This document shows positions 1 through 64,000 of a stretch of DNA of 64,000 nucleotides, piece after piece; the first letter of the stretch is position 1, and the number at the start of each line of letters is the position of its first letter. Origin of the DNA: Planctomycetota bacterium (lineage in GTDB: Bacteria > Planctomycetota > UBA1135 > GCA-002686595); assembly GCA_028278425.1 (NCBI GenBank), contig JANQEJ010000057.1:1-64000 (forward strand), read 5' to 3'. Below the pieces are notes generated by a model. That model worked only from the letters and a program-made list of their open reading frames with translations. It searched no databases and was not told the origin of the DNA. The translations under genes were made by a program, and so were the position numbers.

Positions 1-1
1 C

Positions 2-1784
2 CTAGAGGCCTGGCCGAAAAAGGGCCACCGAGCCGCTAGAGTGCCGATGCTCTTCTTTGGAAGGACATCGAAGCACCATGCTCGGAAAGAAGCCTGCTCA
101 AAGAGAGCTGTTCCGCCCGGACAACGCGCTGCTCGGCCACGTCGGCGCGGACTCGTTCTACGGTTTCTTGGCCCTTGAAGGGCCGCGTCTCTTCCGCGAC
201 GAGGACTTCGCGGAGCTGTACGGGGAGCGGGGCCGGCCGAGCGTGCCGCCCTCGCAGATGTGTGTTTTGCTGGTCCTCCAGGCCCGCGAAGGGGTCTCCG
301 ACCAGGAGGCGATCGACCGCACGGCGTACGACATCCGCTGGAAGGTTGCCCTGGGCGTCGAGCTCGAGGAGAAACTGTGCGCCAAGAGCACGCTCCAGCT
401 CTTCCGGGCGAACCTGCTCTTGAACGAGCGCTACGAGCGGCTCTTCGAGACGAGCGTGGCCGCCTGCCGGCGGCAGGGGCTTGGGGCCTCGAAGAAGCTG
501 GAGGTGGCCATCGACTCGACGCCGGTCTTGGGTCGTGGTGCGGTGAAGGACACCTACAACCTGGTCTCGGACGCGATTCGGAAGGTGGTCGAGGATGCTT
601 GCCGTCTCAAGGAGTGGGATCGGGACGAGCTCGTCGCCGAGCAGGGCCTGGGCCGGCATTTCGGGTCGAGCTTCAAAGGCGAATCCGATCTGGACTGGAG
701 CAACGCGCAGGAGCGGCGGGCGCTGCTCGCGCAGTTGGTCGCCGACGCTCGAGTCGCTCTGCAGCTTGCGAAGAAGGCCCTGCGAGGCTACGCCAAGGAC
801 TGGGCGGCGACGGGGCAGCTACGGGAGTCCCAGGCGCTGTTGAGCCGGATCCTCGCTCAGGACATCGAGGAGGAGCCGGAAGACGGCGGAGGGCCACGGA
901 TCCGCCAGGGGACGGCGCCAGGCCGCATCATCTCGACGACCGATCCCGAGATGCGGCGCGGTCACAAGAGCCATTCGAAAGGATTCGACGGCTACAAGGC
1001 CTCGCTGGTGGTCGAGACGGGAGACGGAGTGATCCTGGCGACGGGCGTGCAGCCGGGCAACGCGGCGGACCGAGAAGGTGCCGCGGAGCTGTTGATTTCG
1101 GCAGACAAGGTCACGCCCTCGAAGATCGGACGCCTGCTCGGTGACACGGCCTACGGGGACATGAACACTCGCCGCCGCCTCGAAGGTCTCGAGCTGGAGG
1201 TCGTCGCCAAGGCGCCGCCGGCGCCATCGAGGAAGGGGACCTTCAAGCGCGATCGATTCCGGGTGAGCGAGAGTCGGGGGCACGCCAGGTGCCCCGCAGG
1301 CAAACGCTCGAAGTACCGCAGCCGGACGCGCTCGAACGATGGGTGGAAGTACGTTTTCTCACGCATCGACTGCTCTCCGTGTCCGCTCCGAGATCAGTGC
1401 ACGACATCGCGCATTGCGGCCCGCACACTCACGGTGACGGAGGACTCGAAGGAGCTGGATCGCCACCGCAGGCACCAGCGCACGAAGCGCTTCCGCAAGC
1501 GATACCGACGCCGCATCGCCGTCGAGCACGCCATCGGGCGGCTCCAAGGGCTGGGGATCCGTCAGGCGAAGTACTTCGGAGCACGCAAGACCGCGATGCA
1601 GATCGCCATGGCCGCCATGGCCGCCAACCTCGGCCTCCTGGCCGCGTGCCTCGACCCCGAAGCCATCCTGCGCGCCTTGTCTCGGGCAGCCTTCGGCCTG
1701 ACCGCCCGAATCCGGCGATTCCACGAGACCGAAGTCGTCTCGATCGGCCTCCCAGAAATCGGCCTTTGTCGGCCGGGCCTCTAG
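2..1784 (+). mobile_element. IS1182-family-like insertion sequence
   Basis: Imperfect terminal inverted repeats: left CTAGAGGCCTGGCCGAAAAAGGGC (2-25), right (reverse complement) CTAGAGGCCCGGCCGACAAAGGCC (1761-1784); CTAG at both ends; single full-length transposase fills the element. Confidence 0.85.
78..1784 (+). CDS. IS1182-like DDE transposase (DUF772-type N-terminus, C-terminal DDE domain)
   Basis: Protein with 'FYGFLALEGPRLFRDEDFAELY...GRPSVPPSQMCVLLVLQ' N-terminus, 'DSTPVLGRGAVKDTYNL', 'KSHSKGFDGYKASL', 'RRIAVEHAIGRLQ'; ATG at 78. Confidence 0.85.
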   Translation: MLGKKPAQRELFRPDNALLGHVGADSFYGFLALEGPRLFRDEDFAELYGERGRPSVPPSQMCVLLVLQAREGVSDQEAIDRTAYDIRWKVALGVELEEKLCAKSTLQLFRANLLLNERYERLFETSVAACRRQGLGASKKLEVAIDSTPVLGRGAVKDTYNLVSDAIRKVVEDACRLKEWDRDELVAEQGLGRHFGSSFKGESDLDWSNAQERRALLAQLVADARVALQLAKKALRGYAKDWAATGQLRESQALLSRILAQDIEEEPEDGGGPRIRQGTAPGRIISTTDPEMRRGHKSHSKGFDGYKASLVVETGDGVILATGVQPGNAADREGAAELLISADKVTPSKIGRLLGDTAYGDMNTRRRLEGLELEVVAKAPPAPSRKGTFKRDRFRVSESRGHARCPAGKRSKYRSRTRSNDGWKYVFSRIDCSPCPLRDQCTTSRIAARTLTVTEDSKELDRHRRHQRTKRFRKRYRRRIAVEHAIGRLQGLGIRQAKYFGARKTAMQIAMAAMAANLGLLAACLDPEAILRALSRAAFGLTARIRRFHETEVVSIGLPEIGLCRPGL

Positions 1785-2836
1785 AGCACGATGTCGACGA
1801 AAGCGGTGTTCGTCACCGTGGTCGGGACGAGCGTGACGGGATGGATCGCCACCGCCGCGTGGCGGAGCGTCACCCCGGCGTAGCTCGGCGGGCTCCCGGG
1901 CGGAAGGATCAGGCGCGCGCGCGCGTGGCCGATCGAGTCCAGCGTCCCGAAGTTGTCGTCGTACGGCGGCGTGTTGGGATGGGTCAGCGTCCAGACCAGG
2001 ACCGGATCGATCGCGAGCGGGAGCAGAACGCCCCCGCCGATCGGCGTCCCGGGCGACGCGGTGGCGGTGCTGCTGACCAGGAAGTAGAGCTCGCCGGCGT
2101 GGGCGGAGCCGAAGGTCATGTCCAGCGTCTGCTCGCCGCCCGCGCCGACCGCGACCGACGTCGGGTACGCGTCCAGCGGGCGGTGCTCGACGCCGAAGAA
2201 GTCGTCGACGAAGGGCCGGCTTCGCACCCAAACGCCCGCGGCCGACCCGGTCGGCGCGAAGGGCGTGCCGACGATGCCCGACGCGGTGTAGGTCCCGATG
2301 AGGTTGCCCACCGCGTCCTCGACGCGCGCCACCGCGAGATCGCCCGCTTCCTGCGTCCAGACGGTGAGCTGGCCGGCGGGGATCTGCGTGGGGAAGTCGT
2401 AGAAGACGGGCGTCGGCTGCGAGAACCACGCGCCGGCGTTGATCGCCGCGTGGAAGAAGATCCGGTCGAAGAACCCGTCGAGGTCGTTGTCCTGGATCAG
2501 GACCGCGACGCCGCTCCAACTGCTCGGGTCGAGACCGACGACGACGCCCGCTCCGAAGAAGTTGTCGGCGGGGTCGCGCTCGAACTCGATGCGCGCCTTC
2601 GCCTGCGTGTACGTCTGCGCGAAGGACGTGTGGTTCATCCACGTGTCGTTCGCGAACGGCACGTTCCCCTTGCAGAAGTTCGACTGGATGACGAGGTCGC
2701 CGTTTCCTTCGTTCCAGTCGGGGCCGAGGAAGGTCGAGTCCGGCCGGTTGAAATCGTCGAAGACGATCTGCTGGGCGGCGGCGGGAGCGGCGAGAACGGA
2801 GACGAGGAGGGCCGGGAGGAGGGGGCGTGTTTGCAT
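1781..2836 (-). CDS. secreted protein, lectin/LamG-like N-terminal region plus C-terminal module shared with other FG-GAP proteins in this window
   Basis: Signal peptide 'MQTRPLLPALLVSVLAAPAAAQ'; C-terminus 'GGEQTLDMTFGSAHAGELYFLVSSTATASPGTPIGGGVLLPLAIDPVLVWTLTHPN...'. Confidence 0.7.
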   Translation of the reverse strand: MQTRPLLPALLVSVLAAPAAAQQIVFDDFNRPDSTFLGPDWNEGNGDLVIQSNFCKGNVPFANDTWMNHTSFAQTYTQAKARIEFERDPADNFFGAGVVVGLDPSSWSGVAVLIQDNDLDGFFDRIFFHAAINAGAWFSQPTPVFYDFPTQIPAGQLTVWTQEAGDLAVARVEDAVGNLIGTYTASGIVGTPFAPTGSAAGVWVRSRPFVDDFFGVEHRPLDAYPTSVAVGAGGEQTLDMTFGSAHAGELYFLVSSTATASPGTPIGGGVLLPLAIDPVLVWTLTHPNTPPYDDNFGTLDSIGHARARLILPPGSPPSYAGVTLRHAAVAIHPVTLVPTTVTNTAFVDIVL

Positions 2837-2929
2837 GAAGCGAGGGGTCTGGGGGCCGAAGGGGGATCGCTCAGCTTATCAGCGAGCGGCTCGCTCGTCG
2901 CCCGCGACCACCGCCCGAGGGAATGAGCG

Positions 2930-4342
2930 CTACCAGCGGTACCCGTTGACGCCGCCGTCCTCGTCGTTGTCGGTGTCGTACCAGGAGTCGAGCAGCTCGA
3001 ACCAGTTGTCGACGACGCCGTCGCCCCGTTTCGCGCCGTCGCGGCAGAAGGCGTAGTCGCCCGGCGCCGTTCGTCCTTTGCCGCCGCTCGGGTCGGGGTG
3101 GTACCAGCGGAACTTCCCCCAGGTGCGGCGACCGCGGTAGGTCGCGTCGCCGTCGGGGAAGACGATGTAGGCGCCGTTCTTGCCCGGCTCGAAGCCGTCG
3201 TAGCGCTTTCCTCCGAAGGAGCTGAGGACGAGCGCGTCGACCGCTTGCATCGCGGCCTCGGCTTTCTTGCGGACGTCCTCGTTAAGGGATCCTTCGGCGG
3301 CGATACGCCGCGTCAGGTCGTACAGGTCGAAGTACGGCATCGCGAGCCACGAGGGCTCGCCGGGGATGAAGTAGTTCATCGTCGGCTGGACGTCGCCTTC
3401 GCCGCGGATCGCCTCGACCGACGCCTTTGTGTCCGAGGCGGCGAGCGACCGGGCGAGCGCGTCGACGGCTTGCTTCGCGGCTTCCGCGCGGCCGAGGTCC
3501 ATGCACACCATCGCCTCTCGGGCCATGTGCTCCGCCCTGCGCGGATGCTGGGCGTGCCGGAGGCGCTCCGCCCCGGTCTCCTCGACGACGAGCCGGCCGA
3601 AGTCACCGGCGGTCATCTTTGCGGGATCGAGCCACGTCTCGCCTTCCGGCGCCGCGCCGGGACGAATGCGGCCGAACACGCGTTGCCACGGGAAGGGAAT
3701 GCCGGCGTTCGGCGTCGCGACCATCACGTCCGCCGAGAAGCGCCCGGTTCCGGGCCGCCATTGGTAGGCGTTCTCGACTGCGGCCATCGAGCACACGTCG
3801 AACACGAGGAGGTCCACGGACTCCTCGTCCGAGAGGACGCGCGTCAGCTCCGACGGCCAGAGCAGGTCGCTCGAGCCCTCGTCGGGACACCAGGAGTCCC
3901 CCCCGCCGTGGCTGTAGAAGACGAGCGCGTTCCGCTGCGCGGGAAAGGCCTCCTTGGCGAAGCGCAACGCCTTCTTGAGCGTGTGCGCGTCGCCGGTGTT
4001 CGCCTCGTGAGCCGAGTCGGTCGTGATCTCCGGAAACGCCGCGCCCCCGTTGACGCGCACCGCGCGCTCGCCGTCCAGGCGGTAAAGCCGGGTGTCCGCG
4101 AAGTCCTCTCCGAAGACGCCGGCGCGGCTCGAGTACTCGGGCGAGCGGTCGACGAGGAACAGCACCTCGACCGCGCTCCCGGCCGCGAACCCCTCGGCCA
4201 GGTCCGCCATGTCGGGCACGAAACTCTGCTCGCTGTCGTTGTCCGAGGCGCCGTAGAAGAGCACCGTCCACGCGCGTTCGGCGGGCGGGTCTTCGAACCC
4301 GGCGAGCAGGAGCGGAAGGAACAATGCGAGGGCGTGGGTCAT
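2930..4342 (-). CDS. clostripain-like cysteine peptidase (family C11)
   Basis: 'AWTVLFYGASDNDSE', 'LVFYSHGGGDSW' (His), 'LLVFDVCSMAAVENAYQWR' (Cys). Confidence 0.8.
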   Translation of the reverse strand: MTHALALFLPLLLAGFEDPPAERAWTVLFYGASDNDSEQSFVPDMADLAEGFAAGSAVEVLFLVDRSPEYSSRAGVFGEDFADTRLYRLDGERAVRVNGGAAFPEITTDSAHEANTGDAHTLKKALRFAKEAFPAQRNALVFYSHGGGDSWCPDEGSSDLLWPSELTRVLSDEESVDLLVFDVCSMAAVENAYQWRPGTGRFSADVMVATPNAGIPFPWQRVFGRIRPGAAPEGETWLDPAKMTAGDFGRLVVEETGAERLRHAQHPRRAEHMAREAMVCMDLGRAEAAKQAVDALARSLAASDTKASVEAIRGEGDVQPTMNYFIPGEPSWLAMPYFDLYDLTRRIAAEGSLNEDVRKKAEAAMQAVDALVLSSFGGKRYDGFEPGKNGAYIVFPDGDATYRGRRTWGKFRWYHPDPSGGKGRTAPGDYAFCRDGAKRGDGVVDNWFELLDSWYDTDNDEDGGVNGYRW

Positions 4343-4346
4343 GGCG

Positions 4347-4820
4347 TTAGCTCTTCCCGTTGACGTCGACGCCGAGCGGCAGGTCGCCGCTCTCCTTCAG
4401 CGTCTTCAGAACGATCGTCGTCCGCGTCGAGCGCACCCCCTCCACGCCCGCGATCACCTCGCGGATCAGGCGGTGGAGGTCCGCGGTGTCCTTCGCCCGT
4501 ACCTTGGCGAGGTAGCAGTCCTCGCCCGCGACGTCGTGTAACTCGAGCACCTCGGGAAGCCGCGCAATCTCGTCGGCCGCGTGGAACTCGCCGAGCCGCT
4601 CGTCGGTCTGGAGGTGCAGGAAGGCGACCAGCCCGCGGTCGACCACGACCGGGTCGATCCGCACGGCGTAGCCCCGGACGACGCCCCGCTCTTCGAGCTT
4701 GCGAAGCCGCTGGTGGATGGCCGAGGGGGCCATCTCCAGGCGCCGGGCGAGGTCCGCGTTCGAGGTCCGCGCGTTCTCCTGGAGCAGGGCCAGGAGCTGA
4801 AGGTCCGTGGAGTCGATCAT
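4347..4820 (-). CDS. Lrp/AsnC family transcriptional regulator
   Basis: 'MIDSTDLQLLALLQENARTSNADLARRLEMAPSAIHQRLRKLEERGVVRGYAVRIDP'. Confidence 0.9.
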   Translation of the reverse strand: MIDSTDLQLLALLQENARTSNADLARRLEMAPSAIHQRLRKLEERGVVRGYAVRIDPVVVDRGLVAFLHLQTDERLGEFHAADEIARLPEVLELHDVAGEDCYLAKVRAKDTADLHRLIREVIAGVEGVRSTRTTIVLKTLKESGDLPLGVDVNGKS

Positions 4821-4913
4821 TCTCCGATTTTGCCCGAAGACGATCGAAAAGCCGCGATGTTTGCGGAATCGCCGTCAAATCATCTTCTGGGCGTCGGAGC
4901 GGCCGTTGAAACG

Positions 4914-5354
4914 TCAGCCGAGCCCTCCGGCCCGCGTGGTCATCCACAGGACCAGCGCTCCGCGCGCGCTCCACGCCAGCGTGCGGACCCAGTTGGTCCG
5001 GACGAGCCGCTGGATCGCCTCGGCGTCGTAGCCCAGCGCCAGCCGCGCGTGCTCCGGGACCGAGAGCAGGGCCGTGGCGAGCCAGATGACGGCCACGAGC
5101 CCCAGCCCGAGCCAGACCCACCCCGTCCCGACCCCCGCCGGTCGGGCCTGGAGCAAGAGCATGGCCGTCAGCGCCTCGAGCCCCATCAGCGGAGCCACGA
5201 GCCATCCGATGCGGGCGCAGTGCAACTCGTGATAGCGGACGAACCCCTCGCGGACCTCCGCCATCAGGGGGTAGTGCACGACCTGGACGATCCAGATGAG
5301 CCCGACCAGGGCCAGCGTCGCCAGGAGGTGCAGGGGCAGGACGAGATCGCTCAC
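4914..5354 (-). CDS. small integral membrane protein
   Basis: Four hydrophobic segments, 'LHLLATLALVGLIWIVQVVHYPLM'. Confidence 0.6.
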   Translation of the reverse strand: MSDLVLPLHLLATLALVGLIWIVQVVHYPLMAEVREGFVRYHELHCARIGWLVAPLMGLEALTAMLLLQARPAGVGTGWVWLGLGLVAVIWLATALLSVPEHARLALGYDAEAIQRLVRTNWVRTLAWSARGALVLWMTTRAGGLG

Positions 5355-5444
5355 GCGCTATCCTTCGGCCGGCCAAGCTCGACGGATTCGCCGGGGGCGG
5401 AGCGTTGCGTCCGGACGGGGCCGGCGCGCGAAGCCTCCAGTGCC

Positions 5445-5999
5445 ATGACGGGAATGCGTAACTTGGACCCCGCCATCCTGACGCTGCCCGTTTCCGGGAA
5501 GCGCCTCGGCGAGAGCAAGTCCCTCGGCGACCTCGTTCGCGAGCCGGCGATCCTGGCCTTCCTCCGCCACTGTGGGTGACTGTTCACCCGCGAATGGGTC
5601 GCCGACCTGCGCCGTGTGCGCGAACGGCATCCGGAGCTGCCGCCGATGGTCCTCGTGATGCAGGCGAGCGCCGATCGGGGGGAAAAGCTCCTGAGCGGAC
5701 TCTGGCCGGACGCGCCTTTCGTCTCCGATCCCGAGCTCAGGCTCTACACGGCCTTCGGGCTCGGCCGCGGTAGCCTGGGCGAGGTGATGGGACCGGCCAC
5801 GTGGCTCGCCGGCCTGCGCGCGCTGCGCAAAGGCCATTTCGTCGGCCGGCCGGTGGGGGATCCGTTGGTGCTTCCCGGTCTGTTCCTCGTGCACGGCGAC
5901 CGCGTGCTCTGGCGGCACGCCTTCGCCCACTCGGGCGACCAGCCGTCGGAGGAGGAGCTCCTCGCCGGCGTGCGAACGGCGCTCGCGAGCGCTCCGTGA
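5445..5999 (+). CDS. peroxiredoxin-like/AhpC-TSA-like candidate selenoprotein; in-frame TGA at 5577-5579 read as Sec
   Basis: ORFs 4581-5579 and 5616-5999 are in the same frame; combined translation 'MTGMRNLDPAILTLPVSGKRLGESKSLGDLVREPAILAFLRHCG-U-LFTREWVADLRRVRERHPELPPMVLVMQAS...'; U sits where the family's FLRHFGCxFCRE motif has its first Cys. Confidence 0.75.
5595..5609 (+). promoter_or_regulatory. candidate bacterial SECIS hairpin for 5577 TGA
   Basis: TGGGTC-GCC-GACCTG (two G-U wobbles); 3-nt loop starting with G, about 21 nt after the TGA. Confidence 0.45.
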
Positions 6000-6002
6000 G
6001 CC

Positions 6003-6740
6003 GTGGCGCGGCGCGTGCTCTTCCTCGGCGGTAACGGTCACTGCGCCGCCCGCCTGCGGCCGGCGTGCGACGCGCTCGCGGCGCGCGGGTCCGACCTCGA
6101 GTTGGTCGACGCGAAGTACCCGGGCTTCGAGGGCCGCGCCCGCGCCGGGAGCCTCGACGAGTTTCTCACGGCTATTGAGGCGGAAGGGGAGCGCGCGCAA
6201 CCGTCGCTCGTGTACGGCACCGGGATCGGCGGCCTCTTCGCGCTCGCGCTCCGGGCGCGCGGCGCGCTGCGCGGGACGCCGATCGTGCTCCAGGGCGCCG
6301 TGCTCTGGGGCATCGAGCACCGCAGGTTCGCGCGCGTCATGCGCGGGTCGCTTCCGCACCTTCTGCAGCTCGCGCTGCGCACGCCCTTCGCGCGACGGCG
6401 GTTCCGCGCGAAGCACCTCGCCGGCGTCGAGCCGGACGCCGCGCGCGCGTTGTTCGACGGGTACGCCCGCTGCGCGGCGTTCCGCGACTTCTTCCGCTGG
6501 CTGCGGGCGCCGCTCCTGCGGTCGCTCGAGCGCGAGCTGCGCGAAGACCCGCGCTCGCTCGAGGGCATCGAGGCCTGGTGGGGCGAGCGCGACCGCGTCG
6601 TGGGGCTCGACGAGCTCGACTGCACCGAGCGCGCGCTCGGCGCGAGCTTCCGGCGCACGACCTTCGCCGAATGGGGCCACTACCCGATGCTGGAGGACCC
6701 GCGCGGGTGGGGAGAGGAGCTGGATCGTGCGGTGGCATGA
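6003..6740 (+). CDS. alpha/beta-hydrolase-like protein
   Basis: 'RVLFLGGNGHCAARLRPACDALAARG', 'SLVYGTGIGGLFALALRARG' nucleophile-elbow-like, C-terminal 'WGHYPML'. Confidence 0.55.
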   Translation: MARRVLFLGGNGHCAARLRPACDALAARGSDLELVDAKYPGFEGRARAGSLDEFLTAIEAEGERAQPSLVYGTGIGGLFALALRARGALRGTPIVLQGAVLWGIEHRRFARVMRGSLPHLLQLALRTPFARRRFRAKHLAGVEPDAARALFDGYARCAAFRDFFRWLRAPLLRSLERELREDPRSLEGIEAWWGERDRVVGLDELDCTERALGASFRRTTFAEWGHYPMLEDPRGWGEELDRAVA

Positions 6741-8826
6741 GCTTGAACGCTTCCGCGACGCCTCCGTCGCCAAGCTGGACAACCTGCGTCGCGCCGCCCG
6801 CGCCGGCGTGCGCGTTCCGCGAACGCACTGGACGCTCGCGCGCGACGTTCCCGCGGCGGGTTCGCTCCCGCCGCCCGCGCCCGGCGCGACGCCTTGGATG
6901 GTGCGCTCCGCCTCGCCCGAGGAGGACGGCGTCGAGGGCTCGGCGGCCGGACGATTCCACAGCGAGCGCGTGCCCGCGGGCGCCGACCTCGGCGACGCCG
7001 TGCGGCGCGTCGTCGCATCGCTCACGCGCGACGCCGCCGGCGCCCCGCGCGGCGCGGTCTTCGCGCAGCCCTTCGCGGAGGCCGAGCGGGCCGGCGTCGC
7101 CTTCTTCGACGGCTTCCATTACGAGCGCACCTGGGCGCCGGGCGACAACTTCGGTCTGACCTCCGGCGCGACGCGCGGAATCGTCGAGCGCGGCGATCTG
7201 GTGCGCGGCGAGCCGTGGAGCCGCTGGCTCGAGCGCGTCGCCGCCGTTTTCCCGGAGCTCGACCGCGTCGACCTCGAGTGGGCCGAAGACGCCGCCGGCT
7301 TCGTGCTGCTGCAGGCGCGCCGCGCGAAGTTCGAGGTGCGCGGCGACCCGCTCGTCAGCGTGGCGAACCACCGCGAGATCCTCGGCGAGGCTCCGAGCCC
7401 GTGGATCGTCTCCGCGCTCGACGAGGCCGGCCGCGCGGCGTTCGGCTGGTTCGGCGCGTGCGATCCCGCCATCGACCGCTGGGGTGAGCGCTACGCGCGC
7501 ATGGCCGCGGGGCGCGCCTGGATGGACTTCAGCGCCTTCTTCCGCGTGATGGACCGCTGGGGTCTGCCGCGCACCTTCGTCACCCAGGGCGTCGGCGGCG
7601 CGGCGAGCGGCCCGCTCGACTCGCGGGTCGTCTGGGGGCGGTTCCTGCGCAGCGGGCCGCGGCTGCTCCGGCTGCAGCTCGCCAACGTGCGGCTCGTGCT
7701 CGGCGTGTTCCGCGAGCTCGCGCGCGTCGAGCGCGCGGTACGGGCGGCGGAGGATCTCGCGGCCCTGCACGCGGCGACGGCGCTCGGGCTCGCAACGGCG
7801 CTGCGGGTGAATTTCGCGCTGGGCGGCGCGCTCGCCGGAGTGCAGCGCGTTCGGCGCGCGCTCGGCGTGCGCGGCGGCGCGCACGTCGTCACCGGCGACA
7901 TGGGACACGCCTACGAGGACCTGCGGCGGCTTCCCTCCGAGGAGCGCGGCCGAGCGCTCGACGCGTGGCTCGAGCAATTCGGCCATCGCGGTCCGCTCGA
8001 GAGCGATCCGCTGCACCCGCGCTTCGACGAGCTGCGCACGGCCCTGGAAGCGGACCTCGCCGGCGAAGCGCCGTCCGAGGAGGAGCGCGCCGCACGCGGC
8101 GGCCGCGGTCCGCTGTTCTGGTTCGAACGCCGGCGCGAGACCTTCCGCGACGAGCTGATGAAGGTCTGGCGCGAGCTCCGCCGGCGCCTCGTCGCGGAGG
8201 GCACGCGCCTGAGCGAGCGCGGCGAGCTCGCGAAACCGGACGACGTCTTCTTCCTCACGCGGACGGACCTCGACGGCGCGTCGCCGCCGGGCGAGGCCGC
8301 GCGCGCGAACCGGGCGAGCTGGGAGGGCACGCGCCACCTCGCGCTCCCGCACACCGCGCGTCTCTCCCGGATCGAAGCGCTCGCCCGCGCCGGGGAAGGC
8401 GACGCCCGCGCGCGCCCTCAGGCCGACGCGTGGAGCGGCATCGGCCTAACCGGCGAGCCCGTCGAGGGCCGCGTTCGCCGCGCCGAGGACCTCGCGTCGT
8501 TCCTGCGGGACGGAGCGGCCGAGCTCGGGCGCGGCGACGTGCTCGTCGTGCCCGCCCTGGAACCCTCGTGGGGCGTCCTCTTCGGCCGCGTGGGCGCGGT
8601 CGTTGCGGAGCTCGGCGGCGAGCTCAGCCACGCGTCCATTCTCCTCCGCGAGCTCGGGACACCCTCCGTTGTAAACTGCCTCGGCTGCTGGGGTTCCCTC
8701 CGCGACGGCGAGCGAGTGCGCGTCGATCCGCGCGCGGGCCGCGTCGAGCGCTCGGGCGGAGCCGCGGGAAAGCCCCGCGCGCCCGTCACGTCGAGCGCGC
8801 GCGGGCGAACCCCAGAGATTCACTGA
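6727..8826 (+). CDS. PEP synthase/PPDK-like phosphotransferase (rifampicin phosphotransferase-like architecture)
   Basis: 'WMVRSASPEEDGVEGSAAGRFHSERV' ATP-binding motif; C-terminal swivelling His domain 'VVAELGGELSHASILLRELGTPSVVN'; GTG start at 6727 overlaps previous gene. Confidence 0.7.
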   Translation: MRWHELERFRDASVAKLDNLRRAARAGVRVPRTHWTLARDVPAAGSLPPPAPGATPWMVRSASPEEDGVEGSAAGRFHSERVPAGADLGDAVRRVVASLTRDAAGAPRGAVFAQPFAEAERAGVAFFDGFHYERTWAPGDNFGLTSGATRGIVERGDLVRGEPWSRWLERVAAVFPELDRVDLEWAEDAAGFVLLQARRAKFEVRGDPLVSVANHREILGEAPSPWIVSALDEAGRAAFGWFGACDPAIDRWGERYARMAAGRAWMDFSAFFRVMDRWGLPRTFVTQGVGGAASGPLDSRVVWGRFLRSGPRLLRLQLANVRLVLGVFRELARVERAVRAAEDLAALHAATALGLATALRVNFALGGALAGVQRVRRALGVRGGAHVVTGDMGHAYEDLRRLPSEERGRALDAWLEQFGHRGPLESDPLHPRFDELRTALEADLAGEAPSEEERAARGGRGPLFWFERRRETFRDELMKVWRELRRRLVAEGTRLSERGELAKPDDVFFLTRTDLDGASPPGEAARANRASWEGTRHLALPHTARLSRIEALARAGEGDARARPQADAWSGIGLTGEPVEGRVRRAEDLASFLRDGAAELGRGDVLVVPALEPSWGVLFGRVGAVVAELGGELSHASILLRELGTPSVVNCLGCWGSLRDGERVRVDPRAGRVERSGGAAGKPRAPVTSSARGRTPEIH

Positions 8827-8861
8827 CCGAGAGGGCCGGAAAGGAGCCCGTCAAGAACACC

Positions 8862-9611
8862 ATGAGCGAGTCCAACGTCATCCTCGTCACCGGCGCCACC
8901 TCCGGGATCGGCGCTGCCACCGCCAAGGCCTTCGCCGCCGCGGGCCACCGGGTCGTCCTAGCCGGACGCCGCGCCGACAAGGGCCTGGCCGTCGTGGACG
9001 CGATCCGCGCGGAGGGTGGCGAGGCGACCTTCTTCCCCGCGGACGTCTCCAACCCGGAGGAGGTCCAGTCGCTGGTCGACAAGACCCTGGAGACCTACGG
9101 TCGCCTCGACGCGGCGTTCAACAACGCGGGCGTGGAGGGAGACACCCTCGTGCCCTTCCACGAGCAGTCCGCGGAAAACTACCGGCACGTCTTCGACGTC
9201 AACGTCGAGGCCGTCCTGAACTGCATGAAGGCCCAGGTGCCGGCCATGCTCCAGAGCGGGGGCGGCGCGATCGTGAACAACGCCTCGATCGCGGGCCTCG
9301 TCGGCTTCAACGGGATGAGCGTCTACGGCGCGAGCAAGCACGCCGTCATCGGCCTGACCCGCAACGCCGCGCTCGAGTACGCGCAGCAGGGCATCCGCGT
9401 CAACGCCGTCGCGCCGGGTCCGATCGAGACCGAGATGTACGACCGCTTCGCGAACGACGAGGTCCGCGAGCAGATCAACACGATGGTACCGATGGGGCGC
9501 TCCGGGACGGCCGAGGAGGTGGCGTCCGCCGTCGTGTGGCTCGCGGACCCGGCCAACAGCTACACGACCGGCCAGGTGATCGCCGTCGACGGGGGCTTCA
9601 CGGCGCAGTAG
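8862..9611 (+). CDS. SDR-family oxidoreductase
   Basis: 'VILVTGATSGIGAATAKAFAAAG', 'NNAG', 'YGASKHAV', 'VNAVAPGPIETEM', 'TTGQVIAVDGGF'. Confidence 0.93.
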   Translation: MSESNVILVTGATSGIGAATAKAFAAAGHRVVLAGRRADKGLAVVDAIRAEGGEATFFPADVSNPEEVQSLVDKTLETYGRLDAAFNNAGVEGDTLVPFHEQSAENYRHVFDVNVEAVLNCMKAQVPAMLQSGGGAIVNNASIAGLVGFNGMSVYGASKHAVIGLTRNAALEYAQQGIRVNAVAPGPIETEMYDRFANDEVREQINTMVPMGRSGTAEEVASAVVWLADPANSYTTGQVIAVDGGFTAQ

Positions 9612-9690
9612 CTGCATCGCATCCGCGGGTCCTGCATCTCGGCGCGCCCCGACGGCGGCGAGCTGCGCAACGTGCGCGGTCGATTCCGCA

Positions 9691-10977
9691 TCAAGGCATT
9701 CGAGCTGCCGTGGCCTCGTTCACGGAAGCGCGCAGCTCCGCCGAACGGGCGTGAGCTTCCAGGCCTTCCAGGCGCGCGAGCCGCGCCGCGTCCCGCGCCA
9801 GCGAGCTGGCCTCGTCGGTGTTCTCCGACGCTAGCCAGGTCCGGACGCGCAGGAGATCCAGCACGGAGAGCCCGCCCTGGAAGCGTGCCCCCCGGCCGGT
9901 CGGCAGCACGTGGTTCGGCCCGGCGCCGTAGTCCCCCAGCGCCTCGGCCGCGTTCGAGCCGAGGAACAGTGCGCCGCAATGCCGGACACGTCGCGCCGCG
10001 GCGGCGGGATCGGGCACGTGCAATGCGAGGTGCTCCGGAGCGAGCGCGTCCGCGACCTCCAGCGCTTCGTTCAGATCGCGCGCGACGACCGCGAAGCCGC
10101 GCTGCAAGGACTCCGCCGCGCAGGTTTCGCCGAGCTCTGTGAGCTGACGGGTGAGCTCGTCGTCGACCGCGTCCGCGAACGCCGGCGACGTCGTCACCAG
10201 GACCGGGAGCGCGTCGACGTCGTGCTCGGCCTGCGCGAGGAGATCCGCCGCCACCATCGCGGCGTCCGCGTCTCCGTCCGCGACGACGACGAGCTCCGAA
10301 GGTCCCGCGAGGCCGTCGATGCCGACGTCGCCGAAGACGATCTGCTTCGCCGCGGTCACCCAACGGTTGCCGGGGCCGCACACGAAGTCCACCGGCGGTA
10401 CGGACTCGGTTCCGTATGCGAGCGCGGCGACGGCCTGCGCGCCGCCGACCGCGAGGACCCGGTCCGCGCCCGCCACCGCCGCCGCGGCGAGCGTCACGGC
10501 CGCGGGCCGCGGCGAGGCGACGAAGACGCGCGCGACTCCCGCGGTTCTCGCGGTAACGCCGGTCATCAGCACCGAGGAGGGAAGCGGGAAGCGTCCGCCG
10601 GGAGCGTAGCAGCCGGCGCTCGCGACGGGCTCTAGCGTATGTCCCGCGCGACCGCCGGCGACGGGCACGTCGATCGGGCGCAGCGCGGCGCGCTGCGCCT
10701 CGGCGAAGGTCCGGATGCGATCGGCGGTGCGCTCCAGCAGGGCGTCGACCTCCCGTCCAACGATCTGACGCGCGCGGTCGAGCTCGTCCCGCTCGATCAC
10801 GAGCGGCTCTCCGGGCTCCAGGTCGCCCAGGCGCTCGGCATGCTCGCGGAGCGCTTCGTCCCCGCGCGACCGGACGTCGTCGACGATCGCGAGCGCGGTG
10901 GCGCGCGTCTCCCGGTCGACGGCGCTGCGCTGCGAGCGCGGAAGCTGATCGGGCGAGACTCGGCGCAGAGCGCTCAC
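9691..10977 (-). CDS. hisD: histidinol dehydrogenase
   Basis: 'GCYAPGGRFPLPSSVLMTGVTARTAGV', 'DFVCGPGNRWVTAAKQIVFGDVGIDGLAGPSELVVVAD', 'AQAEHDVDA', 'APEHLALHV'; GTG start overlaps upstream stop. Confidence 0.95.
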   Translation of the reverse strand: MSALRRVSPDQLPRSQRSAVDRETRATALAIVDDVRSRGDEALREHAERLGDLEPGEPLVIERDELDRARQIVGREVDALLERTADRIRTFAEAQRAALRPIDVPVAGGRAGHTLEPVASAGCYAPGGRFPLPSSVLMTGVTARTAGVARVFVASPRPAAVTLAAAAVAGADRVLAVGGAQAVAALAYGTESVPPVDFVCGPGNRWVTAAKQIVFGDVGIDGLAGPSELVVVADGDADAAMVAADLLAQAEHDVDALPVLVTTSPAFADAVDDELTRQLTELGETCAAESLQRGFAVVARDLNEALEVADALAPEHLALHVPDPAAAARRVRHCGALFLGSNAAEALGDYGAGPNHVLPTGRGARFQGGLSVLDLLRVRTWLASENTDEASSLARDAARLARLEGLEAHARSAELRASVNEATAARMP

Positions 10978-12248
10978 GTCACACCTCCCGTTGCGGTCTT
11001 GGCGTCGCCGCGGCGGCGCGTGAGGCGCAGGGCGCGCGCGTCCAACTCGCTCTCGATCTCCGCGAGCGATACGCCGGCGCGCGCGGCGGCGACGAGCGCG
11101 AAGTAGAGAAGGTCCGCCGCCTCGTGCCGCACTTCGGACGTCTTGCCGGCATCGGCGAGCTCCGCCGCTTCCTCGACGAGCTTCGCGCGCAGGAGCTCGG
11201 CGTCTTCGAGGAGACGGCGCGTGTAGGAGCCCGCCTCGGCCGAGCCGACGCGTTCCGCCAGCGTTCGCTCCAGCTTGTCCAGACCGCGCCGCTCGCCCCA
11301 GCACGACGCCGCGCCGGTGTGGCAGAACCCCGCGCCGGCCTGCCTCACGGTGAAGCGCAGCACGTCGCGGTCGCAGTCGACGTCGAGGCGGAGCAGCTCC
11401 TGCGTGGCGCCGGACGATTCGCCCTTGCGCCAGAAGCCGCGCCGCCGCGATCGGTAGACGCCGCGGCGCTCGTCGATCGCGGCGCGCAGGCTTTCGAGGC
11501 TCGACCACGCGAGGCCCAGCGCGACGCCGCGCTCGTCGGTGACCACGGTCGGCCAGAGGCCGTCGGCGCGGTCGCTCCGCAGCGGCGCCGCGAACGCCTC
11601 CGCCAGGCCGAGGCGGCCAGTATAGAGCGCCATCCCCACCTGCGCGTCCGCGCCGAGCCGGTCGAGCGCGGCGACCTCCTCGGCCGTGGTCACGCCGCCC
11701 GCGATCGTGACGCGCGCGTCCCCGGCCGCCGCGACGAGCTCCTCGACGCGATCGAGCGCGGTTCCGCCGAGGCGTCCCTCGCGCTCGACGAACGTGACGA
11801 GGAAGCCGCCGGCGAGACCGCGGAGCTCGCGCAGGCGTTCGAGCGGCGCGCGGCCGGTGCCTTCGCGCCAGCCCTTGACGACGACCTCGCCGTGCTCGTT
11901 GTCGAGGGCGACGACGACGCGCTCGCGGGGAAGTTTGCTCAGCAGCGCCGGCTCCGCCGCCGTGCCGATCACGATCCGCTCGGCGCCGGCGTCGAGCCAA
12001 CGCCGCGCGGCGTCGTAGTCGCGGATTCCGCCGCCGACCCGGCAGGGGAAGCGCGCGCACAGGTCGCGGATCGGGCCTTCGTTGGAGCCCGTGCCGAGCG
12101 CGGCGTCGAGGTCGACCACCGCGATCGGTCCGACCGTCGCGAAGCGCTCCGCGATCGGAAAGGGATCGCCGGCGTCGAGCGCTTGCTCCCTTCCGCCGAC
12201 GAGCTGGACGGTCTTTCCGTTCGCAAGGTCGATCGAGGGGACGATCAC
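10974..12248 (-). CDS. hisA: trifunctional HisA-HisI-HisE fusion (ProFAR isomerase / PRA cyclohydrolase / PRA-PH)
   Basis: HisA 'IVPSIDLANGKTVQLVGG...VGGGIRDYDAARRWLDAGAERIVIGTA...TIAGGVTTAEEV'; HisI 'LWPTVVTDERGVALGLAWSSLESL...SRRRGFWRKGESSGATQ...LDVDCDRDVLRFTV...CHTGAASCW'; HisE 'LDKLERTLAERV...KLVEEAAELADA...EVRHEAADLLYFALVAAA' in one ORF. Confidence 0.9.
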   Translation of the reverse strand: MIVPSIDLANGKTVQLVGGREQALDAGDPFPIAERFATVGPIAVVDLDAALGTGSNEGPIRDLCARFPCRVGGGIRDYDAARRWLDAGAERIVIGTAAEPALLSKLPRERVVVALDNEHGEVVVKGWREGTGRAPLERLRELRGLAGGFLVTFVEREGRLGGTALDRVEELVAAAGDARVTIAGGVTTAEEVAALDRLGADAQVGMALYTGRLGLAEAFAAPLRSDRADGLWPTVVTDERGVALGLAWSSLESLRAAIDERRGVYRSRRRGFWRKGESSGATQELLRLDVDCDRDVLRFTVRQAGAGFCHTGAASCWGERRGLDKLERTLAERVGSAEAGSYTRRLLEDAELLRAKLVEEAAELADAGKTSEVRHEAADLLYFALVAAARAGVSLAEIESELDARALRLTRRRGDAKTATGGVT

Positions 12249-13000
12249 CGGCGCACCTCCAGCCCTTCGCGGGCCAGCGTTCCCTTCAGGTCGGCTACCG
12301 TGAGGTCGCCGTCGTGGAAGAGCGACGCGGCGAGCACCGCGCTCGCGCCCGCGCGCAGCGCCGCCGCGAGATCGCGCGCCGTCGCGGCGCCGCCCGAGGC
12401 GATCACGGGCACGTCGACCGCTGCACAGAGCGTCTCGAGCAGCTCCAGGTCATAGCCCTCGCGCGTGCCGTCGCGGTCCCAGCTCGTGAGCAGGACCTCG
12501 CCGGCTCCGCGGGCCTGGGCTTGCCGGGCCCAGTCGACGGCGTCGACGCCCGTTGGCTCCCTGCCGCTCCGCACCACGACCTCGAAGCCGCCCTGATCGT
12601 CGCGCGCCGCGTCGATCGCGACGACGGTGCACTGCAGACCGAAGCGCTCCGCGATCTCGCTCAGGAGCTCCGGCCGGGCGACCGCGGCGGTGTTGGCGGC
12701 GACCTTGTCGGCGCCCGAGTCCAGCAGCCGCGCCGCGTCGTCGACCGCGCGCACGCCGCCGCCGACGGTCAGCGGGATGCCGAGCCGCGCGCGCACGCGC
12801 TCGACGGTGCGCACCGCGTGCGCGCGCCCCTCCGGCGTCGCGGAGACGTCGAGCAGCACGATCTCGTCGGCGCCCTGGTCTTCATAGCGCTCCGCGAGCT
12901 CGGCCGGATCCCCGGCGTCGCGCAGGCCCTGGAAGCGGACGCCCTTGACCACGCGGCCGTCCTTCACGTCGAGGCAGGGGATGATCCGCGCGGTCAGCAC
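12245..13000 (-). CDS. hisF: imidazole glycerol phosphate synthase subunit HisF
   Basis: 'LTARIIPCLDVKDGRVVKGVRFQGLRDAGDPAELAERYEDQGADEIVLLD'; GTG start at 13000. Confidence 0.95.
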   Translation of the reverse strand: MLTARIIPCLDVKDGRVVKGVRFQGLRDAGDPAELAERYEDQGADEIVLLDVSATPEGRAHAVRTVERVRARLGIPLTVGGGVRAVDDAARLLDSGADKVAANTAAVARPELLSEIAERFGLQCTVVAIDAARDDQGGFEVVVRSGREPTGVDAVDWARQAQARGAGEVLLTSWDRDGTREGYDLELLETLCAAVDVPVIASGGAATARDLAAALRAGASAVLAASLFHDGDLTVADLKGTLAREGLEVRR

Positions 13001-13605
13001 GACGCACCTCCCGCGAGCCAGCGCGCGAGGAGCTCCCTGCCGAAGTCGCCGGAGAGCTCGGGATGGAACTGGCACGCGAGGACGTCGCCCCGCTCGAGCG
13101 CCGCGACGAAACGCCCGCCGTGGTCGGCGTAGGCGGCCGACCAACCGGGCGGCGCGTCGACGAAGCGGTAGGTGTTGGCGAAGTAGGCGTAGCCCCGCGC
13201 GAGGAGGTGCGCGCTCGCGTCGGGCTCGATCCGGTTCCATCCGAGCTGCGGACGGGTGACCGTGTCTGGAAAGCGGCGCGCGAAGCGGTCGACGACACCG
13301 AGCCCGGCAGCGTCGGGCGTCTCTTCGCTTCCCGCGCCGAGAAGCTGCAAACCGAGGCAGATCGCCAGGGTTGGTTTCCCCGCGTCGATGCGCTCGCGCA
13401 GCGCGTCGGCGAGCCCGTCGGCTTCGAGCGCCGCGAGCGCGGCGCCGAACGCTCCGACGCCTGGTAGGACGACGCGGTCCGCCGCGCGCACCGCGTCCGC
13501 CGACCGGGTGATCGCCGGACGCGCCCCCAATCGCTCGAGGCCGACCATCACGGAGGCGAGGTTCGACGTGCCCGTTCGCACGACGGCGACGTCGCGGCCG
13601 GTCAC
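12994..13605 (-). CDS. hisH: imidazole glycerol phosphate synthase subunit HisH
   Basis: 'TGTSNLASVMVGLERLGA', 'VVLPGVGAFGAAL', 'AICLGLQLLG', 'CQFHPELSGDFG'; GTG start at 13605. Confidence 0.93.
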   Translation of the reverse strand: MTGRDVAVVRTGTSNLASVMVGLERLGARPAITRSADAVRAADRVVLPGVGAFGAALAALEADGLADALRERIDAGKPTLAICLGLQLLGAGSEETPDAAGLGVVDRFARRFPDTVTRPQLGWNRIEPDASAHLLARGYAYFANTYRFVDAPPGWSAAYADHGGRFVAALERGDVLACQFHPELSGDFGRELLARWLAGGASC

Positions 13606-14183
13606 GCGAGCACCCCCTTCGTGCTCGGCACTTCGTCCGTGCCGTCGGAGGCGACGGCTTCGCGCAGCGCGAGGGCGAGCGCCTTGAAGGCCGCTTCGGC
13701 GCGGTGGTGGTCGTTCTCGCCCTTCAAGACGTCGACGTGGATCGCGGCGCGCAGCGCGAACGCGAGCGAGCGCAGCACGTGCCCGACGTTTTCGCAGGCG
13801 AGAGCGCCGAGCCGCTCGCGCCGCAGCCCGAGGTCGATCGCCGGCCACGGCCGGCCGGAGAGGTCGACGACCGCTCGGGCGAGGGCTTCGTCGAGCGGCG
13901 CGTAGGCCGAGCCGAAGCGCCGGATGCCGCGCCGCTCGCCCAACGCCTCGTCGATCGCGCCGCCGAGGGCCAGCGCGCAGTCCTCGGCCGTGTGGTGGTC
14001 GTCGACCTCGAGGTCCCCTTCGCAGGTCAGCGTGACGTCGAAGCGCGCGTGCTTCGCCAAGGCGGTCAGCAGGTGGTCGAGGAAGCCGATCCCGGTCCGG
14101 ACGCGCGCCTCGCCGCGGCCTTCGAGCTCGACGCTGACCTCGATCCGCGTCTCCGCGGTCTTTCGCTGGAGCTGCGCCTTCAT
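13602..14183 (-). CDS. hisB: imidazoleglycerol-phosphate dehydratase
   Basis: 'RTGIGFLDHLLTALAKHARFDVTLTCEGDLEVDDHHTAEDCALALG'. Confidence 0.95.
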   Translation of the reverse strand: MKAQLQRKTAETRIEVSVELEGRGEARVRTGIGFLDHLLTALAKHARFDVTLTCEGDLEVDDHHTAEDCALALGGAIDEALGERRGIRRFGSAYAPLDEALARAVVDLSGRPWPAIDLGLRRERLGALACENVGHVLRSLAFALRAAIHVDVLKGENDHHRAEAAFKALALALREAVASDGTDEVPSTKGVLA

Positions 14184-15217
14184 CCGAGCACCTCCGCGAG
14201 CGCCCCCGCGAGGCGCTTCATGTCCGCCGCGTTGCCGGGGCAGGTGATGCGCACCGCTCCGGCGAGCCTTCGGTTGTCCGGGAAGATCCGCACGGCGATC
14301 CCGCGCGCGGCGAGCCCGTCGCGCAAGTTCTTGGGGTTCGCGACGTCCGCCAGCACGAAGTTGGCCTGCGTCGGACGCGGTCCTGCGCCGAGGTCGCGGA
14401 GAAGCGCGGAGAGCTCGACGCGCTCGCGGCGAACGCGCTCGACGTACGCGCGCATCGCCCGCTCCCCGGTGCGCAACCGCGCCAAGGCGAGCGCCAGCGA
14501 GGGGCCCGCGACCGCGAACGGGCTTCCCGTCGCGCGCAGCGGCGTCACGAGCTCGCGCGGTCCCATCGCCCAGCCGACGCGCGCGCCCGCCAGGCCCCAG
14601 GCCTTGGAGAACGTCCGCACGACGATCACGTTCGGGAGCGCGAGCGCGGTCTCCGTGAGGTCCTCGTCGGCGAACTCGGCGTACGCGAGGTCGGCGAGCA
14701 CCGGCGCGGGCGCGAGCGCCGCCGCGACGCGGCGGAGGTCTTCGCCGGAGGCGACGGAGCCCGTCGGGTTGCTCGGGGACACGACCGCCGCCATGCCCAC
14801 GCGCCCGCGTGCCGCGTCGATCGCCGCGAGCACGCCCTCGGTCGGGAAGCGTCCGTCCGTCTCGGGAACCTCCCGGATCTCCGCGCCGGCCAGGTAGGCG
14901 TAGCGCGGGATCATCTCGAAGGCGGGTACGGCGACGGCCAGATCCCGTCCGCCGCCGAGGTAGGCGAGCGAAGCGCGGAAGAGCGCGTCGTCCGCTCCGG
15001 CCGTCACGACGACCTGATCGGGCGCGAGGCCGAAGCGAGCGGCGAGAACCTCCTCGAGCTCCGCTTGCTTCGGGTAACGGCGGACCCGTTCGGGATCGAT
15101 CCGCTCGTCCGGGAGCCAGGCGTCGATCCGCGGACCCTCGTTGGCGTCGAGGTACAGATCGATCGGCGCGTCCGAACGGGGCACCGAGTAGGCGGTGGGG
15201 TAGGTGCGCGTGAGCAT
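14180..15217 (-). CDS. hisC: histidinol-phosphate aminotransferase
   Basis: 'LDANEGPR', 'AVVSPSNPTGSVASGEDLRRV', 'VVRTFSKAWGLAGARVGWAM'. Confidence 0.92.
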   Translation of the reverse strand: MLTRTYPTAYSVPRSDAPIDLYLDANEGPRIDAWLPDERIDPERVRRYPKQAELEEVLAARFGLAPDQVVVTAGADDALFRASLAYLGGGRDLAVAVPAFEMIPRYAYLAGAEIREVPETDGRFPTEGVLAAIDAARGRVGMAAVVSPSNPTGSVASGEDLRRVAAALAPAPVLADLAYAEFADEDLTETALALPNVIVVRTFSKAWGLAGARVGWAMGPRELVTPLRATGSPFAVAGPSLALALARLRTGERAMRAYVERVRRERVELSALLRDLGAGPRPTQANFVLADVANPKNLRDGLAARGIAVRIFPDNRRLAGAVRITCPGNAADMKRLAGALAEVLG

Positions 15218-15227
15218 CGGTTTCCTC

Positions 15228-16106
15228 CTACGGGACGATCTGCGAGACCTGGGAGACGACGATGTCCGAGCCGCCGCGCGCCTTGACCGCGGCGACGAGC
15301 TGCGGAAGTCCCTTGCGCGGAACGGCCGCCTTCACGCCGTAGCCGCCGTTTCCGACGAGGGCCGCGACGGTGGGCTGCTCCATGCAGGGGAGCATCGCGC
15401 AGACGGCGTCGAGGCTCGCGGCCGGGACGTTCACCTCGAACAGCACGCGGCCGCGCGCCTCGATCACCGAGCGGACGATCAGGGCGAGCGCGTCGATCGC
15501 CTCCCGCCGCAGCGGATCGTCGAGCGCGCGCGGGTTCGCATAGAGCCGGGTGGTCGACGTCATCAGCTCGTCGACCACCTCCAATCCGTTCGATGCCAGC
15601 GTCGCGCCGGTCTGCGTGTTGTCGACGATGACGTCGGCGTCCTCCGGCGGGAAGACCTCGGTAGCGCCGAAGGTCCGCAGGAAGGTCGCCCGAAGCTCGC
15701 GCCGCCGGATCCACTCGCGCGTGAGCCGCTCGTACTCGGAGGCGACCACCAGTTCCCCGCCGTTGCTCTGCAGGCCCGCCTGCGCCAGCTTGCCGGGCGC
15801 CGCCGCGACGACGCGCACCTCGTCGAGCTCGGTGTCGACCAGCTCGACGAGATCCGCCTCCAGCTCGCAGACCCAGTCCGCGCCGGCGAAGCCGACGTCG
15901 CGCGAGCCGGCGTGGAGCATCTCGACGACGTTCTGCGGCTTCAAGAGCTTGATCTCGAAGCCGGAGATCGAGAGCTGGGGCCGGTAGTCGCGGGCGGTCG
16001 CCCGCACCTGGATGCCGGCGTCGCCGAGCAGGTCGACCACGCCCGCCTGCATGCGCCCTTTCGGAAGCGCCAGGCGGACGATCTCGGGGTTGCGTTCGGG
16101 GGTCAT
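15228..16106 (-). CDS. hisG: ATP phosphoribosyltransferase (long form)
   Basis: 'VRLALPKGRMQAGVVDLLGDAGIQV', 'DVGFAGADWVCEL', 'ADVIVDNTQTGATLASNGLEVVDELM', C-terminal regulatory domain-like. Confidence 0.93.
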   Translation of the reverse strand: MTPERNPEIVRLALPKGRMQAGVVDLLGDAGIQVRATARDYRPQLSISGFEIKLLKPQNVVEMLHAGSRDVGFAGADWVCELEADLVELVDTELDEVRVVAAAPGKLAQAGLQSNGGELVVASEYERLTREWIRRRELRATFLRTFGATEVFPPEDADVIVDNTQTGATLASNGLEVVDELMTSTTRLYANPRALDDPLRREAIDALALIVRSVIEARGRVLFEVNVPAASLDAVCAMLPCMEQPTVAALVGNGGYGVKAAVPRKGLPQLVAAVKARGGSDIVVSQVSQIVP

Positions 16107-16161
16107 CGGGCTCTCCGTCGGTGGTGAGCCCCCGGGCGCGAGCGCGCCGCCCCAAATGCAG

Positions 16162-16185
16162 CACGCCGGCCCGAGGGCCGGCGTG
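16162..16185 (-). terminator. his attenuator terminator hairpin
   Basis: Minus-strand CACGCCGGCCC-TC-GGGCCGGCGTG: perfect 11-bp stem between leader peptide and hisG; weak T-run downstream (GCTGCATTT). Confidence 0.65.
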
Positions 16186-16216
16186 GCGGCGATCGATTCC
16201 TAAGCGTCGACGGCCA

Positions 16217-16279
16217 TCACCCGACCCCGAAGGTCGCGTGATGATGGTGGTGGCGCGGGAAAGCGATCGAGCGGGTCAT
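16217..16279 (-). CDS. hisL: histidine operon leader peptide MTRSIAFPRHHHHHATFGVG
   Basis: Five consecutive His codons (CAC CAC CAT CAT CAC), 20 aa, followed by stop, hairpin and hisG. Confidence 0.85.
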   Translation of the reverse strand: MTRSIAFPRHHHHHATFGVG

Positions 16280-16288
16280 CGAAGGCGC

Positions 16289-16317
16289 ACGGTAGGGGCG
16301 TTTCACGGATTCGTCAA
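16289..16317 (-). promoter_or_regulatory. candidate his operon promoter
   Basis: Minus-strand TTGACG - 17 bp - TACCGT, -10 ending 9 nt upstream of leader ATG. Confidence 0.45.
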
Positions 16318-16526
16318 GCGGGTCGCGGACGCATTCGCAGGCGCCGCCGGCGGGGATGCGCCGGCATCCCGCATTTTTGGAGCGTGTGAGTCCGAAGGGG
16401 AACGCCCTCCGAACGCCTATCATCGGTGTTCCAGCGACCGGCTGCGCGCGCATCCCCCCGCCCTCGAAGCCCCGCCGGGGCCGCGTGGTCGCCTCGGCCA
16501 GAACACCCTCACCAGTCGTGAACGAG

Positions 16527-17708
16527 ATGAAGACCCTGCTGCTCGTCCTCGCCGGCTCCGCCGGGCTCGGCTCCCTCCTCTTCCAAGGCCAGGTCAGCGG
16601 TCGCAACGACGACCGCGCCGAACCCGGGACGCTGCCGGTCGAGGAGATTCGCGCTCGGCTCGAAGCGCCCGGTGCGCACGAGCCCTTCGTGCCGGAGGCG
16701 CCGCTCGGGATTCGCTCCGACCTTGCGGCCCTCATCCCCCCCGACAATCCCCTCACCCCGGCGAAGGTCGAGCTGGGCCGCCAGCTCTACTTCGACAAAC
16801 GGCTCTCGCGCGACGGAACGGTGTCCTGCGCGACGTGTCACGACCCGGCGCGCGGCTGGACGGACATCGCACGGGTGTCCACCGGCATCGACGGCCAGCT
16901 CGGCGGCCGCAGCGCGCCGACGGTGATCAACCGCGTGTTGGGGAAGACGCAGTTCTGGGACGGCCGCGCGGCCTCGCTCGAGGAGCAGGCGCTGGGTCCG
17001 ATCGGGAACCCGATCGAGATGGGCTTCAGCCCGGAGGAGGCGGCGAAGCGGCTCTCCGCGATCGAGGGCTACCGCATCCAGTTCGAGGCGGTCTTCGGCG
17101 AAGGGCCGACGCCGGACGGGATCGCCAAGGCGATCGCCTCGTTCGAGCGGACGATCCTCTCCGGTGGGAGCAAGAACGATTACTTCGAGCAGGCGCTGCC
17201 CTTTTTCGACTGGGAGCCCGAGGAGGACGAGGACCCCGACTTCGTTGCCCGCGTCGACCGCATCCTCGATCTGGAGAAGGCGCACCGGATGAGCGCCTCG
17301 GCCGAGCGCGGCCGCGAGCTCTTCTTCGGCAAGGCGAAGTGCTCCGCCTGCCACGTGGGCGAGGACCTCACCGACGAGTCCTTCCACAACATCGGAACCG
17401 GCATGGACGCGGAGAACCCCGACCTGGGTCGCTTCGTCGTCACCGGCGAGGAAGCGGACCAGGGCGCCTTCCGCACGCCGACGCTCCGGAACATCGCGCA
17501 AACCGCTCCTTACATGCACGACGGCAGCCTGCGGACGCTGCGCGAGGTGGTCGAGCACTACAACAAGGGCGGGACGAAGAACGCCTGGCTCTCCGAGAAG
17601 ATCTTCCCGCTCGGCCTGACCGAGCAGGAAAGGCAAGACGTCGTGCGGTTCATGGAGGAAGCGCTGACCGGCACGATCACCGACGTGGAAGTTCCTCGTC
17701 TGCCGTGA
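16527..17708 (+). CDS. di-haem cytochrome c peroxidase (MauG/CCP family)
   Basis: Two CxxCH motifs 'CATCHDPARGW' and 'CSACHVGEDLTD'; 'GGRSAPTVINRVL', 'FRTPTLRNIAQTAPYMHDGSLRTL'. Confidence 0.92.
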   Translation: MKTLLLVLAGSAGLGSLLFQGQVSGRNDDRAEPGTLPVEEIRARLEAPGAHEPFVPEAPLGIRSDLAALIPPDNPLTPAKVELGRQLYFDKRLSRDGTVSCATCHDPARGWTDIARVSTGIDGQLGGRSAPTVINRVLGKTQFWDGRAASLEEQALGPIGNPIEMGFSPEEAAKRLSAIEGYRIQFEAVFGEGPTPDGIAKAIASFERTILSGGSKNDYFEQALPFFDWEPEEDEDPDFVARVDRILDLEKAHRMSASAERGRELFFGKAKCSACHVGEDLTDESFHNIGTGMDAENPDLGRFVVTGEEADQGAFRTPTLRNIAQTAPYMHDGSLRTLREVVEHYNKGGTKNAWLSEKIFPLGLTEQERQDVVRFMEEALTGTITDVEVPRLP

Positions 17709-17791
17709 CAAGTCGGGACTAGCCGCTATCCTTCGCGACTCTTCATCTCGAACTCAACCCCTCACCGAACCAGGAGCTCTCCCTCAGCCCC

Positions 17792-18400
17792 ATGGACGTC
17801 TTCGAAGCGATCGAAACCCGCCGCGCCGTCAAGCACTTCGACCCGAACCACGAGATCAAGGAGGCGGAGATCACGCGGCTGATCGAGGCCGGGATGCAGT
17901 CTCCGACCTCGTTCAACATCCAGCACTGGCGCTTCGTCGTGGTCCGCGACCGTCAACTGCGTCAGGCGATCCGCGCCGTCGGCAACGACCAGGCGCAGAT
18001 GACCGACGCCTCGCTTCTGATCGTGATGACGGCCGACGTCGACGCCTGGAGGAAGGAGCCGCAGCGCTACTGGAGGAACGCTCCCGCCGAGGTGGCCGAG
18101 ATCCTCGTCAACTGGATGGGCCCGTTTCACGAGGGGCGTCCCGAGCTCCAGCGCGACGAGGCGCAGCGCTCGATCGGGATGGCGATGCAGACGATCATGC
18201 TCGCCGCGCGCGGCATGGGTTACGACTCCTGTCCGATGATCGGCTTCGACCAGGAAGCGGTCGCGAAGCTCATCCGTCTTCCCGAGGGCCACTGCATGGG
18301 CCCGATGATCGCCGTCGGGAAGCGCACCAAGGATCCCTGGCCGAAGCCGGGACAGCTCTCGATCGGCGAGGTGATGATCAACGATCGATTCCCCGAGTAA
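17792..18400 (+). CDS. nitroreductase family protein
   Basis: 'DVFEAIETRRAVKHFDPNHEI', 'SPTSFNIQHWRFVVV', 'LAARGMGYDSCPMIGFD'. Confidence 0.9.
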   Translation: MDVFEAIETRRAVKHFDPNHEIKEAEITRLIEAGMQSPTSFNIQHWRFVVVRDRQLRQAIRAVGNDQAQMTDASLLIVMTADVDAWRKEPQRYWRNAPAEVAEILVNWMGPFHEGRPELQRDEAQRSIGMAMQTIMLAARGMGYDSCPMIGFDQEAVAKLIRLPEGHCMGPMIAVGKRTKDPWPKPGQLSIGEVMINDRFPE

Positions 18401-18409
18401 CTCGATCGC

Positions 18410-19774
18410 TCACGCGTCGGCTTCGCCGCGGATCGCCGCCTCGATCCGCGCGTGGCGCCGGCGGTCGATCGAGTAGGGGATCGAGAGCGCGGCCGCGAGG
18501 ACCATCAGGACGCCCGGCACGACGCAGTAGAGGAGGCGCAGCGTCCGCAGCACGTGCTCCGTCTGGGGGACGTTCGCGTCGTAGCCGCTGACGCCGAGAA
18601 TCCACAGGGCGACGCCGACGCCGACGGCGCCCGGCGCCTTGCGGGCGACGTTCCAGGCGCCGACGTGCAGGCCCTCGCGCCGGCCGCGGTGCCGTTCCTC
18701 GCCGAGGTCCACCGCGTCCGCCTGCATCGCGGACGGGAGGATCATCAGCCCCCCGAAGGGAATCCCGGCGAGCACGACCAGCCCGACGAAGGGGAGCGCG
18801 TCGCCCGAACCGAGCGCGGTCATGGCGAGATAGGCGACGGCGCTGACGAGAAGCGCCGTAATCCAGGCCGTGCGCTTCTCGAAGCGCCGGGCGAAGAGGA
18901 CCCACAGCGGCGCGCAGAGAATGCCGCTTCCGATGTAGAGCAGCATGTAGAGCTCGCCGTTGGCGAGCTCAAGCACGTAGCGCACGTAGAAGAGAAGGAG
19001 CGCGGCCCCCAGATTCGCGGCCATCGTGACCACGGCGAAGGCGCCGACGAGCACGAGGAACGGCCGGTTGTCGGCGAAGGCGCGGTAGAGCTCGCGGAGG
19101 CCGGTCGCGCCGGGACGCGCCGGCGCTCGCCGTCGCTCGCGCACCGCGAGGGCGCAGAACCAACAGCAGAGGACCAGGGGCGCGCCGTAGAGAAGCGCGA
19201 ACGTCCGCATCTTCTCTCGTTCGGCCGCGGCTTCGTCGCCGAGGCCGAAGAGCTCGCCGACGAGCGGCGGCGTCGCGAGAGCGACCAGGACGCCGATCAG
19301 ACCCAACGCCTCGCGCAAGCCGAGCACGCTCGTCCGCTCGTCGTAGCTCCGCGTCTCCTCGATGCCCATGGCCTCGTAGGGAACGACGACCAGCGTCCAG
19401 CAGAAGTAGACGAGGAACACCGCGACGATGAAGGCCGGCGTGCCGCTGCCGGCGGCGGGGGCGAGCAGGAGATAGATGGCGCCGGCCAGCGGGAGGCTCG
19501 CCAGCGCGATGAACGCGCGGCGCCGCCACCAGCGCCGGCGGATGGCATCGGAAACCGCTCCGATCGCCGGATCGCTCACCGCGTCGAAGATGCGCGCGGC
19601 GAGCAGAACCTGGCCCACCGTTTCGACGCGCAATCCGACGACGTCCGTATAGAAGCGTGGAACGAAGACGTAGAGCGGAAGGATGACGACCGAGAGAAAG
19701 AACGCCGGCGAGGCGTACGCGATGCGCTCGAGCGTCGAGAGCCGTTCGGAGCGGCCGGGCTCGTTCGTGGGCAT
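18410..19774 (-). CDS. MFS/GPH-family (sugar:cation symporter-like) transporter
   Basis: Polytopic; 'FYTDVVGLRVETVGQVLLAARIFDAVSDPAIGAVSDAIRRRWWRRRAFIAL'. Confidence 0.85.
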   Translation of the reverse strand: MPTNEPGRSERLSTLERIAYASPAFFLSVVILPLYVFVPRFYTDVVGLRVETVGQVLLAARIFDAVSDPAIGAVSDAIRRRWWRRRAFIALASLPLAGAIYLLLAPAAGSGTPAFIVAVFLVYFCWTLVVVPYEAMGIEETRSYDERTSVLGLREALGLIGVLVALATPPLVGELFGLGDEAAAEREKMRTFALLYGAPLVLCCWFCALAVRERRRAPARPGATGLRELYRAFADNRPFLVLVGAFAVVTMAANLGAALLLFYVRYVLELANGELYMLLYIGSGILCAPLWVLFARRFEKRTAWITALLVSAVAYLAMTALGSGDALPFVGLVVLAGIPFGGLMILPSAMQADAVDLGEERHRGRREGLHVGAWNVARKAPGAVGVGVALWILGVSGYDANVPQTEHVLRTLRLLYCVVPGVLMVLAAALSIPYSIDRRRHARIEAAIRGEADA

Positions 19775-19819
19775 CGCGCGCCATGCTATCCTCCGCGCAC
19801 GCCGGCGGAGCGACACGGA

Positions 19820-20572
19820 ATGCTCTTCGAGATCCTGAGACGCGGACGCGGGGCGAGGAGCGAGCCCTTCGAGATCGGCGGGACCGGCGTCTTCGGTCTG
19901 ACCAACCTCTTCGTCGAGCTGTACGCCGCGAAGGTGGGAAAGGCGGTCGTGCTCTTCGACACGGGCATGGATCCGCGCGGGCGGCCCGTCGATCGTCTGC
20001 TCGAGGCGCTCGGCGCGGAGCGCGGCGACGTGACCGACGTGTTCCTCACGCACTGTCACCCCGACCACGTGGCGGGGGCACCCCTCTTTCCCGCCGCGCG
20101 CGTACACGCCGGAGCCAGAGACGGTCCGCGGCTCACCGGGGAAGCGCCCCCGCGTCGCGCGGCCGAACGTTGGTTCCGCCGGCTGCTCCCCACGCCGGCG
20201 GTTCACGCGACCGATCTTCACGCCGGGACGGCCAGTGTCCGCGTGGGGGGTGAGTCCATCCGCGTCCTGCCCCTGCCGGGCGACACGCCCGGCGCGTGCG
20301 CGTTCCTCTTCCGCGGCATCCTCTTCGTCGGCGACGCGCTCGACCTGCGCGGCGGCCGGCTTCGTCCCGCCTGGGGTTACGCGACGGACGATGCCGCGGA
20401 GAACCTGCGGTCGATCGCCTCGCTGCCCGACCGGCTCGCCGAGCTTCCGCTCGACTTCGTCTGCACAGCGCACGGCGGCCCGACGCCGCAGGGGCAAGCG
20501 CGCGCGCTCTTGGCGCAGGCGGCCGACCTCGCGCGCGCCGCGCGCTCAGCGGAGGGAGCGGCGCCGGCGTGA
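19820..20572 (+). CDS. MBL-fold metallo-hydrolase
   Basis: 'VFLTHCHPDHVAGAPLF', 'LPLPGDTPGACAFLF', 'TAHGG'. Confidence 0.85.
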   Translation: MLFEILRRGRGARSEPFEIGGTGVFGLTNLFVELYAAKVGKAVVLFDTGMDPRGRPVDRLLEALGAERGDVTDVFLTHCHPDHVAGAPLFPAARVHAGARDGPRLTGEAPPRRAAERWFRRLLPTPAVHATDLHAGTASVRVGGESIRVLPLPGDTPGACAFLFRGILFVGDALDLRGGRLRPAWGYATDDAAENLRSIASLPDRLAELPLDFVCTAHGGPTPQGQARALLAQAADLARAARSAEGAAPA

Positions 20573-21870
20573 GCTCGCCGCCGGTCGCGCGCGGCCTGCC
20601 GCTCGTCGGGCACCTGTTCGACGTGCGCCGCGACCCGCTCGCCTTCTTCTCGAAGCTCACGGCCGAGCACGGCGGGCTCGCGACGTTCCGCGCGGGACCC
20701 TACCGGATCACGCTGGTCAACGAGCCCGATGCGATCCGCGACGTTCTGATGAACGACGTCGACCGCTTCCGCAAGGGATTCGGGAACGACCTGCTCGCGC
20801 CGCTGATCGGCCGGGGGCTCTTCCTCGCGGAAGGGGAGGCCTGGCGGCGCCAGCGCGAGGCGGTGCAGCCGCTCTTCCGCAGCGCGAACCTCGACCGGCT
20901 GGAGACGGAGATCGCGGCAGCGACGGAGCGTTTGCTGGACGCGTGGGCGTCCAGGGAGCGGAGCGGCGAACGGTTCGAGCTGCACGCGGAGCTGCGCGAG
21001 CTGACGCTCGCGATCCTGAGCGTCGGGCTCGTCGGTAGCGACGTCTTCGAGACCGATCCCGAGCTGCGCGACACGCTCGAGGAGGTCTGGCGCAACACGA
21101 ACGAGCGCGTCGCGCCGCGCTTTCCGTGGCTCCTCGCGCTGCAGCCGCGGCGCAACGCGCGGCACCGCCGCAGTCTGGCCAAGCTGCACGCGGCCATCCT
21201 TGCGGCGATTCGGCGGAGACGCGGCGCGCCGCAGCCCGAACACCTGGACCTCCTCTCGATCCTCCTCTCCGCGCGGCCCGGAGGCCGGGAGCTCGACGAC
21301 GACGCGGTCCGCGACGAGGTCCTGACCTTTCTCGTCGCCGGACAGGAGTGCACGGCGATCGCGCTCTCCTGGACGCTTTACCTCCTGGCGCGTCACCCGG
21401 AGGAGGAGGCGCGCGTGCGCGCTGAGCTCGGTGCAGGCGATTCGCCGGCCCTTCGAGCCGCGGTCGACGAGACGCTGCGGCTGTATCCGCCGGCCTGGCT
21501 CATGGCGCGCCAGAACGTCGGCGTCGAAGAGCTGGGCGGCCATCGCTTCCCCGCCGATTCGATCTTCTACGTCTCGCCCTGGGTGACGCACCGGGATCCG
21601 CGCTGGTGGCCCGAGCCGGCTCGCTTTCGCCCCGAGCGCTTCGGAGCCGGCGCTCCGAAGCCTCGCCCCTTCACCTACTTCCCGTTCAGCCTCGGGCCGA
21701 GGACCTGCGTCGGCCGGCCTCTCGCGCTGCGCATGACGGCGACGATCCTCCCGCGCATCCTGCGGCGCTATCGCGTCCAGCTCGCCTCGGGGGAGGCGGT
21801 TCGACCCGACCCCGGCCTGACGCTCCGTCCTCGCGGGGGGATCCCGGTCACGATCCACGCGGCGGGCTGA
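20569..21870 (+). CDS. cytochrome P450
   Basis: 'FSLGPRTCVGRPLAL' haem loop, 'DETLRLYPPAW' ExxR, I-helix 'FLVAGQECTAIALSW'; GTG start overlapping MBL stop. Confidence 0.92.
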   Translation: MSSPPVARGLPLVGHLFDVRRDPLAFFSKLTAEHGGLATFRAGPYRITLVNEPDAIRDVLMNDVDRFRKGFGNDLLAPLIGRGLFLAEGEAWRRQREAVQPLFRSANLDRLETEIAAATERLLDAWASRERSGERFELHAELRELTLAILSVGLVGSDVFETDPELRDTLEEVWRNTNERVAPRFPWLLALQPRRNARHRRSLAKLHAAILAAIRRRRGAPQPEHLDLLSILLSARPGGRELDDDAVRDEVLTFLVAGQECTAIALSWTLYLLARHPEEEARVRAELGAGDSPALRAAVDETLRLYPPAWLMARQNVGVEELGGHRFPADSIFYVSPWVTHRDPRWWPEPARFRPERFGAGAPKPRPFTYFPFSLGPRTCVGRPLALRMTATILPRILRRYRVQLASGEAVRPDPGLTLRPRGGIPVTIHAAG

Positions 21871-21874
21871 GCTC

Positions 21875-22291
21875 TCATTCTCCCGTCGCCTCGCGAGGCG
21901 TCGTCGGCAGCCACGCGAGGAAGAGCAGAAGGCCGATGCCGAGCGCCGCGAGCGTCGCGCGCAGCCACGTGGCGTCGACCAGGTAGATCGAGACGCCGAA
22001 CGTCAAGGCGACCAGCCCGTAGGCCTTCCGCTTCGCCTCGCGCGGGACGGTGTGGTCGTGCTCCCACTGCCGGAGGTAGGGGCCGAAGACTCGGCTCTCG
22101 AGCAGGCGCCGGTGAAAGGCGGGCGAGGAGCGCACGAAGCACGGCGCGGCGAGCAGCAGGAACGGCGTCGTCGGGAGGACGGGCAGGAAGGCGCCGACCG
22201 CCGCCACCGCGGTCAACGCGATGCCGGCGGCGAAGAAGCACGCTCGCGAGAGGCCGCCCCGGGCGGGACGGTCAGGACGGGGGGAATGCAC
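21875..22291 (-). CDS. YbaN/DUF454 family membrane protein
   Basis: 'AVGAFLPVLPTTPFLLLAAPCFVRSSPAFHRRLLESRVFGPYLRQW'; GTG start. Confidence 0.8.
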   Translation of the reverse strand: MHSPRPDRPARGGLSRACFFAAGIALTAVAAVGAFLPVLPTTPFLLLAAPCFVRSSPAFHRRLLESRVFGPYLRQWEHDHTVPREAKRKAYGLVALTFGVSIYLVDATWLRATLAALGIGLLLFLAWLPTTPREATGE

Positions 22292-22329
22292 GGCGTGCCA
22301 ACGTACATTCCCCCCTTCGGCTTCCGCGA

Positions 22330-23262
22330 CTAGTTCGACGGCGGAAGCAGCACCGCGTCGATGGCGTGGAACACGCCGTTCGACGTCTCGACGTTGGCCA
22401 CGAAGACCCGGGCCGCGTCCACGAAGACCCCGGAGGGTCCGGCCGTGAAGGTCAGGCTCTGCCCCTGGAGCGTCTGGGCCCCGGGCAGGGTGGCGACGTC
22501 GACCGCCAGAAGCTCGCGGCCCACGACGTGGTAGAGGAGGATGTCGGCCAGCGCCGGCGGGTCGGCGATCAGGCTCGAGAGCGTGCCGGGCGGAAGCTGC
22601 GCGAACGCGCGGTCCGTGGGCGCAAAGAGCGTGAACGGGCCGGGGCCCTGAAGCGCGCCGGTCAGGCCCGCGGTCTCGATCGCGAAGAGCAGGGTCGAGA
22701 ACTCGCCGGTCTTGGCGTTGAGGTAGGTCAGGTTGTCGACGAGGTCGAAGCTCGACGAACCGACGGCCTTGAAGCTCGGGAGCAGCACGTCGTCGATGAC
22801 GTGGATCACCCCGTTGCAGACGGCGAAGTCCGTCGCGACGACCTCGGCGTCGTTCACGAACACGCCGCCGTCCGTCGAGAACTTGATCCGCTCGCCGGCG
22901 AGCGTAAACGCGCCCGGTTGCGTCGTGACGTCGGAGGCGAAGGCCGCGCCGGGGGACACGTGGTACAAGAGCACCGTCGCGAGGGTCTCGGGGTTCGCCA
23001 GCAGGAAGCTCAGCGCGCCGGGCGGAAGCTTGTCGAACGCCTCGTTCGACGGCGCGAACAGCGTGAACGGCCCGTCTTGCTTGAGGGCGTCGGTGAGGCC
23101 GGCGGTTTGCACGGCGGTGACCAGCGTGCTGAAGTTTTCCGCCCCGGCGAGGGCGTCCACGATGTTGCCATCGCACGGCTCACCCTGCGCCGCGAGGGAA
23201 CCCGTGGTAAGGACGAGAGCGGAGGTGCCCGCGAGCAGCGAGCGACGAGCGGTAATGAACAT
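22330..23262 (-). CDS. secreted protein with two fasciclin (FAS1) domains
   Basis: Two repeats of 'FTLFAPSNEAFDKLPPG...VLLYHV...NGVIHVIDDVLLP' type. Confidence 0.92.
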   Translation of the reverse strand: MFITARRSLLAGTSALVLTTGSLAAQGEPCDGNIVDALAGAENFSTLVTAVQTAGLTDALKQDGPFTLFAPSNEAFDKLPPGALSFLLANPETLATVLLYHVSPGAAFASDVTTQPGAFTLAGERIKFSTDGGVFVNDAEVVATDFAVCNGVIHVIDDVLLPSFKAVGSSSFDLVDNLTYLNAKTGEFSTLLFAIETAGLTGALQGPGPFTLFAPTDRAFAQLPPGTLSSLIADPPALADILLYHVVGRELLAVDVATLPGAQTLQGQSLTFTAGPSGVFVDAARVFVANVETSNGVFHAIDAVLLPPSN

Positions 23263-23417
23263 GATCGACTCCAGGATCGAGGGGTTGAATGAGGGGCGGG
23301 GGGGAGGCGCGGCACGCGTGCGGCGGGACGCTTCCTCCCCGGTCGCTGCCCATTCGGGCTCGGTCCGGGGGCGGATTCAGGAGGCCGGGCAAATCCGCGG
23401 CGAACCGTGTGCGCCCG

Positions 23418-23768
23418 TCAGTCCTCGAGGATCCCCAGCGCCGCGTCGGGGCTCGGCCGGCCGATGGCAGCCCGGTCGCCGTGGACGAGCACGGGGCGCT
23501 CGAGGAGCTTGGGGTGCGTCGCGATCGCGTCGAGGATCTCGTCGTCGGTGGAGTCGCTCGAGAGCCCGGCGGCGGCGAACTCCGCCTCCTTCGAGCGCAC
23601 CATCCGCGCGGCGGGGGCGCCGAGTCGGGTGTGGAGCTCGGCCAGCTCTTGACGGCTGAGCGGGTCCTCGAGATAGCGTCGCTCGGTGAACTCGATACCG
23701 TGCTCTTCCAGCACGGCCTTGAGCGTGCGGCTCTTCGAGCACCGGGGGTTGTGGATCAGCGTAGGCAT
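23418..23768 (-). CDS. ArsC-family (glutaredoxin-dependent arsenate reductase-like) protein
   Basis: 'LIHNPRCSKSRTLKAVLEEHGIEFTERRYLEDPLS'. Confidence 0.85.
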   Translation of the reverse strand: MPTLIHNPRCSKSRTLKAVLEEHGIEFTERRYLEDPLSRQELAELHTRLGAPAARMVRSKEAEFAAAGLSSDSTDDEILDAIATHPKLLERPVLVHGDRAAIGRPSPDAALGILED

Positions 23769-23814
23769 GGGATCGGATAGCCTAGCGAGCCCGGTTCCCG
23801 AGACCGAGCGGCGA

Positions 23815-25527
23815 ATGAAGGCCTCCCCCCACGACGCGTCCATCGAGACGTCCGGAATGGCGTTGCGCGGGCGGGCGGCCGTAGCCGCCGTCGCGCTCAC
23901 GCTCTGGGGCGGACGGGCGTTCGCCCAGGAAGCGCAGCTCTCCCCCGACCTCGTCGCGCGGGTCGACGCGATCTTCGCCCGCTTTGACGCGGAGGACGCG
24001 CCGGGTTGCGCCGTCGGAGTCGTGAAGGACGGCGAGCTCGTCCTCGCGAGGGCCTACGGCATGGCCGACCTCGAGCAGGGGATCGCGCTCACGCCCGCCT
24101 CGATCTTCGAGCTCGCCTCCGAGTCGAAGCACTTCACCGCGGCGGCGGTGCTCGTGGCCGCGCGCGAGGGCGCGCTTTCGCTCGACGACGACCTGCGCAA
24201 GCACGTCCCGGAGATTCCGGACTACGGCCACACGATCACGCTCCGCCAGCTTCTGCACCACACGAGCGGGATCCGCGACTATGGGACGCTCGGGCTTCTG
24301 TCCGGCATCAACGGCTACCCGCGTACGGCGGACGAAGCGCTGGCGCTGCTCGCCGAGCAGCGGGAGCTGAACTACCGACCGGGCGAGCACTACTCCTACA
24401 GCAACTCGGGCTACTTCCTCCTCGGCGTGGCGCTCGAGCGCGCGACCGGCCGATCGCTGCGCGAGTTTGCGGACGAGCAGCTCCTCGCGCCGCTCGGCAT
24501 GAAGGACACGCACTTCGCCGACGACCGCTACGCGATCCTGCCCGGCCGCGCGGAAGGCCACGTCCGCCTCCGCAGGGGGGGCCTCGGCCGCGTCGGCGCG
24601 CCGGGCGAAGTGGTCGGCGCGGCCGGGATCGTCTCGACGGTCGAGGACCTCGCCCTTTGGGAGCGCGCGTTCCACGAAGGGACGATCGGCGGCGGCATCG
24701 TCCCGGACCTCCTGGTCCGCGGAGAGCTCAACGACGGCTCGGTGCTCCCCTACGCCGCGGGCCTGGTCGTCGAGGACTTCGACGGCATGCCCGCCGTCAG
24801 CCACGGCGGCGAGGGCGGCGGCTTCGGGTCGTTCCTCCTCCGCTTCCCCGACGTGGGGCTGAGCGTGATCTGCCTCTCCAACCGCTCGGGCAACGGCGTC
24901 CCGGGACTGGCTTGGCGGACCGCGGTCGCGTTCCTCTACGGTCCGTATCGTGAAGAGACGCTTCGGCGGCAGACGCGGTCCGAGCCGCCGGCCTACGTCG
25001 AGCTTCCCGACGAGAAGCTGCGACGCTGGGCGGGTTCCTACCGCGATCCCCGCACGCGGTCGATGCGGACGGTGTCGGTGTTCAACGGAAGCCTGGTCGT
25101 CCAGTCCGGCGGCGGGCGCTCGTTGCTCAAGCCGTTGAGCGAGACCCGCTTCCGGACCCCCGAGCCGGGGCAGACCGTCGTGGCGGACTTCCGCGACGAC
25201 GGGCTGCGCATCGAGGTGGAGGGACAGCACCCGTCCACGTTCCGGAGGATCGAGCTCGTCGATCCCGCGGAGGTATCGCTGGACGACTATGCCGGCGCTT
25301 ACCAGAACGAAGAGTTGCGGATCACCTGGACCTTCGAGACCCGCGACGGAGGCCTCTACTTCGCCGGCATCGGAGCGCCGCCGGAACCGCTCCAGCCCAC
25401 GACGCGCGACGAGTTCGAGCACAGCGCCGAGCTGCGGTTCACCTTCGAGCGCGACGATTCCGGTCGCGTGTCGTCCATGCTCGTGCACACCGACCGGGTC
25501 TGGGCGCTGCGTTTCGCGTTGAAGTAG
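23815..25527 (+). CDS. beta-lactamase-related serine hydrolase
   Basis: 'FELASESKHFTAAAVLVAAREGALSLDDDLRKHVPEIP', 'YSYSNSGYFLLG', signal peptide. Confidence 0.88.
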   Translation: MKASPHDASIETSGMALRGRAAVAAVALTLWGGRAFAQEAQLSPDLVARVDAIFARFDAEDAPGCAVGVVKDGELVLARAYGMADLEQGIALTPASIFELASESKHFTAAAVLVAAREGALSLDDDLRKHVPEIPDYGHTITLRQLLHHTSGIRDYGTLGLLSGINGYPRTADEALALLAEQRELNYRPGEHYSYSNSGYFLLGVALERATGRSLREFADEQLLAPLGMKDTHFADDRYAILPGRAEGHVRLRRGGLGRVGAPGEVVGAAGIVSTVEDLALWERAFHEGTIGGGIVPDLLVRGELNDGSVLPYAAGLVVEDFDGMPAVSHGGEGGGFGSFLLRFPDVGLSVICLSNRSGNGVPGLAWRTAVAFLYGPYREETLRRQTRSEPPAYVELPDEKLRRWAGSYRDPRTRSMRTVSVFNGSLVVQSGGGRSLLKPLSETRFRTPEPGQTVVADFRDDGLRIEVEGQHPSTFRRIELVDPAEVSLDDYAGAYQNEELRITWTFETRDGGLYFAGIGAPPEPLQPTTRDEFEHSAELRFTFERDDSGRVSSMLVHTDRVWALRFALK

Positions 25528-25537
25528 CCGGCGGCTC

Positions 25538-27160
25538 CTAGGGCGCGTAGTAGGTCGGCGTCCCGGGCCCCACCGGCAGGCCGAAGCCGAACACCCACAC
25601 GTAGAAGAGCACGATCCACCCGAGGAGATACGCGATCGAGTAGGGGATCATCATCGAGACGAGCGTACCGATGCCAAGCTTGCGGTCGTAGCGCATCGCG
25701 AAGGCGAGGATCAGCCCGAAGTAGCTCATCATCGGCGTGATGATGTTCGTCGTCGAATCGCCGATCCGGTAGGCCGCCTGGATGACCTCGGGGCTGTAGC
25801 CGACGCTCATCAGCATCGGCACGAAGATCGGCGCGGTGACCGCCCACTGCGCCGACGCGCTCCCGAGCATCAGGTTGACGCAGCAGCACATCAGGATGAA
25901 CGGGATGAAGACCGCGGGGCCGGTCAGGTTCCACTCGCGCAGCAGGTCGGCGCCCACCACGGCCGTGATCGTGCCGAGGTTCGTCCAGTTGAAGAAGGCG
26001 ACGAACTGAGCGGCGAAGAAGACCAGCACGAGGTAGAGCCCCATCGAGCCCATCGCCTTCGCCATGCCGTCGATCACGTCGCGGTCGCTCCGCATCGATC
26101 CGGTCACGCGGCCGTACACCACCGCGGGCACGACGAAGAAGATGAAGATGAGCGCGACGACGCTCTTCAGCGCAGGGCGCAGATCCTGGACCAACGTCTC
26201 GTTCTCCGCCGGATCGCGAAGCCAGCCGTTTTCGGGAAGCGTCAGCGCGAGGAGGACCGCGGTCATTCCGGCCACGGTGAGCATCGCGAGCGCGAGGCCA
26301 CGCTTCTCCAGAGAGGAGAGCGCTCCCATCTCCTTGGTCGAGTCTTCCAGCCCCTCCTCCGCGCGGGAAGGGTCGTAGGCTCCCAACTTCGGCTCGACGA
26401 TCTTCGTCGTCACGAGCGTGCCGATCACCGTGATCAGAAACGTGCTCGCGATCATGAAGTACCAGTTCGCCGTCGGCAGGACTTCGTTGACCTCGCCCGG
26501 CGCGTACGAGGGATCGATCATCCGCGCCGCCTCGGTGGTGATCCCCGCGAGCAGCGGATCCACGGTGCCGATCAAGAGGTTCGCCGAGTAGCCCCCGGAC
26601 ACGCCGGCAAAGGCCGCCGCGAGGCCGACGAGCGGGTTTCGACCGACCGAGTGGAACACCACGGCGGCGAGCGGAATCAGCACGACGTACCCCATCTCCG
26701 ACGCTGTGTTGGAGATCACGGCCGCGAAGACGACGACCGCCGTGAGGAGGTTGCGCGGCGCGCCCAGGACCATCCAGCGAATGCCGGCGCCCAGGAGCCC
26801 GGCGCGCTCGGCCACCCCGACACCGAGCAGCGCGACCAGCACGGTTCCGAGCGGCGCGAACGACGTGAAGTTCGTCACGAGGCCCATGCCGATGCGGCGC
26901 AGCCCTTCGGGGTTGAGCAGACTCACCGCGCGGATCACGCCGTCGGGCGAGCGCCCCTTGACGCCCTCCGGGCGGGGATCGAGGACCTGCCACTCGAAGT
27001 AGCCGGCGATCCCGGAGAGCAAGAGGATCCCCGCGCAGATCAGCGCGAAGAGCGTCACCGGGTGGGGGAGCAGGTTTCCCAGCCACTCGACGAGATCCAG
27101 GAAGCGGGCGAACACACCGCGGCTCGGGCGGCCGGCGGGGGGCGGTTTGGGTGCAGACAT
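25538..27160 (-). CDS. AbgT-family transporter
   Basis: 'FLDLVEWLGNLLPHPVTLFAL', 'NFTSFAPLGTVLVALLGVGVAERAGL', 'DSTTNIITPMMSYFGLILAFA'. Confidence 0.9.
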   Translation of the reverse strand: MSAPKPPPAGRPSRGVFARFLDLVEWLGNLLPHPVTLFALICAGILLLSGIAGYFEWQVLDPRPEGVKGRSPDGVIRAVSLLNPEGLRRIGMGLVTNFTSFAPLGTVLVALLGVGVAERAGLLGAGIRWMVLGAPRNLLTAVVVFAAVISNTASEMGYVVLIPLAAVVFHSVGRNPLVGLAAAFAGVSGGYSANLLIGTVDPLLAGITTEAARMIDPSYAPGEVNEVLPTANWYFMIASTFLITVIGTLVTTKIVEPKLGAYDPSRAEEGLEDSTKEMGALSSLEKRGLALAMLTVAGMTAVLLALTLPENGWLRDPAENETLVQDLRPALKSVVALIFIFFVVPAVVYGRVTGSMRSDRDVIDGMAKAMGSMGLYLVLVFFAAQFVAFFNWTNLGTITAVVGADLLREWNLTGPAVFIPFILMCCCVNLMLGSASAQWAVTAPIFVPMLMSVGYSPEVIQAAYRIGDSTTNIITPMMSYFGLILAFAMRYDRKLGIGTLVSMMIPYSIAYLLGWIVLFYVWVFGFGLPVGPGTPTYYAP

Positions 27161-27224
27161 CGGCGCCCACGTTAGTCGATCGGAGGCCGCCGTGCCGATC
27201 CGGACCTGCTAGAGTGCCCGGCCC

Positions 27225-27677
27225 ATGGCGATCCACGGCGTCACCCCGGTCCTCAACGTCAGCGACGTCCCGAAGAGCTTCGCCTGGTTCGAGGCTCTGG
27301 GATGGGAGCGCGGGTTCTCCTGGAACCGCGGCGGCGTGATCGACGACGCGGCGGACCGCGACGAGCACGGCGTGGCGGACTTCGGCAGCGTCTGCGCCGG
27401 CGACAAGGCGACGATCTTCCTCTGTCTCGACGGCCAGGGCTCGCGCGGGACGGTGATGCCGAAGCACCCGGGCGATGACTGCACCGACGGCGTGTGGATG
27501 TCCTGGTGGCTCGACTCGGTCGAATCGCTCGAAGCGATGCACGCGAAGGCGACCGAGCTGGGTTACATCGTCACAATGCCGCCCCGGGACGAGCCCTGGG
27601 GCGTGCGCGAGTTCCACCTGCGCCACCCCGACGGCCACATGTTCCGTGTGAGCGCCGGGCTGGGCGAGGGGGGGTAG
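27225..27677 (+). CDS. VOC/glyoxalase-bleomycin resistance family protein
   Basis: 'HGVTPVLNVSDVPKSFAWFEALGWERGF', 'REFHLRHPDGHMFRVS'. Confidence 0.85.
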   Translation: MAIHGVTPVLNVSDVPKSFAWFEALGWERGFSWNRGGVIDDAADRDEHGVADFGSVCAGDKATIFLCLDGQGSRGTVMPKHPGDDCTDGVWMSWWLDSVESLEAMHAKATELGYIVTMPPRDEPWGVREFHLRHPDGHMFRVSAGLGEGG

Positions 27678-27685
27678 ACCGGCCT

Positions 27686-29317
27686 TCATTGGAGCAGGAG
27701 CGGGGTGGCGTTGCTGGCGAAGACCGCTGTACCGCCAGGGTCGACGACCAGGTAGGCGTGGTGGAGCACGAGTCCAGCAAGTGACGTCGAGCTTCCCGCG
27801 GGAACGGTAACCGCGACCTTGCCCGTTCCGCTCGAACCGAGCACGCCGCCCATCGGGTGGAGCAAGGTGAAGACGAAGTACACCGGCTCGAACGCGAGCG
27901 GGAGAACCACGGAGTCAATCGGGATGCCCGGCGTCGTACCGGCGCCCGATCCGAGGACGACGTAGGCGAGGCCGGCGAGGGAGAGCGGCGTCGTCAGTGT
28001 CAGCGTCTGGGTCCCGCCGGCCGAGAGCGATACCGCGTGGACGTCGGACGCGAGCGCGAGATCCGTCGTCGAGAGGATCCGTGCATAGCCCTTCTTGGCC
28101 GGCACGTCGTCGTGTCCAGGCGCCCCGACCGCGAGGTCGGTGCGTCCGTCCCCGTTCGCGTCGCCCAGACGGGCCAGCGCGGCTCCGAACCAATCGAAGG
28201 TCGCTTCACCGTGGAACGCGGCGAGGTCGAGGCCGCTCGCTCCCGACACGATCCGCACCGTGCCGGCTTCGTTGCCGCCTGCGTCCGACGAGGCCGCGCC
28301 GACGGCAACGTCGTCCCGACCGTCGCCGTCCACGTCGCCCGCGGCGGCCACGGCCCCGAGGTACTCCCCGCTCGAAGAGCCGGGCACGAGCAGGAGCACG
28401 CTCCCGTCGGAGCCGGCGCGCACCTCCGCCGCTCCCGAATCGATCCCCGCCGCGTCCGCGCCCGGCACGCCGAGGAGAAAGTCGTTCAGGCCATCGCCAT
28501 CCACGTCGCCGGCCTCGCCGACGTCGTTTCCGAGCTGGTCGCCGATGCCGGAGCCGTGGAAGGCGTGCAGCACGGCATCGCCGACGCCGGAGAACACGCA
28601 CGCGCTCCCGGCGTTGAAGGCTCCGACGTCCGAGAAAGGGACGCCGACGAGGAAGTCCGCGAACCCGTCCGAGTTCGCGTCGCCCGCCGCGCTCACCGCG
28701 GAACCGAAGAAGTCGCCCGCCGATCCGGCGAGCGCGCGGAGGACACTCCCGTCCACGCCCGAGTAGACCCGCGCACAGCCCGCGTTCAGCCCGGTGGAGT
28801 CCGCATACGGCGCGCCGACGAGGACGTCGGCGAACCCGTCGCCGTTCACGTCGCCCGCCCGGCTCACGGCATTCCCGAAGCGGTCGCCGGGCGCGTCGCC
28901 GCTCCACGCGTAGAGGAGGGTCCCGTCGCGTCCCGAGAACACTTTCGCGCTGCCCGCCTGCGGCGTGCCGAGCGGGGAGCCCACGACGAGATCGGCGAAT
29001 CCGTCGCCGTCGACGTCGCCCGCGCCGTCGACGGAGAACCCGAGCCAGTCCGAGGGAGAATCCCCTTCGAAGGCGAAGAGCTCCGTCCCGTCCGCGCCGG
29101 ACAGCACGCGCGCGAGACCCGAGGAGAAACCCACTCCATCCGCGTGTGGCGCGCCGACCACCAGGTCGGCGAAGCCGTCGCCGTTCACGTCTCCCGCCGC
29201 GCCCACCGCGGATCCGAAGCGACCGTCGGGAGTGTCTCCGTCGAACGTGAACAGATGATGCGCCGCCGGGTCCTGCGCCGGGACGGACAAAAGGCAAGCG
29301 AAGGCGAAACAGATCAT
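27686..29317 (-). CDS. secreted FG-GAP repeat protein with shared C-terminal module
   Basis: Repeated 'GDVNGDGFADLVVGAPHAD...GSARVFSG' units; C-term 'SAGGTQTLTLTTPLSLAGLAYVVLGSGAGTTPGIPIDSVVLPL'. Confidence 0.88.
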   Translation of the reverse strand: MICFAFACLLSVPAQDPAAHHLFTFDGDTPDGRFGSAVGAAGDVNGDGFADLVVGAPHADGVGFSSGLARVLSGADGTELFAFEGDSPSDWLGFSVDGAGDVDGDGFADLVVGSPLGTPQAGSAKVFSGRDGTLLYAWSGDAPGDRFGNAVSRAGDVNGDGFADVLVGAPYADSTGLNAGCARVYSGVDGSVLRALAGSAGDFFGSAVSAAGDANSDGFADFLVGVPFSDVGAFNAGSACVFSGVGDAVLHAFHGSGIGDQLGNDVGEAGDVDGDGLNDFLLGVPGADAAGIDSGAAEVRAGSDGSVLLLVPGSSSGEYLGAVAAAGDVDGDGRDDVAVGAASSDAGGNEAGTVRIVSGASGLDLAAFHGEATFDWFGAALARLGDANGDGRTDLAVGAPGHDDVPAKKGYARILSTTDLALASDVHAVSLSAGGTQTLTLTTPLSLAGLAYVVLGSGAGTTPGIPIDSVVLPLAFEPVYFVFTLLHPMGGVLGSSGTGKVAVTVPAGSSTSLAGLVLHHAYLVVDPGGTAVFASNATPLLLQ

Positions 29318-29321
29318 CGAA

Positions 29322-29392
29322 GCCGGTCCTCTCCGGGGGGATGCGTTGCGCCCCGGAACGAACGCACGTCCCGGGGCGCGGAGAGGACCGGC
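29322..29392 (-). promoter_or_regulatory. candidate structured 5'UTR RNA element
   Basis: 13-bp perfect outer stem GCCGGTCCTCTCC/GGAGAGGACCGGC enclosing a 9-bp perfect stem GCGCCCCGG/CCGGGGCGC; 3' arm contains a GGAGAGG SD-like sequence, ending 4 nt before the ATG of 27686-29317. Confidence 0.6.
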
Positions 29393-29436
29393 CGGGGCTC
29401 GCTCCGGTTACACGCGAGCCCGCCGGAAATCCGTGT

Positions 29437-30243
29437 CTATGGCGAGACCGCCGCGAACTGCTCCTGGATCCATGCCTGCCACGGACCCTGGTCGCGCTCG
29501 ACGGTTTCCGCGGCGTCGTCGCCGTAGAGGTACAGCGCGAAGCCCACGAACACGCTTCCCGCCATCGTGAACGTGTTCAGCAACGCGACGCCCGGACCCG
29601 GTTCCGTCAGCCGCACGACCGCCTTGGGATGCTCGCCCTCGAACCGTTGCGCGACGACGCCGGCGAGCGGCGCCGCGCCCGCGGCGGACGTCCAGCTCGC
29701 GCCCTCCGCAACGCCGGCGAGGCCGAGGCCGTCCATGAGGCGCTCCCACACGCTCGTCTGGGTCCCCGCGCTGGGTTGCAGGACGCGCAGGATCGAGCAC
29801 GGCCGGCCGCGGAAGTGCTCGAGGTAGACCCGCAGGATCCCGAAGAACCCGGGCCATCCCTGCTCGATGCTCTCGAGCTCCTTGTCCCAGTCGTCGGTGT
29901 CCGCGAAAAGGCTGTGCACGACGCGCACGACGCACGTGTCGCCCGAACGCGACTCGACGAACCACTCGACGCCCACCGTGGGGGCCTCGGGGCCAAATGG
30001 CTTGCTTTCGCCCGCGAAGCTCCGCGGGGGATCCCACTTCGTCACCTTGCCGGCGGGCTGCATCCCGCCGCCCATGTCGAACGAGATCTGATCCCCTTCG
30101 CCGCCCTCCATCTCGGTCCGGGTGAACCAGCACGAGATGCCCGGCCCGGTGGCGATCGCCTCCCAGACCTCCTCGGGGGTTCCGGGGACCTCGACCTCGA
30201 CCTGGATCGAGCGCTTCCCGCTCTCCTCTTTCTTCACGCTCAT
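29437..30243 (-). CDS. SRPBCC/AHSA1-like domain protein
   Basis: 'IQVEVEVPGTPEEVWEAIATGPGISCWFTRTEMEGGEGDQISFDMGGG'. Confidence 0.85.
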   Translation of the reverse strand: MSVKKEESGKRSIQVEVEVPGTPEEVWEAIATGPGISCWFTRTEMEGGEGDQISFDMGGGMQPAGKVTKWDPPRSFAGESKPFGPEAPTVGVEWFVESRSGDTCVVRVVHSLFADTDDWDKELESIEQGWPGFFGILRVYLEHFRGRPCSILRVLQPSAGTQTSVWERLMDGLGLAGVAEGASWTSAAGAAPLAGVVAQRFEGEHPKAVVRLTEPGPGVALLNTFTMAGSVFVGFALYLYGDDAAETVERDQGPWQAWIQEQFAAVSP

Positions 30244-30836
30244 GACGTTTCCTTCGGTTTCTTGGGCAGGGGATGCGCGACGACCACGAGGCGATGGCTG
30301 CGCCCGCCGGGGGCCGAGGCGTCGTGATAGCGCGACGCGAGCCCGGTGACCGCCTCGGTGAGCTCCTGGGTGAACGCCGCGCGGTCGGCCGGCGAAGCGA
30401 AGCGGATCTCCGTGTCGATCGAGAGGGTGGCGAGCTCCTTCCCCGTCTCGATCGAGCCGCGCACGAGCTGGCTGACCTCGCGGACGACGCGGGCCGCCAG
30501 CGCGATGAGGTAGCGCGCCGAGAGGCGGTCCTTGCTGCGCTCCGGGTCGCTCGCGACGGGGCCGAGGGCCGTCGGGGAGACCACGTAGGACGAAGCGGTG
30601 GCGACCAGCCGCCGCTCGGTGAGCCCGCCCCATTTGCGCTTCTCCGCGACCCGCGCGAGCCCGTGGGCCTCGAGCGCCCGCAGGTGGTAGTTGACCTTCT
30701 GGCGGGGGAGGCCGACCCGCTGGGCCAGCGCGGCCGCCGAGATGGGCTCCGCCAGCTCGGCGAGGAGCTGCGCCCGTCTCGGATCCAGGGCGACGGCCGC
30801 CGCCGCGGGGTCCTCGATGACCTCGACGTCCAGCAT
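30240..30836 (-). CDS. ArsR-like winged-helix transcriptional regulator
   Basis: 'LDPRRAQLLAELAEPISAAALAQRVGLPRQKVNYHLRALEAHGLARVAEKRKWGGLTERRLVAT'; overlaps SRPBCC gene start. Confidence 0.85.
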   Translation of the reverse strand: MLDVEVIEDPAAAAVALDPRRAQLLAELAEPISAAALAQRVGLPRQKVNYHLRALEAHGLARVAEKRKWGGLTERRLVATASSYVVSPTALGPVASDPERSKDRLSARYLIALAARVVREVSQLVRGSIETGKELATLSIDTEIRFASPADRAAFTQELTEAVTGLASRYHDASAPGGRSHRLVVVAHPLPKKPKETS

Positions 30837-30851
30837 GGCGGCCAAAGGTAG

Positions 30852-30875
30852 CCTTGACAACTATTCTTGTCAAGG
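30852..30875. promoter_or_regulatory. palindromic operator CCTTGACAA-N6-TTGTCAAGG
   Basis: Perfect 9-bp arms, immediately upstream of the regulator ATG; overlaps a minus-strand TTGACA-17-TACCTT promoter. Confidence 0.7.
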
Positions 30876-30950
30876 CGCGCTCCCATCCCAGGTGGCCTCA
30901 AGCGCCGCCGCCGCCGCGGCCGATGTTTCGACGCGGCTCCGCCCAAGCCC

Positions 30951-32861
30951 ATGGAATCCCAGCCTCACGAAGGTCTTCGTCTCGACCCCCGGGAGGAGGG
31001 GCCCCTCGAGAAGCTGCTCGCCTGCCTGGCGCGCATCTTTTCGACCGCCCCCCTCTATCCGCCCGGTCACACGCGCTACGACGCCGACGCGGCCATCTTC
31101 CTGGGCGAGGTCAAGCGGATCCTCGACGGGGCGCCGAGCTTCGTGCTCTACGTTGCGAAGGACGCCTTCCTCGTGCAGTCGGAGGTCGTCGAGCTGCGGT
31201 TCGCCGAGATCAAACGGCTCTACGAGTTCCTCGAGCCGCTCGCCATCGTCTGCGTCGAGATCGACGACGTCGCGACCGGCGACGACCTGCACGCGCTCGC
31301 GATGCGCGTCGTCCAGAGCAAGCAGAAGCTTTCGCTCGCGACCGGGCTTCAGCACCTCGACGTCGAAGCGATACCGGACACGATCCGCATCCACGAGCGC
31401 GAGTTCGGCCAGCGCACCGGCGCCATCCAGATCGAGTCCCTGAAGAGCGTCGAGAGGACGGTCGAGGGCCTGCGGGACCTCTACTCGAGCGACGAGGTCG
31501 CGCGGGAGGGCGACCAGATCCTGCGCAAGCTCTTCTCGGGCGTGGCGGAACGCGTCGACGTCGGCGCGCACCGCTACGGCCGCGGCGAGGGCAAGCTCGA
31601 GCGCTCGATCGACGAGATCCTTGAGGGCTGCGCGGCGGCGATCCGCGACTCGATGCGCGACGTGGCGGCCTCGGGCGGAGGGATCACCGACACGGCGAAG
31701 CTCTTCGAGTGCGCCGAGGCGGCCGTGGCGCTGGCGGACGACGTCAAGGGCGTCGGGCTGATGCTCGAGCTCGTGAAAGACTCGGAAGGCGCCGCGGGAT
31801 CTTCGGGTCCGGGCACCGAGGTGGTCGAGGACGACTCCAGGTACGAGCTTTCGCTGGAGGAGCTGGAAGCGCAGCTCCTCGAGCTCGCCGAGCTCGGCGT
31901 GCCGATCCACGAGGCCGACACGGACGACCCGGCGGAGTACCTGTCGATCCTGCTCCAGATCCTCTTCGCCTATCCCTCCGCCGGCGTGCTGCACGGGATG
32001 GGCACGTGCTTCGCCCGCTGCTTCTCACGGCCCATCGGCGAGGCCGAGCACGACGTGCTCGTGGCGGCGCTGGTGAGCCTGTTCGAGTCCGGCGACGAGG
32101 CCTTGGTCGACCGCTCGTTCCCGATCATCGCGAACGCGATCGGCCGCGACTCCTCCATCTCGGTCTGCGACCTCCTGGTCGAGGCGGCGCGGCGTTCAGC
32201 CGTGCCGGGGGTGCGCGAGATGATCTGGCCGCACGCCGTCGACGAGCTCCTCCTCGGCGGCGAGACAAAGAGCCAGACGATGCGCCGCAAGCTCTCCGGA
32301 TTGCTCGAAAACTCGTTTACCGAGAAGGGCGCCCGGCGGGTGACGCGCCTCCGTGCGATGCACCACGGGGCGTTCTCCTCGCACGTGTTCAGCCCGCCGA
32401 TGCCGGAGCTCTTTCCGCTCTTCGCGGACCTGCTCGAGGACAACCCGCCGAAGGAGCTCGGCAAGCGTCTCCTGCGCGGGTTGCAGGAGTCCCCGCCCCG
32501 CTGGGTCGGTGCCGAGGCGATACACGTGCACGGCAGCCCGGTCCGGGCCTGCCGCGCGTTCCTCGCCCAGCTCATGCGGGAGGGGGCGATGGAGACGGCT
32601 TCGCCCGAGCTCCGGAACATGGCGGCGGGCATCCTCTGCAACGGGCTCGCGGACCTCGCTCCCAAGCGCCGCGAGGAGGACTGGGTCGTGCCGGGCATCC
32701 TCGCGCTGGCCGCCCTGCCGGAGCGGAAGACGACGAAGCCGCTGCTCGAGCGCATCAAGCGCGAGCGCAAGCACCTCTTCAAACCGGTCTGGCCGGCGTC
32801 GTGCCGGAAGGCGGCGGCCGAAGCCCTGAAGACCCTGAAGGACGCCAAGCGCGCGGCCTAG
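30951..32861 (+). CDS. large uncharacterised protein, possibly helical-repeat, upstream of HD-GYP gene
   Basis: 'LEKLLACLARIFSTAPLYPPGHTRYDADAAIFLGEVKRIL'; no catalytic motif recognised. Confidence 0.6.
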   Translation: MESQPHEGLRLDPREEGPLEKLLACLARIFSTAPLYPPGHTRYDADAAIFLGEVKRILDGAPSFVLYVAKDAFLVQSEVVELRFAEIKRLYEFLEPLAIVCVEIDDVATGDDLHALAMRVVQSKQKLSLATGLQHLDVEAIPDTIRIHEREFGQRTGAIQIESLKSVERTVEGLRDLYSSDEVAREGDQILRKLFSGVAERVDVGAHRYGRGEGKLERSIDEILEGCAAAIRDSMRDVAASGGGITDTAKLFECAEAAVALADDVKGVGLMLELVKDSEGAAGSSGPGTEVVEDDSRYELSLEELEAQLLELAELGVPIHEADTDDPAEYLSILLQILFAYPSAGVLHGMGTCFARCFSRPIGEAEHDVLVAALVSLFESGDEALVDRSFPIIANAIGRDSSISVCDLLVEAARRSAVPGVREMIWPHAVDELLLGGETKSQTMRRKLSGLLENSFTEKGARRVTRLRAMHHGAFSSHVFSPPMPELFPLFADLLEDNPPKELGKRLLRGLQESPPRWVGAEAIHVHGSPVRACRAFLAQLMREGAMETASPELRNMAAGILCNGLADLAPKRREEDWVVPGILALAALPERKTTKPLLERIKRERKHLFKPVWPASCRKAAAEALKTLKDAKRAA

Positions 32862-32863
32862 CG

Positions 32864-34333
32864 ATGAACACGGAAACGACCGCCGCCGAGGAGCTCGTCA
32901 CCGCGCTGAGCAACGGCATCTCGCACGGCAGGCTCTACTACAGCAACCACCCGAAGGTCGGGGCTTACGCGGAGTCGTTCGTCGTCGGGCTCGGCTCGCT
33001 CCTGCAGGAGCGCGGCAAGGACCGCTACTTCATCGGCGTCGTCGAGGGGCAGCTCGTCCAGGACGGGCGGTATCTCCTCGGCTCGACGATCGTCGCGCGG
33101 CGGCTGATCGAGTTCGCCGAGCTGCTCCACTGCGGCGGCTTCCTCTTCAAGGACCGCCTGAAGTCGCGCGAGGTGGTCGAGCTCTTCGGCCTCTACGCGG
33201 AGCTGAAGGAGGAGACGCAGAGCCTCGAGGAGGCCCGCGGCCTCCTGAAGTCGCGCGGCATCTCCAACATCGAGCTCTCGCCCGAGTACGAGCACGCCGG
33301 CTGGTTCGGCCAGTTCGTCTACGACGGCCAGGAGAACTGGGGCATCCCGAGCGTCACGCCGGACGGCGGGAACATGGTCCCGATCTACCAGACGCTCTTC
33401 CAGAAGGTGGAGGAGGCGCACAGTTGCACGAGCAGCGACAGTGCCTTCGACCTCGCCGGCACGCGCTCGATCTCCGAGAAGCTCGTGCAGACCGCGGACG
33501 GCGGCCACACGGACTTCCTGCGCAACATCCGCTATCCGGACTACGACAGCTACACCGTCGGGCATTCGGTCCGCGTCGCGCAGATCGCGGTGCTCGTCGG
33601 CAACCGGCTGGGCATGTCGCCGGAGATGTTGATGGAGCTCGGGACCACCGGGCTCCTCCACGACGTCGGCAAGTCGAAGATCCCCGAGGAGATCCTCTTC
33701 AAGCCGGGACGGCTCGACGAGGAGGAGCGCGAGATCGTCTCGCGGCACGCCGACCTCGGCGCGCAGGCGCTCGTCGAGCAGGGCGCGAGCCCGCTGGCGA
33801 TCGGAGCGGCCTGGGGACACCACGTGCGCCACGACCGGCGCGGGTATCCGAAGCTCCAGCACTGGGGCGTCACCGGGCGCATCACGGCGCTGCTTCAGGT
33901 CTGCGACGTCTTCGAGGCGCTGACCGCCATCCGGCCGTACAAGGCCGCGATGACGCCGCGGCGGGCGTACGAGACGATGCTGAAGGACCGCGAGGCTTTC
34001 GATCCCGCAGCGTTCCACGCGCTCGTGATGGCGATGGGGCTCTACCCCCCGGGGAGCGAGGTGTTGCTCTCCGACGGCACACGCGGGCTCGTGGTGGTGG
34101 CGGGCGACAGGATCGACCGGCCGCGCGTGCAGATCACGCACGAGGCGAACGGCGAGCCCGCCGGCGAGAGCGACCGCCGCATCGTCGACCTGGGCACCGT
34201 GACGACGCCGAGCTTCAAGGTGTCGAAGCTCCTGCTCGAGGGCGACGCGCAGTGGCTCGACGACAAGGTGCCGGACCTGCGCGAACCCGAGCTCGCCGAC
34301 TTCGTCTGCACGGGGCACCTGGCCACCGGCTGA
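32864..34333 (+). CDS. HD-GYP-like phosphohydrolase
   Basis: 'HSVRVAQIAVLVGNRLGMSPEMLMELGTTGLLHDVGKSKIPEEILFKPGRLDEEE...RHADLGAQAL...HHVRHDRRGYPK'. Confidence 0.82.
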   Translation: MNTETTAAEELVTALSNGISHGRLYYSNHPKVGAYAESFVVGLGSLLQERGKDRYFIGVVEGQLVQDGRYLLGSTIVARRLIEFAELLHCGGFLFKDRLKSREVVELFGLYAELKEETQSLEEARGLLKSRGISNIELSPEYEHAGWFGQFVYDGQENWGIPSVTPDGGNMVPIYQTLFQKVEEAHSCTSSDSAFDLAGTRSISEKLVQTADGGHTDFLRNIRYPDYDSYTVGHSVRVAQIAVLVGNRLGMSPEMLMELGTTGLLHDVGKSKIPEEILFKPGRLDEEEREIVSRHADLGAQALVEQGASPLAIGAAWGHHVRHDRRGYPKLQHWGVTGRITALLQVCDVFEALTAIRPYKAAMTPRRAYETMLKDREAFDPAAFHALVMAMGLYPPGSEVLLSDGTRGLVVVAGDRIDRPRVQITHEANGEPAGESDRRIVDLGTVTTPSFKVSKLLLEGDAQWLDDKVPDLREPELADFVCTGHLATG

Positions 34334-34334
34334 C

Positions 34335-35390
34335 CTAGAAGCCGGCGCCGTACTCGTTCTTCGGGTTGCGGTAGATCGAGTGCAGGTGGTCGAGCGGGTC
34401 GCCGCCGAGGTCCTGGCAGGCGTACTCGATGATCAGCGTCGGGCCGAGCAGCCGGTAGGAGACGTCGCTCGGGTTCTCGGTCGGGCCGCTCCACGCGAAG
34501 GTCATCTGGTGGACCTCCTTGTCCAGCGCGTCGAGGCGCCGGCCCGCGAACGGCTCGGGGAGGTTGGCGACGTACGCGCGGATGAGCTCGAGCAGGATGC
34601 CCCGCTGCGTTTCGTCGAGGCCGTCGCACTCGAGCCCGCTCGGCTCGGGCACGAACCCGTCGCGGCCGGCTCCCGCCGCGATGCGGCCGCGCTTCGGCTT
34701 GACGATCGCCTTCGCCCGCTGCTCGTCCGAGAGCGAGCTCACGAGCGCGAAGGCGTAGTCGACCTCGCCCCGCAGCGGGACGATCTCGGCTCCGTCGCGC
34801 TCGTAGGCGGAGGGCTGCGTTCCGATGAACGACGGCGAAAGGCTCACCTCGCCGCCGTCGAACGAGACGTTGACACCGATGTGGTGCCCGTCGAGCTGGA
34901 GCCCCCAGGCGCCGTCCGCCGAAGGCGTGCCGAAGAGGACGAGCCAGTAGTTCTCCGCGCCGAACCCGACGCGCGGCCGCCCGTCGCGGAGCAGCTTGTC
35001 GTCGGCGAGCAGGATGTCGCGCACCTTGTCGTACCCCTGCCGGCTGAGCACCGTCGCGAGCAGGTCGCACGCGCGCTCGAGCTGGCCGCGGTCGAGGTCG
35101 CCGAGGCGCACGCCGGGCTCGTCCGCGCCGGGAGGGACGTTGGTCCAATTACTCCGCTCGGAGCTGTCGAGTGCAAAGGTGCTCTCCGCGCGGCGCTCGT
35201 CGCCGAGCGCTTCGAGGAGCGCCTTGGCCGCGGCGGCCATGTCGGCGGCGGTTCGCGAGTTGGCGTGGGCCGGCTCGTACGTGGCGAGCACCTCGCTCGT
35301 CAGCGAGGGATGCTCCTCGAACGTCGGCGCGACGCCCAGGCTGCACGCGAGCAGCGCCAGGAACGAGGCGGGCAAAGCGATCTTCTTCAT
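34335..35390 (-). CDS. secreted DUF3500-like protein
   Basis: Signal/lipobox-like N-term 'MKKIALPASFLALLACSLG'; 'ENYWLVLFGTPSADGAWGLQLDGHHIGVNVSF', 'YRNPKNEYGAGF'. Confidence 0.75.
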   Translation of the reverse strand: MKKIALPASFLALLACSLGVAPTFEEHPSLTSEVLATYEPAHANSRTAADMAAAAKALLEALGDERRAESTFALDSSERSNWTNVPPGADEPGVRLGDLDRGQLERACDLLATVLSRQGYDKVRDILLADDKLLRDGRPRVGFGAENYWLVLFGTPSADGAWGLQLDGHHIGVNVSFDGGEVSLSPSFIGTQPSAYERDGAEIVPLRGEVDYAFALVSSLSDEQRAKAIVKPKRGRIAAGAGRDGFVPEPSGLECDGLDETQRGILLELIRAYVANLPEPFAGRRLDALDKEVHQMTFAWSGPTENPSDVSYRLLGPTLIIEYACQDLGGDPLDHLHSIYRNPKNEYGAGF

Positions 35391-35420
35391 GTCGGCCGTC
35401 CAGAGTAGAAAAGTCGGGTC

Positions 35421-35804
35421 ATGAACAAGCTGAGAATCGCCTGCGCCGTGCTGCTCGCGCTCCCGTTGCTCCTCTTCGGCGGCGGCTACTTCATCAAGCC
35501 GGTCAAGCCGCAGGGCAGCGGAGCCGGCGTCGACCTCCTGCTGGCGATGCGCGAGGGCGGCCTGATGACCTGGATCTGCGTCAGCCACGTGGTGGTCGGC
35601 GTGCTCCTCGTCATTCCGCGCACCCGCTTCTTCGGCGCGCTGATGCAACTCCCGATCACGCTCGGCATCGTTGCCTTCCACGCTGCGATGTTGCCGGAAG
35701 GGCTCGTCATGGCGGTTCCGATGCTCCTGCTGAACGTGGGCGCGATGGGGGAGCCGGACCGGCTGCGCGCGCTCGTCGGCGTCAACGCTGGAGGAGGACG
35801 CTGA
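35421..35804 (+). CDS. small membrane protein
   Basis: Several hydrophobic segments. Confidence 0.6.
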   Translation: MNKLRIACAVLLALPLLLFGGGYFIKPVKPQGSGAGVDLLLAMREGGLMTWICVSHVVVGVLLVIPRTRFFGALMQLPITLGIVAFHAAMLPEGLVMAVPMLLLNVGAMGEPDRLRALVGVNAGGGR

Positions 35805-36900
35805 CGCCGCCGCCGAAGTTGGCGCTGACGACGTCGAGGCGTCCGTCCCCGTCGACGTCGCCGACCGCCACGGCGGAAGTGGAGGGAGGTCCGGCGCCAA
35901 AGGGGATCGACAGGACTTCGCCTCTGCGCAACAGATAGAGCCGGTCGCCGAGTCCGCCCAGCAGCACCTCGTCGCTGCCGTCCCCGTCGAGGTCCGCCAC
36001 CGCAGCGCCCCAGGCGCGGTCTGGCAGGGAGTGCGATTCGGACCGCCAGCCCGTGGAACCCCGCGTGAGCAGCAAGAGCGACGGATCGTCGTCGTGCGTC
36101 ACAGCCACCGAGACCCGTCCGCCGTCGGCCGATCCCACGGCGAGGAACCCCGGGCGCGTACCAGCGGGGATCACCTCGGGCGGGCCTAGCGATCCGTCTC
36201 CGTTTCCATATAGCGCGAGGACCGCGTTGCCGTGTAGATCGGGGCTCAACGCATCGACGACGCCGTCGCCGTTCACGTCCTTCAGGACGAGCCCTTCATA
36301 GGGGTGCACGCCCGCGGCGAACGGCGACCCGGGCGCATGCACGAAGTCGCCGGTCCCGTCGCCGAGGAGCACCGAGATCTCTCCGTGCTCGGACTGCGTG
36401 ACCCCGAGGTCGGCGTGGCCGTCCCGATCGACGTCGGCAATCGCGACGCTGTGCGTGTGCGGCGTCCCTCCGCGGCGCGGCGACACGGTGGTCCACCGCT
36501 CGAGCCTGCCGTCCCCGGTGCCCCGGTACAGGAATACGTCGTGCGAGTCGTGAGCGGCGACCGCCAGATCGGGACGCCCGTCGCCGTCGATGTCGCCCAC
36601 CGCCGTCTTGAGCCCCGTCCATCCGACGTCGATCCGCGGGTGACGGGCGACGAACGTCCCGTCTCCGCGGCCGAGGAGAACCGCGACGCCACCCCCGTCG
36701 TCGCCGAGCCCGGCGCAGGGCACGATCAGGTCGAGCCGTTCATCGCCGTCCATGTCGGCGAGCAACGGTTGGCCCACACGATCTCCCAATGAGACCGGCG
36801 AGCCGGCTGCGTGAACGAACGACGGCCGCGACTGCAGGCTCCTGCAGGCCGCAATCGCCAGCGCCGCCAGCAGCAGGTACAGGATACGCGCGCTGCCCAT
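35782..36900 (-). CDS. FG-GAP/VCBS repeat protein
   Basis: Repeated 'VGDIDGDGRPDLAVAAHD', 'IADVDRDGHADLGV', 'LKDVNGDGVVDAL'. Confidence 0.85.
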   Translation of the reverse strand: MGSARILYLLLAALAIAACRSLQSRPSFVHAAGSPVSLGDRVGQPLLADMDGDERLDLIVPCAGLGDDGGGVAVLLGRGDGTFVARHPRIDVGWTGLKTAVGDIDGDGRPDLAVAAHDSHDVFLYRGTGDGRLERWTTVSPRRGGTPHTHSVAIADVDRDGHADLGVTQSEHGEISVLLGDGTGDFVHAPGSPFAAGVHPYEGLVLKDVNGDGVVDALSPDLHGNAVLALYGNGDGSLGPPEVIPAGTRPGFLAVGSADGGRVSVAVTHDDDPSLLLLTRGSTGWRSESHSLPDRAWGAAVADLDGDGSDEVLLGGLGDRLYLLRRGEVLSIPFGAGPPSTSAVAVGDVDGDGRLDVVSANFGGGVSVLLQR

Positions 36901-36957
36901 CGGTCCCGCTGACGATCCGGGTTCCCGCCTGTTAGCGGAAGACTAGACTTGCCGCCT

Positions 36958-38232
36958 ATGACCATCCTGCTCCTTCTGGCGCTTGCCAGCCTTGCATTCC
37001 TGCCCGCGCACTCCGAGCGCATCGCCATTCGCTGCGGCGCCCTGATCGACGGGCGCGCCGATCAACCGATCGAGAACGCGATCCTCTTCGTCGAGGGCGA
37101 CCGCATCACCGGCGTGCAGGCGGGCGGCGAGCTTCCCGACGCGAGCTACCGCGTGATCGACCTGCGGCCGGCGACGTGCCTGCCCGGCTTGATCGACGCG
37201 CACGCTCACCCGCTGATCAAGACGGACGACTACCAGGTGGATCACCTGCGGCGTTCGTCGGGCTACAAGGCGCTGCGCGGGCTCGCGGTCGTGCAGGAGA
37301 TGCTGAACGCCGGCTGGACGACGGTGCGCATTCCCGGCGACGCTGACGTGCACTACGCGCACTTCGACGTGCGCACGGCGATCCAGGAGGGGCTCTTCCG
37401 CGGGCCGCGCATCACCGGCGCGGGGCATTACCTCTCGATCACCGGCGGCGGCGGCGACGTGAACTTCGTCGCGCCCGAGCAGGTGATTCAGGCGGACGGG
37501 CTCGTCGTCGACGGTGTCGATGCGGTACGGCAGGCCGTGCGCGAGGAGGTCAAGCACGGCAGCGACTGGATCAAGGTGCTCGCGAGCGGCGCGATGATGT
37601 CCGCGGGCGACGACCCGACGCGCGCGCACTTCAGCCCCGAGGAGCTCGAGGCGATCGTCGAGGAGGCGACGCGGCTCGGCGTCCCGGTGGCGGCCCACGC
37701 GCACTCGGCCGAGGGCATCAAGCAGGCGGTGCGCGCCGGCGTGCGCTCGATCGAGCACGGCACGTTCGTCGACGACGAGGGGATCGCGCTGATGGTCGAG
37801 CGCGGCGTGTACCTCGTGCCGACGCTGTACGTCGGCGACTACTATCTCGAGGAGCAGCCGGAGAGCGACGCGCAGCGGAAGATGAACGAGCTGACGCGGA
37901 AGTACCGCGCCGAGCACTTCGAGCGCCTCGGCAAGGCGATCCGCGCCGGCGTCAAGATCGGCGTCGGCACGGACTACGTCGGCTTCCCGGTCGCGCAGGG
38001 CACGCGCGAGTTCGCGCTGCTCGTGGAAGCCGGGATGGCGCCGATGCAGGCGCTTCAGGCGGGAACGCGCGTCAACGCGGAGCTCCTCGGCTGGGAGGAC
38101 CGCGTCGGCACGATCGAGGCCGGTAAGCTGGCCGACGTCATCGCGGTGCCGGGGGATCCGCTCGCGGATCTATCGCTTCTCGAGCGCGTTTCGTTCGTGA
38201 TGCTCGGCGGCGAGGTGATCCGGAGCGAGTGA
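36958..38232 (+). CDS. secreted amidohydrolase family protein
   Basis: 'VIDLRPATCLPGLIDAHAHP', 'VAAHAHSAEGIKQAVRAGVRSIEHGT', 'IGVGTDYVGFP'. Confidence 0.9.
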   Translation: MTILLLLALASLAFLPAHSERIAIRCGALIDGRADQPIENAILFVEGDRITGVQAGGELPDASYRVIDLRPATCLPGLIDAHAHPLIKTDDYQVDHLRRSSGYKALRGLAVVQEMLNAGWTTVRIPGDADVHYAHFDVRTAIQEGLFRGPRITGAGHYLSITGGGGDVNFVAPEQVIQADGLVVDGVDAVRQAVREEVKHGSDWIKVLASGAMMSAGDDPTRAHFSPEELEAIVEEATRLGVPVAAHAHSAEGIKQAVRAGVRSIEHGTFVDDEGIALMVERGVYLVPTLYVGDYYLEEQPESDAQRKMNELTRKYRAEHFERLGKAIRAGVKIGVGTDYVGFPVAQGTREFALLVEAGMAPMQALQAGTRVNAELLGWEDRVGTIEAGKLADVIAVPGDPLADLSLLERVSFVMLGGEVIRSE

Positions 38233-38235
38233 CGG

Positions 38236-40092
38236 TCAGCGTGCGACCGGCAGCACGATTCCCGACGCTCTCGCGCCGCCGCGGAAGACGTTCAGCGTCG
38301 CTCCCGCGGCACCGGGTACCGTCTCCGTGTTGTCCGCGTCGGCGCCCATGAGGGCGATCCGGATGCGGTGCCCCTTGTTGAACAGCGTCGCGGTCGGGTG
38401 CAGATCGAGCACGACCTCCGTCGGCTCGTCGCGCGGCAGCGGCTCGCGGTCCTCCTCGAAGCAGCGCTGGTAGGGGAGCCCCAGGTTGTTCCAGGGCGCT
38501 TGGCTTCGCTTGCGGAGCGAGCCGCGGACCACGCCCTCGGTGACATAACGCGAGACGCCTTCGTCGTTCACCTCTTCCAACAGCACGTGCAGGTTGGTGT
38601 CGTCGGCCTCGCAGGTCACGTAGAGCGTGACGACCGGATGTCCGACGACGCTCGTGTCCTCTTCGAGCGGAGCGGTCGTCCACGTCAGCGACTTGGCGTC
38701 GTTCGCGGACATGTCGGGATAGACCATGAACTGCGCGGCGCCGACGGCGTTGTCCCAGCGCGACATGGCGCCGGTGGTCGTCGTCGGGTCGATCTCGTAG
38801 GCGTCGTGGCCGGCTTCTCTGGGCGCCGCCGTCGCCAACGCGCCGTCGGCGTCGAAGAAGAACTCCACCGGCTCCGCCTCGGGCACCGGCCAGGTCTCGG
38901 CGGAGCGCCAGCTCCACTCGCCGAGCTCGTCCATCAGCGCGTACTGCACCGGCGGGTCGTTCTCGACGCCGTTCTCGATGCCCTTCAGCCAGCGGTCGAA
39001 CCAGCGGTGTTGTTCGACGGCGGTCACGCGCTCGCGTTCTCTCATGGCCGAGCCGTCGGGTAGCGCTCCGTGCGACCACGCGCCGATCGTGAGCTTCTGC
39101 GGGCCCGCGTAGTTCGCGAACCAGAGCGTGACGTCCGTGGCGAAGACGTCGTACCAGCCGTTGATGTGGTGCGCCGGCACCTTCGCTGCGTTGATCGCCG
39201 CCAGGCGCGCCGAGGGGCCGTGCTCCATCCAAGTGAGACCCGGTGAGTCGTGGTCGCGCACGGGACCCGCGCCGTACTCGCCCATCACGTCCCAGTTGTC
39301 GACGTGCTCGGCCATCGCCGCTTCGAGCAGCGCGCCGTCGTCGTCGCCGTCCACCCGCGGCGCCGGCCACTCGGTGTCCAGGCTCTGCGTCAGCCCCGCC
39401 CAGTGGTTCATCATGTCCGAGCGATACGCGCCGCCCGGATAGATCACGTCGTACATGTCGAAGGCGGCGACGTCCGGGAAGATCGCCTTCAGCGCCGGCG
39501 GCGCGAGCGACGCGTTCATGTACTGCGTGATGCCGAGGTAGGACCCGCCCCACATGCCGACGTTGCCGTCGCACCACGGCTGCGCGGCGAACCACTCGGT
39601 GAGCTCGGCGGCGTCCTTCGTCTCCGCGTCGGAGAAAAGCCCCTCGAACCGCCCGAACGACGCGCCGCTCCCGCGCACGCCGGCGGCGGCGATCACGTAG
39701 CCGTGCCGGACGAGCACCTGCAGGCCGGAGAAGATGTCGACGTTGGACTCGACCGGCGCGGGCTCGTCCATCCCGCTGATCATCTGGATGACCACGCGCG
39801 GGTTTCGGTGGTAGCGCGAATGCGTCCAGATCACCGGCAGCGGCTCGTCGGTGACGACGCCGTCCTTCGTCGGCCGCGTGACGTCCACGGCGAGCTTGAC
39901 ACCGTCGCGCATCTCGACGTACCGCGACGTGGTCTCCCAGCCGTCGAAGCGCTCCACGGAGTAGCCCTCGTACCGCCCGAACTCGGAGACCCTGTCGTCC
40001 TGCGGTTCCGGCTGTGCCTTCGGCTCCTGTGCGACAGTGCCCGCACAGGCGAACAGAACGAGCGGGAGCGCGAGCAGCGAAACGCGGCGCAC
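38236..40092 (-). CDS. CocE/NonD-type X-Pro dipeptidyl-peptidase family hydrolase
   Basis: 'MRDGVKLAVDVTRPTKDG', 'DGNVGMWGGSYLGITQYMNA', 'WSHG', lipobox-like N-terminus; GTG start. Confidence 0.88.
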   Translation of the reverse strand: MRRVSLLALPLVLFACAGTVAQEPKAQPEPQDDRVSEFGRYEGYSVERFDGWETTSRYVEMRDGVKLAVDVTRPTKDGVVTDEPLPVIWTHSRYHRNPRVVIQMISGMDEPAPVESNVDIFSGLQVLVRHGYVIAAAGVRGSGASFGRFEGLFSDAETKDAAELTEWFAAQPWCDGNVGMWGGSYLGITQYMNASLAPPALKAIFPDVAAFDMYDVIYPGGAYRSDMMNHWAGLTQSLDTEWPAPRVDGDDDGALLEAAMAEHVDNWDVMGEYGAGPVRDHDSPGLTWMEHGPSARLAAINAAKVPAHHINGWYDVFATDVTLWFANYAGPQKLTIGAWSHGALPDGSAMRERERVTAVEQHRWFDRWLKGIENGVENDPPVQYALMDELGEWSWRSAETWPVPEAEPVEFFFDADGALATAAPREAGHDAYEIDPTTTTGAMSRWDNAVGAAQFMVYPDMSANDAKSLTWTTAPLEEDTSVVGHPVVTLYVTCEADDTNLHVLLEEVNDEGVSRYVTEGVVRGSLRKRSQAPWNNLGLPYQRCFEEDREPLPRDEPTEVVLDLHPTATLFNKGHRIRIALMGADADNTETVPGAAGATLNVFRGGARASGIVLPVAR

Positions 40093-40094
40093 GA

Positions 40095-42803
40095 TCAGGA
40101 GTCGCCGTTCGCCGCTTCGAGCCGCACCGGGCACACCTTCAGCTCCGCCGTGTCCGTGATCGGGTCGTAGCCCGACCCCGTCAGCGCGTTGATCGGCACG
40201 TCGTTGAAGCTGAAGCTGCAGAAGACGGTGCCGCGCGGCGACTTCTCCGTCGCGTGGACCTTGACCAGGACCTTCCCGCGGCGGCTCGTCATCACGGCCA
40301 TGCCGTCGTCTTCGAGCCCCCAGCTCTCGACGTCGTCGGGGTGAACCTCGACGAGCTCCTCGGGGACGAGGTACTGCGTGCCGACGGCGCGGCCGGTCAT
40401 CGTGCGCGTGTGGTAGTGCGCGAGTCTGCGCCCCGTCGTCAGCCAGACCGGGTACTCGTCGTCGATCGTCTCCGCCGGATCGCGGTACGACGGTGTCACG
40501 AAGAGCCCGCGGCCGCGCGGGAACTCGCCGATGTGCAGGACGGGCGTGCCGGGATGCCCCTTCTCGGGCACCGGCCAGTGGTGTTTGCCCTCCGCGACGA
40601 GGTCCCAGTCCAGCCCGTGGTAGGTGGTCGACACCTGGCACAGCTCGTTGAAGACGTCCTTGGCCGACTCCCACTCGAAGCCCGCGAACCCGAGCCGCTT
40701 CGCGATCTGCGACAGGATCCACCAGTCGGGCTTCGCCTCGCCCTGCGGCGGAACGGCGGCGCGCACGCGCTGCGGGCGGCGCTCGGTGTTCGTGAAGACG
40801 CCGTCGACCTCGCCCCAGGCGGCGGCGGGCAGCACGACGTCGGCGAGCTCGGCGGTCTCCGTGAGGAAGACGTCGATCACGACCAGGTGCTCGAGGCTCT
40901 TCAGGGCCTCTTCGCAGTGGTCGCGCTCGGGGTCGGACACGATCGTGTTCTCGCCGCAGATCAGCATGGCGAAGATCTTCTCGCCGCAGCGCTCGAGCGC
41001 GCGCACCTTCGTCATGCCCTTTTCGATGTCGACCTCGACGCCCCAGGCCTCCTTGAACTTCTTCTGGTGCGCGGGCTCGGTCACCGCCTGGAAGCCGGGG
41101 TAGTTGTTCGGCAGCGCGCCGCAGTCGCCGGCTCCTTGAATGTTGTTCTGCCCGCGCATCGGGTTGATGCCGGTGCCCTCGCGCCCGACGTTGCCGGTGA
41201 GCAGGACCAGGTTGCAGAGGGCCTGCACGTTGTCGACGCCGCAGATGTGCTCGGTGACGCCTAGGGTGTAGTAGACCGCGCCGCGCTCGGCGTTCCCGTA
41301 GAGGATGGCCGCCTCCTCGATGTCGGCTGCGGGGACGCCGGTGATCTCCTCGGCCCACTCCGGCGTGAAGGTCGAGAGGTGCTCCATCAGGGCCTCGATG
41401 CCCTCGGTCCGCTCGGCCACGAACTGCTGGTTGACCAAGCCCTCGCGCACGATCACGTGCGCCATCGCGCCGAGCAGCGCCACGTCGCTGCCGACCCGCA
41501 GAGGCAGGTAGACGTCGGCGATCTCCGCGAGCGGGATCCTCCGCGGGTCCGCGACGATGAGCTTCGCCCCGCGGCGCATCGCCTTCTTCAGCCGCGTCGC
41601 CGCGACCGGGTGCGCCTCGGTCATGTTCGTGCCGATGCAGAAGATGACGTCCGGCTTCTCCATGTCGCGAAGCGGATTGCTCATCGCTCCGCGCCCGAGA
41701 GTGGTGGTCAGACCGGCCACCGTGGGGGAGTGTCAAGCTCGGCTACAGTTGTCGACCTGGTTCGTCTGGAACCCGGCGCGGATGAACTTCTGGACGGAGT
41801 AGGCCGACTCGTGCGGCGCGCGCCCCGACGCGACCGCGTAGATCGCGTGGCGCCCGTGCTTCTCGCGCACGGCGGCGAAGCCCTCGGCAACGCGGTCGAG
41901 CGCCTCGTCCCAGGTCGCCTCGACAAACTTGCCGTCCTTGCGGACGAGCGGAGTGCGCAGCCGGTCCCGGTGCTGGACCCAGTCCCAGCCGAACTGACCC
42001 TTGACGCAGAGCGCGCCCTCGTTGGCCGGCCCGTCCATCGCCGGGTGGACGCCGACGACGGTCTCGCCCTTCGTCAGGATGTCGACGCTGCAACCGACGC
42101 CGCAGTACGGGCAGATCGACCGCGTGCGCTCGACCTCGCCCGGCGTGTCCTGGTGCTGCATCGAGCGCTTGTCGCCGAGCGCGCCGGTCGGGCACGTCTG
42201 CACGCACTGCCCGCAGAAGGTGCAGGCCGAGTCCTCGAGGAAGCCGCCGAATTCGGTCGTGATCTGCGTGTGGAACCCGCGGTTCGCGACGCTGATCGCG
42301 TAGTCGCCCTCCTGCTCCGCGCAGACCCGCACGCAGCGGTAGCACGAGATGCAGTGGTCGTAGTCCCGCAGGATCATCGGGTTCGGGTCGCTGGTGTGCG
42401 ACCGGCCCGATTGCTTGCCCTGGAAGCGCGAGCCGTCGGCCTCGTAGCGCACGGCGAGGTGCGCGAGCTCCTGCGACGCCATGCCGCGCAGCGGATCGAT
42501 CCGCGCGCCGCTCGGGTTCTCCGAGACGACGAGCTCCATCAGGGTCTTTCTGTGCTTCTCGAGCGCCTCGGTCCGCGTGCGCACGACCATGCCGGGCGTT
42601 GCCGTCGTCGTGCAGGACGCGACCGGGTTCGCGCTGCCCTCGACCTCGACCACGCAGAGCCGGCACGCCCCGAAGGCCTCGAGCCGGTCGTCGTAGCACA
42701 GCGTCGGCACCGTGTCCCCGTGCCGGCGCGCGACGTCGTACAGCGTCTCGCCCTCGGCGAACTCGACGGTCTTGCCGTCCAGGGTGATCGTGTTGCCGCT
42801 CAT
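40095..42803 (-). CDS. fdhA: formate dehydrogenase alpha subunit, Sec-containing; TGA at 41733-41735 read as Sec
   Basis: N-term 2Fe-2S and 4Fe-4S domains ('CRLCVVEVEG', 'CISCYRCVRVC', 'CTFCGQCVQTCPTGAL'), Mo-bis-MGD 'ICPYCGVGCSVDI'; ORFs 41733-43295 and 40095-41720 are in one frame across TGA: '[33 protein letters not shown]'. Confidence 0.93.
41703..41721 (-). promoter_or_regulatory. SECIS element of fdhA
   Basis: GGTGG-CC-GGTCT-GA-CCACC directly downstream of TGA; GGT CTG occupies codons +7/+8 after TGA, as recalled for E. coli fdhF. Confidence 0.75.
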
Positions 42804-44425
42804 TTCAGGTGCGCCTCCACCTGCTCCGGGAAGTCGCGCAAAAGGCTCTCCGTGATCAGGGGAGCCGCGATCCCGAGGCCGCAGGCGCTCACGGCCGCCA
42901 TCGTACTCCCGATGTCGTGAACTTCGCTCTTCCAGGCCTCGGGATCGCTCGGCCCGGCCTCCCCGGCGAGCCGCTCGGTCAGCCGCTGCGTCCCGATCCG
43001 GCACGGGAAGCACTTCCCGCAGGACTCGTGGGCGAAGAAGGACATCGCCTGCCGGGCGACCTCGACCATGTCGCGGGAATCGTCGAAGACCATCACGCCG
43101 CCGGCGCCGAGGAACGAGTCCTTCGCGCGTAGGCTCGGCTCGTCCAGGGTGACGTCGAGGTCGGAGACGAAGCCGCCCGAGAGCCCCGCCATCGTGACCG
43201 CTTGAACGGTGCGCCCGTCCTCCGGCCCACCGGCCCAGTCGAAGAGCAGCGTCTTGAGCGGGAACCCGATCGGCACCTCGTAGTTCCCCGGCCACCGCAC
43301 GTCGCCGGACAGGCTGATGATCTTCGTCCCGGCGTGCTCCCCCTCCCCGAGCCCGCGGTACCAGTCCGCCCCGCGCGCGAGGATCGGCGGCACGGAGGCG
43401 AGGGTCTCGACGTTGTTGACCGCGGTGGGGGTGTTCTCGTAGCCGTGGGTGACCGGGTAGGGCGGCCGGTTGCGCGGGAAGGGGTGGCGGCCTTCCAGAC
43501 TATTAAGGAGGGAAGTCTCCTCCCCGCAGATGTACGCGCCCGCCCCGCGGCGGACGTAGACCTGGAAGTCGCCGAGCAGGTTCGCCTCCTGGGCTTCCTC
43601 GATCGCGCGCTCGAGGATCGCCTGGGTGTGCGGGTACTCGTAGCGCAGATAGATGAACCCCCGCGTCGCGCCGGTCGCCCGCGCGGCGATCGCCATGCCC
43701 TCGATCACCGCGTGCGGGTCGTAGTCCATGAGCACGCGGTCCTTGAAGCAGCCGGGCTCTCCCTCGTCGGCGTTGCAGACGATGGTCTTCGGCCCGCCGG
43801 GGGCTTCGGCGACGGCGCGCCACTTGCGCCCGGTGGGGAAGCCGGCGCCGCCGCGGCCGGCGAGACCGCTCGTGTCGACGACGTCGAGAACTTCGGCCGG
43901 TGTCTGCTCGTTCAGCGCGCGGGTGAGGGCCTCGTAGCCGCCGGTGGCGCGGTAGCCCGCGAGCGTCGCGCGATCGGGCTTGCGGATGTGCGCAAAGCAA
44001 CACTCCTCGAGCCCGCCCGGATTCGGCGGCGGCAGCGGCGTCGGCGCCTCGCGCAGACCTTCGCCGGGCACGCCGACGAGGTAGCGGTCGCCTTGGATGA
44101 CGGGCACGGGCTCGTCGCAGCGCCCGGCGCAGGGCATCGGCGTCGCGCCGTCGATCTCGGCGAGCAGCGCGTCGCAACCGCGCAGCTTGCAGATCGGCCC
44201 GTCGCAGACCCGCGCGCGGTCCCGGCCGCCGGGCTCGCGCGAGAAGTGGTGGTAGAAGGTGACCGTGCCGTAGAGGTCGGCCAGCGGGATGCGCAGCCCC
44301 CCTGCGACGGTCCGAAGAACTTCGTCGGACAGGTACCCATCCCGCTCGTGGAACGCGTGCAGGAGCGGGAGCAAGGGGGCGGGTTCGTCCCGCCAGCGGT
44401 CGATCAGGGCCTGGTCGGTCGGCAC
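42800..44425 (-). CDS. NAD-linked formate dehydrogenase NuoE-NuoF-like fused subunit
   Basis: NuoE-like 'YLSDEVLRTVAGGLRIPLADLYGTVTFYHHFS' then NuoF-like 'SGLAGRGGAGFPTGRKW', 'NADEGEPGCFKDR', 'GAGAYICGEETSLLNSLEG', 'ESCGKCFPCRIGTQRL'. Confidence 0.9.
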   Translation of the reverse strand: MPTDQALIDRWRDEPAPLLPLLHAFHERDGYLSDEVLRTVAGGLRIPLADLYGTVTFYHHFSREPGGRDRARVCDGPICKLRGCDALLAEIDGATPMPCAGRCDEPVPVIQGDRYLVGVPGEGLREAPTPLPPPNPGGLEECCFAHIRKPDRATLAGYRATGGYEALTRALNEQTPAEVLDVVDTSGLAGRGGAGFPTGRKWRAVAEAPGGPKTIVCNADEGEPGCFKDRVLMDYDPHAVIEGMAIAARATGATRGFIYLRYEYPHTQAILERAIEEAQEANLLGDFQVYVRRGAGAYICGEETSLLNSLEGRHPFPRNRPPYPVTHGYENTPTAVNNVETLASVPPILARGADWYRGLGEGEHAGTKIISLSGDVRWPGNYEVPIGFPLKTLLFDWAGGPEDGRTVQAVTMAGLSGGFVSDLDVTLDEPSLRAKDSFLGAGGVMVFDDSRDMVEVARQAMSFFAHESCGKCFPCRIGTQRLTERLAGEAGPSDPEAWKSEVHDIGSTMAAVSACGLGIAAPLITESLLRDFPEQVEAHLK

Positions 44426-44496
44426 GGAATGCGCAGATTAGCGAGAACGGGGGGAAGCTGCGCTTCGGAATCTGGCGTAGTCGGCGACAACGCGCA

Positions 44497-45141
44497 TCAC
44501 GGTTCCCGCAGGTCCCTCCCGGCGACGGCATCCCGCCTGCGACGCCGGAGAGCTCCCAGCAACTCCGACGCATGCGGCGCGAGGAGGAGACACGCCAAGA
44601 CCCCGGGGGCGAGAAACGTCGTGTTCGGGTCGCGGTAGAGCGGGTCCGAGAGCCCGTTCAAGAGCCGGTAGGCCGTCGGACCGACTTCGAGCAGCCGCTC
44701 CGAGTTGACTTGAATCCACGTGAACTCCCGCGCGACGGCGACGCCGATCCGCGTCAGGGCAATGGGGACGAGGAGCAGCTCGCCGACGACGAGGATCCGC
44801 AGGCGCAAACGCCAAGCCAGCGGCGTCGCGACGACGAGCGCGAAGAGAACCGCGGCGGGCAGGTACGCGATCATGTAGCTGCTCGAGGGCACGGCGAGAA
44901 ACCGCTCCGGGTGGTCGGCGTGATAGAGCCTCAGCTCGGCGTCGATCCAGGCGCGCTTCTGGTCGAGGACCTCCACGTGGAGCGCCCGGTTGCCGCCGAG
45001 CGATCCGAGGCACGTATCGACCACCGCCGCGTACGCCCGCACGAAGAGGTCGTCGACCAAAAGCCAGAGCAGAAGGAGACCGGTCCCCCAGGCGAGCAGA
45101 GCGCCGACGAACTTAACGAGCCCCATCGGTCGCTTCCGCAT
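44497..45141 (-). CDS. exosortase H-associated membrane protein candidate
   Basis: Polytopic ~214 aa protein overlapping the XrtH gene end. Confidence 0.65.
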   Translation of the reverse strand: MRKRPMGLVKFVGALLAWGTGLLLLWLLVDDLFVRAYAAVVDTCLGSLGGNRALHVEVLDQKRAWIDAELRLYHADHPERFLAVPSSSYMIAYLPAAVLFALVVATPLAWRLRLRILVVGELLLVPIALTRIGVAVAREFTWIQVNSERLLEVGPTAYRLLNGLSDPLYRDPNTTFLAPGVLACLLLAPHASELLGALRRRRRDAVAGRDLREP

Positions 45142-45628
45142 CCAGCACGCGCATCGCCCACGCGGCCCACGCGACGAGAGCGGCGAGGATCAAGAGCCCG
45201 GGCCAGACGGTCATGTGGGCGAGCTCGAAGGCGCCGTGGAACTTCTCGCCGATGACGACGAGCGATGCGATCCGCACGACGTTGAGGCTCAGGAGCAACA
45301 CGGTCCCGACCAGAAGGCCCCAGGCGCGCTGACTCCAACGAGCCGGGAAGGGAAGAACGCCGGAGAAGAAGACCGCGAGGGGTTGCAGTCCATCGCAGCC
45401 GCGCTTGACCTCGATCGAGAAACCCGCCGTGGACAGGGTGCCGTCCGTCGCTTCGGCGGATCCGTCCAGCAGGCTCAGAAGCCAGGACGCGACCTCGGTG
45501 TTCCAGGCCAGGTAGCGGTCGAACCCGGCCGTACCCCAGACGAACCAACCCAGCAGGAGCTGGAACGTCCCGAAGAGCAGCAGGAATCCGGCGACGAAGA
45601 AGAAGACGCGAGCGCGCTGGACTTCCAT
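45113..45628 (-). CDS. xrtH: exosortase H (XrtH)-like
   Basis: Catalytic triad context 'VKRGCDGLQPLAVFFSG' (Cys), 'LNVVRIASLVVIG' (Arg), 'FELAHMTVWPG' (His); neighbouring IPTLxxWG-type substrate. Confidence 0.85.
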   Translation of the reverse strand: MEVQRARVFFFVAGFLLLFGTFQLLLGWFVWGTAGFDRYLAWNTEVASWLLSLLDGSAEATDGTLSTAGFSIEVKRGCDGLQPLAVFFSGVLPFPARWSQRAWGLLVGTVLLLSLNVVRIASLVVIGEKFHGAFELAHMTVWPGLLILAALVAWAAWAMRVLDAEATDGAR

Positions 45629-45792
45629 CGCAGGAGCTCATCCTAACTCCATTCCCGATCCAGAGCCCCCTGGGGCGGCTTCACCCGAGGCGAAGCGGCC
45701 GAAATACAAACTCCCCCCCAAAAGGGGCGGTGCGGCTTAGGCTAATCGCTATCGGCCAAACCGATTCCCACCCAAGTCCTCAGGAGGAACTC

Positions 45793-47028
45793 ATGAGAGG
45801 GAGAAAGCTTGCCCCCCTCGCGACGTGCGCCGTGGCCTTCGTTGCCATCGCGCCGCTGAGCCGGGCACAGACCGCGGTCGAGACGTGGACCGCGACGCAG
45901 ACGTTCGTCGTCAGCATGCCCGGCACGCCGGACGGCGGCGGCGGGATCGACTTCACCGGAACCCAGCCCGTGAACACGCTGGCTTTCACACCCGGCTCCG
46001 TGACGTTCGCCGGGGTGCCGGTCGACTTCTCCGGAACGGAGGCCTCGTTCCTCGCGACCAACTACGCGGGGACCGCGAACATCCCGGTGACGAGCGGTCC
46101 AGGGGTCGCGGGCGCGACGATCGACTGGGTGTCGTCGGGCGCGGTGAACTCGAACTGGACGTCCGACCTGTCGGGCGTGACCCTCGGCCCCGCGTTCTCG
46201 GCGTCCAATCTCGACGTCGTCGTCGGCAGCTCCTTCGACTTCGCCAACAACACTCCCAACTGGAGCTCCGGCGTCGTGCCCCAGCTTAACGGGGCGATCG
46301 TGGACGTGGACGGCACCAACCAGGTCACCTCCGTCGACCCGATCAACGGGATCGTCAACGTGTCGGGCAACGGGACCATCTTCGCGACCGCGCCGGTCGA
46401 GACGTGGACCGCGACGCAGACGTTCGTCGTCAGCATGCCCGGCACGCCGGACGGCGGCGGCGGGATCGACTTCACCGGAACCCAGCCGGTGAACACGCTG
46501 GCCTTCACGCCCGGCTCGGTCACGTTCGCCGGCCAGCCGGTGGACTTCTCCGGCACGGAGGCCTCGTTCCTTGCGACCAACTACGCGGGGACGGCGAACA
46601 TCCCGGTGACCGCCGGTCCGGGGGTTGCGGGCGCGACGATCAACTGGAGCTCGTCGGGCGCGGTGAACTCGACCTGGACGTCCAACCTGTCGGGCGTGAC
46701 CCTCGGCCCCTCGTTCTCGGCGTCCAATCTCGACGTCGTCGTCGGCAGCTCGTTCGGCTTCGCCAACAACACTCCCTTGTGGAGCTCCGGCGTCGTGCCC
46801 GAGCTCAACGGGGCGACCGTGGACGTGAACGGCACGAACCAGGTCACCTCCGTCGACCCGATCAACGGGATCGTCAACGTGTCGGGCAACGGAGCCATCT
46901 TCGCCACGCCCGCCCCGGCCGTGCCGACGCTTCCGGAGTGGGGGCTCATCCTGCTCGGCGTCGGGATCCTCGGCTTCGGCGCGCTCCTGCTCCTCCGCCG
47001 GCCGCGGGGAGCAACGGCCGCCGCCTGA
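45793..47028 (+). CDS. IPTLxxWG-CTERM sorting-domain protein with two near-identical internal repeats
   Basis: Signal peptide 'MRGRKLAPLATCAVAFVAIAPLSRAQ', strong SD AGGAGG, C-term 'VPTLPEWGLILLGVGILGFGALLLLRRPRG'. Confidence 0.88.
   Translation: MRGRKLAPLATCAVAFVAIAPLSRAQTAVETWTATQTFVVSMPGTPDGGGGIDFTGTQPVNTLAFTPGSVTFAGVPVDFSGTEASFLATNYAGTANIPVTSGPGVAGATIDWVSSGAVNSNWTSDLSGVTLGPAFSASNLDVVVGSSFDFANNTPNWSSGVVPQLNGAIVDVDGTNQVTSVDPINGIVNVSGNGTIFATAPVETWTATQTFVVSMPGTPDGGGGIDFTGTQPVNTLAFTPGSVTFAGQPVDFSGTEASFLATNYAGTANIPVTAGPGVAGATINWSSSGAVNSTWTSNLSGVTLGPSFSASNLDVVVGSSFGFANNTPLWSSGVVPELNGATVDVNGTNQVTSVDPINGIVNVSGNGAIFATPAPAVPTLPEWGLILLGVGILGFGALLLLRRPRGATAAA
45877..46914 (+). repeat. tandem duplication, 2 x 519 bp, in frame
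   Basis: 'gtcgagacgtggaccgcgacgcagacgttcgtcgtc...' at 45877 and again at 46396; exact 519-bp offset. Confidence 0.9.
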
Positions 47029-47101
47029 CGCGGAGACGCCTCTGCGTCCGTTCCTTCCCCGGAGCGCCGAGCGAGCGCTGATCCCGGTCTTCGGGGTCTT
47101 C

Positions 47102-48004
47102 GTGCTCGCCGGCGCGGTGCTCGTCCTTCGCCCGCGCGCCGGCTCGGAGCCGGTCGTGGAGGTCTTGCCGGCGCCGGCTTCGCACGCCGAGGGACCGGCG
47201 CCGGCCACGTCCGGGGCCTCCGGCGGATTCCCCGCGCCTGCCTGGCACGCGCAGGCGCCGACGCGGGCCACGTTCGAGGCCTCGATCGAGCCCGCTTCCG
47301 ACGCGCCTCTCCAGGAGCTCTTCGTCCGCGCCGGCCTGGCCCGCGCGAAACAGCTCCTCGAGAGCTCCTCGGGAAGCGTGCGCGCGCGCATGACGCGCGT
47401 CCTCGACCGCGGCGAAACGTACCGCTCCGAGCTGGAGCTCTCCTTCGAACGCCGCGCAGACGACGTCTTCGTCGAGCTCGGCGTCGAGCGCGACGTCACC
47501 GAGCCCTTCGCGTACAAGGCGCGGCTCGAGGGGCTCCAGATCGTCGAAGCCACGCTCGTCTCGGACGCGGGGGAGCAAAGCATCGGCTTCGCGGGCGACG
47601 TGCCGATCGCCCTCGGCGACATGCTCGTCCCCGACGTCCTCGCGCTCACCGAGGCGATTCGCAACGACGCCGTCGAGACGGTCGGCGTGCTCGCCGCGCT
47701 GAACTCGGACCCGCTGCTGGTCCTCCGCGCCGAGCTCGCCGAGGAAGGGGAGGTCGCCGCCGACCCGTCCGCGCCCGATGACCACCGGGCCGTGCGCGCC
47801 CTCCTCTACGTGGACAAGACCCGGTTCGTCCCGCAGGCCGTGCGGGTCTTCGACCGCAACGACCGACTCGTTCGCGTGTACGAGGGCTTCACCTTCCGGG
47901 AGGCGGACAGCCTGCTCGCGCTCTCCGGTCTGCGGGTGGCTTCGTTGCCGAACGGGAGCCACACGACCTTCCAGCTCGACGAGATCGAGCTCGGAGAGGA
48001 TTAA
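47102..48004 (+). CDS. membrane-anchored/secreted protein of unknown function
   Basis: Long ORF following the IPTL gene; N-terminal hydrophobic segment extends upstream of GTG 47102, so start uncertain. Confidence 0.5.
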   Translation: MLAGAVLVLRPRAGSEPVVEVLPAPASHAEGPAPATSGASGGFPAPAWHAQAPTRATFEASIEPASDAPLQELFVRAGLARAKQLLESSSGSVRARMTRVLDRGETYRSELELSFERRADDVFVELGVERDVTEPFAYKARLEGLQIVEATLVSDAGEQSIGFAGDVPIALGDMLVPDVLALTEAIRNDAVETVGVLAALNSDPLLVLRAELAEEGEVAADPSAPDDHRAVRALLYVDKTRFVPQAVRVFDRNDRLVRVYEGFTFREADSLLALSGLRVASLPNGSHTTFQLDEIELGED

Positions 48005-48043
48005 GGCGTCGGCTCGACCGGTCCAGGTCGCGACCTCGCGGCT

Positions 48044-50611
48044 CTAGTCGGCCCTTTGCGCCGATCCCGCTTTCGCGGAGCCGGTAGCCGGTGCTCCCTT
48101 CTCGCCCGGCTCGCGCGGGTGGGCCGGCGTCAGCACGTCCTCGCCTTCGTCCTTTCCGGCGTGCGCGTCGGACTTGCCGTTGCTCCCCGGCCGCAGGCGC
48201 ATCAGGAGCCTGGACAGGCGTTGGCGCCACGGGCTCTGGAGTTGCGGGGTGGACTTCTTCCAGTCCGGGGAGAGGAGGTCTTCCATCACGAGCTTCGACG
48301 GCGTGTAGAAGGAGTGCACCATCACGAACTGGAGCTTCTCGTTCAGCGTTCGCTGACCCGTGTCCTCCTCGGCCTCGACCTCGACCTCGATCTCGTTGGG
48401 ACCCTTCGGACCGGTCGCGCCCTCCGCGACCGTTGCCTTCTCCGAGACCGTGTCGCCCTCGGCAACCGACGCGCTCTCCGCGACCACGTCGCTCACCGAG
48501 ACGTCTCCTTGTTCCGAAGCCGTCGCTCCCGAACCCTGGGGGGCCGCCTGTACGGTCGGAAAGCGCTGCTTGGCTTCGCGGAAGAGCTCTTCGAGCCTCT
48601 CCATGCGCTCCGTGGTCCTGCTGTCTCGAATGTGCTCGACGCACCGCCCGATCACGACGTCGGGGTCGATCGGGCGACGGCTTCGAAAGTCCTTGGGGAC
48701 GAGCTCGAGCGCGATGAGGGCGTTCCAGTCGAAGCGGCGCAGGAGCCGGCGGGCGCAGGCCCGCCGCTTCTCGACCGTCGTGTACAGCTCGGCCAACTCG
48801 GCGTCGAGGGCGTCCTTGTTGGCCTTGGCCAGGCTGGGGTCGCGGCTGTTGTTGTAGACCTGGCGGAGCTTGCTGCGCAGCGTCCTGAGGTAGTTGAAGT
48901 ACGCCAGCACGTTCACGAGGGGCTGGCGCGTCTGGAACTTCTTCGTGGCGAGCTTGTCGTTGATCCAGAGCAGGAGCCGGTCGTACAGGTTCGCGATGCC
49001 GATCGACTTGCCCGCCGGGCTCTCGAACAGGGTCGAGCGCAGGAGCGCCGTCGGCGTCACCGCGATGATCGACGCGGCCAGCACGCTGTCGTAGCGGACC
49101 TTGCCGGTCTCGGCCAGGTACACGTACAGGACGCCGATCAGGATGAGGTTCACGCCGATGAAGAGCAGCGAATACCGATTGAGCAGGTTGAAGATGCTGC
49201 CCTGATACCAGCGCCGGAGATCGAGGATGTTGAAGAAGACGACCGCGAAGAGAATCAGCCCGAGGTTGAAGAAGGGCCAGATGCCGTAGCAGCTATGGAG
49301 CAGCCGCACCTTCATCTCGAGCTTGGTGCGCAGATCGAAGGTCCGCTCGATGTTGATCGGCGTCAGGACGCCTTTCGGATTCTGTTCGTCGGCTGGATCG
49401 GCGCGATAGATCGTGGGGACAGCGATGTTCTCGGCGTCCGTGCCGAACTTCATGCCGGTCTGGCTGCCTTCGATCCTGCCGCTCAGCCGCTCGGTCAGCT
49501 CCGTCTTGAGCCGCGCGGGGTCTCCGCCCACCTCGTCGAGCGCGGCGAAGACGAGACGCGCCGTGTCGAAGGAGATGGCCTCGGCTTCGTCGACGAACTC
49601 CCTCGGCGGAATCAGGTCCGGCACCTCCTTCCGCGGTTCGAGGAGCGACAGGAAGTGGAAGCCCGGGTATTCCGCCGCGAGCCCCCGCGCGTCGAGGATC
49701 GTGAAGAAGATCGGCTTGTAGGGCGTCGAGGAGCCGTTCATGGTGAGGAAACGGCTGAGGATGCAGTCGATCTCCTCGCGCGAGCCGAACATGCCGACCG
49801 CTTCCGGCCGCTCGTTCAAGAGCTGGCGCACGCGGTCGTCGAGGTTCTCCCGTGCGTCGTACTGCAGCGGCAGGTACCCGTGCTTGAGGTCCATCGGGAG
49901 CGCCTTGCGGAAGGCGGCCTCGGCGCGCTCGCCGTAGGCGTTGTCCGCGTAGAGAACCGCACACGAGCTCACCCAGAACTTGCCGACGAAGTCGGCCATC
50001 TGTCGGACGCGCTCTCCGTCGCTCACGTTGGTGCGGAAGATCCAGTCCGCGGCCTTCCCGGCGCTCTTCAGCACCTCCGGCTTGATCTCCGCCGTGACCA
50101 TCGAGGAGACGACCGGGACCATGTTCTCCATCACGCCCGCGTCGTCGGCGTCCTCGGCCTCTCCCGCGACGTCCTCGTCCTCCGCGCCTTCGGCGTCGCC
50201 CGCGGGCTCAGCGTCCTCGGGGACGGCCTCCGTGAGCGCCTCTTCCTTCGCCTGCTCCTCGCGCAGCAGGGCGGCGGCCTCTTCGAGGATGCGGACGTAG
50301 ACGCCGCTGTCGGTCGGCCCGAGGACGGCGCGCACCCTGTCCTGCTCGAGCAGCGCCTGGAACTCGGTGAGCCCTTCGCGCTCGTCTCCGTAGGACCGGA
50401 CCACGAGCCGGATGCGGTCTTCCTTCTTGAGGACCCGGAGCGCGTTCTTGATGCCGCGCTCGAAGTTCGCGCCGGTCGGCGTGTTGATGCGCAGAACCCC
50501 GACCGGAATGCGCGTATCGTCGCCCGCGTCTTCCTCTCCTTGCGACGCCGCGGCGGGCGCGGCGAGCACGAGGAGGAAGACCGAAACGAGCCGAATCCAG
50601 CGTATGATCAA
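48044..50611 (-). CDS. periplasmic-binding-protein-like (type 1, branched-chain type) receptor with TM helices and large cytoplasmic region
   Basis: Signal peptide, 'IPVGVLRINTPTGANFERGIKNALRVL...VRAVLGPTDSGV...VVSSMVTAEIKPEVLKSAGKAADWIFRTNVSDGERVRQMADFV'; TM segments 'FFNLGLILFAVVFFNIL' and 'LLFIGVNLILIGVLYVYLA'. Confidence 0.7.
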   Translation of the reverse strand: MIIRWIRLVSVFLLVLAAPAAASQGEEDAGDDTRIPVGVLRINTPTGANFERGIKNALRVLKKEDRIRLVVRSYGDEREGLTEFQALLEQDRVRAVLGPTDSGVYVRILEEAAALLREEQAKEEALTEAVPEDAEPAGDAEGAEDEDVAGEAEDADDAGVMENMVPVVSSMVTAEIKPEVLKSAGKAADWIFRTNVSDGERVRQMADFVGKFWVSSCAVLYADNAYGERAEAAFRKALPMDLKHGYLPLQYDARENLDDRVRQLLNERPEAVGMFGSREEIDCILSRFLTMNGSSTPYKPIFFTILDARGLAAEYPGFHFLSLLEPRKEVPDLIPPREFVDEAEAISFDTARLVFAALDEVGGDPARLKTELTERLSGRIEGSQTGMKFGTDAENIAVPTIYRADPADEQNPKGVLTPINIERTFDLRTKLEMKVRLLHSCYGIWPFFNLGLILFAVVFFNILDLRRWYQGSIFNLLNRYSLLFIGVNLILIGVLYVYLAETGKVRYDSVLAASIIAVTPTALLRSTLFESPAGKSIGIANLYDRLLLWINDKLATKKFQTRQPLVNVLAYFNYLRTLRSKLRQVYNNSRDPSLAKANKDALDAELAELYTTVEKRRACARRLLRRFDWNALIALELVPKDFRSRRPIDPDVVIGRCVEHIRDSRTTERMERLEELFREAKQRFPTVQAAPQGSGATASEQGDVSVSDVVAESASVAEGDTVSEKATVAEGATGPKGPNEIEVEVEAEEDTGQRTLNEKLQFVMVHSFYTPSKLVMEDLLSPDWKKSTPQLQSPWRQRLSRLLMRLRPGSNGKSDAHAGKDEGEDVLTPAHPREPGEKGAPATGSAKAGSAQRAD

Positions 50612-50853
50612 GCGAGCAAGGCCTCGCAGCTATCCTGACGGTTGATGAGGGTTCACGCAAGTCGACCCGTTTCCAACCGCCCTCGCCCCAAGACGTTCGA
50701 CCGCTCCGCTCTATTCGACGGCGATCTACGCACTGTGGCTCTCTGAGGCACGCGGTGGGAGTCCGGCAAAATCTTCCGGGTCCCACGCGTCCGCCCTTCC
50801 CGAGCTTGCGTGGACGTGGGGGGCGCGTGTGCTCCGAACCGCGGAGGAACATC

Positions 50854-52470
50854 ATGCGACTTGCTTTCGCTCTCGCTCTCGCCACGACGCTGACGTGGGG
50901 TGCGAACACATCGGCCCAATGCGTGCTTCAGAAGCTGACGGTCGAGGGGAGCTACGGCTCGATCGGAAACCCCGAGGGGCGGGCGATCGCCGTCGAGGGG
51001 GACCTGATGGTGATCGGAATTCCCACCTTCATCTCCTATCCGACGGGGTGGCCGGGCGTGAGCGCCGGGGGAGCCGCGGTCTTCGAACGGACCGGCGGAA
51101 CCTGGGTGCAGACGGACGTGTTGCTCCCGAGCGATCCGGTGGACGAGAAGAGCTTCGGCTGGTCCGTGGCGATCTCCGGCGAGCGCGTGGTGATCGGTGC
51201 GCCGTGGGAGCTCGACGTGATCGGCAGCAAACCACCCGGAGACGTGTACGTCTTCGAACGCTCCGCCAACGGCTGGGTCGAGACCGCCAAACTCCAGGGC
51301 GCCGGTCTCGGTATCTACGCCAAGATGGGCTGGAGCGTCGACGTCGACGGCGACGTGATCGTCGCCGGTGCGCCCGGCAACCAGATCACGTCGTCCGCCG
51401 GGAGCGTCTTCGTCTTCGAGCTCCAGGGCGGGCTTTGGACCGAGACCGCCGCGCAGCACTGGCCCTCGTCCTCGGAGCAGCTCGGTGAAGCGGTCGCCGT
51501 CGAGGGGGACACGATCCTCGCCTGGGTCGAGTCCATGAACGCGCGCGTCGAGGTGCTCGCGCGAAGCGGCGCGACCTGGTCGATCGTCGACGAGATCGTT
51601 CCCGACGATCCCGAGCCCTTCGATGCCTTCGGATACTCCCTATCGCTCGACGACGATCGCGTGGCCATCGGCGCGCCGGATCGGGACGACGGGAAAGAGG
51701 ACTCCGGCGCGGCTTACGTGTTCGACCGCACCGCGGGCGTCTGGACGCAGACGGTCAAGCTGACCGCGAGCGATCGATCGGCGGAAGACGAGCTCGGACA
51801 CGTGGTCTCGTTGGATGCGGACGTGGTGTTGGTCGGCGCTCCCAACGGCGCCGATTTCTACGGAAGCGCCTACCTGTACCGCGAGTCCGGCGGCGCGTGG
51901 AGCGAGACCCAGGTGCTGGCGCCCGACGGCGAGCAGTACGACTTCTTCGGAACCGAAGTCGCGCTCGAAGGCGACGACATGTTCGTCCTGAGCCCCGACG
52001 ACGGAGGCGATCCCTCCCCCGGCCCAGGATCGGTGTACGCCTGGTCCGTGAGCGAGGCCGGCTGCCCGACGCTGCTCGGGCTGGACGCGAGCGTGTCGCT
52101 GTCGGCCGGCGGCGAGCAGCTCCTGCTCCTGGACGCGGGCGCGGCGCACGCGGGGCTGGTGTACCTGCTCCTCGGGACGAGCGCGGGCACATTGCCGGGG
52201 ATTCCGGTGGGCTCGGTCGTGCTGCCGCTGAATCACGACGGCCCCGGAGGCTATCTGCTGCACACGCTGGCGAACCCGAACAAAGCGCCGCTCGACAACT
52301 CGTTGGGCTTCTTCGACTCGGACGGACGGGCGAGCGCGCGCTTCCAGATTCCGCCGGGGACGACGCCGTTGCTGTCAGGCCTCGAGCTGCACCATGCCTA
52401 CGTCGTCCTCGACCCCGGCCTGGCAGCGGTGTTTGCGAGCGAGGCGGAGCCCGTGACCCTGGTCGACTGA
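50854..52470 (+). CDS. secreted FG-GAP-like repeat protein with shared C-terminal module
   Basis: 'FGWSVAISGERVVIGAPWE', 'FGYSLSLDDDRVAIGAPDRDDG'; C-term 'SLSAGGEQLLLLDAGAAHAGLVYLLLGTSAGTLPGIPVGSVVLPL'. Confidence 0.85.
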   Translation: MRLAFALALATTLTWGANTSAQCVLQKLTVEGSYGSIGNPEGRAIAVEGDLMVIGIPTFISYPTGWPGVSAGGAAVFERTGGTWVQTDVLLPSDPVDEKSFGWSVAISGERVVIGAPWELDVIGSKPPGDVYVFERSANGWVETAKLQGAGLGIYAKMGWSVDVDGDVIVAGAPGNQITSSAGSVFVFELQGGLWTETAAQHWPSSSEQLGEAVAVEGDTILAWVESMNARVEVLARSGATWSIVDEIVPDDPEPFDAFGYSLSLDDDRVAIGAPDRDDGKEDSGAAYVFDRTAGVWTQTVKLTASDRSAEDELGHVVSLDADVVLVGAPNGADFYGSAYLYRESGGAWSETQVLAPDGEQYDFFGTEVALEGDDMFVLSPDDGGDPSPGPGSVYAWSVSEAGCPTLLGLDASVSLSAGGEQLLLLDAGAAHAGLVYLLLGTSAGTLPGIPVGSVVLPLNHDGPGGYLLHTLANPNKAPLDNSLGFFDSDGRASARFQIPPGTTPLLSGLELHHAYVVLDPGLAAVFASEAEPVTLVD

Positions 52471-52477
52471 AGGCGAC

Positions 52478-55400
52478 TCAGGGCAGCCGGAGCGAGACCT
52501 CTCCCCGAGCCCAGGAGGGAACCGTCGTCCTGCACGTCGCCGCCGTACCTGCCGCCGTCCTCGCTCGAACTTCGTATTCGCCGCGCGGTAGACCGCGCAA
52601 CGACAAGCTCCCGCCGTCGTCGGTGATCAGGGCGGTTCCTCCCGACGAGAGGACGCGGCCCGCTTCGACCCAATCTTCGACTTCGCCAGGGAATCCGAGC
52701 GACGCGACCTCGAGTGCCACGCGCGGCACGGCCTCTCCTCCGGCGCACAGGACGCGCACGACGAGATCTCCCGTCCGCACGAGCTGCACCACCTTCGGCT
52801 TCGTCCGAGTGCGCGTGGCTTCGACGAGCGCGTCGGCGGTCCAGTAGCCCGGCGCGCCGACCATCAGCCGGTACCTCCCCGGCCCCATGCGCGTCCACGC
52901 CACGCGGCCCTGCCGGTCGGGATGGCGGCGCGGCAGGCCGAAGCTCGAGCCCGGAAGCTCCAGGTAGGCCTTCACGCCCGTCACGGGCTCGGCGCCGTCT
53001 TTCAATTGCACGGCGACCGTGTAGCTCGTGTCGACCACGACGTCGACGACTTGATCGGGATCGGCGGGGACGTCCGCGGGAATTCCGAGGTGGGTCCCGA
53101 AGACCGGCTGGTAGACCACGAGGCTCAAGCGCCCGCACGGCGGCGCCTCGAGCGTGAAGTAACCGTCGCCGTCCGCGTCGACCTCGGTGGACCAGCCGCC
53201 GGCTCCTCCGCCTTCGCAATTGGCGTGGACCGACGCGCCCGGGATCGGATCGCCGGCGCTCGTGACGGCTCGAAAGCGAAAAGCCTGCGGCGTGCCGAGC
53301 ACGAGCGAGACCGTCTGCGGTCCGGGCGGCGCTAGAGCGACGCGCTCGCGCGCGACGGTGTCGCCGCTCGAGTCTTCGATCTCGAGGACGACCTCTTCTC
53401 CGGCGAGCGCGGGGAACACCGCCTTCCGCTCCTCCGAGAGCTCGGCCCAGACGAAGCTCGATCCCGAAGAGCCCTGGTGGTGAGCGCCGACGTAGGCGGT
53501 GTCGGCGAGATGGATGCCTTCCTTCTCTGGAACTTCCACGATGAGCTCCGTGCCAGCGTCCAATCGCCATTCGACGTGCCAGGGCTCCGCGTTGCTCAAG
53601 TTCCGCGAGAAGTACGACCAGCGGCCATCCGGGTGCTCGATATGGAAGAGGTAGTAGCCGTCGATGCACCCATCGAGCTGGACGAGGCCGTCGGAGGAAA
53701 ACCCCGTCGGCCCGAAGCGACGCATGCCGCTCGTCGAGAGCTCGAACGCTGAGAAGTCGGTGATCTCGTCCGACACGAGTTGCACCGTCATCGATCGCGT
53801 CGGATAGAGCGGCAGATCGCCGAAGTCCAGAAGCTGACCGGGGATCGGGACCGTCGAGACGTAATCCTCCTCGTAGTCGGGAGCGTTGACCATGAGCCGG
53901 GCGTTGCCCGGTGCAAAGGCTTCGGCGCGAAAGCGCCCGTCGGAGTCGACGGGATGCGGCGGCCCCCAGGCGGTGGTGAACTGGCCGCCGACGCTCGAGT
54001 AGACCTGGATCTCCGCGTCGTCGATCGGCAGGTACGTGTTCCCGTCGATCACCCGGCCGACGCCGACGACGGGGTCGGTCAGCTCGAGCTCCGCCCGAGC
54101 GACTTCGTCGGGACGGATGCGAACCGTGACGATCTCGCTCTGCGTGTGCTTCGGGCTGAAGGCGTAAAGGCTGATGACGCCCTCGGGCACGGTCTCGACG
54201 ACGAAGCGCCCGTCCTCGGCATCGTCGACGACGGTCCATTGGAAGTCGATGGGATGATCGTCCCAGTGGATGACGTCGTACTTGTCGACGGGCTCGCCTT
54301 TGTGCGTGACGACCACTTCGAGCTTGCCCGACCGGCCGAGCGCGAGCACGTACTCGTCCTCCTCCGGGGGAAGGCGGTAGGGCCCGAAGAAGCGGCGCTC
54401 GTAACCCTCCGCGTCGGCGAGGAAGCTGAACTCGTCTTCCTTCGGAAGACCGCCGATCTCGACGCGACCTTCCTCGTCGGCGTCGTACCAAGCGGACCAG
54501 TCTGGATCGTGCACGAAGGAACAGCAGGCGCGGGCCGTGCGAATCGGCTCTCCTTCCGCGTTCTCGATGCGGGCTGTGACCGATTCGCCGAACGTCGCCT
54601 CGATCGTGACGTCCACCGACCCGCCTTCGGATGGAACTTGGAAAGGAACGCGCTTCGCGAAGAGCCCTCCGCCGGCGAGCCGACAGTCCGCCTCTGCGGT
54701 ACGCGGCGAATGGAACTCGGCCGGGCCGAACGTCCCATCGTTTTCGACGGCAAGGCTACCGAGCTCCTCCCAATCCGAGTCGGTGTCGACGGCGACGCGA
54801 ACGAGCACGTCTTCCGGAAACGGCGGATCGTCGGCGAGGAACACGGTGCCCGAGAGCCGAAAGCCCGATCGCAGGACGAGCTCGAGCTCCTCCTTCTCGT
54901 GCGCCCACTTCGACGGCGATATGCGCGCGCCCTGTTTCGCCTGGGCCACGACCTGTTTCGGCGCTGCGGGGAGCAGGCAACGGCCGGCCTCGTCCGTCGT
55001 TTCGGTCCAGACGAACACACGTTGCGCGCGGACCTCCCAGGGATCGCGGGAGCTCTTGTGCTTGCCCCAGAAGAGCCCGCGAACCGTCACCGTCGCGCCG
55101 GTGGCGACGGCTCCCGAGGAATCGCGCACGGTAACGGAAACAGGTTTGGCTGGTTCGAGTCGCACCTCCCGCGCGACGAGGAGGTCCCGCCGATCGAGCA
55201 GCAAGAGCGGCTGGGCCATATGCCCCGCGTGCACGACCCAGATCACCGACGGCACCGCCGGTTCCCCCTGGGGCAGGTCGAACGCGAACTCTCCGTCGAG
55301 GCCCGACGTCGCGACGACCGACGCCTCGGCGATGGCCTCCCAGTCCTGGCTGCGCCAGGCGCGCTCCTGAAACTCGTCGCGAAGCTGCGTCCAAGTGAGC

Positions 55401-55702
55401 GTTGCGGCCGCGATGGGCGAACCGTCGGCGGAGATCACGCGGCCGCGGAGTTTCTCGGGGACAGCCGTGCGTTGGAGCGGCGCGTGAGGTTCCGTGGACT
55501 TCACTTGCCGCGGCGCGGCTGGCGGCCGGTTCCCGACCGCCCACGGCGGGGCTTCGTTGATCTCGGGGGTCGCTTGCTCCGACGGCGGAGCCGAGGGATG
55601 GGGAATCGCTGTTGGTTCCTTCGACTCGAAGGTGTGTCGAACCGCGATGGAGCACAGGATCAGTAGGAGAGCGAGGGAAAGGACAAAGAGTGAGGTCTTC
55701 AT
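52478..55702 (-). CDS. large membrane-anchored multi-repeat protein (carboxypeptidase-regulatory-like beta-sandwich domains), paralog 2
   Basis: N-terminal TM 'MKTSLFVLSLALLLILCSIAV'; colinear with 56307-59498, e.g. 'GRVIDGNTYLPIDDAEIQVYSSVGGQF...VDSDGRFRAEAFAPGNARLMVNAPDYEEDYVSTVPIPGQLLDFG'. Confidence 0.75.
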   Translation of the reverse strand: MKTSLFVLSLALLLILCSIAVRHTFESKEPTAIPHPSAPPSEQATPEINEAPPWAVGNRPPAAPRQVKSTEPHAPLQRTAVPEKLRGRVISADGSPIAAATLTWTQLRDEFQERAWRSQDWEAIAEASVVATSGLDGEFAFDLPQGEPAVPSVIWVVHAGHMAQPLLLLDRRDLLVAREVRLEPAKPVSVTVRDSSGAVATGATVTVRGLFWGKHKSSRDPWEVRAQRVFVWTETTDEAGRCLLPAAPKQVVAQAKQGARISPSKWAHEKEELELVLRSGFRLSGTVFLADDPPFPEDVLVRVAVDTDSDWEELGSLAVENDGTFGPAEFHSPRTAEADCRLAGGGLFAKRVPFQVPSEGGSVDVTIEATFGESVTARIENAEGEPIRTARACCSFVHDPDWSAWYDADEEGRVEIGGLPKEDEFSFLADAEGYERRFFGPYRLPPEEDEYVLALGRSGKLEVVVTHKGEPVDKYDVIHWDDHPIDFQWTVVDDAEDGRFVVETVPEGVISLYAFSPKHTQSEIVTVRIRPDEVARAELELTDPVVGVGRVIDGNTYLPIDDAEIQVYSSVGGQFTTAWGPPHPVDSDGRFRAEAFAPGNARLMVNAPDYEEDYVSTVPIPGQLLDFGDLPLYPTRSMTVQLVSDEITDFSAFELSTSGMRRFGPTGFSSDGLVQLDGCIDGYYLFHIEHPDGRWSYFSRNLSNAEPWHVEWRLDAGTELIVEVPEKEGIHLADTAYVGAHHQGSSGSSFVWAELSEERKAVFPALAGEEVVLEIEDSSGDTVARERVALAPPGPQTVSLVLGTPQAFRFRAVTSAGDPIPGASVHANCEGGGAGGWSTEVDADGDGYFTLEAPPCGRLSLVVYQPVFGTHLGIPADVPADPDQVVDVVVDTSYTVAVQLKDGAEPVTGVKAYLELPGSSFGLPRRHPDRQGRVAWTRMGPGRYRLMVGAPGYWTADALVEATRTRTKPKVVQLVRTGDLVVRVLCAGGEAVPRVALEVASLGFPGEVEDWVEAGRVLSSGGTALITDDGGSLSLRGLPRGEYEVRARTAAGTAATCRTTVPSWARGEVSLRLP

Positions 55703-55913
55703 GACCCCACAGGGATAAGGGCGAAGGGACTTGGTAGCTATCCACGGCGGACCGGGTGACCACCTCAAGTCTGCCGTCAGAAACAACTTGCCGAAGTCTC
55801 AGCTCTCAGGACGATCGTCCAAGATCAGCTCCCGAGACGGCGAATTCCCCGATTCGCTAGCCGGTGTTTACTCGAAAGAGCACCGGGTGCAAGCGTGATG
55901 GAACAAGTTCCAA

Positions 55914-56099
55914 CTACCCGCCGTAGTCCGGGGGCGGTGTCTTCCTTACGGGCGGCGCCGGAGTGTCAGAGCTACTGCCCCGGGTCACCTCAGGCCCAAC
56001 CTGCGGAGGGGGCGGAGCGGCGTTCAGTAGCGGCGGCAACGCAGCGCCGAGCACGAACAGTAGAAGAAGGGATTGTCGAGTGATTCTCGAGAACGGCAT
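55914..56099 (-). CDS. small secreted peptide, 61 aa, C-terminal DYGG
   Basis: SD AGGAGG upstream of ATG; signal peptide 'MPFSRITRQSLLLLFVLGAALPPLLNA'; tail 'SSSDTPAPPVRKTPPPDYGG'. Confidence 0.6.
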   Translation of the reverse strand: MPFSRITRQSLLLLFVLGAALPPLLNAAPPPPQVGPEVTRGSSSDTPAPPVRKTPPPDYGG

Positions 56100-56277
56100 G
56101 GAGGTCCTCCTGCAACAAGGGATGGCGAAGTGGAAGCTCATCACGCCGGATGCCTTCTGGCGCCAGTTCAGCAAGGTCTGACTTGGCGTTCTGGTGGAAA
56201 CTCCCGATCCTCACAAGACTTAGAACACCAGTGAGCTTCTGCGGTGCCTCAGCTCGACTTGTAGCGACGAGACGAAT

Positions 56278-56299
56278 TCACCGGTTTGGATGCCGGTGA
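56278..56299 (-). terminator. hairpin downstream of 56307-59498
   Basis: TCACCGG-N8-CCGGTGA, 7-bp stem just after the stop codon; weak T-run. Confidence 0.4.
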
Positions 56300-56306
56300 T
56301 TTTGAC

Positions 56307-59300
56307 TCAAGGGACGCGAAGTTCGACCTCTCCGTCTCCTCCGGACGGGACTTCCACCTCGTGTCGTATCGTCTGTCCCGTCGACGACTCCGCCTGCACG
56401 ACGTAGTTCCCTCGGGGCAAGCCGCTGAGCCACAAGCTACCATCGCCCCGCGTCATCAGCGCAAGTTGGCCAGACGAGATCACGCGCCCCTCTGCGATCC
56501 AGGTGGGCACGTCTCCCGAAACTCCAAGGGACTGCACTTCGATCTCTAGGCCCGGGACTGGGTTGCCATCTGCCTTCTTGGCTCGGACGATCAGGTTCCC
56601 CGTCCGTACAAACTGGACTTGGTGCTCCTGCTTGGAAGTTCGCGTTGCCACGGCCACCGCTTCCGTGAACCAGTAACCCGGCGCGCCCGCCTTGAGCACG
56701 TACGATCCTGGCCCGAGCTGTGTCCACATCAGGCGTCCGTCGCTGTCCGGATACCGTGCCGGGAGATCGCGCCGGCTCTCGACGTGGGTGAGGAAGGCCT
56801 TGATGCCCGTTACCGGCTTGCCGCCGTCCTTCAGTCGAAAGCGGACGGAGTACGCCGGGTCGATCTCAACGTCGACGACTGCATTCTCGTCGGCAGGGAT
56901 GTTGACGAGGATCCCGTACTGATGTCCATAGTCGGGATGGAACACGGAGAGGTGGAGCGGGTCGCAGGGTGGGCTTTGCAGGCCGGCGATGCCCTCGTTG
57001 TCCGTGCGGGCTCGCGTCGCCCAACCAGTGGTGTCATCCTGACACCTCGCGTGGATGGAGGCTCCCGAGACGGGGCTCGACGCCGGATCCACAACGCGGA
57101 CTCGAACCGGCGAGGCGACCAATCGCAGAGAGGCAGTTTGCGGGCCAGGTGCGGCCAGCTCTTGGTTCTTACGGGCTAGGAGCTCCCCCGCCGCGTTTCG
57201 AACCTCGAGCACGCTCTCGTCCCCCAGGAGGGATGGAAAGACCGTCCGACCGTCCGACACCTTGGCTCGAGTCGATCGCGGACCGGAGCCCCCGCGGTGG
57301 TACGCCGTTACGGTGGTGTCCTTCGGTAGCGCCGAGCCGTCCGAACTCTCCAATTCGACGACCAGGTGCGTGCCCGTCGCCAGCTCCCAGTCCACTTCCC
57401 AGGGAGTTCCGTTGTAGAGGTAGCGGTAAAAGCTCGACGACGCTCCGCTAGGCGACAGGATTGTGAAGGAGTAGTACCCCGCAACGCAGCCTCGAAATTC
57501 GGCGATTCCTTCGGGCGAAAAGGCCTTAGCGGGGAAGCGACGAACTCCTCCGACCGAGACCTGGTATCCGGACAGGTCGATTGCATCCTCGGCGATCAGT
57601 CGAACAGAAAGCGAACGGGCCGCGTAAAGAGGAAGCGCACCGAAGTCGAGGAGTTGTCCGGGCAAGGGCGTTGCCGAGACGTAGTCTTCCTCGTAGCCCG
57701 GCGCGTTCACGATCAAGCGAGCGTTCTTGGGAGAGAAGCCGTTCACCCGAAAGCGGCCGTCGGAGTCCACTCCCTGCGGATCGCTCCACGGCGTCATGAA
57801 CTGTCCGCCCACGCTCGTGAAGGGTTCCACCGTCGCCTCCGGCAGCGGAAGAAAAGTCTGGCCATCGATGACCCTCCCGGTCCCCACGATCGGGTCGGGG
57901 AGGTCGAGGCTTGCCTCCGCCAACTCCGTTGAGCTCACGTGAACCGTCGCCGTGTCGCTCTGAGCGAATTCCTCGTTGTAGGCATAGAGATGAAGGAGCC
58001 CTTCCGGGACGGCCTCCAGCAGATAGCGTCCTCCCGGAGCGTCCTGGACGTCGAGCCATTGAAGATCGTAGGGCGAGTCGTCCCAGTAGATGAGCTGGAA
58101 GCGTTCGACCGGCTCGTCTCCATGTCGCACGACGACCTCGACGTCGCCTGCACTGCGCAGGGAGAGGACGATCGGCTCGGGATCCTCCCGCGGCAGCGGA
58201 TACGGACCGAAGATCCAGGTCTCGTACCCCTCCGCCTTGGTGTCCAGATTGAATTCGCCTTCACGGGGCAGGCCGGCGACTTGGACAAGACCTTCGTCGT
58301 CGGAATAGAACCACTCCGTTCGGTTGGGTTCCGACTCGAAGAGACCTTGTATGCCTGCTCCGCTGATCGGCTCACCGTCCGCGCTCTGCACGAGTGCGAG
58401 AGCGGCGTGGCCCTCCTCGGCGCTGATCGTAACGAAGACTGACCCGCCCTCGTCTGGAACTGCAAAGCGCGCGAGCGGTGCCAAGAGCCCGCCGCCTACG
58501 AGTCTGCACCATGCTTCTCCGGCGGGTGGAGCCTGGAAGACGAACGGGCCGAACTTGCCGTCAGGGCGAACCGCCAGGCTGCCCAGAGTCCGGTCTCCGT
58601 GGTCGGTGCGTGCTTCCACAAACACGGATGCACCGTCGGCGAAGGGAACGACTTCACCGGACAACGAAAAGCCGGACTCTAGAACAAGGTCCACCGAAGG
58701 AACGGCGCTCCCGGAGTACGTGGAAGAGACCTGGTCACCGTGGATGGCGCGAATCGACGCCTCATCGAGCATGGCGGGAAGGACGCAACGACCGTCTTGA
58801 TCCGTCGTCGCTGTGCGGAAGAAGACACGCTGGCTGCGGACCTCCCATTCGTCGCGGTGTCGTTCATCGCTCCAGAGGACGAAGCCGCGTTGCTCGACGC
58901 GTGCCCCGGGAATCGCGGTGTCCCAGGCGTCTCGGACTCTCACCCGGATAGAGTCCTGTTCCTCGAGTCGTATCGCCGGCTTCCCTAGCAAGTCTCCTTC
59001 GCTGAGCAGGAGAATACGAGCTGCTTCATTGCCGGAATGTGTTGCCCACAGTACAGAGGGGACAGGAGGCTCCTCGAGGGGCAACTGAATCGCGAATGCA
59101 CCAGTGGAGTCGGTAAGTGTTTCGATCGTCGCACGAGCCAGCCTCTCCCATTGCTGGCTCCGCCATGAGTTGACCGCAAACTCGTCTCGTAAGGGAGTCC
59201 AGGTTACGGAGACGCCTTCGAGAGGTTGGTCATCTGCGGTCAGGACACGACCTGTCAGGTGCGTGGTTGCAGTCTCTGCTCGCCGCTGACCAAGCGCGTC

Positions 59301-59498
59301 GCGAGCGGGCACAGCAAGAGCATCGGGAGCAGCTTCATCCGGCTGCGCGTCTCTCGTGGATGCGGCGGCTTCCGATGTGGCTGCTCCTACAGGTGCAGCG
59401 AGTGAAGAGTCGGTGTCGACTCTCGGCCAGGAGAACCACGATGCTGTCGCCGCGGCAGCCAAAAGGGCTCCAACGATCGCAAGGCGACTCAGCCTCAT
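56307..59498 (-). CDS. large membrane-anchored multi-repeat protein, paralog 1
   Basis: 'GRVIDGQTFLPLPEATVEPFTSVGGQF...VDSDGRFRVNGFSPKNARLIVNAPGYEEDYVSATPLPGQLLDFG', N-terminal TM. Confidence 0.75.
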   Translation of the reverse strand: MRLSRLAIVGALLAAAATASWFSWPRVDTDSSLAAPVGAATSEAAASTRDAQPDEAAPDALAVPARDALGQRRAETATTHLTGRVLTADDQPLEGVSVTWTPLRDEFAVNSWRSQQWERLARATIETLTDSTGAFAIQLPLEEPPVPSVLWATHSGNEAARILLLSEGDLLGKPAIRLEEQDSIRVRVRDAWDTAIPGARVEQRGFVLWSDERHRDEWEVRSQRVFFRTATTDQDGRCVLPAMLDEASIRAIHGDQVSSTYSGSAVPSVDLVLESGFSLSGEVVPFADGASVFVEARTDHGDRTLGSLAVRPDGKFGPFVFQAPPAGEAWCRLVGGGLLAPLARFAVPDEGGSVFVTISAEEGHAALALVQSADGEPISGAGIQGLFESEPNRTEWFYSDDEGLVQVAGLPREGEFNLDTKAEGYETWIFGPYPLPREDPEPIVLSLRSAGDVEVVVRHGDEPVERFQLIYWDDSPYDLQWLDVQDAPGGRYLLEAVPEGLLHLYAYNEEFAQSDTATVHVSSTELAEASLDLPDPIVGTGRVIDGQTFLPLPEATVEPFTSVGGQFMTPWSDPQGVDSDGRFRVNGFSPKNARLIVNAPGYEEDYVSATPLPGQLLDFGALPLYAARSLSVRLIAEDAIDLSGYQVSVGGVRRFPAKAFSPEGIAEFRGCVAGYYSFTILSPSGASSSFYRYLYNGTPWEVDWELATGTHLVVELESSDGSALPKDTTVTAYHRGGSGPRSTRAKVSDGRTVFPSLLGDESVLEVRNAAGELLARKNQELAAPGPQTASLRLVASPVRVRVVDPASSPVSGASIHARCQDDTTGWATRARTDNEGIAGLQSPPCDPLHLSVFHPDYGHQYGILVNIPADENAVVDVEIDPAYSVRFRLKDGGKPVTGIKAFLTHVESRRDLPARYPDSDGRLMWTQLGPGSYVLKAGAPGYWFTEAVAVATRTSKQEHQVQFVRTGNLIVRAKKADGNPVPGLEIEVQSLGVSGDVPTWIAEGRVISSGQLALMTRGDGSLWLSGLPRGNYVVQAESSTGQTIRHEVEVPSGGDGEVELRVP

Positions 59499-59515
59499 CT
59501 TCTTGAGACGCGTGC

Positions 59516-59719
59516 CTATCCGCCTCCACCGCCTCCGCCGCCGACGGTTCTCTTGGCGACCTTGCGATTTGGCGGTGTATCGGTACTTGAATCGCTTGGA
59601 CTCGCGGAGCTGTCCCCATCAGAGGGAGGAGGTGATGCACCGACTGCCCAGAGCGACGTTGTCGCACCGAGCAAGAGCACGACAAGAAAAGACACAACGA
59701 GGCGTCTAGAGCAGCGCAT
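59516..59719 (-). CDS. small secreted peptide, 67 aa, C-terminal poly-Gly
   Basis: Signal peptide 'MRCSRRLVVSFLVVLLLGATTSLWA'; tail 'SSTDTPPNRKVAKRTVGGGGGGGG'; overlaps upstream stop codon. Confidence 0.6.
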   Translation of the reverse strand: MRCSRRLVVSFLVVLLLGATTSLWAVGASPPPSDGDSSASPSDSSTDTPPNRKVAKRTVGGGGGGGG

Positions 59720-60644
59720 GCAAGCACTCCCGGGGAAAGGGGCCCACGTTGTCCGCAAGCTGGAGGGCCAGTTCGCGGCGTTTCGGGGGCAAGGTCCATT
59801 GGCTTCCGTCACTAATCGTCCGGACGCGGTTCGCGGCATCCTCGAGGCGCCGTTTGGGTAGCTGATCGAGATCGGCGATAACGCTCGCTGCCTCGTGCAC
59901 ATCCTTGCCGTCGCCGAGCTGGAGATCTAGGTAGACGACATTCAGGAGATACTCGACTGAAATGCTGGGGTCGAGATCGCCCGCAAGCGCGATGCTTGCC
60001 GCTTCTTTGTATGCCGCGAGCGCCTCCGCGGGTCTACGTAGATCGGTTAGCGCCATACCGACGGTACCGAGTGCAGAGGCGCGGATTCGCGGTGAATGTG
60101 GCTCAGCGGCGACTTCTCGCCCCAACCTAACGGCGGAGTTGAACTGCCCCAGTGCACAGGTCTCAAACACCAAGTACGCGCGGGCGTTTGGCGCATCTTC
60201 GAGCTCGAGGGAGGCCCAGAGCAACCTCATACGAGAGGGCATTGTGGGCTCGCCTCTCGGCCGAATGAAGCGTTCCAGCACCAGCACCTCCGGCCTATTC
60301 TGTAGTGCCTCCGGCAGGGCGGCGAGCCGATCTCGCGCGATCCCTTCGAGCTGTTGCCGCGACTTCGTCATCACTCGTCGGTTACGCGCCGATGCCGGGT
60401 GCGCGAAGAACTCCGACAAGAAGGCTTCCCTCAACAGCCACGCCATCTCATGCCGGTGAACCTCCAGAAGCTTCTCCTCCGCCGGCAACAACCCCGTCCG
60501 CGAAGCCGCCACCTGCAAGCTCCCATCCCTCAACCCACAAAGCAACTTCCGCGGCTCCGTCAGGAACAACGACGCCCTCGGATCCTTCGACAGATCCGCG
60601 ATGACTTGCTCGAGGTCGGGATCGATGGGCGCAAGGTCAGCCAT
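59706..60644 (-). CDS. TPR-like helical protein, possible regulator
   Basis: 'LGTVGMALTDLRRPAEALAAYKEAASIALAGDLD' TPR-like; overlaps 60637-61263. Confidence 0.55.
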   Translation of the reverse strand: MADLAPIDPDLEQVIADLSKDPRASLFLTEPRKLLCGLRDGSLQVAASRTGLLPAEEKLLEVHRHEMAWLLREAFLSEFFAHPASARNRRVMTKSRQQLEGIARDRLAALPEALQNRPEVLVLERFIRPRGEPTMPSRMRLLWASLELEDAPNARAYLVFETCALGQFNSAVRLGREVAAEPHSPRIRASALGTVGMALTDLRRPAEALAAYKEAASIALAGDLDPSISVEYLLNVVYLDLQLGDGKDVHEAASVIADLDQLPKRRLEDAANRVRTISDGSQWTLPPKRRELALQLADNVGPFPRECLHALL

Positions 60645-61263
60645 CCGGACCTCCTTCCTCGTTCCTCCGCTCTTCCATCGCAAGGAGGACCGCCTGCGAG
60701 GCTAGCCGAAGAGCCTCCCGCGCCTTGTCCGGCGGCCCATAGCCCTCGGCGACGTAACGGTTGAGCGTCTTGCCCGCGATCGCCACGGCGTAGAAGACGC
60801 GACGTTGATCGATCGGCAGGTTGTTCACGGTAAGACACACGAGCCGCGTGAGCTCCAATTCGATTCCGGAAAGCTCGGAGAACAAGCGATAGTATTCCAC
60901 CTCGGGCGATTCCGAGACGGGGAGCCGGCGGGATTCCTCCTGGTACTGGCTGATGCCGAGGTCCTTCGCCGACTTGATGATGCACCGGTCGAGCCATTCG
61001 CCGAGCGAGGGGGATCCCTCGTAGAACATCGACTCGAAGGCGACGCGCGCGAGGCAATGCTCGACGAAGGTCTTCGGGTTCAGGAGCAGCGCTTCGCGGG
61101 CCAGCGCGCCGAGCGCGCGCGGCAGGATGTCGAGCGGGTCGCCGTCGTGCAGGCGCCGCAGGATCTCGGGGGGAGAGCCGCCGCGGAGAATGTCGGAGCC
61201 GGGGAAGCGAACCTCATCGGAGGCCTTTCCCGTTTCGCCGGTTCCCTCTCTCCTTTCCTCCAA
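60637..61263 (-). CDS. sigma-factor-like protein
   Basis: C-terminal 'LPIDQRRVFYAVAIAGKTLNRYVAEGYGPPDKAREALRLASQAV' resembles sigma-70 region 4 HTH; N-terminus with helical region-2-like stretch. Confidence 0.45.
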   Translation of the reverse strand: MEERREGTGETGKASDEVRFPGSDILRGGSPPEILRRLHDGDPLDILPRALGALAREALLLNPKTFVEHCLARVAFESMFYEGSPSLGEWLDRCIIKSAKDLGISQYQEESRRLPVSESPEVEYYRLFSELSGIELELTRLVCLTVNNLPIDQRRVFYAVAIAGKTLNRYVAEGYGPPDKAREALRLASQAVLLAMEERRNEEGGPDG

Positions 61264-61565
61264 GCTCTACTCCTCGTTGGGGATCACGGAGGATGCAGCC
61301 GCAAGGTAACGATGCGAGTCTAGGGCATCCCCTCCGCACCGGCAACGGCTCCTGAGACTCTCTCGACCGCGAATGGAGAACCGCTGACGCAGCTCGTTCC
61401 GTGCGACGAGCACAACACAACCTCGGACCATGGCCAGCCCGATCAGCTCAATAGGAACGCGGCTCAACGGGATGCACGCACGAGAAGGGCGAACGGTCGG
61501 AATCCTCGGCGATTCCTGCCGCCGTCGTCTGACCGAGCTCACCTAATCGGTTGAGCCGTAGACGG

Positions 61566-61856
61566 TTAGCGACTTGTCTCAGGGGCGGCTATTCCCGCCG
61601 AAAGCCGCCCCTGCCGGGAAGCCTGGAAGGCCATTGTCACCGCCGCTGCCGCGCCCATCTCCGCGCTGAGCGTCTCGATCACGTCCGTCACCGCCGCGTT
61701 CTCCGGCTCTCGATCGCTCGCGGGTTCAGAGTTGTGGTTGAAGAACAGGACGTAGTCGCGAAGCGTGAGGAGCGCGGTGGCCGTCCCCAGATCCGTCGCG
61801 TGAACTTGCTCTCGCAAGCTGGCGAAGCGCGTCGGGGCCTGCCGTGCGAGTCGCAC
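61566..61856 (-). CDS. small hypothetical ORF or gene fragment adjacent to poly-G/C tract
   Basis: 96-aa ORF beginning immediately after a 15-nt G run (minus strand); no recognised motif. Confidence 0.25.
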   Translation of the reverse strand: MRLARQAPTRFASLREQVHATDLGTATALLTLRDYVLFFNHNSEPASDREPENAAVTDVIETLSAEMGAAAAVTMAFQASRQGRLSAGIAAPETSR

Positions 61857-61857
61857 T

Positions 61858-61872
61858 CCCCCCCCCCCCCCC
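61858..61872. repeat. poly-C (poly-G on minus) homopolymer, 15 nt
   Basis: Directly readable at 61858-61872. Confidence 0.95.
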
Positions 61873-61923
61873 GGAACGCACTACGGGCGACTCAGTTGTT
61901 CGGCAAGCCCGAGTCCGGCGCCC

Positions 61924-62586
61924 TCATTCGTAGATTCGCCTCTGTCCTTCCGGGCCAAAGATAACCGCGAGCGTCCTGCGCCATCCGTCGATCAGTTCTG
62001 GCTTCCTGGATGCTAGCGATTTCTTGAGTCTTTCATTTCTCGCTGCGTCCGCGCGGTGCTCGGCCTGACCTTGGGTCACGAGCCACCATTGCTCGTTCCA
62101 TTCCGTCATCGCATGGCGGAACTCCCGATACGCGACGAGGAACTCATCCAATTGACCCTTCAGAGGGATCTCTCCCAACGGTTCGATGACGTACGAGATG
62201 ATGGTCTCTTGGTCGTCGGGCTCGTACTGCCGGCCGAAGCCCTCTTTGAACATCAGCGCCAGGCCTTCACCGAGCTGGGACCGGTAGAAGTAACAATCGC
62301 GCTTGAGCTCATCGACTCGTTCCTCAAGGGCGAATACCTCTTCGTAGAGCGCGTTGATGGTTCCTTGTTTGCTCTCACATTCGCTGCAGGGTCCTTTGCT
62401 TTCCGCGGTCGGAACTGAAACCCTCCTCGACGGCGCCAACTGGAGTTCGATGCGGCTGGCCTTCGGAGTACCTGGGTCCGATGTGACAACCTGTTGTTGT
62501 CGAACAGCGGAGGAGCCTGGTTTCAAGGCAACGAATCCCAGGGCCAGAAGGGCGAGCCCTGCCAAGCTCAGCAAGATCGGCTTCAT
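61924..62586 (-). CDS. membrane/secreted coiled-coil protein with CxxC motif, paralog of 63655 gene
   Basis: 'MKPILLSLAGLALLALGFVALKPGSS...CSECESKQGTINALYEEVFALEERVDELKRDCYFYRSQLGEGLA'. Confidence 0.7.
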   Translation of the reverse strand: MKPILLSLAGLALLALGFVALKPGSSAVRQQQVVTSDPGTPKASRIELQLAPSRRVSVPTAESKGPCSECESKQGTINALYEEVFALEERVDELKRDCYFYRSQLGEGLALMFKEGFGRQYEPDDQETIISYVIEPLGEIPLKGQLDEFLVAYREFRHAMTEWNEQWWLVTQGQAEHRADAARNERLKKSLASRKPELIDGWRRTLAVIFGPEGQRRIYE

Positions 62587-62625
62587 TATGTTCTATTCCA
62601 ACTCAGCGACGGGACGCCCCGCCGA

Positions 62626-62671
62626 ATGTCAGGCGCTAATGGTCCAGTTTCCAGTCGTGTTGACCAGGTTG
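62626..62671 (-). pseudogene. remnant 3' end of a 63019-63591-type gene
   Basis: Minus-strand '...NLVNTTGNWTISA*' matches '...NVINTTGTWTIHP*' at the same position upstream of the paralogous MKPI gene. Confidence 0.55.
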
Positions 62672-63018
62672 TACCGCGCAGCAAGAGCCGCCCTATCGGG
62701 CAACTCGGTCGTTTGGCAAAGCTGAGGCCGCCGGCTTAGCCCCGTCCCTGAAGTTGCGGAATCGCCGCATCTTAAGACTTCCCCAGTGCGCCGAACGGGA
62801 TGAAACAGAGCCAAGAATCCCGACAGCCGGATCAGATTGCGCGTGCCTTGTCCCAGAAACTCGTGCTCGCCCAACAGCCGATCGGGCCGTTGCGAGTGGG
62901 GAATCTGTTGGGGACAGAGCGGCGTGTGACCGCCCTGCCCATCGCTTGATCCGCAGATCCCAGCCAACCCCAGGGGGGACGCTGGGTATGCAGAACTTCA
63001 GCACCAAAGATCATAACG

Positions 63019-63591
63019 ATGCATGCACTCAAGCACCTGATCGCCATCCTGCTCGGGATGGTGGCGCTCTCGTTCATCTCGATGGCGGGGCAATCCTCCG
63101 ACACCGGCGGAGTGGAAACAGCCCACAACTGGACCGAAGATGAGATCGGGGATGAATCCTCGGGCACGTCCGGTGGCGGCTCAGCACTCACCAAGTCCAA
63201 CGACAAGGGCAAGCTCAAGTGGAAGTCCTGCTCCGGCAAGAAGACAGGGAGGCACCAGCACGACCCCCACGAGACCATCACCTTCTCGGGCGGTGCGAGC
63301 GGCTCGGCCCACGGCACAGGTTCGAAAACTACGGTCAGCGTCTCCGGCGGCGGCGAGGTTGAGGTCGGGAAACCCGATGGATCAGGCTCCGGCGACGCCG
63401 ATGGCTCTACCGTTTGCATCGACGGCAACAAGTCTAAGATCAACGTGAACGGAGAGGGGGTTACCATCAACTTCAATGACAAGCCCCACGACAATACCGT
63501 GAATGCCAAAGGCTCCGGCACGATCAATCTGAACGGCGCTCCTGGCGACAACGTGATAAACACGACCGGAACCTGGACCATCCATCCCTAA
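63019..63591 (+). CDS. secreted Gly/Asn/Ser-rich beta-repeat protein
   Basis: Signal peptide 'MHALKHLIAILLGMVALSFISMAGQ'; repetitive 'KINVNGEGVTINFNDKPHDNTVNAKGSGTINLNGAPGDNVINTTGTWTIHP'. Confidence 0.7.
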   Translation: MHALKHLIAILLGMVALSFISMAGQSSDTGGVETAHNWTEDEIGDESSGTSGGGSALTKSNDKGKLKWKSCSGKKTGRHQHDPHETITFSGGASGSAHGTGSKTTVSVSGGGEVEVGKPDGSGSGDADGSTVCIDGNKSKINVNGEGVTINFNDKPHDNTVNAKGSGTINLNGAPGDNVINTTGTWTIHP

Positions 63592-63600
63592 CGCCTCACG

Positions 63601-63628
63601 CGGCGCCCTGCGGACCCGCAGGGCGCCG
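63601..63628. other. perfect intergenic hairpin
   Basis: CGGCGCCCTGCGG-AC-CCGCAGGGCGCCG, 13-bp stem; no T-run. Confidence 0.7.
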
Positions 63629-63654
63629 CCCCACGCAAGACTGACGATAGAGCA

Positions 63655-64000
63655 ATGAAGCCAATTGCACTGAGCCTGGCTGGACTCGTCCTTCTGGCCC
63701 TCGGGTTTATCGTGGTGGAGCGGGGCCCTTCGTCTGGCCAACAGGCAAGCGTCGTCCCGTCGGAGACACGAGAGACTCAGACAGGTCAACTCGTATCGGA
63801 AGCGATCGGGCCTGAACTGACCGAACCGATTCGGCTCCCCGTCTCGACCGCAGGAGATCTGCAACCCTGTAGCGCGTGTGATAGCAAACAGGCCACAATC
63901 AACGCGCTCTACGCGGACATCGAGGCTCTTGAGCGACGGATTGATGTCCTGCAGCGCGATCGCGTCTTCTACCAGTCCGTGGTTGGCGAGAGCTTGGCCG
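63655..64000 (+). CDS. membrane/secreted CxxC coiled-coil protein (partial, runs off window)
   Basis: 'MKPIALSLAGLVLLALGFIVVERGPSS...CSACDSKQATINALYADIEALERRIDVLQRDRVFYQSVVGESLA'. Confidence 0.75.
   Translation, partial: MKPIALSLAGLVLLALGFIVVERGPSSGQQASVVPSETRETQTGQLVSEAIGPELTEPIRLPVSTAGDLQPCSACDSKQATINALYADIEALERRIDVLQRDRVFYQSVVGESLA

Follow-up and report, generated by a model that had tools for sequence, protein, structure and literature searches.

Here we describe a histidine leader that, with high confidence, controls the his operon of a bacterium from an uncultured class of Planctomycetota as a ribosome-mediated transcription attenuator. The leader was found in a stretch of 64,000 nucleotides (hereafter the window), in which a short open reading frame with a run of histidine codons, followed by a strong hairpin, lies directly upstream of hisG. 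Together, leader and hairpin very probably turn the his genes on only when histidine is short. The evidence comes from the sequence and from its comparison with relatives, and consists of the leader itself, the hairpin, the coevolution of regions 2 and 3 and of regions 1 and 2, the position of the promoter, and the association of the leader with hisG. Attenuation of the his operon by a leader peptide is classical in E. coli.

Organization of the leader region and the his operon

All parts of the system lie on the minus strand, and the promoter boxes, open reading frame, His codons, hairpin and hisG are all located where the initial annotation had placed them. The best sigma70-like site near the leader, whose position is kept in relatives, combines a -35-like box TTGACG (16312..16317) with a -10-like box TACCGT (16289..16294) across a 17-nt spacer, the latter ending 9 nt before the leader ATG at 16279. 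The leader peptide MTRSIAFPRHHHHHATFGVG is encoded at 16217..16279 by 20 sense codons and a TGA stop (16219-16217), and its five control His codons, CAC CAC CAT CAT CAC, occupy 16238..16252. The final leader codons make up region 2, GGGTCGGGTG (16218..16227), a mimic of the terminator 3′ arm. In the absence of a ribosome, a 1:2 protector hairpin (16214..16247) is predicted in which the His codons are paired with the stop region; the pairing of CAUCAC with GUGAUGG across the leader stop, already proposed in the initial annotation, was confirmed. Modelled folding and coevolution define a 2:3 antiterminator hairpin at 16175..16227, composed of GGGUCGG-GUG...CAC-G-CCGGCCC and an inner helix. The 3:4 terminator hairpin, CACGCCGGCC(CTCG)GGCCGGCGTG followed by a weak U-tract CTGCATTTGGGG, lies at 16162..16185, beginning 31 nt past the leader stop and ending 55 nt ahead of hisG. 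It had been read as a perfect 11-bp stem, which would leave a 2-nt loop; the stem is instead 10 bp closed by a tetraloop. An equivalent hairpin is present in nearly all leader-bearing loci.

The gene downstream, hisG (15228..16106), encodes a long-form ATP phosphoribosyltransferase with a HisG_C domain (Pfam PF01634, PF08029). The rest of the operon (9691..15217) was assigned by Pfam for every gene except hisH, and follows in the order hisC (14180-15217), hisB (13602-14183), hisH (about 13000-13600, by sequence reading only), hisF (about 12245-13000), a hisA-hisI-hisE fusion (10974-12248) and hisD (within 9691-11000), so that the his operon is complete. On the plus strand, a further hairpin followed by ATTTTTG (16353-16370) lies ahead of a divergent gene for a di-haem cytochrome c peroxidase of the MauG type, which has a probable signal-peptide start near 16528.

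Distribution of the leader and chance expectation

A leader matching the pattern H.?H.?H was found in 27 of 30 hisG upstream regions of the class, where dinucleotide shuffles gave an expectation of 0.17, and on the opposite strand in none of the 30. For the window's own region, only 0.2% of 3000 shuffles contained such a leader and none contained HHHHH. With the addition of loci overlooked at first or truncated at contig ends (L008, G084, G085, G100, G113), 32 of the 34 class genomes that have the window's type of HisG carry a His-rich leader ahead of hisG; in the upstream regions of the other two, G083 and G142, no leader was found, and at the class locus G141 no clear terminator was found. 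The absence of the leader and hairpin from related genomes had been named at the outset as the observation that would speak against an attenuator, and both are instead widely kept.

The leader follows one type of HisG. Planctomycetota have two types, with about 50-65% and about 30% identity to the HisG of the window. Outside the class, the leader was present in all 19 planctomycetes with the window's type (50-65%) and in none of the 20 checked that carry the ordinary type (about 30%). In named genomes from outside Planctomycetota that have the window's type, it was found in Gemmatimonadota (8/15), Acidobacteriota (5/5), Spirochaetota (2/2), Sumerlaeota (1/2) and a few others, but it was rare in Myxococcota (2/15) and Pseudomonadota (2/16). 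In a HisG tree of 126 proteins the phyla are intermixed, with starred branches forcing only 2-3 changes per phylum, a resolution too poor for the tree to prove horizontal transfer. We therefore propose only tentatively, as a possibility that we rate somewhat below an even chance, that these leaders form a distinct leaderless his-attenuator family, tied to one his-operon type and present in several phyla (Planctomycetota, Gemmatimonadota, Acidobacteriota, Spirochaetota and others), which has travelled between lineages together with its operon, the two making up a regulated cassette that is self-contained and independent of any host regulator. Two MAGs from the same sampling series, labelled Coriobacteriia and Gemmatimonadetes (L063 and L065), have identical HisG and leader peptides, and one of them is therefore probably misbinned.

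Short His runs do arise by chance, and leader peptides with functions in trans are known, such as peTrpL (PMC7298713), so the run might be either accidental or part of a functional short His-rich protein with no regulatory role. Both readings are highly improbable: chance predicts 0.17 leaders where 27 of 30 were seen, the peptides vary widely between loci and have little in common beyond a His run of mixed CAC and CAT codons, the location of the leader is tied to one HisG type, and regions 1, 2 and 3 coevolve, as shown below.

The his operon itself is unevenly distributed in the class. HisG was found in only 38 of 154 class genomes and HisB in 37 (10 and 9 of the 53 good genomes), and the two sets of genomes almost coincide; a genome has the operon either whole or not at all, and most members of the class look like histidine auxotrophs. 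Three class genomes (G025, G078, G131) carry a different HisG type, with 30-38% identity to that of the window, so replacement or gain of the operon has occurred more than once.

A probable leaderless start

At 62 of the 74 loci compared, the best sigma70-like site has a -10 box that ends 6-11 nt before the start codon of the leader. The Shine-Dalgarno energy in the window is +0.6 kcal/mol for the leader versus -6.6 kcal/mol for hisG, and values at or below -5 kcal/mol occur for the leader at 7% of loci versus 58% for hisG. Because the -10 box is so close and there is no Shine-Dalgarno sequence, the leader mRNA is probably leaderless, and judging from the promoter position its RNA probably starts on the leader start codon or no more than about 5 nt from it. 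There is a published precedent in the trpL attenuator of Sinorhizobium meliloti (PMC7298713).

Coevolution of the pairing regions

The final leader codons (GGGUCGGGUG) resemble the terminator 3′ arm (GGGCCGGCGUG) and can pair with the 5′ arm. Across loci, the pair types of antiterminator and terminator change together at most arm positions, as in L016 (AGGUCGGC:GCCGGCCU) and L025 (GGAGCC:GGCUCC). Because both spacing and peptide vary, partner-swap tests were used in place of a class-wide alignment of whole leaders. Over 74 distinct loci, the 2:3 duplex of a locus with its own partner had a mean energy of -22.3 kcal/mol versus -19.6 kcal/mol (s.d. 0.32) with swapped partners, and the 1:2 pairing was likewise stronger than swapped; the respective z values of -8.3 and -6.0 are derived from related rather than independent sequences and should be taken to mean a strong signal rather than an exact probability. 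Four controls, in which region 3 was paired with the promoter region, the start of the open reading frame, the spacer between stop and terminator, or the His codons, gave no gain for the own partner at the same 74 loci. The covariation in related genomes that the initial annotation had suggested looking for is thus found for both pairs of regions.

Modelled folding and ribosome position

Folding was modelled co-transcriptionally in the window, with the ribosome represented as 12 nt covered downstream; this footprint, like the promoter scoring, is a simple model. With a ribosome stalled on His1-4 and region 3 out, the probability of the antiterminator was about 0.99, and without a ribosome it was 0, since the 1:2 hairpin (16247-16214) takes region 2. 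A stall at His5 already covers the first bases of region 2, leaving the GUG:CAC part. A ribosome with the stop codon in its A site hides region 2, which leaves the terminator as the one structure able to form. The 1:2 / 2:3 / 3:4 logic put forward in the initial annotation, which had called for folding with and without ribosome occlusion, is strongly supported by the model and by coevolution, although the particular antiterminator of that annotation is not. That pairing, GGCCG:CGGCC, never exceeded a probability of 0.1 in any modelled state, versus about 0.99 under a His stall for GGGUCGG:CCGGCCC with GUG:CAC and the inner helix; in the folding model, the better antiterminator is thus formed by GGGUCGG-GUG at the end of the leader open reading frame and CAC-G-CCGGCCC in the terminator 5′ arm.

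The same contrast extends to relatives. At 56 of the 74 loci, the terminator 5′ arm was more paired when the ribosome was stalled than when it had reached the stop, by a margin above 0.3; these comprise 24 of the 28 loci from the class, 15 of the 19 from other planctomycetes and 17 of the 27 others. Once all four regions have emerged, the terminator is favoured in every ribosome state. Since the terminator wins at full equilibrium, the antiterminator has to work as a kinetic trap. In known attenuators, switching is likewise kinetic and does not take place at equilibrium.

Proposed mechanism

The features that mark an amino-acid attenuator are present in the window: an open reading frame with His codons, its location ahead of the complete his operon and, by computation, an antiterminator and a terminator that are mutually exclusive, share one arm and depend on the position of the ribosome. 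From these we infer where the RNA starts, that the leader is translated, that transcription actually ends at a hairpin with a weak U-tract, and that the operon responds to histidine. RNA polymerase would initiate on the leader ATG or immediately upstream of it, and the leaderless 5′ end would then be loaded with a ribosome. When His-tRNA is charged, the ribosome would reach the stop codon and cover region 2 (16227-16218 + 12 nt beyond), region 3 would pair with region 4, and transcription would end before hisG. When His-tRNA is scarce, the ribosome would stall on the His run and block region 1, leaving region 2 to capture region 3 as it emerges, so that the terminator is prevented and the operon is read. 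If translation is absent altogether, the 1:2 hairpin would hide region 2 and the terminator would form.

The initial annotation had spoken of a classical translational attenuator of the his operon, and while a his attenuator is strongly supported, the word translational gives way to transcription. In translational attenuation, the ribosome on the leader would switch a structure masking the ribosome-binding site of hisG, and the hisG Shine-Dalgarno sequence in the window can indeed form a small hairpin, GGGCUC:GAGCCC. However, the conserved hairpin ends 38-200 nt before hisG across loci (55 nt in the window), the hisG Shine-Dalgarno sequence lies outside it, and over 22 loci that sequence is less paired than in shuffles (0.46 vs 0.58), all of which makes this reading very unlikely.

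A further question is raised by the U-tract. The tail 3′ of the window stem reads only CUGCAUUUGGGG, a poor U-tract on a strong stem, as the initial annotation had noted, and a consensus terminator scan of the window left the hairpin at 16185-16162 uncalled; many relatives have a similarly weak U-tract. The hairpin might then be a processing or stability element, or depend on Rho or NusA/NusG rather than being a stand-alone intrinsic terminator, with the leader still serving as the His sensor. Against this, the same hairpin is followed by good U-tracts in some relatives (TTTTTT at L012, TTTTGTG at L004), and region 2 is built as a competitor of the terminator 3′ arm; we consider this alternative unlikely. 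The terminator tails of class loci often have an interrupted U-tract, UUCGUUU or UUUCGUU, versus a plain run of U.

Discussion

Transcription attenuation through the leader peptide can be set against several known systems. In Firmicutes and Actinobacteria, his genes are under the control of T-boxes (PMC9413887), but neither the window nor 20 related loci matched any Rfam family at the gathering cut-off, and a T-box would need a far longer leader, so control by a T-box or another ligand-binding riboswitch has next to no chance of being correct. The Rfam model of the enterobacterial hisL attenuator, RF00514 (His_leader), gave no match at the gathering cut-off, nor at E 10 on 16090-16340, and at E 10 on that region nothing relevant of any family appeared. 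The window shares with hisL a His run in the leader, the 1:2/2:3/3:4 alternatives and a terminator before the first his gene, and differs from it in matching no covariance model, in its probable leaderless start, in its weak U-tract, in a short antiterminator made of the final leader codons, and in belonging to Planctomycetota. Candidate his attenuators of Firmicutes (Bacillus cereus group, Peptostreptococcaceae, Erysipelotrichales; PMC9413887) were also recognized by comparative genomics as a His leader with terminator and antiterminator before his genes, but they belong to another phylum and have other sequences, whereas the present set comprises one HisG type in several phyla. In S. meliloti, an alphaproteobacterium, the RNA of the trpL attenuator (rnTrpL/peTrpL; PMC7298713) starts at the ATG of the leader open reading frame and is leaderless, as predicted here, but that leader senses Trp and the one in the window His.

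In the literature, his leaders are known from Proteobacteria, and candidates have been described in some Firmicutes (PMC9413887, PMC2965389, PMC4833913), while Actinobacteria were examined and no his leader was found (PMC1262725). The literature searched, which covered few subscription journals, contained no description of a his leader in Planctomycetota, and the remark in the initial annotation that the system is not well described for this lineage fits it.

The trpE genes of the class show a related design. In at least 22 of 30 class trpE loci, a strong hairpin comes after a Trp-rich open reading frame (WWW or WxW), and the hairpin often has a good U-tract. Many of the trpE loci also have a TAnnnT box located some 7-9 nt ahead of the ATG; one short Trp-rich frame from these loci (L182-L211) reads MAQASPFWWWRNRPEGFPGAGSRYS. 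Like the leader in the window, these have a control-codon leader peptide and then a strong hairpin, but they differ in their Trp codons and better U-tracts. As Trp leaders precede most class trpE genes, leader-peptide attenuation seems general in the class. The window's own genome has no good match to trpE, only a PabB-like one, and of 61 class genomes a single one was found to have a bona fide leuA above the family cut-off. Several amino-acid pathways therefore look patchy in the class. Upstream of that single good leuA (G037, L216:1100-1500) lies an open reading frame rich in Leu, Ile and Val with a hairpin and then TTTTTT, perhaps a branched-chain attenuator.

The kind of mechanism is already known, and the points of interest are the leaderless initiation and the tight linkage to one type of his operon. 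The finding extends leader-peptide attenuation of his, and of trp, to Planctomycetota, and suggests that planctomycete attenuators use leaderless leader mRNAs. The dozens of natural variants with coevolving regions 2 and 3 provide a data set for attenuator models and for an Rfam family. Attenuation in these bacteria implies that transcription and translation are tightly coupled despite the unusual cell plan of the phylum.
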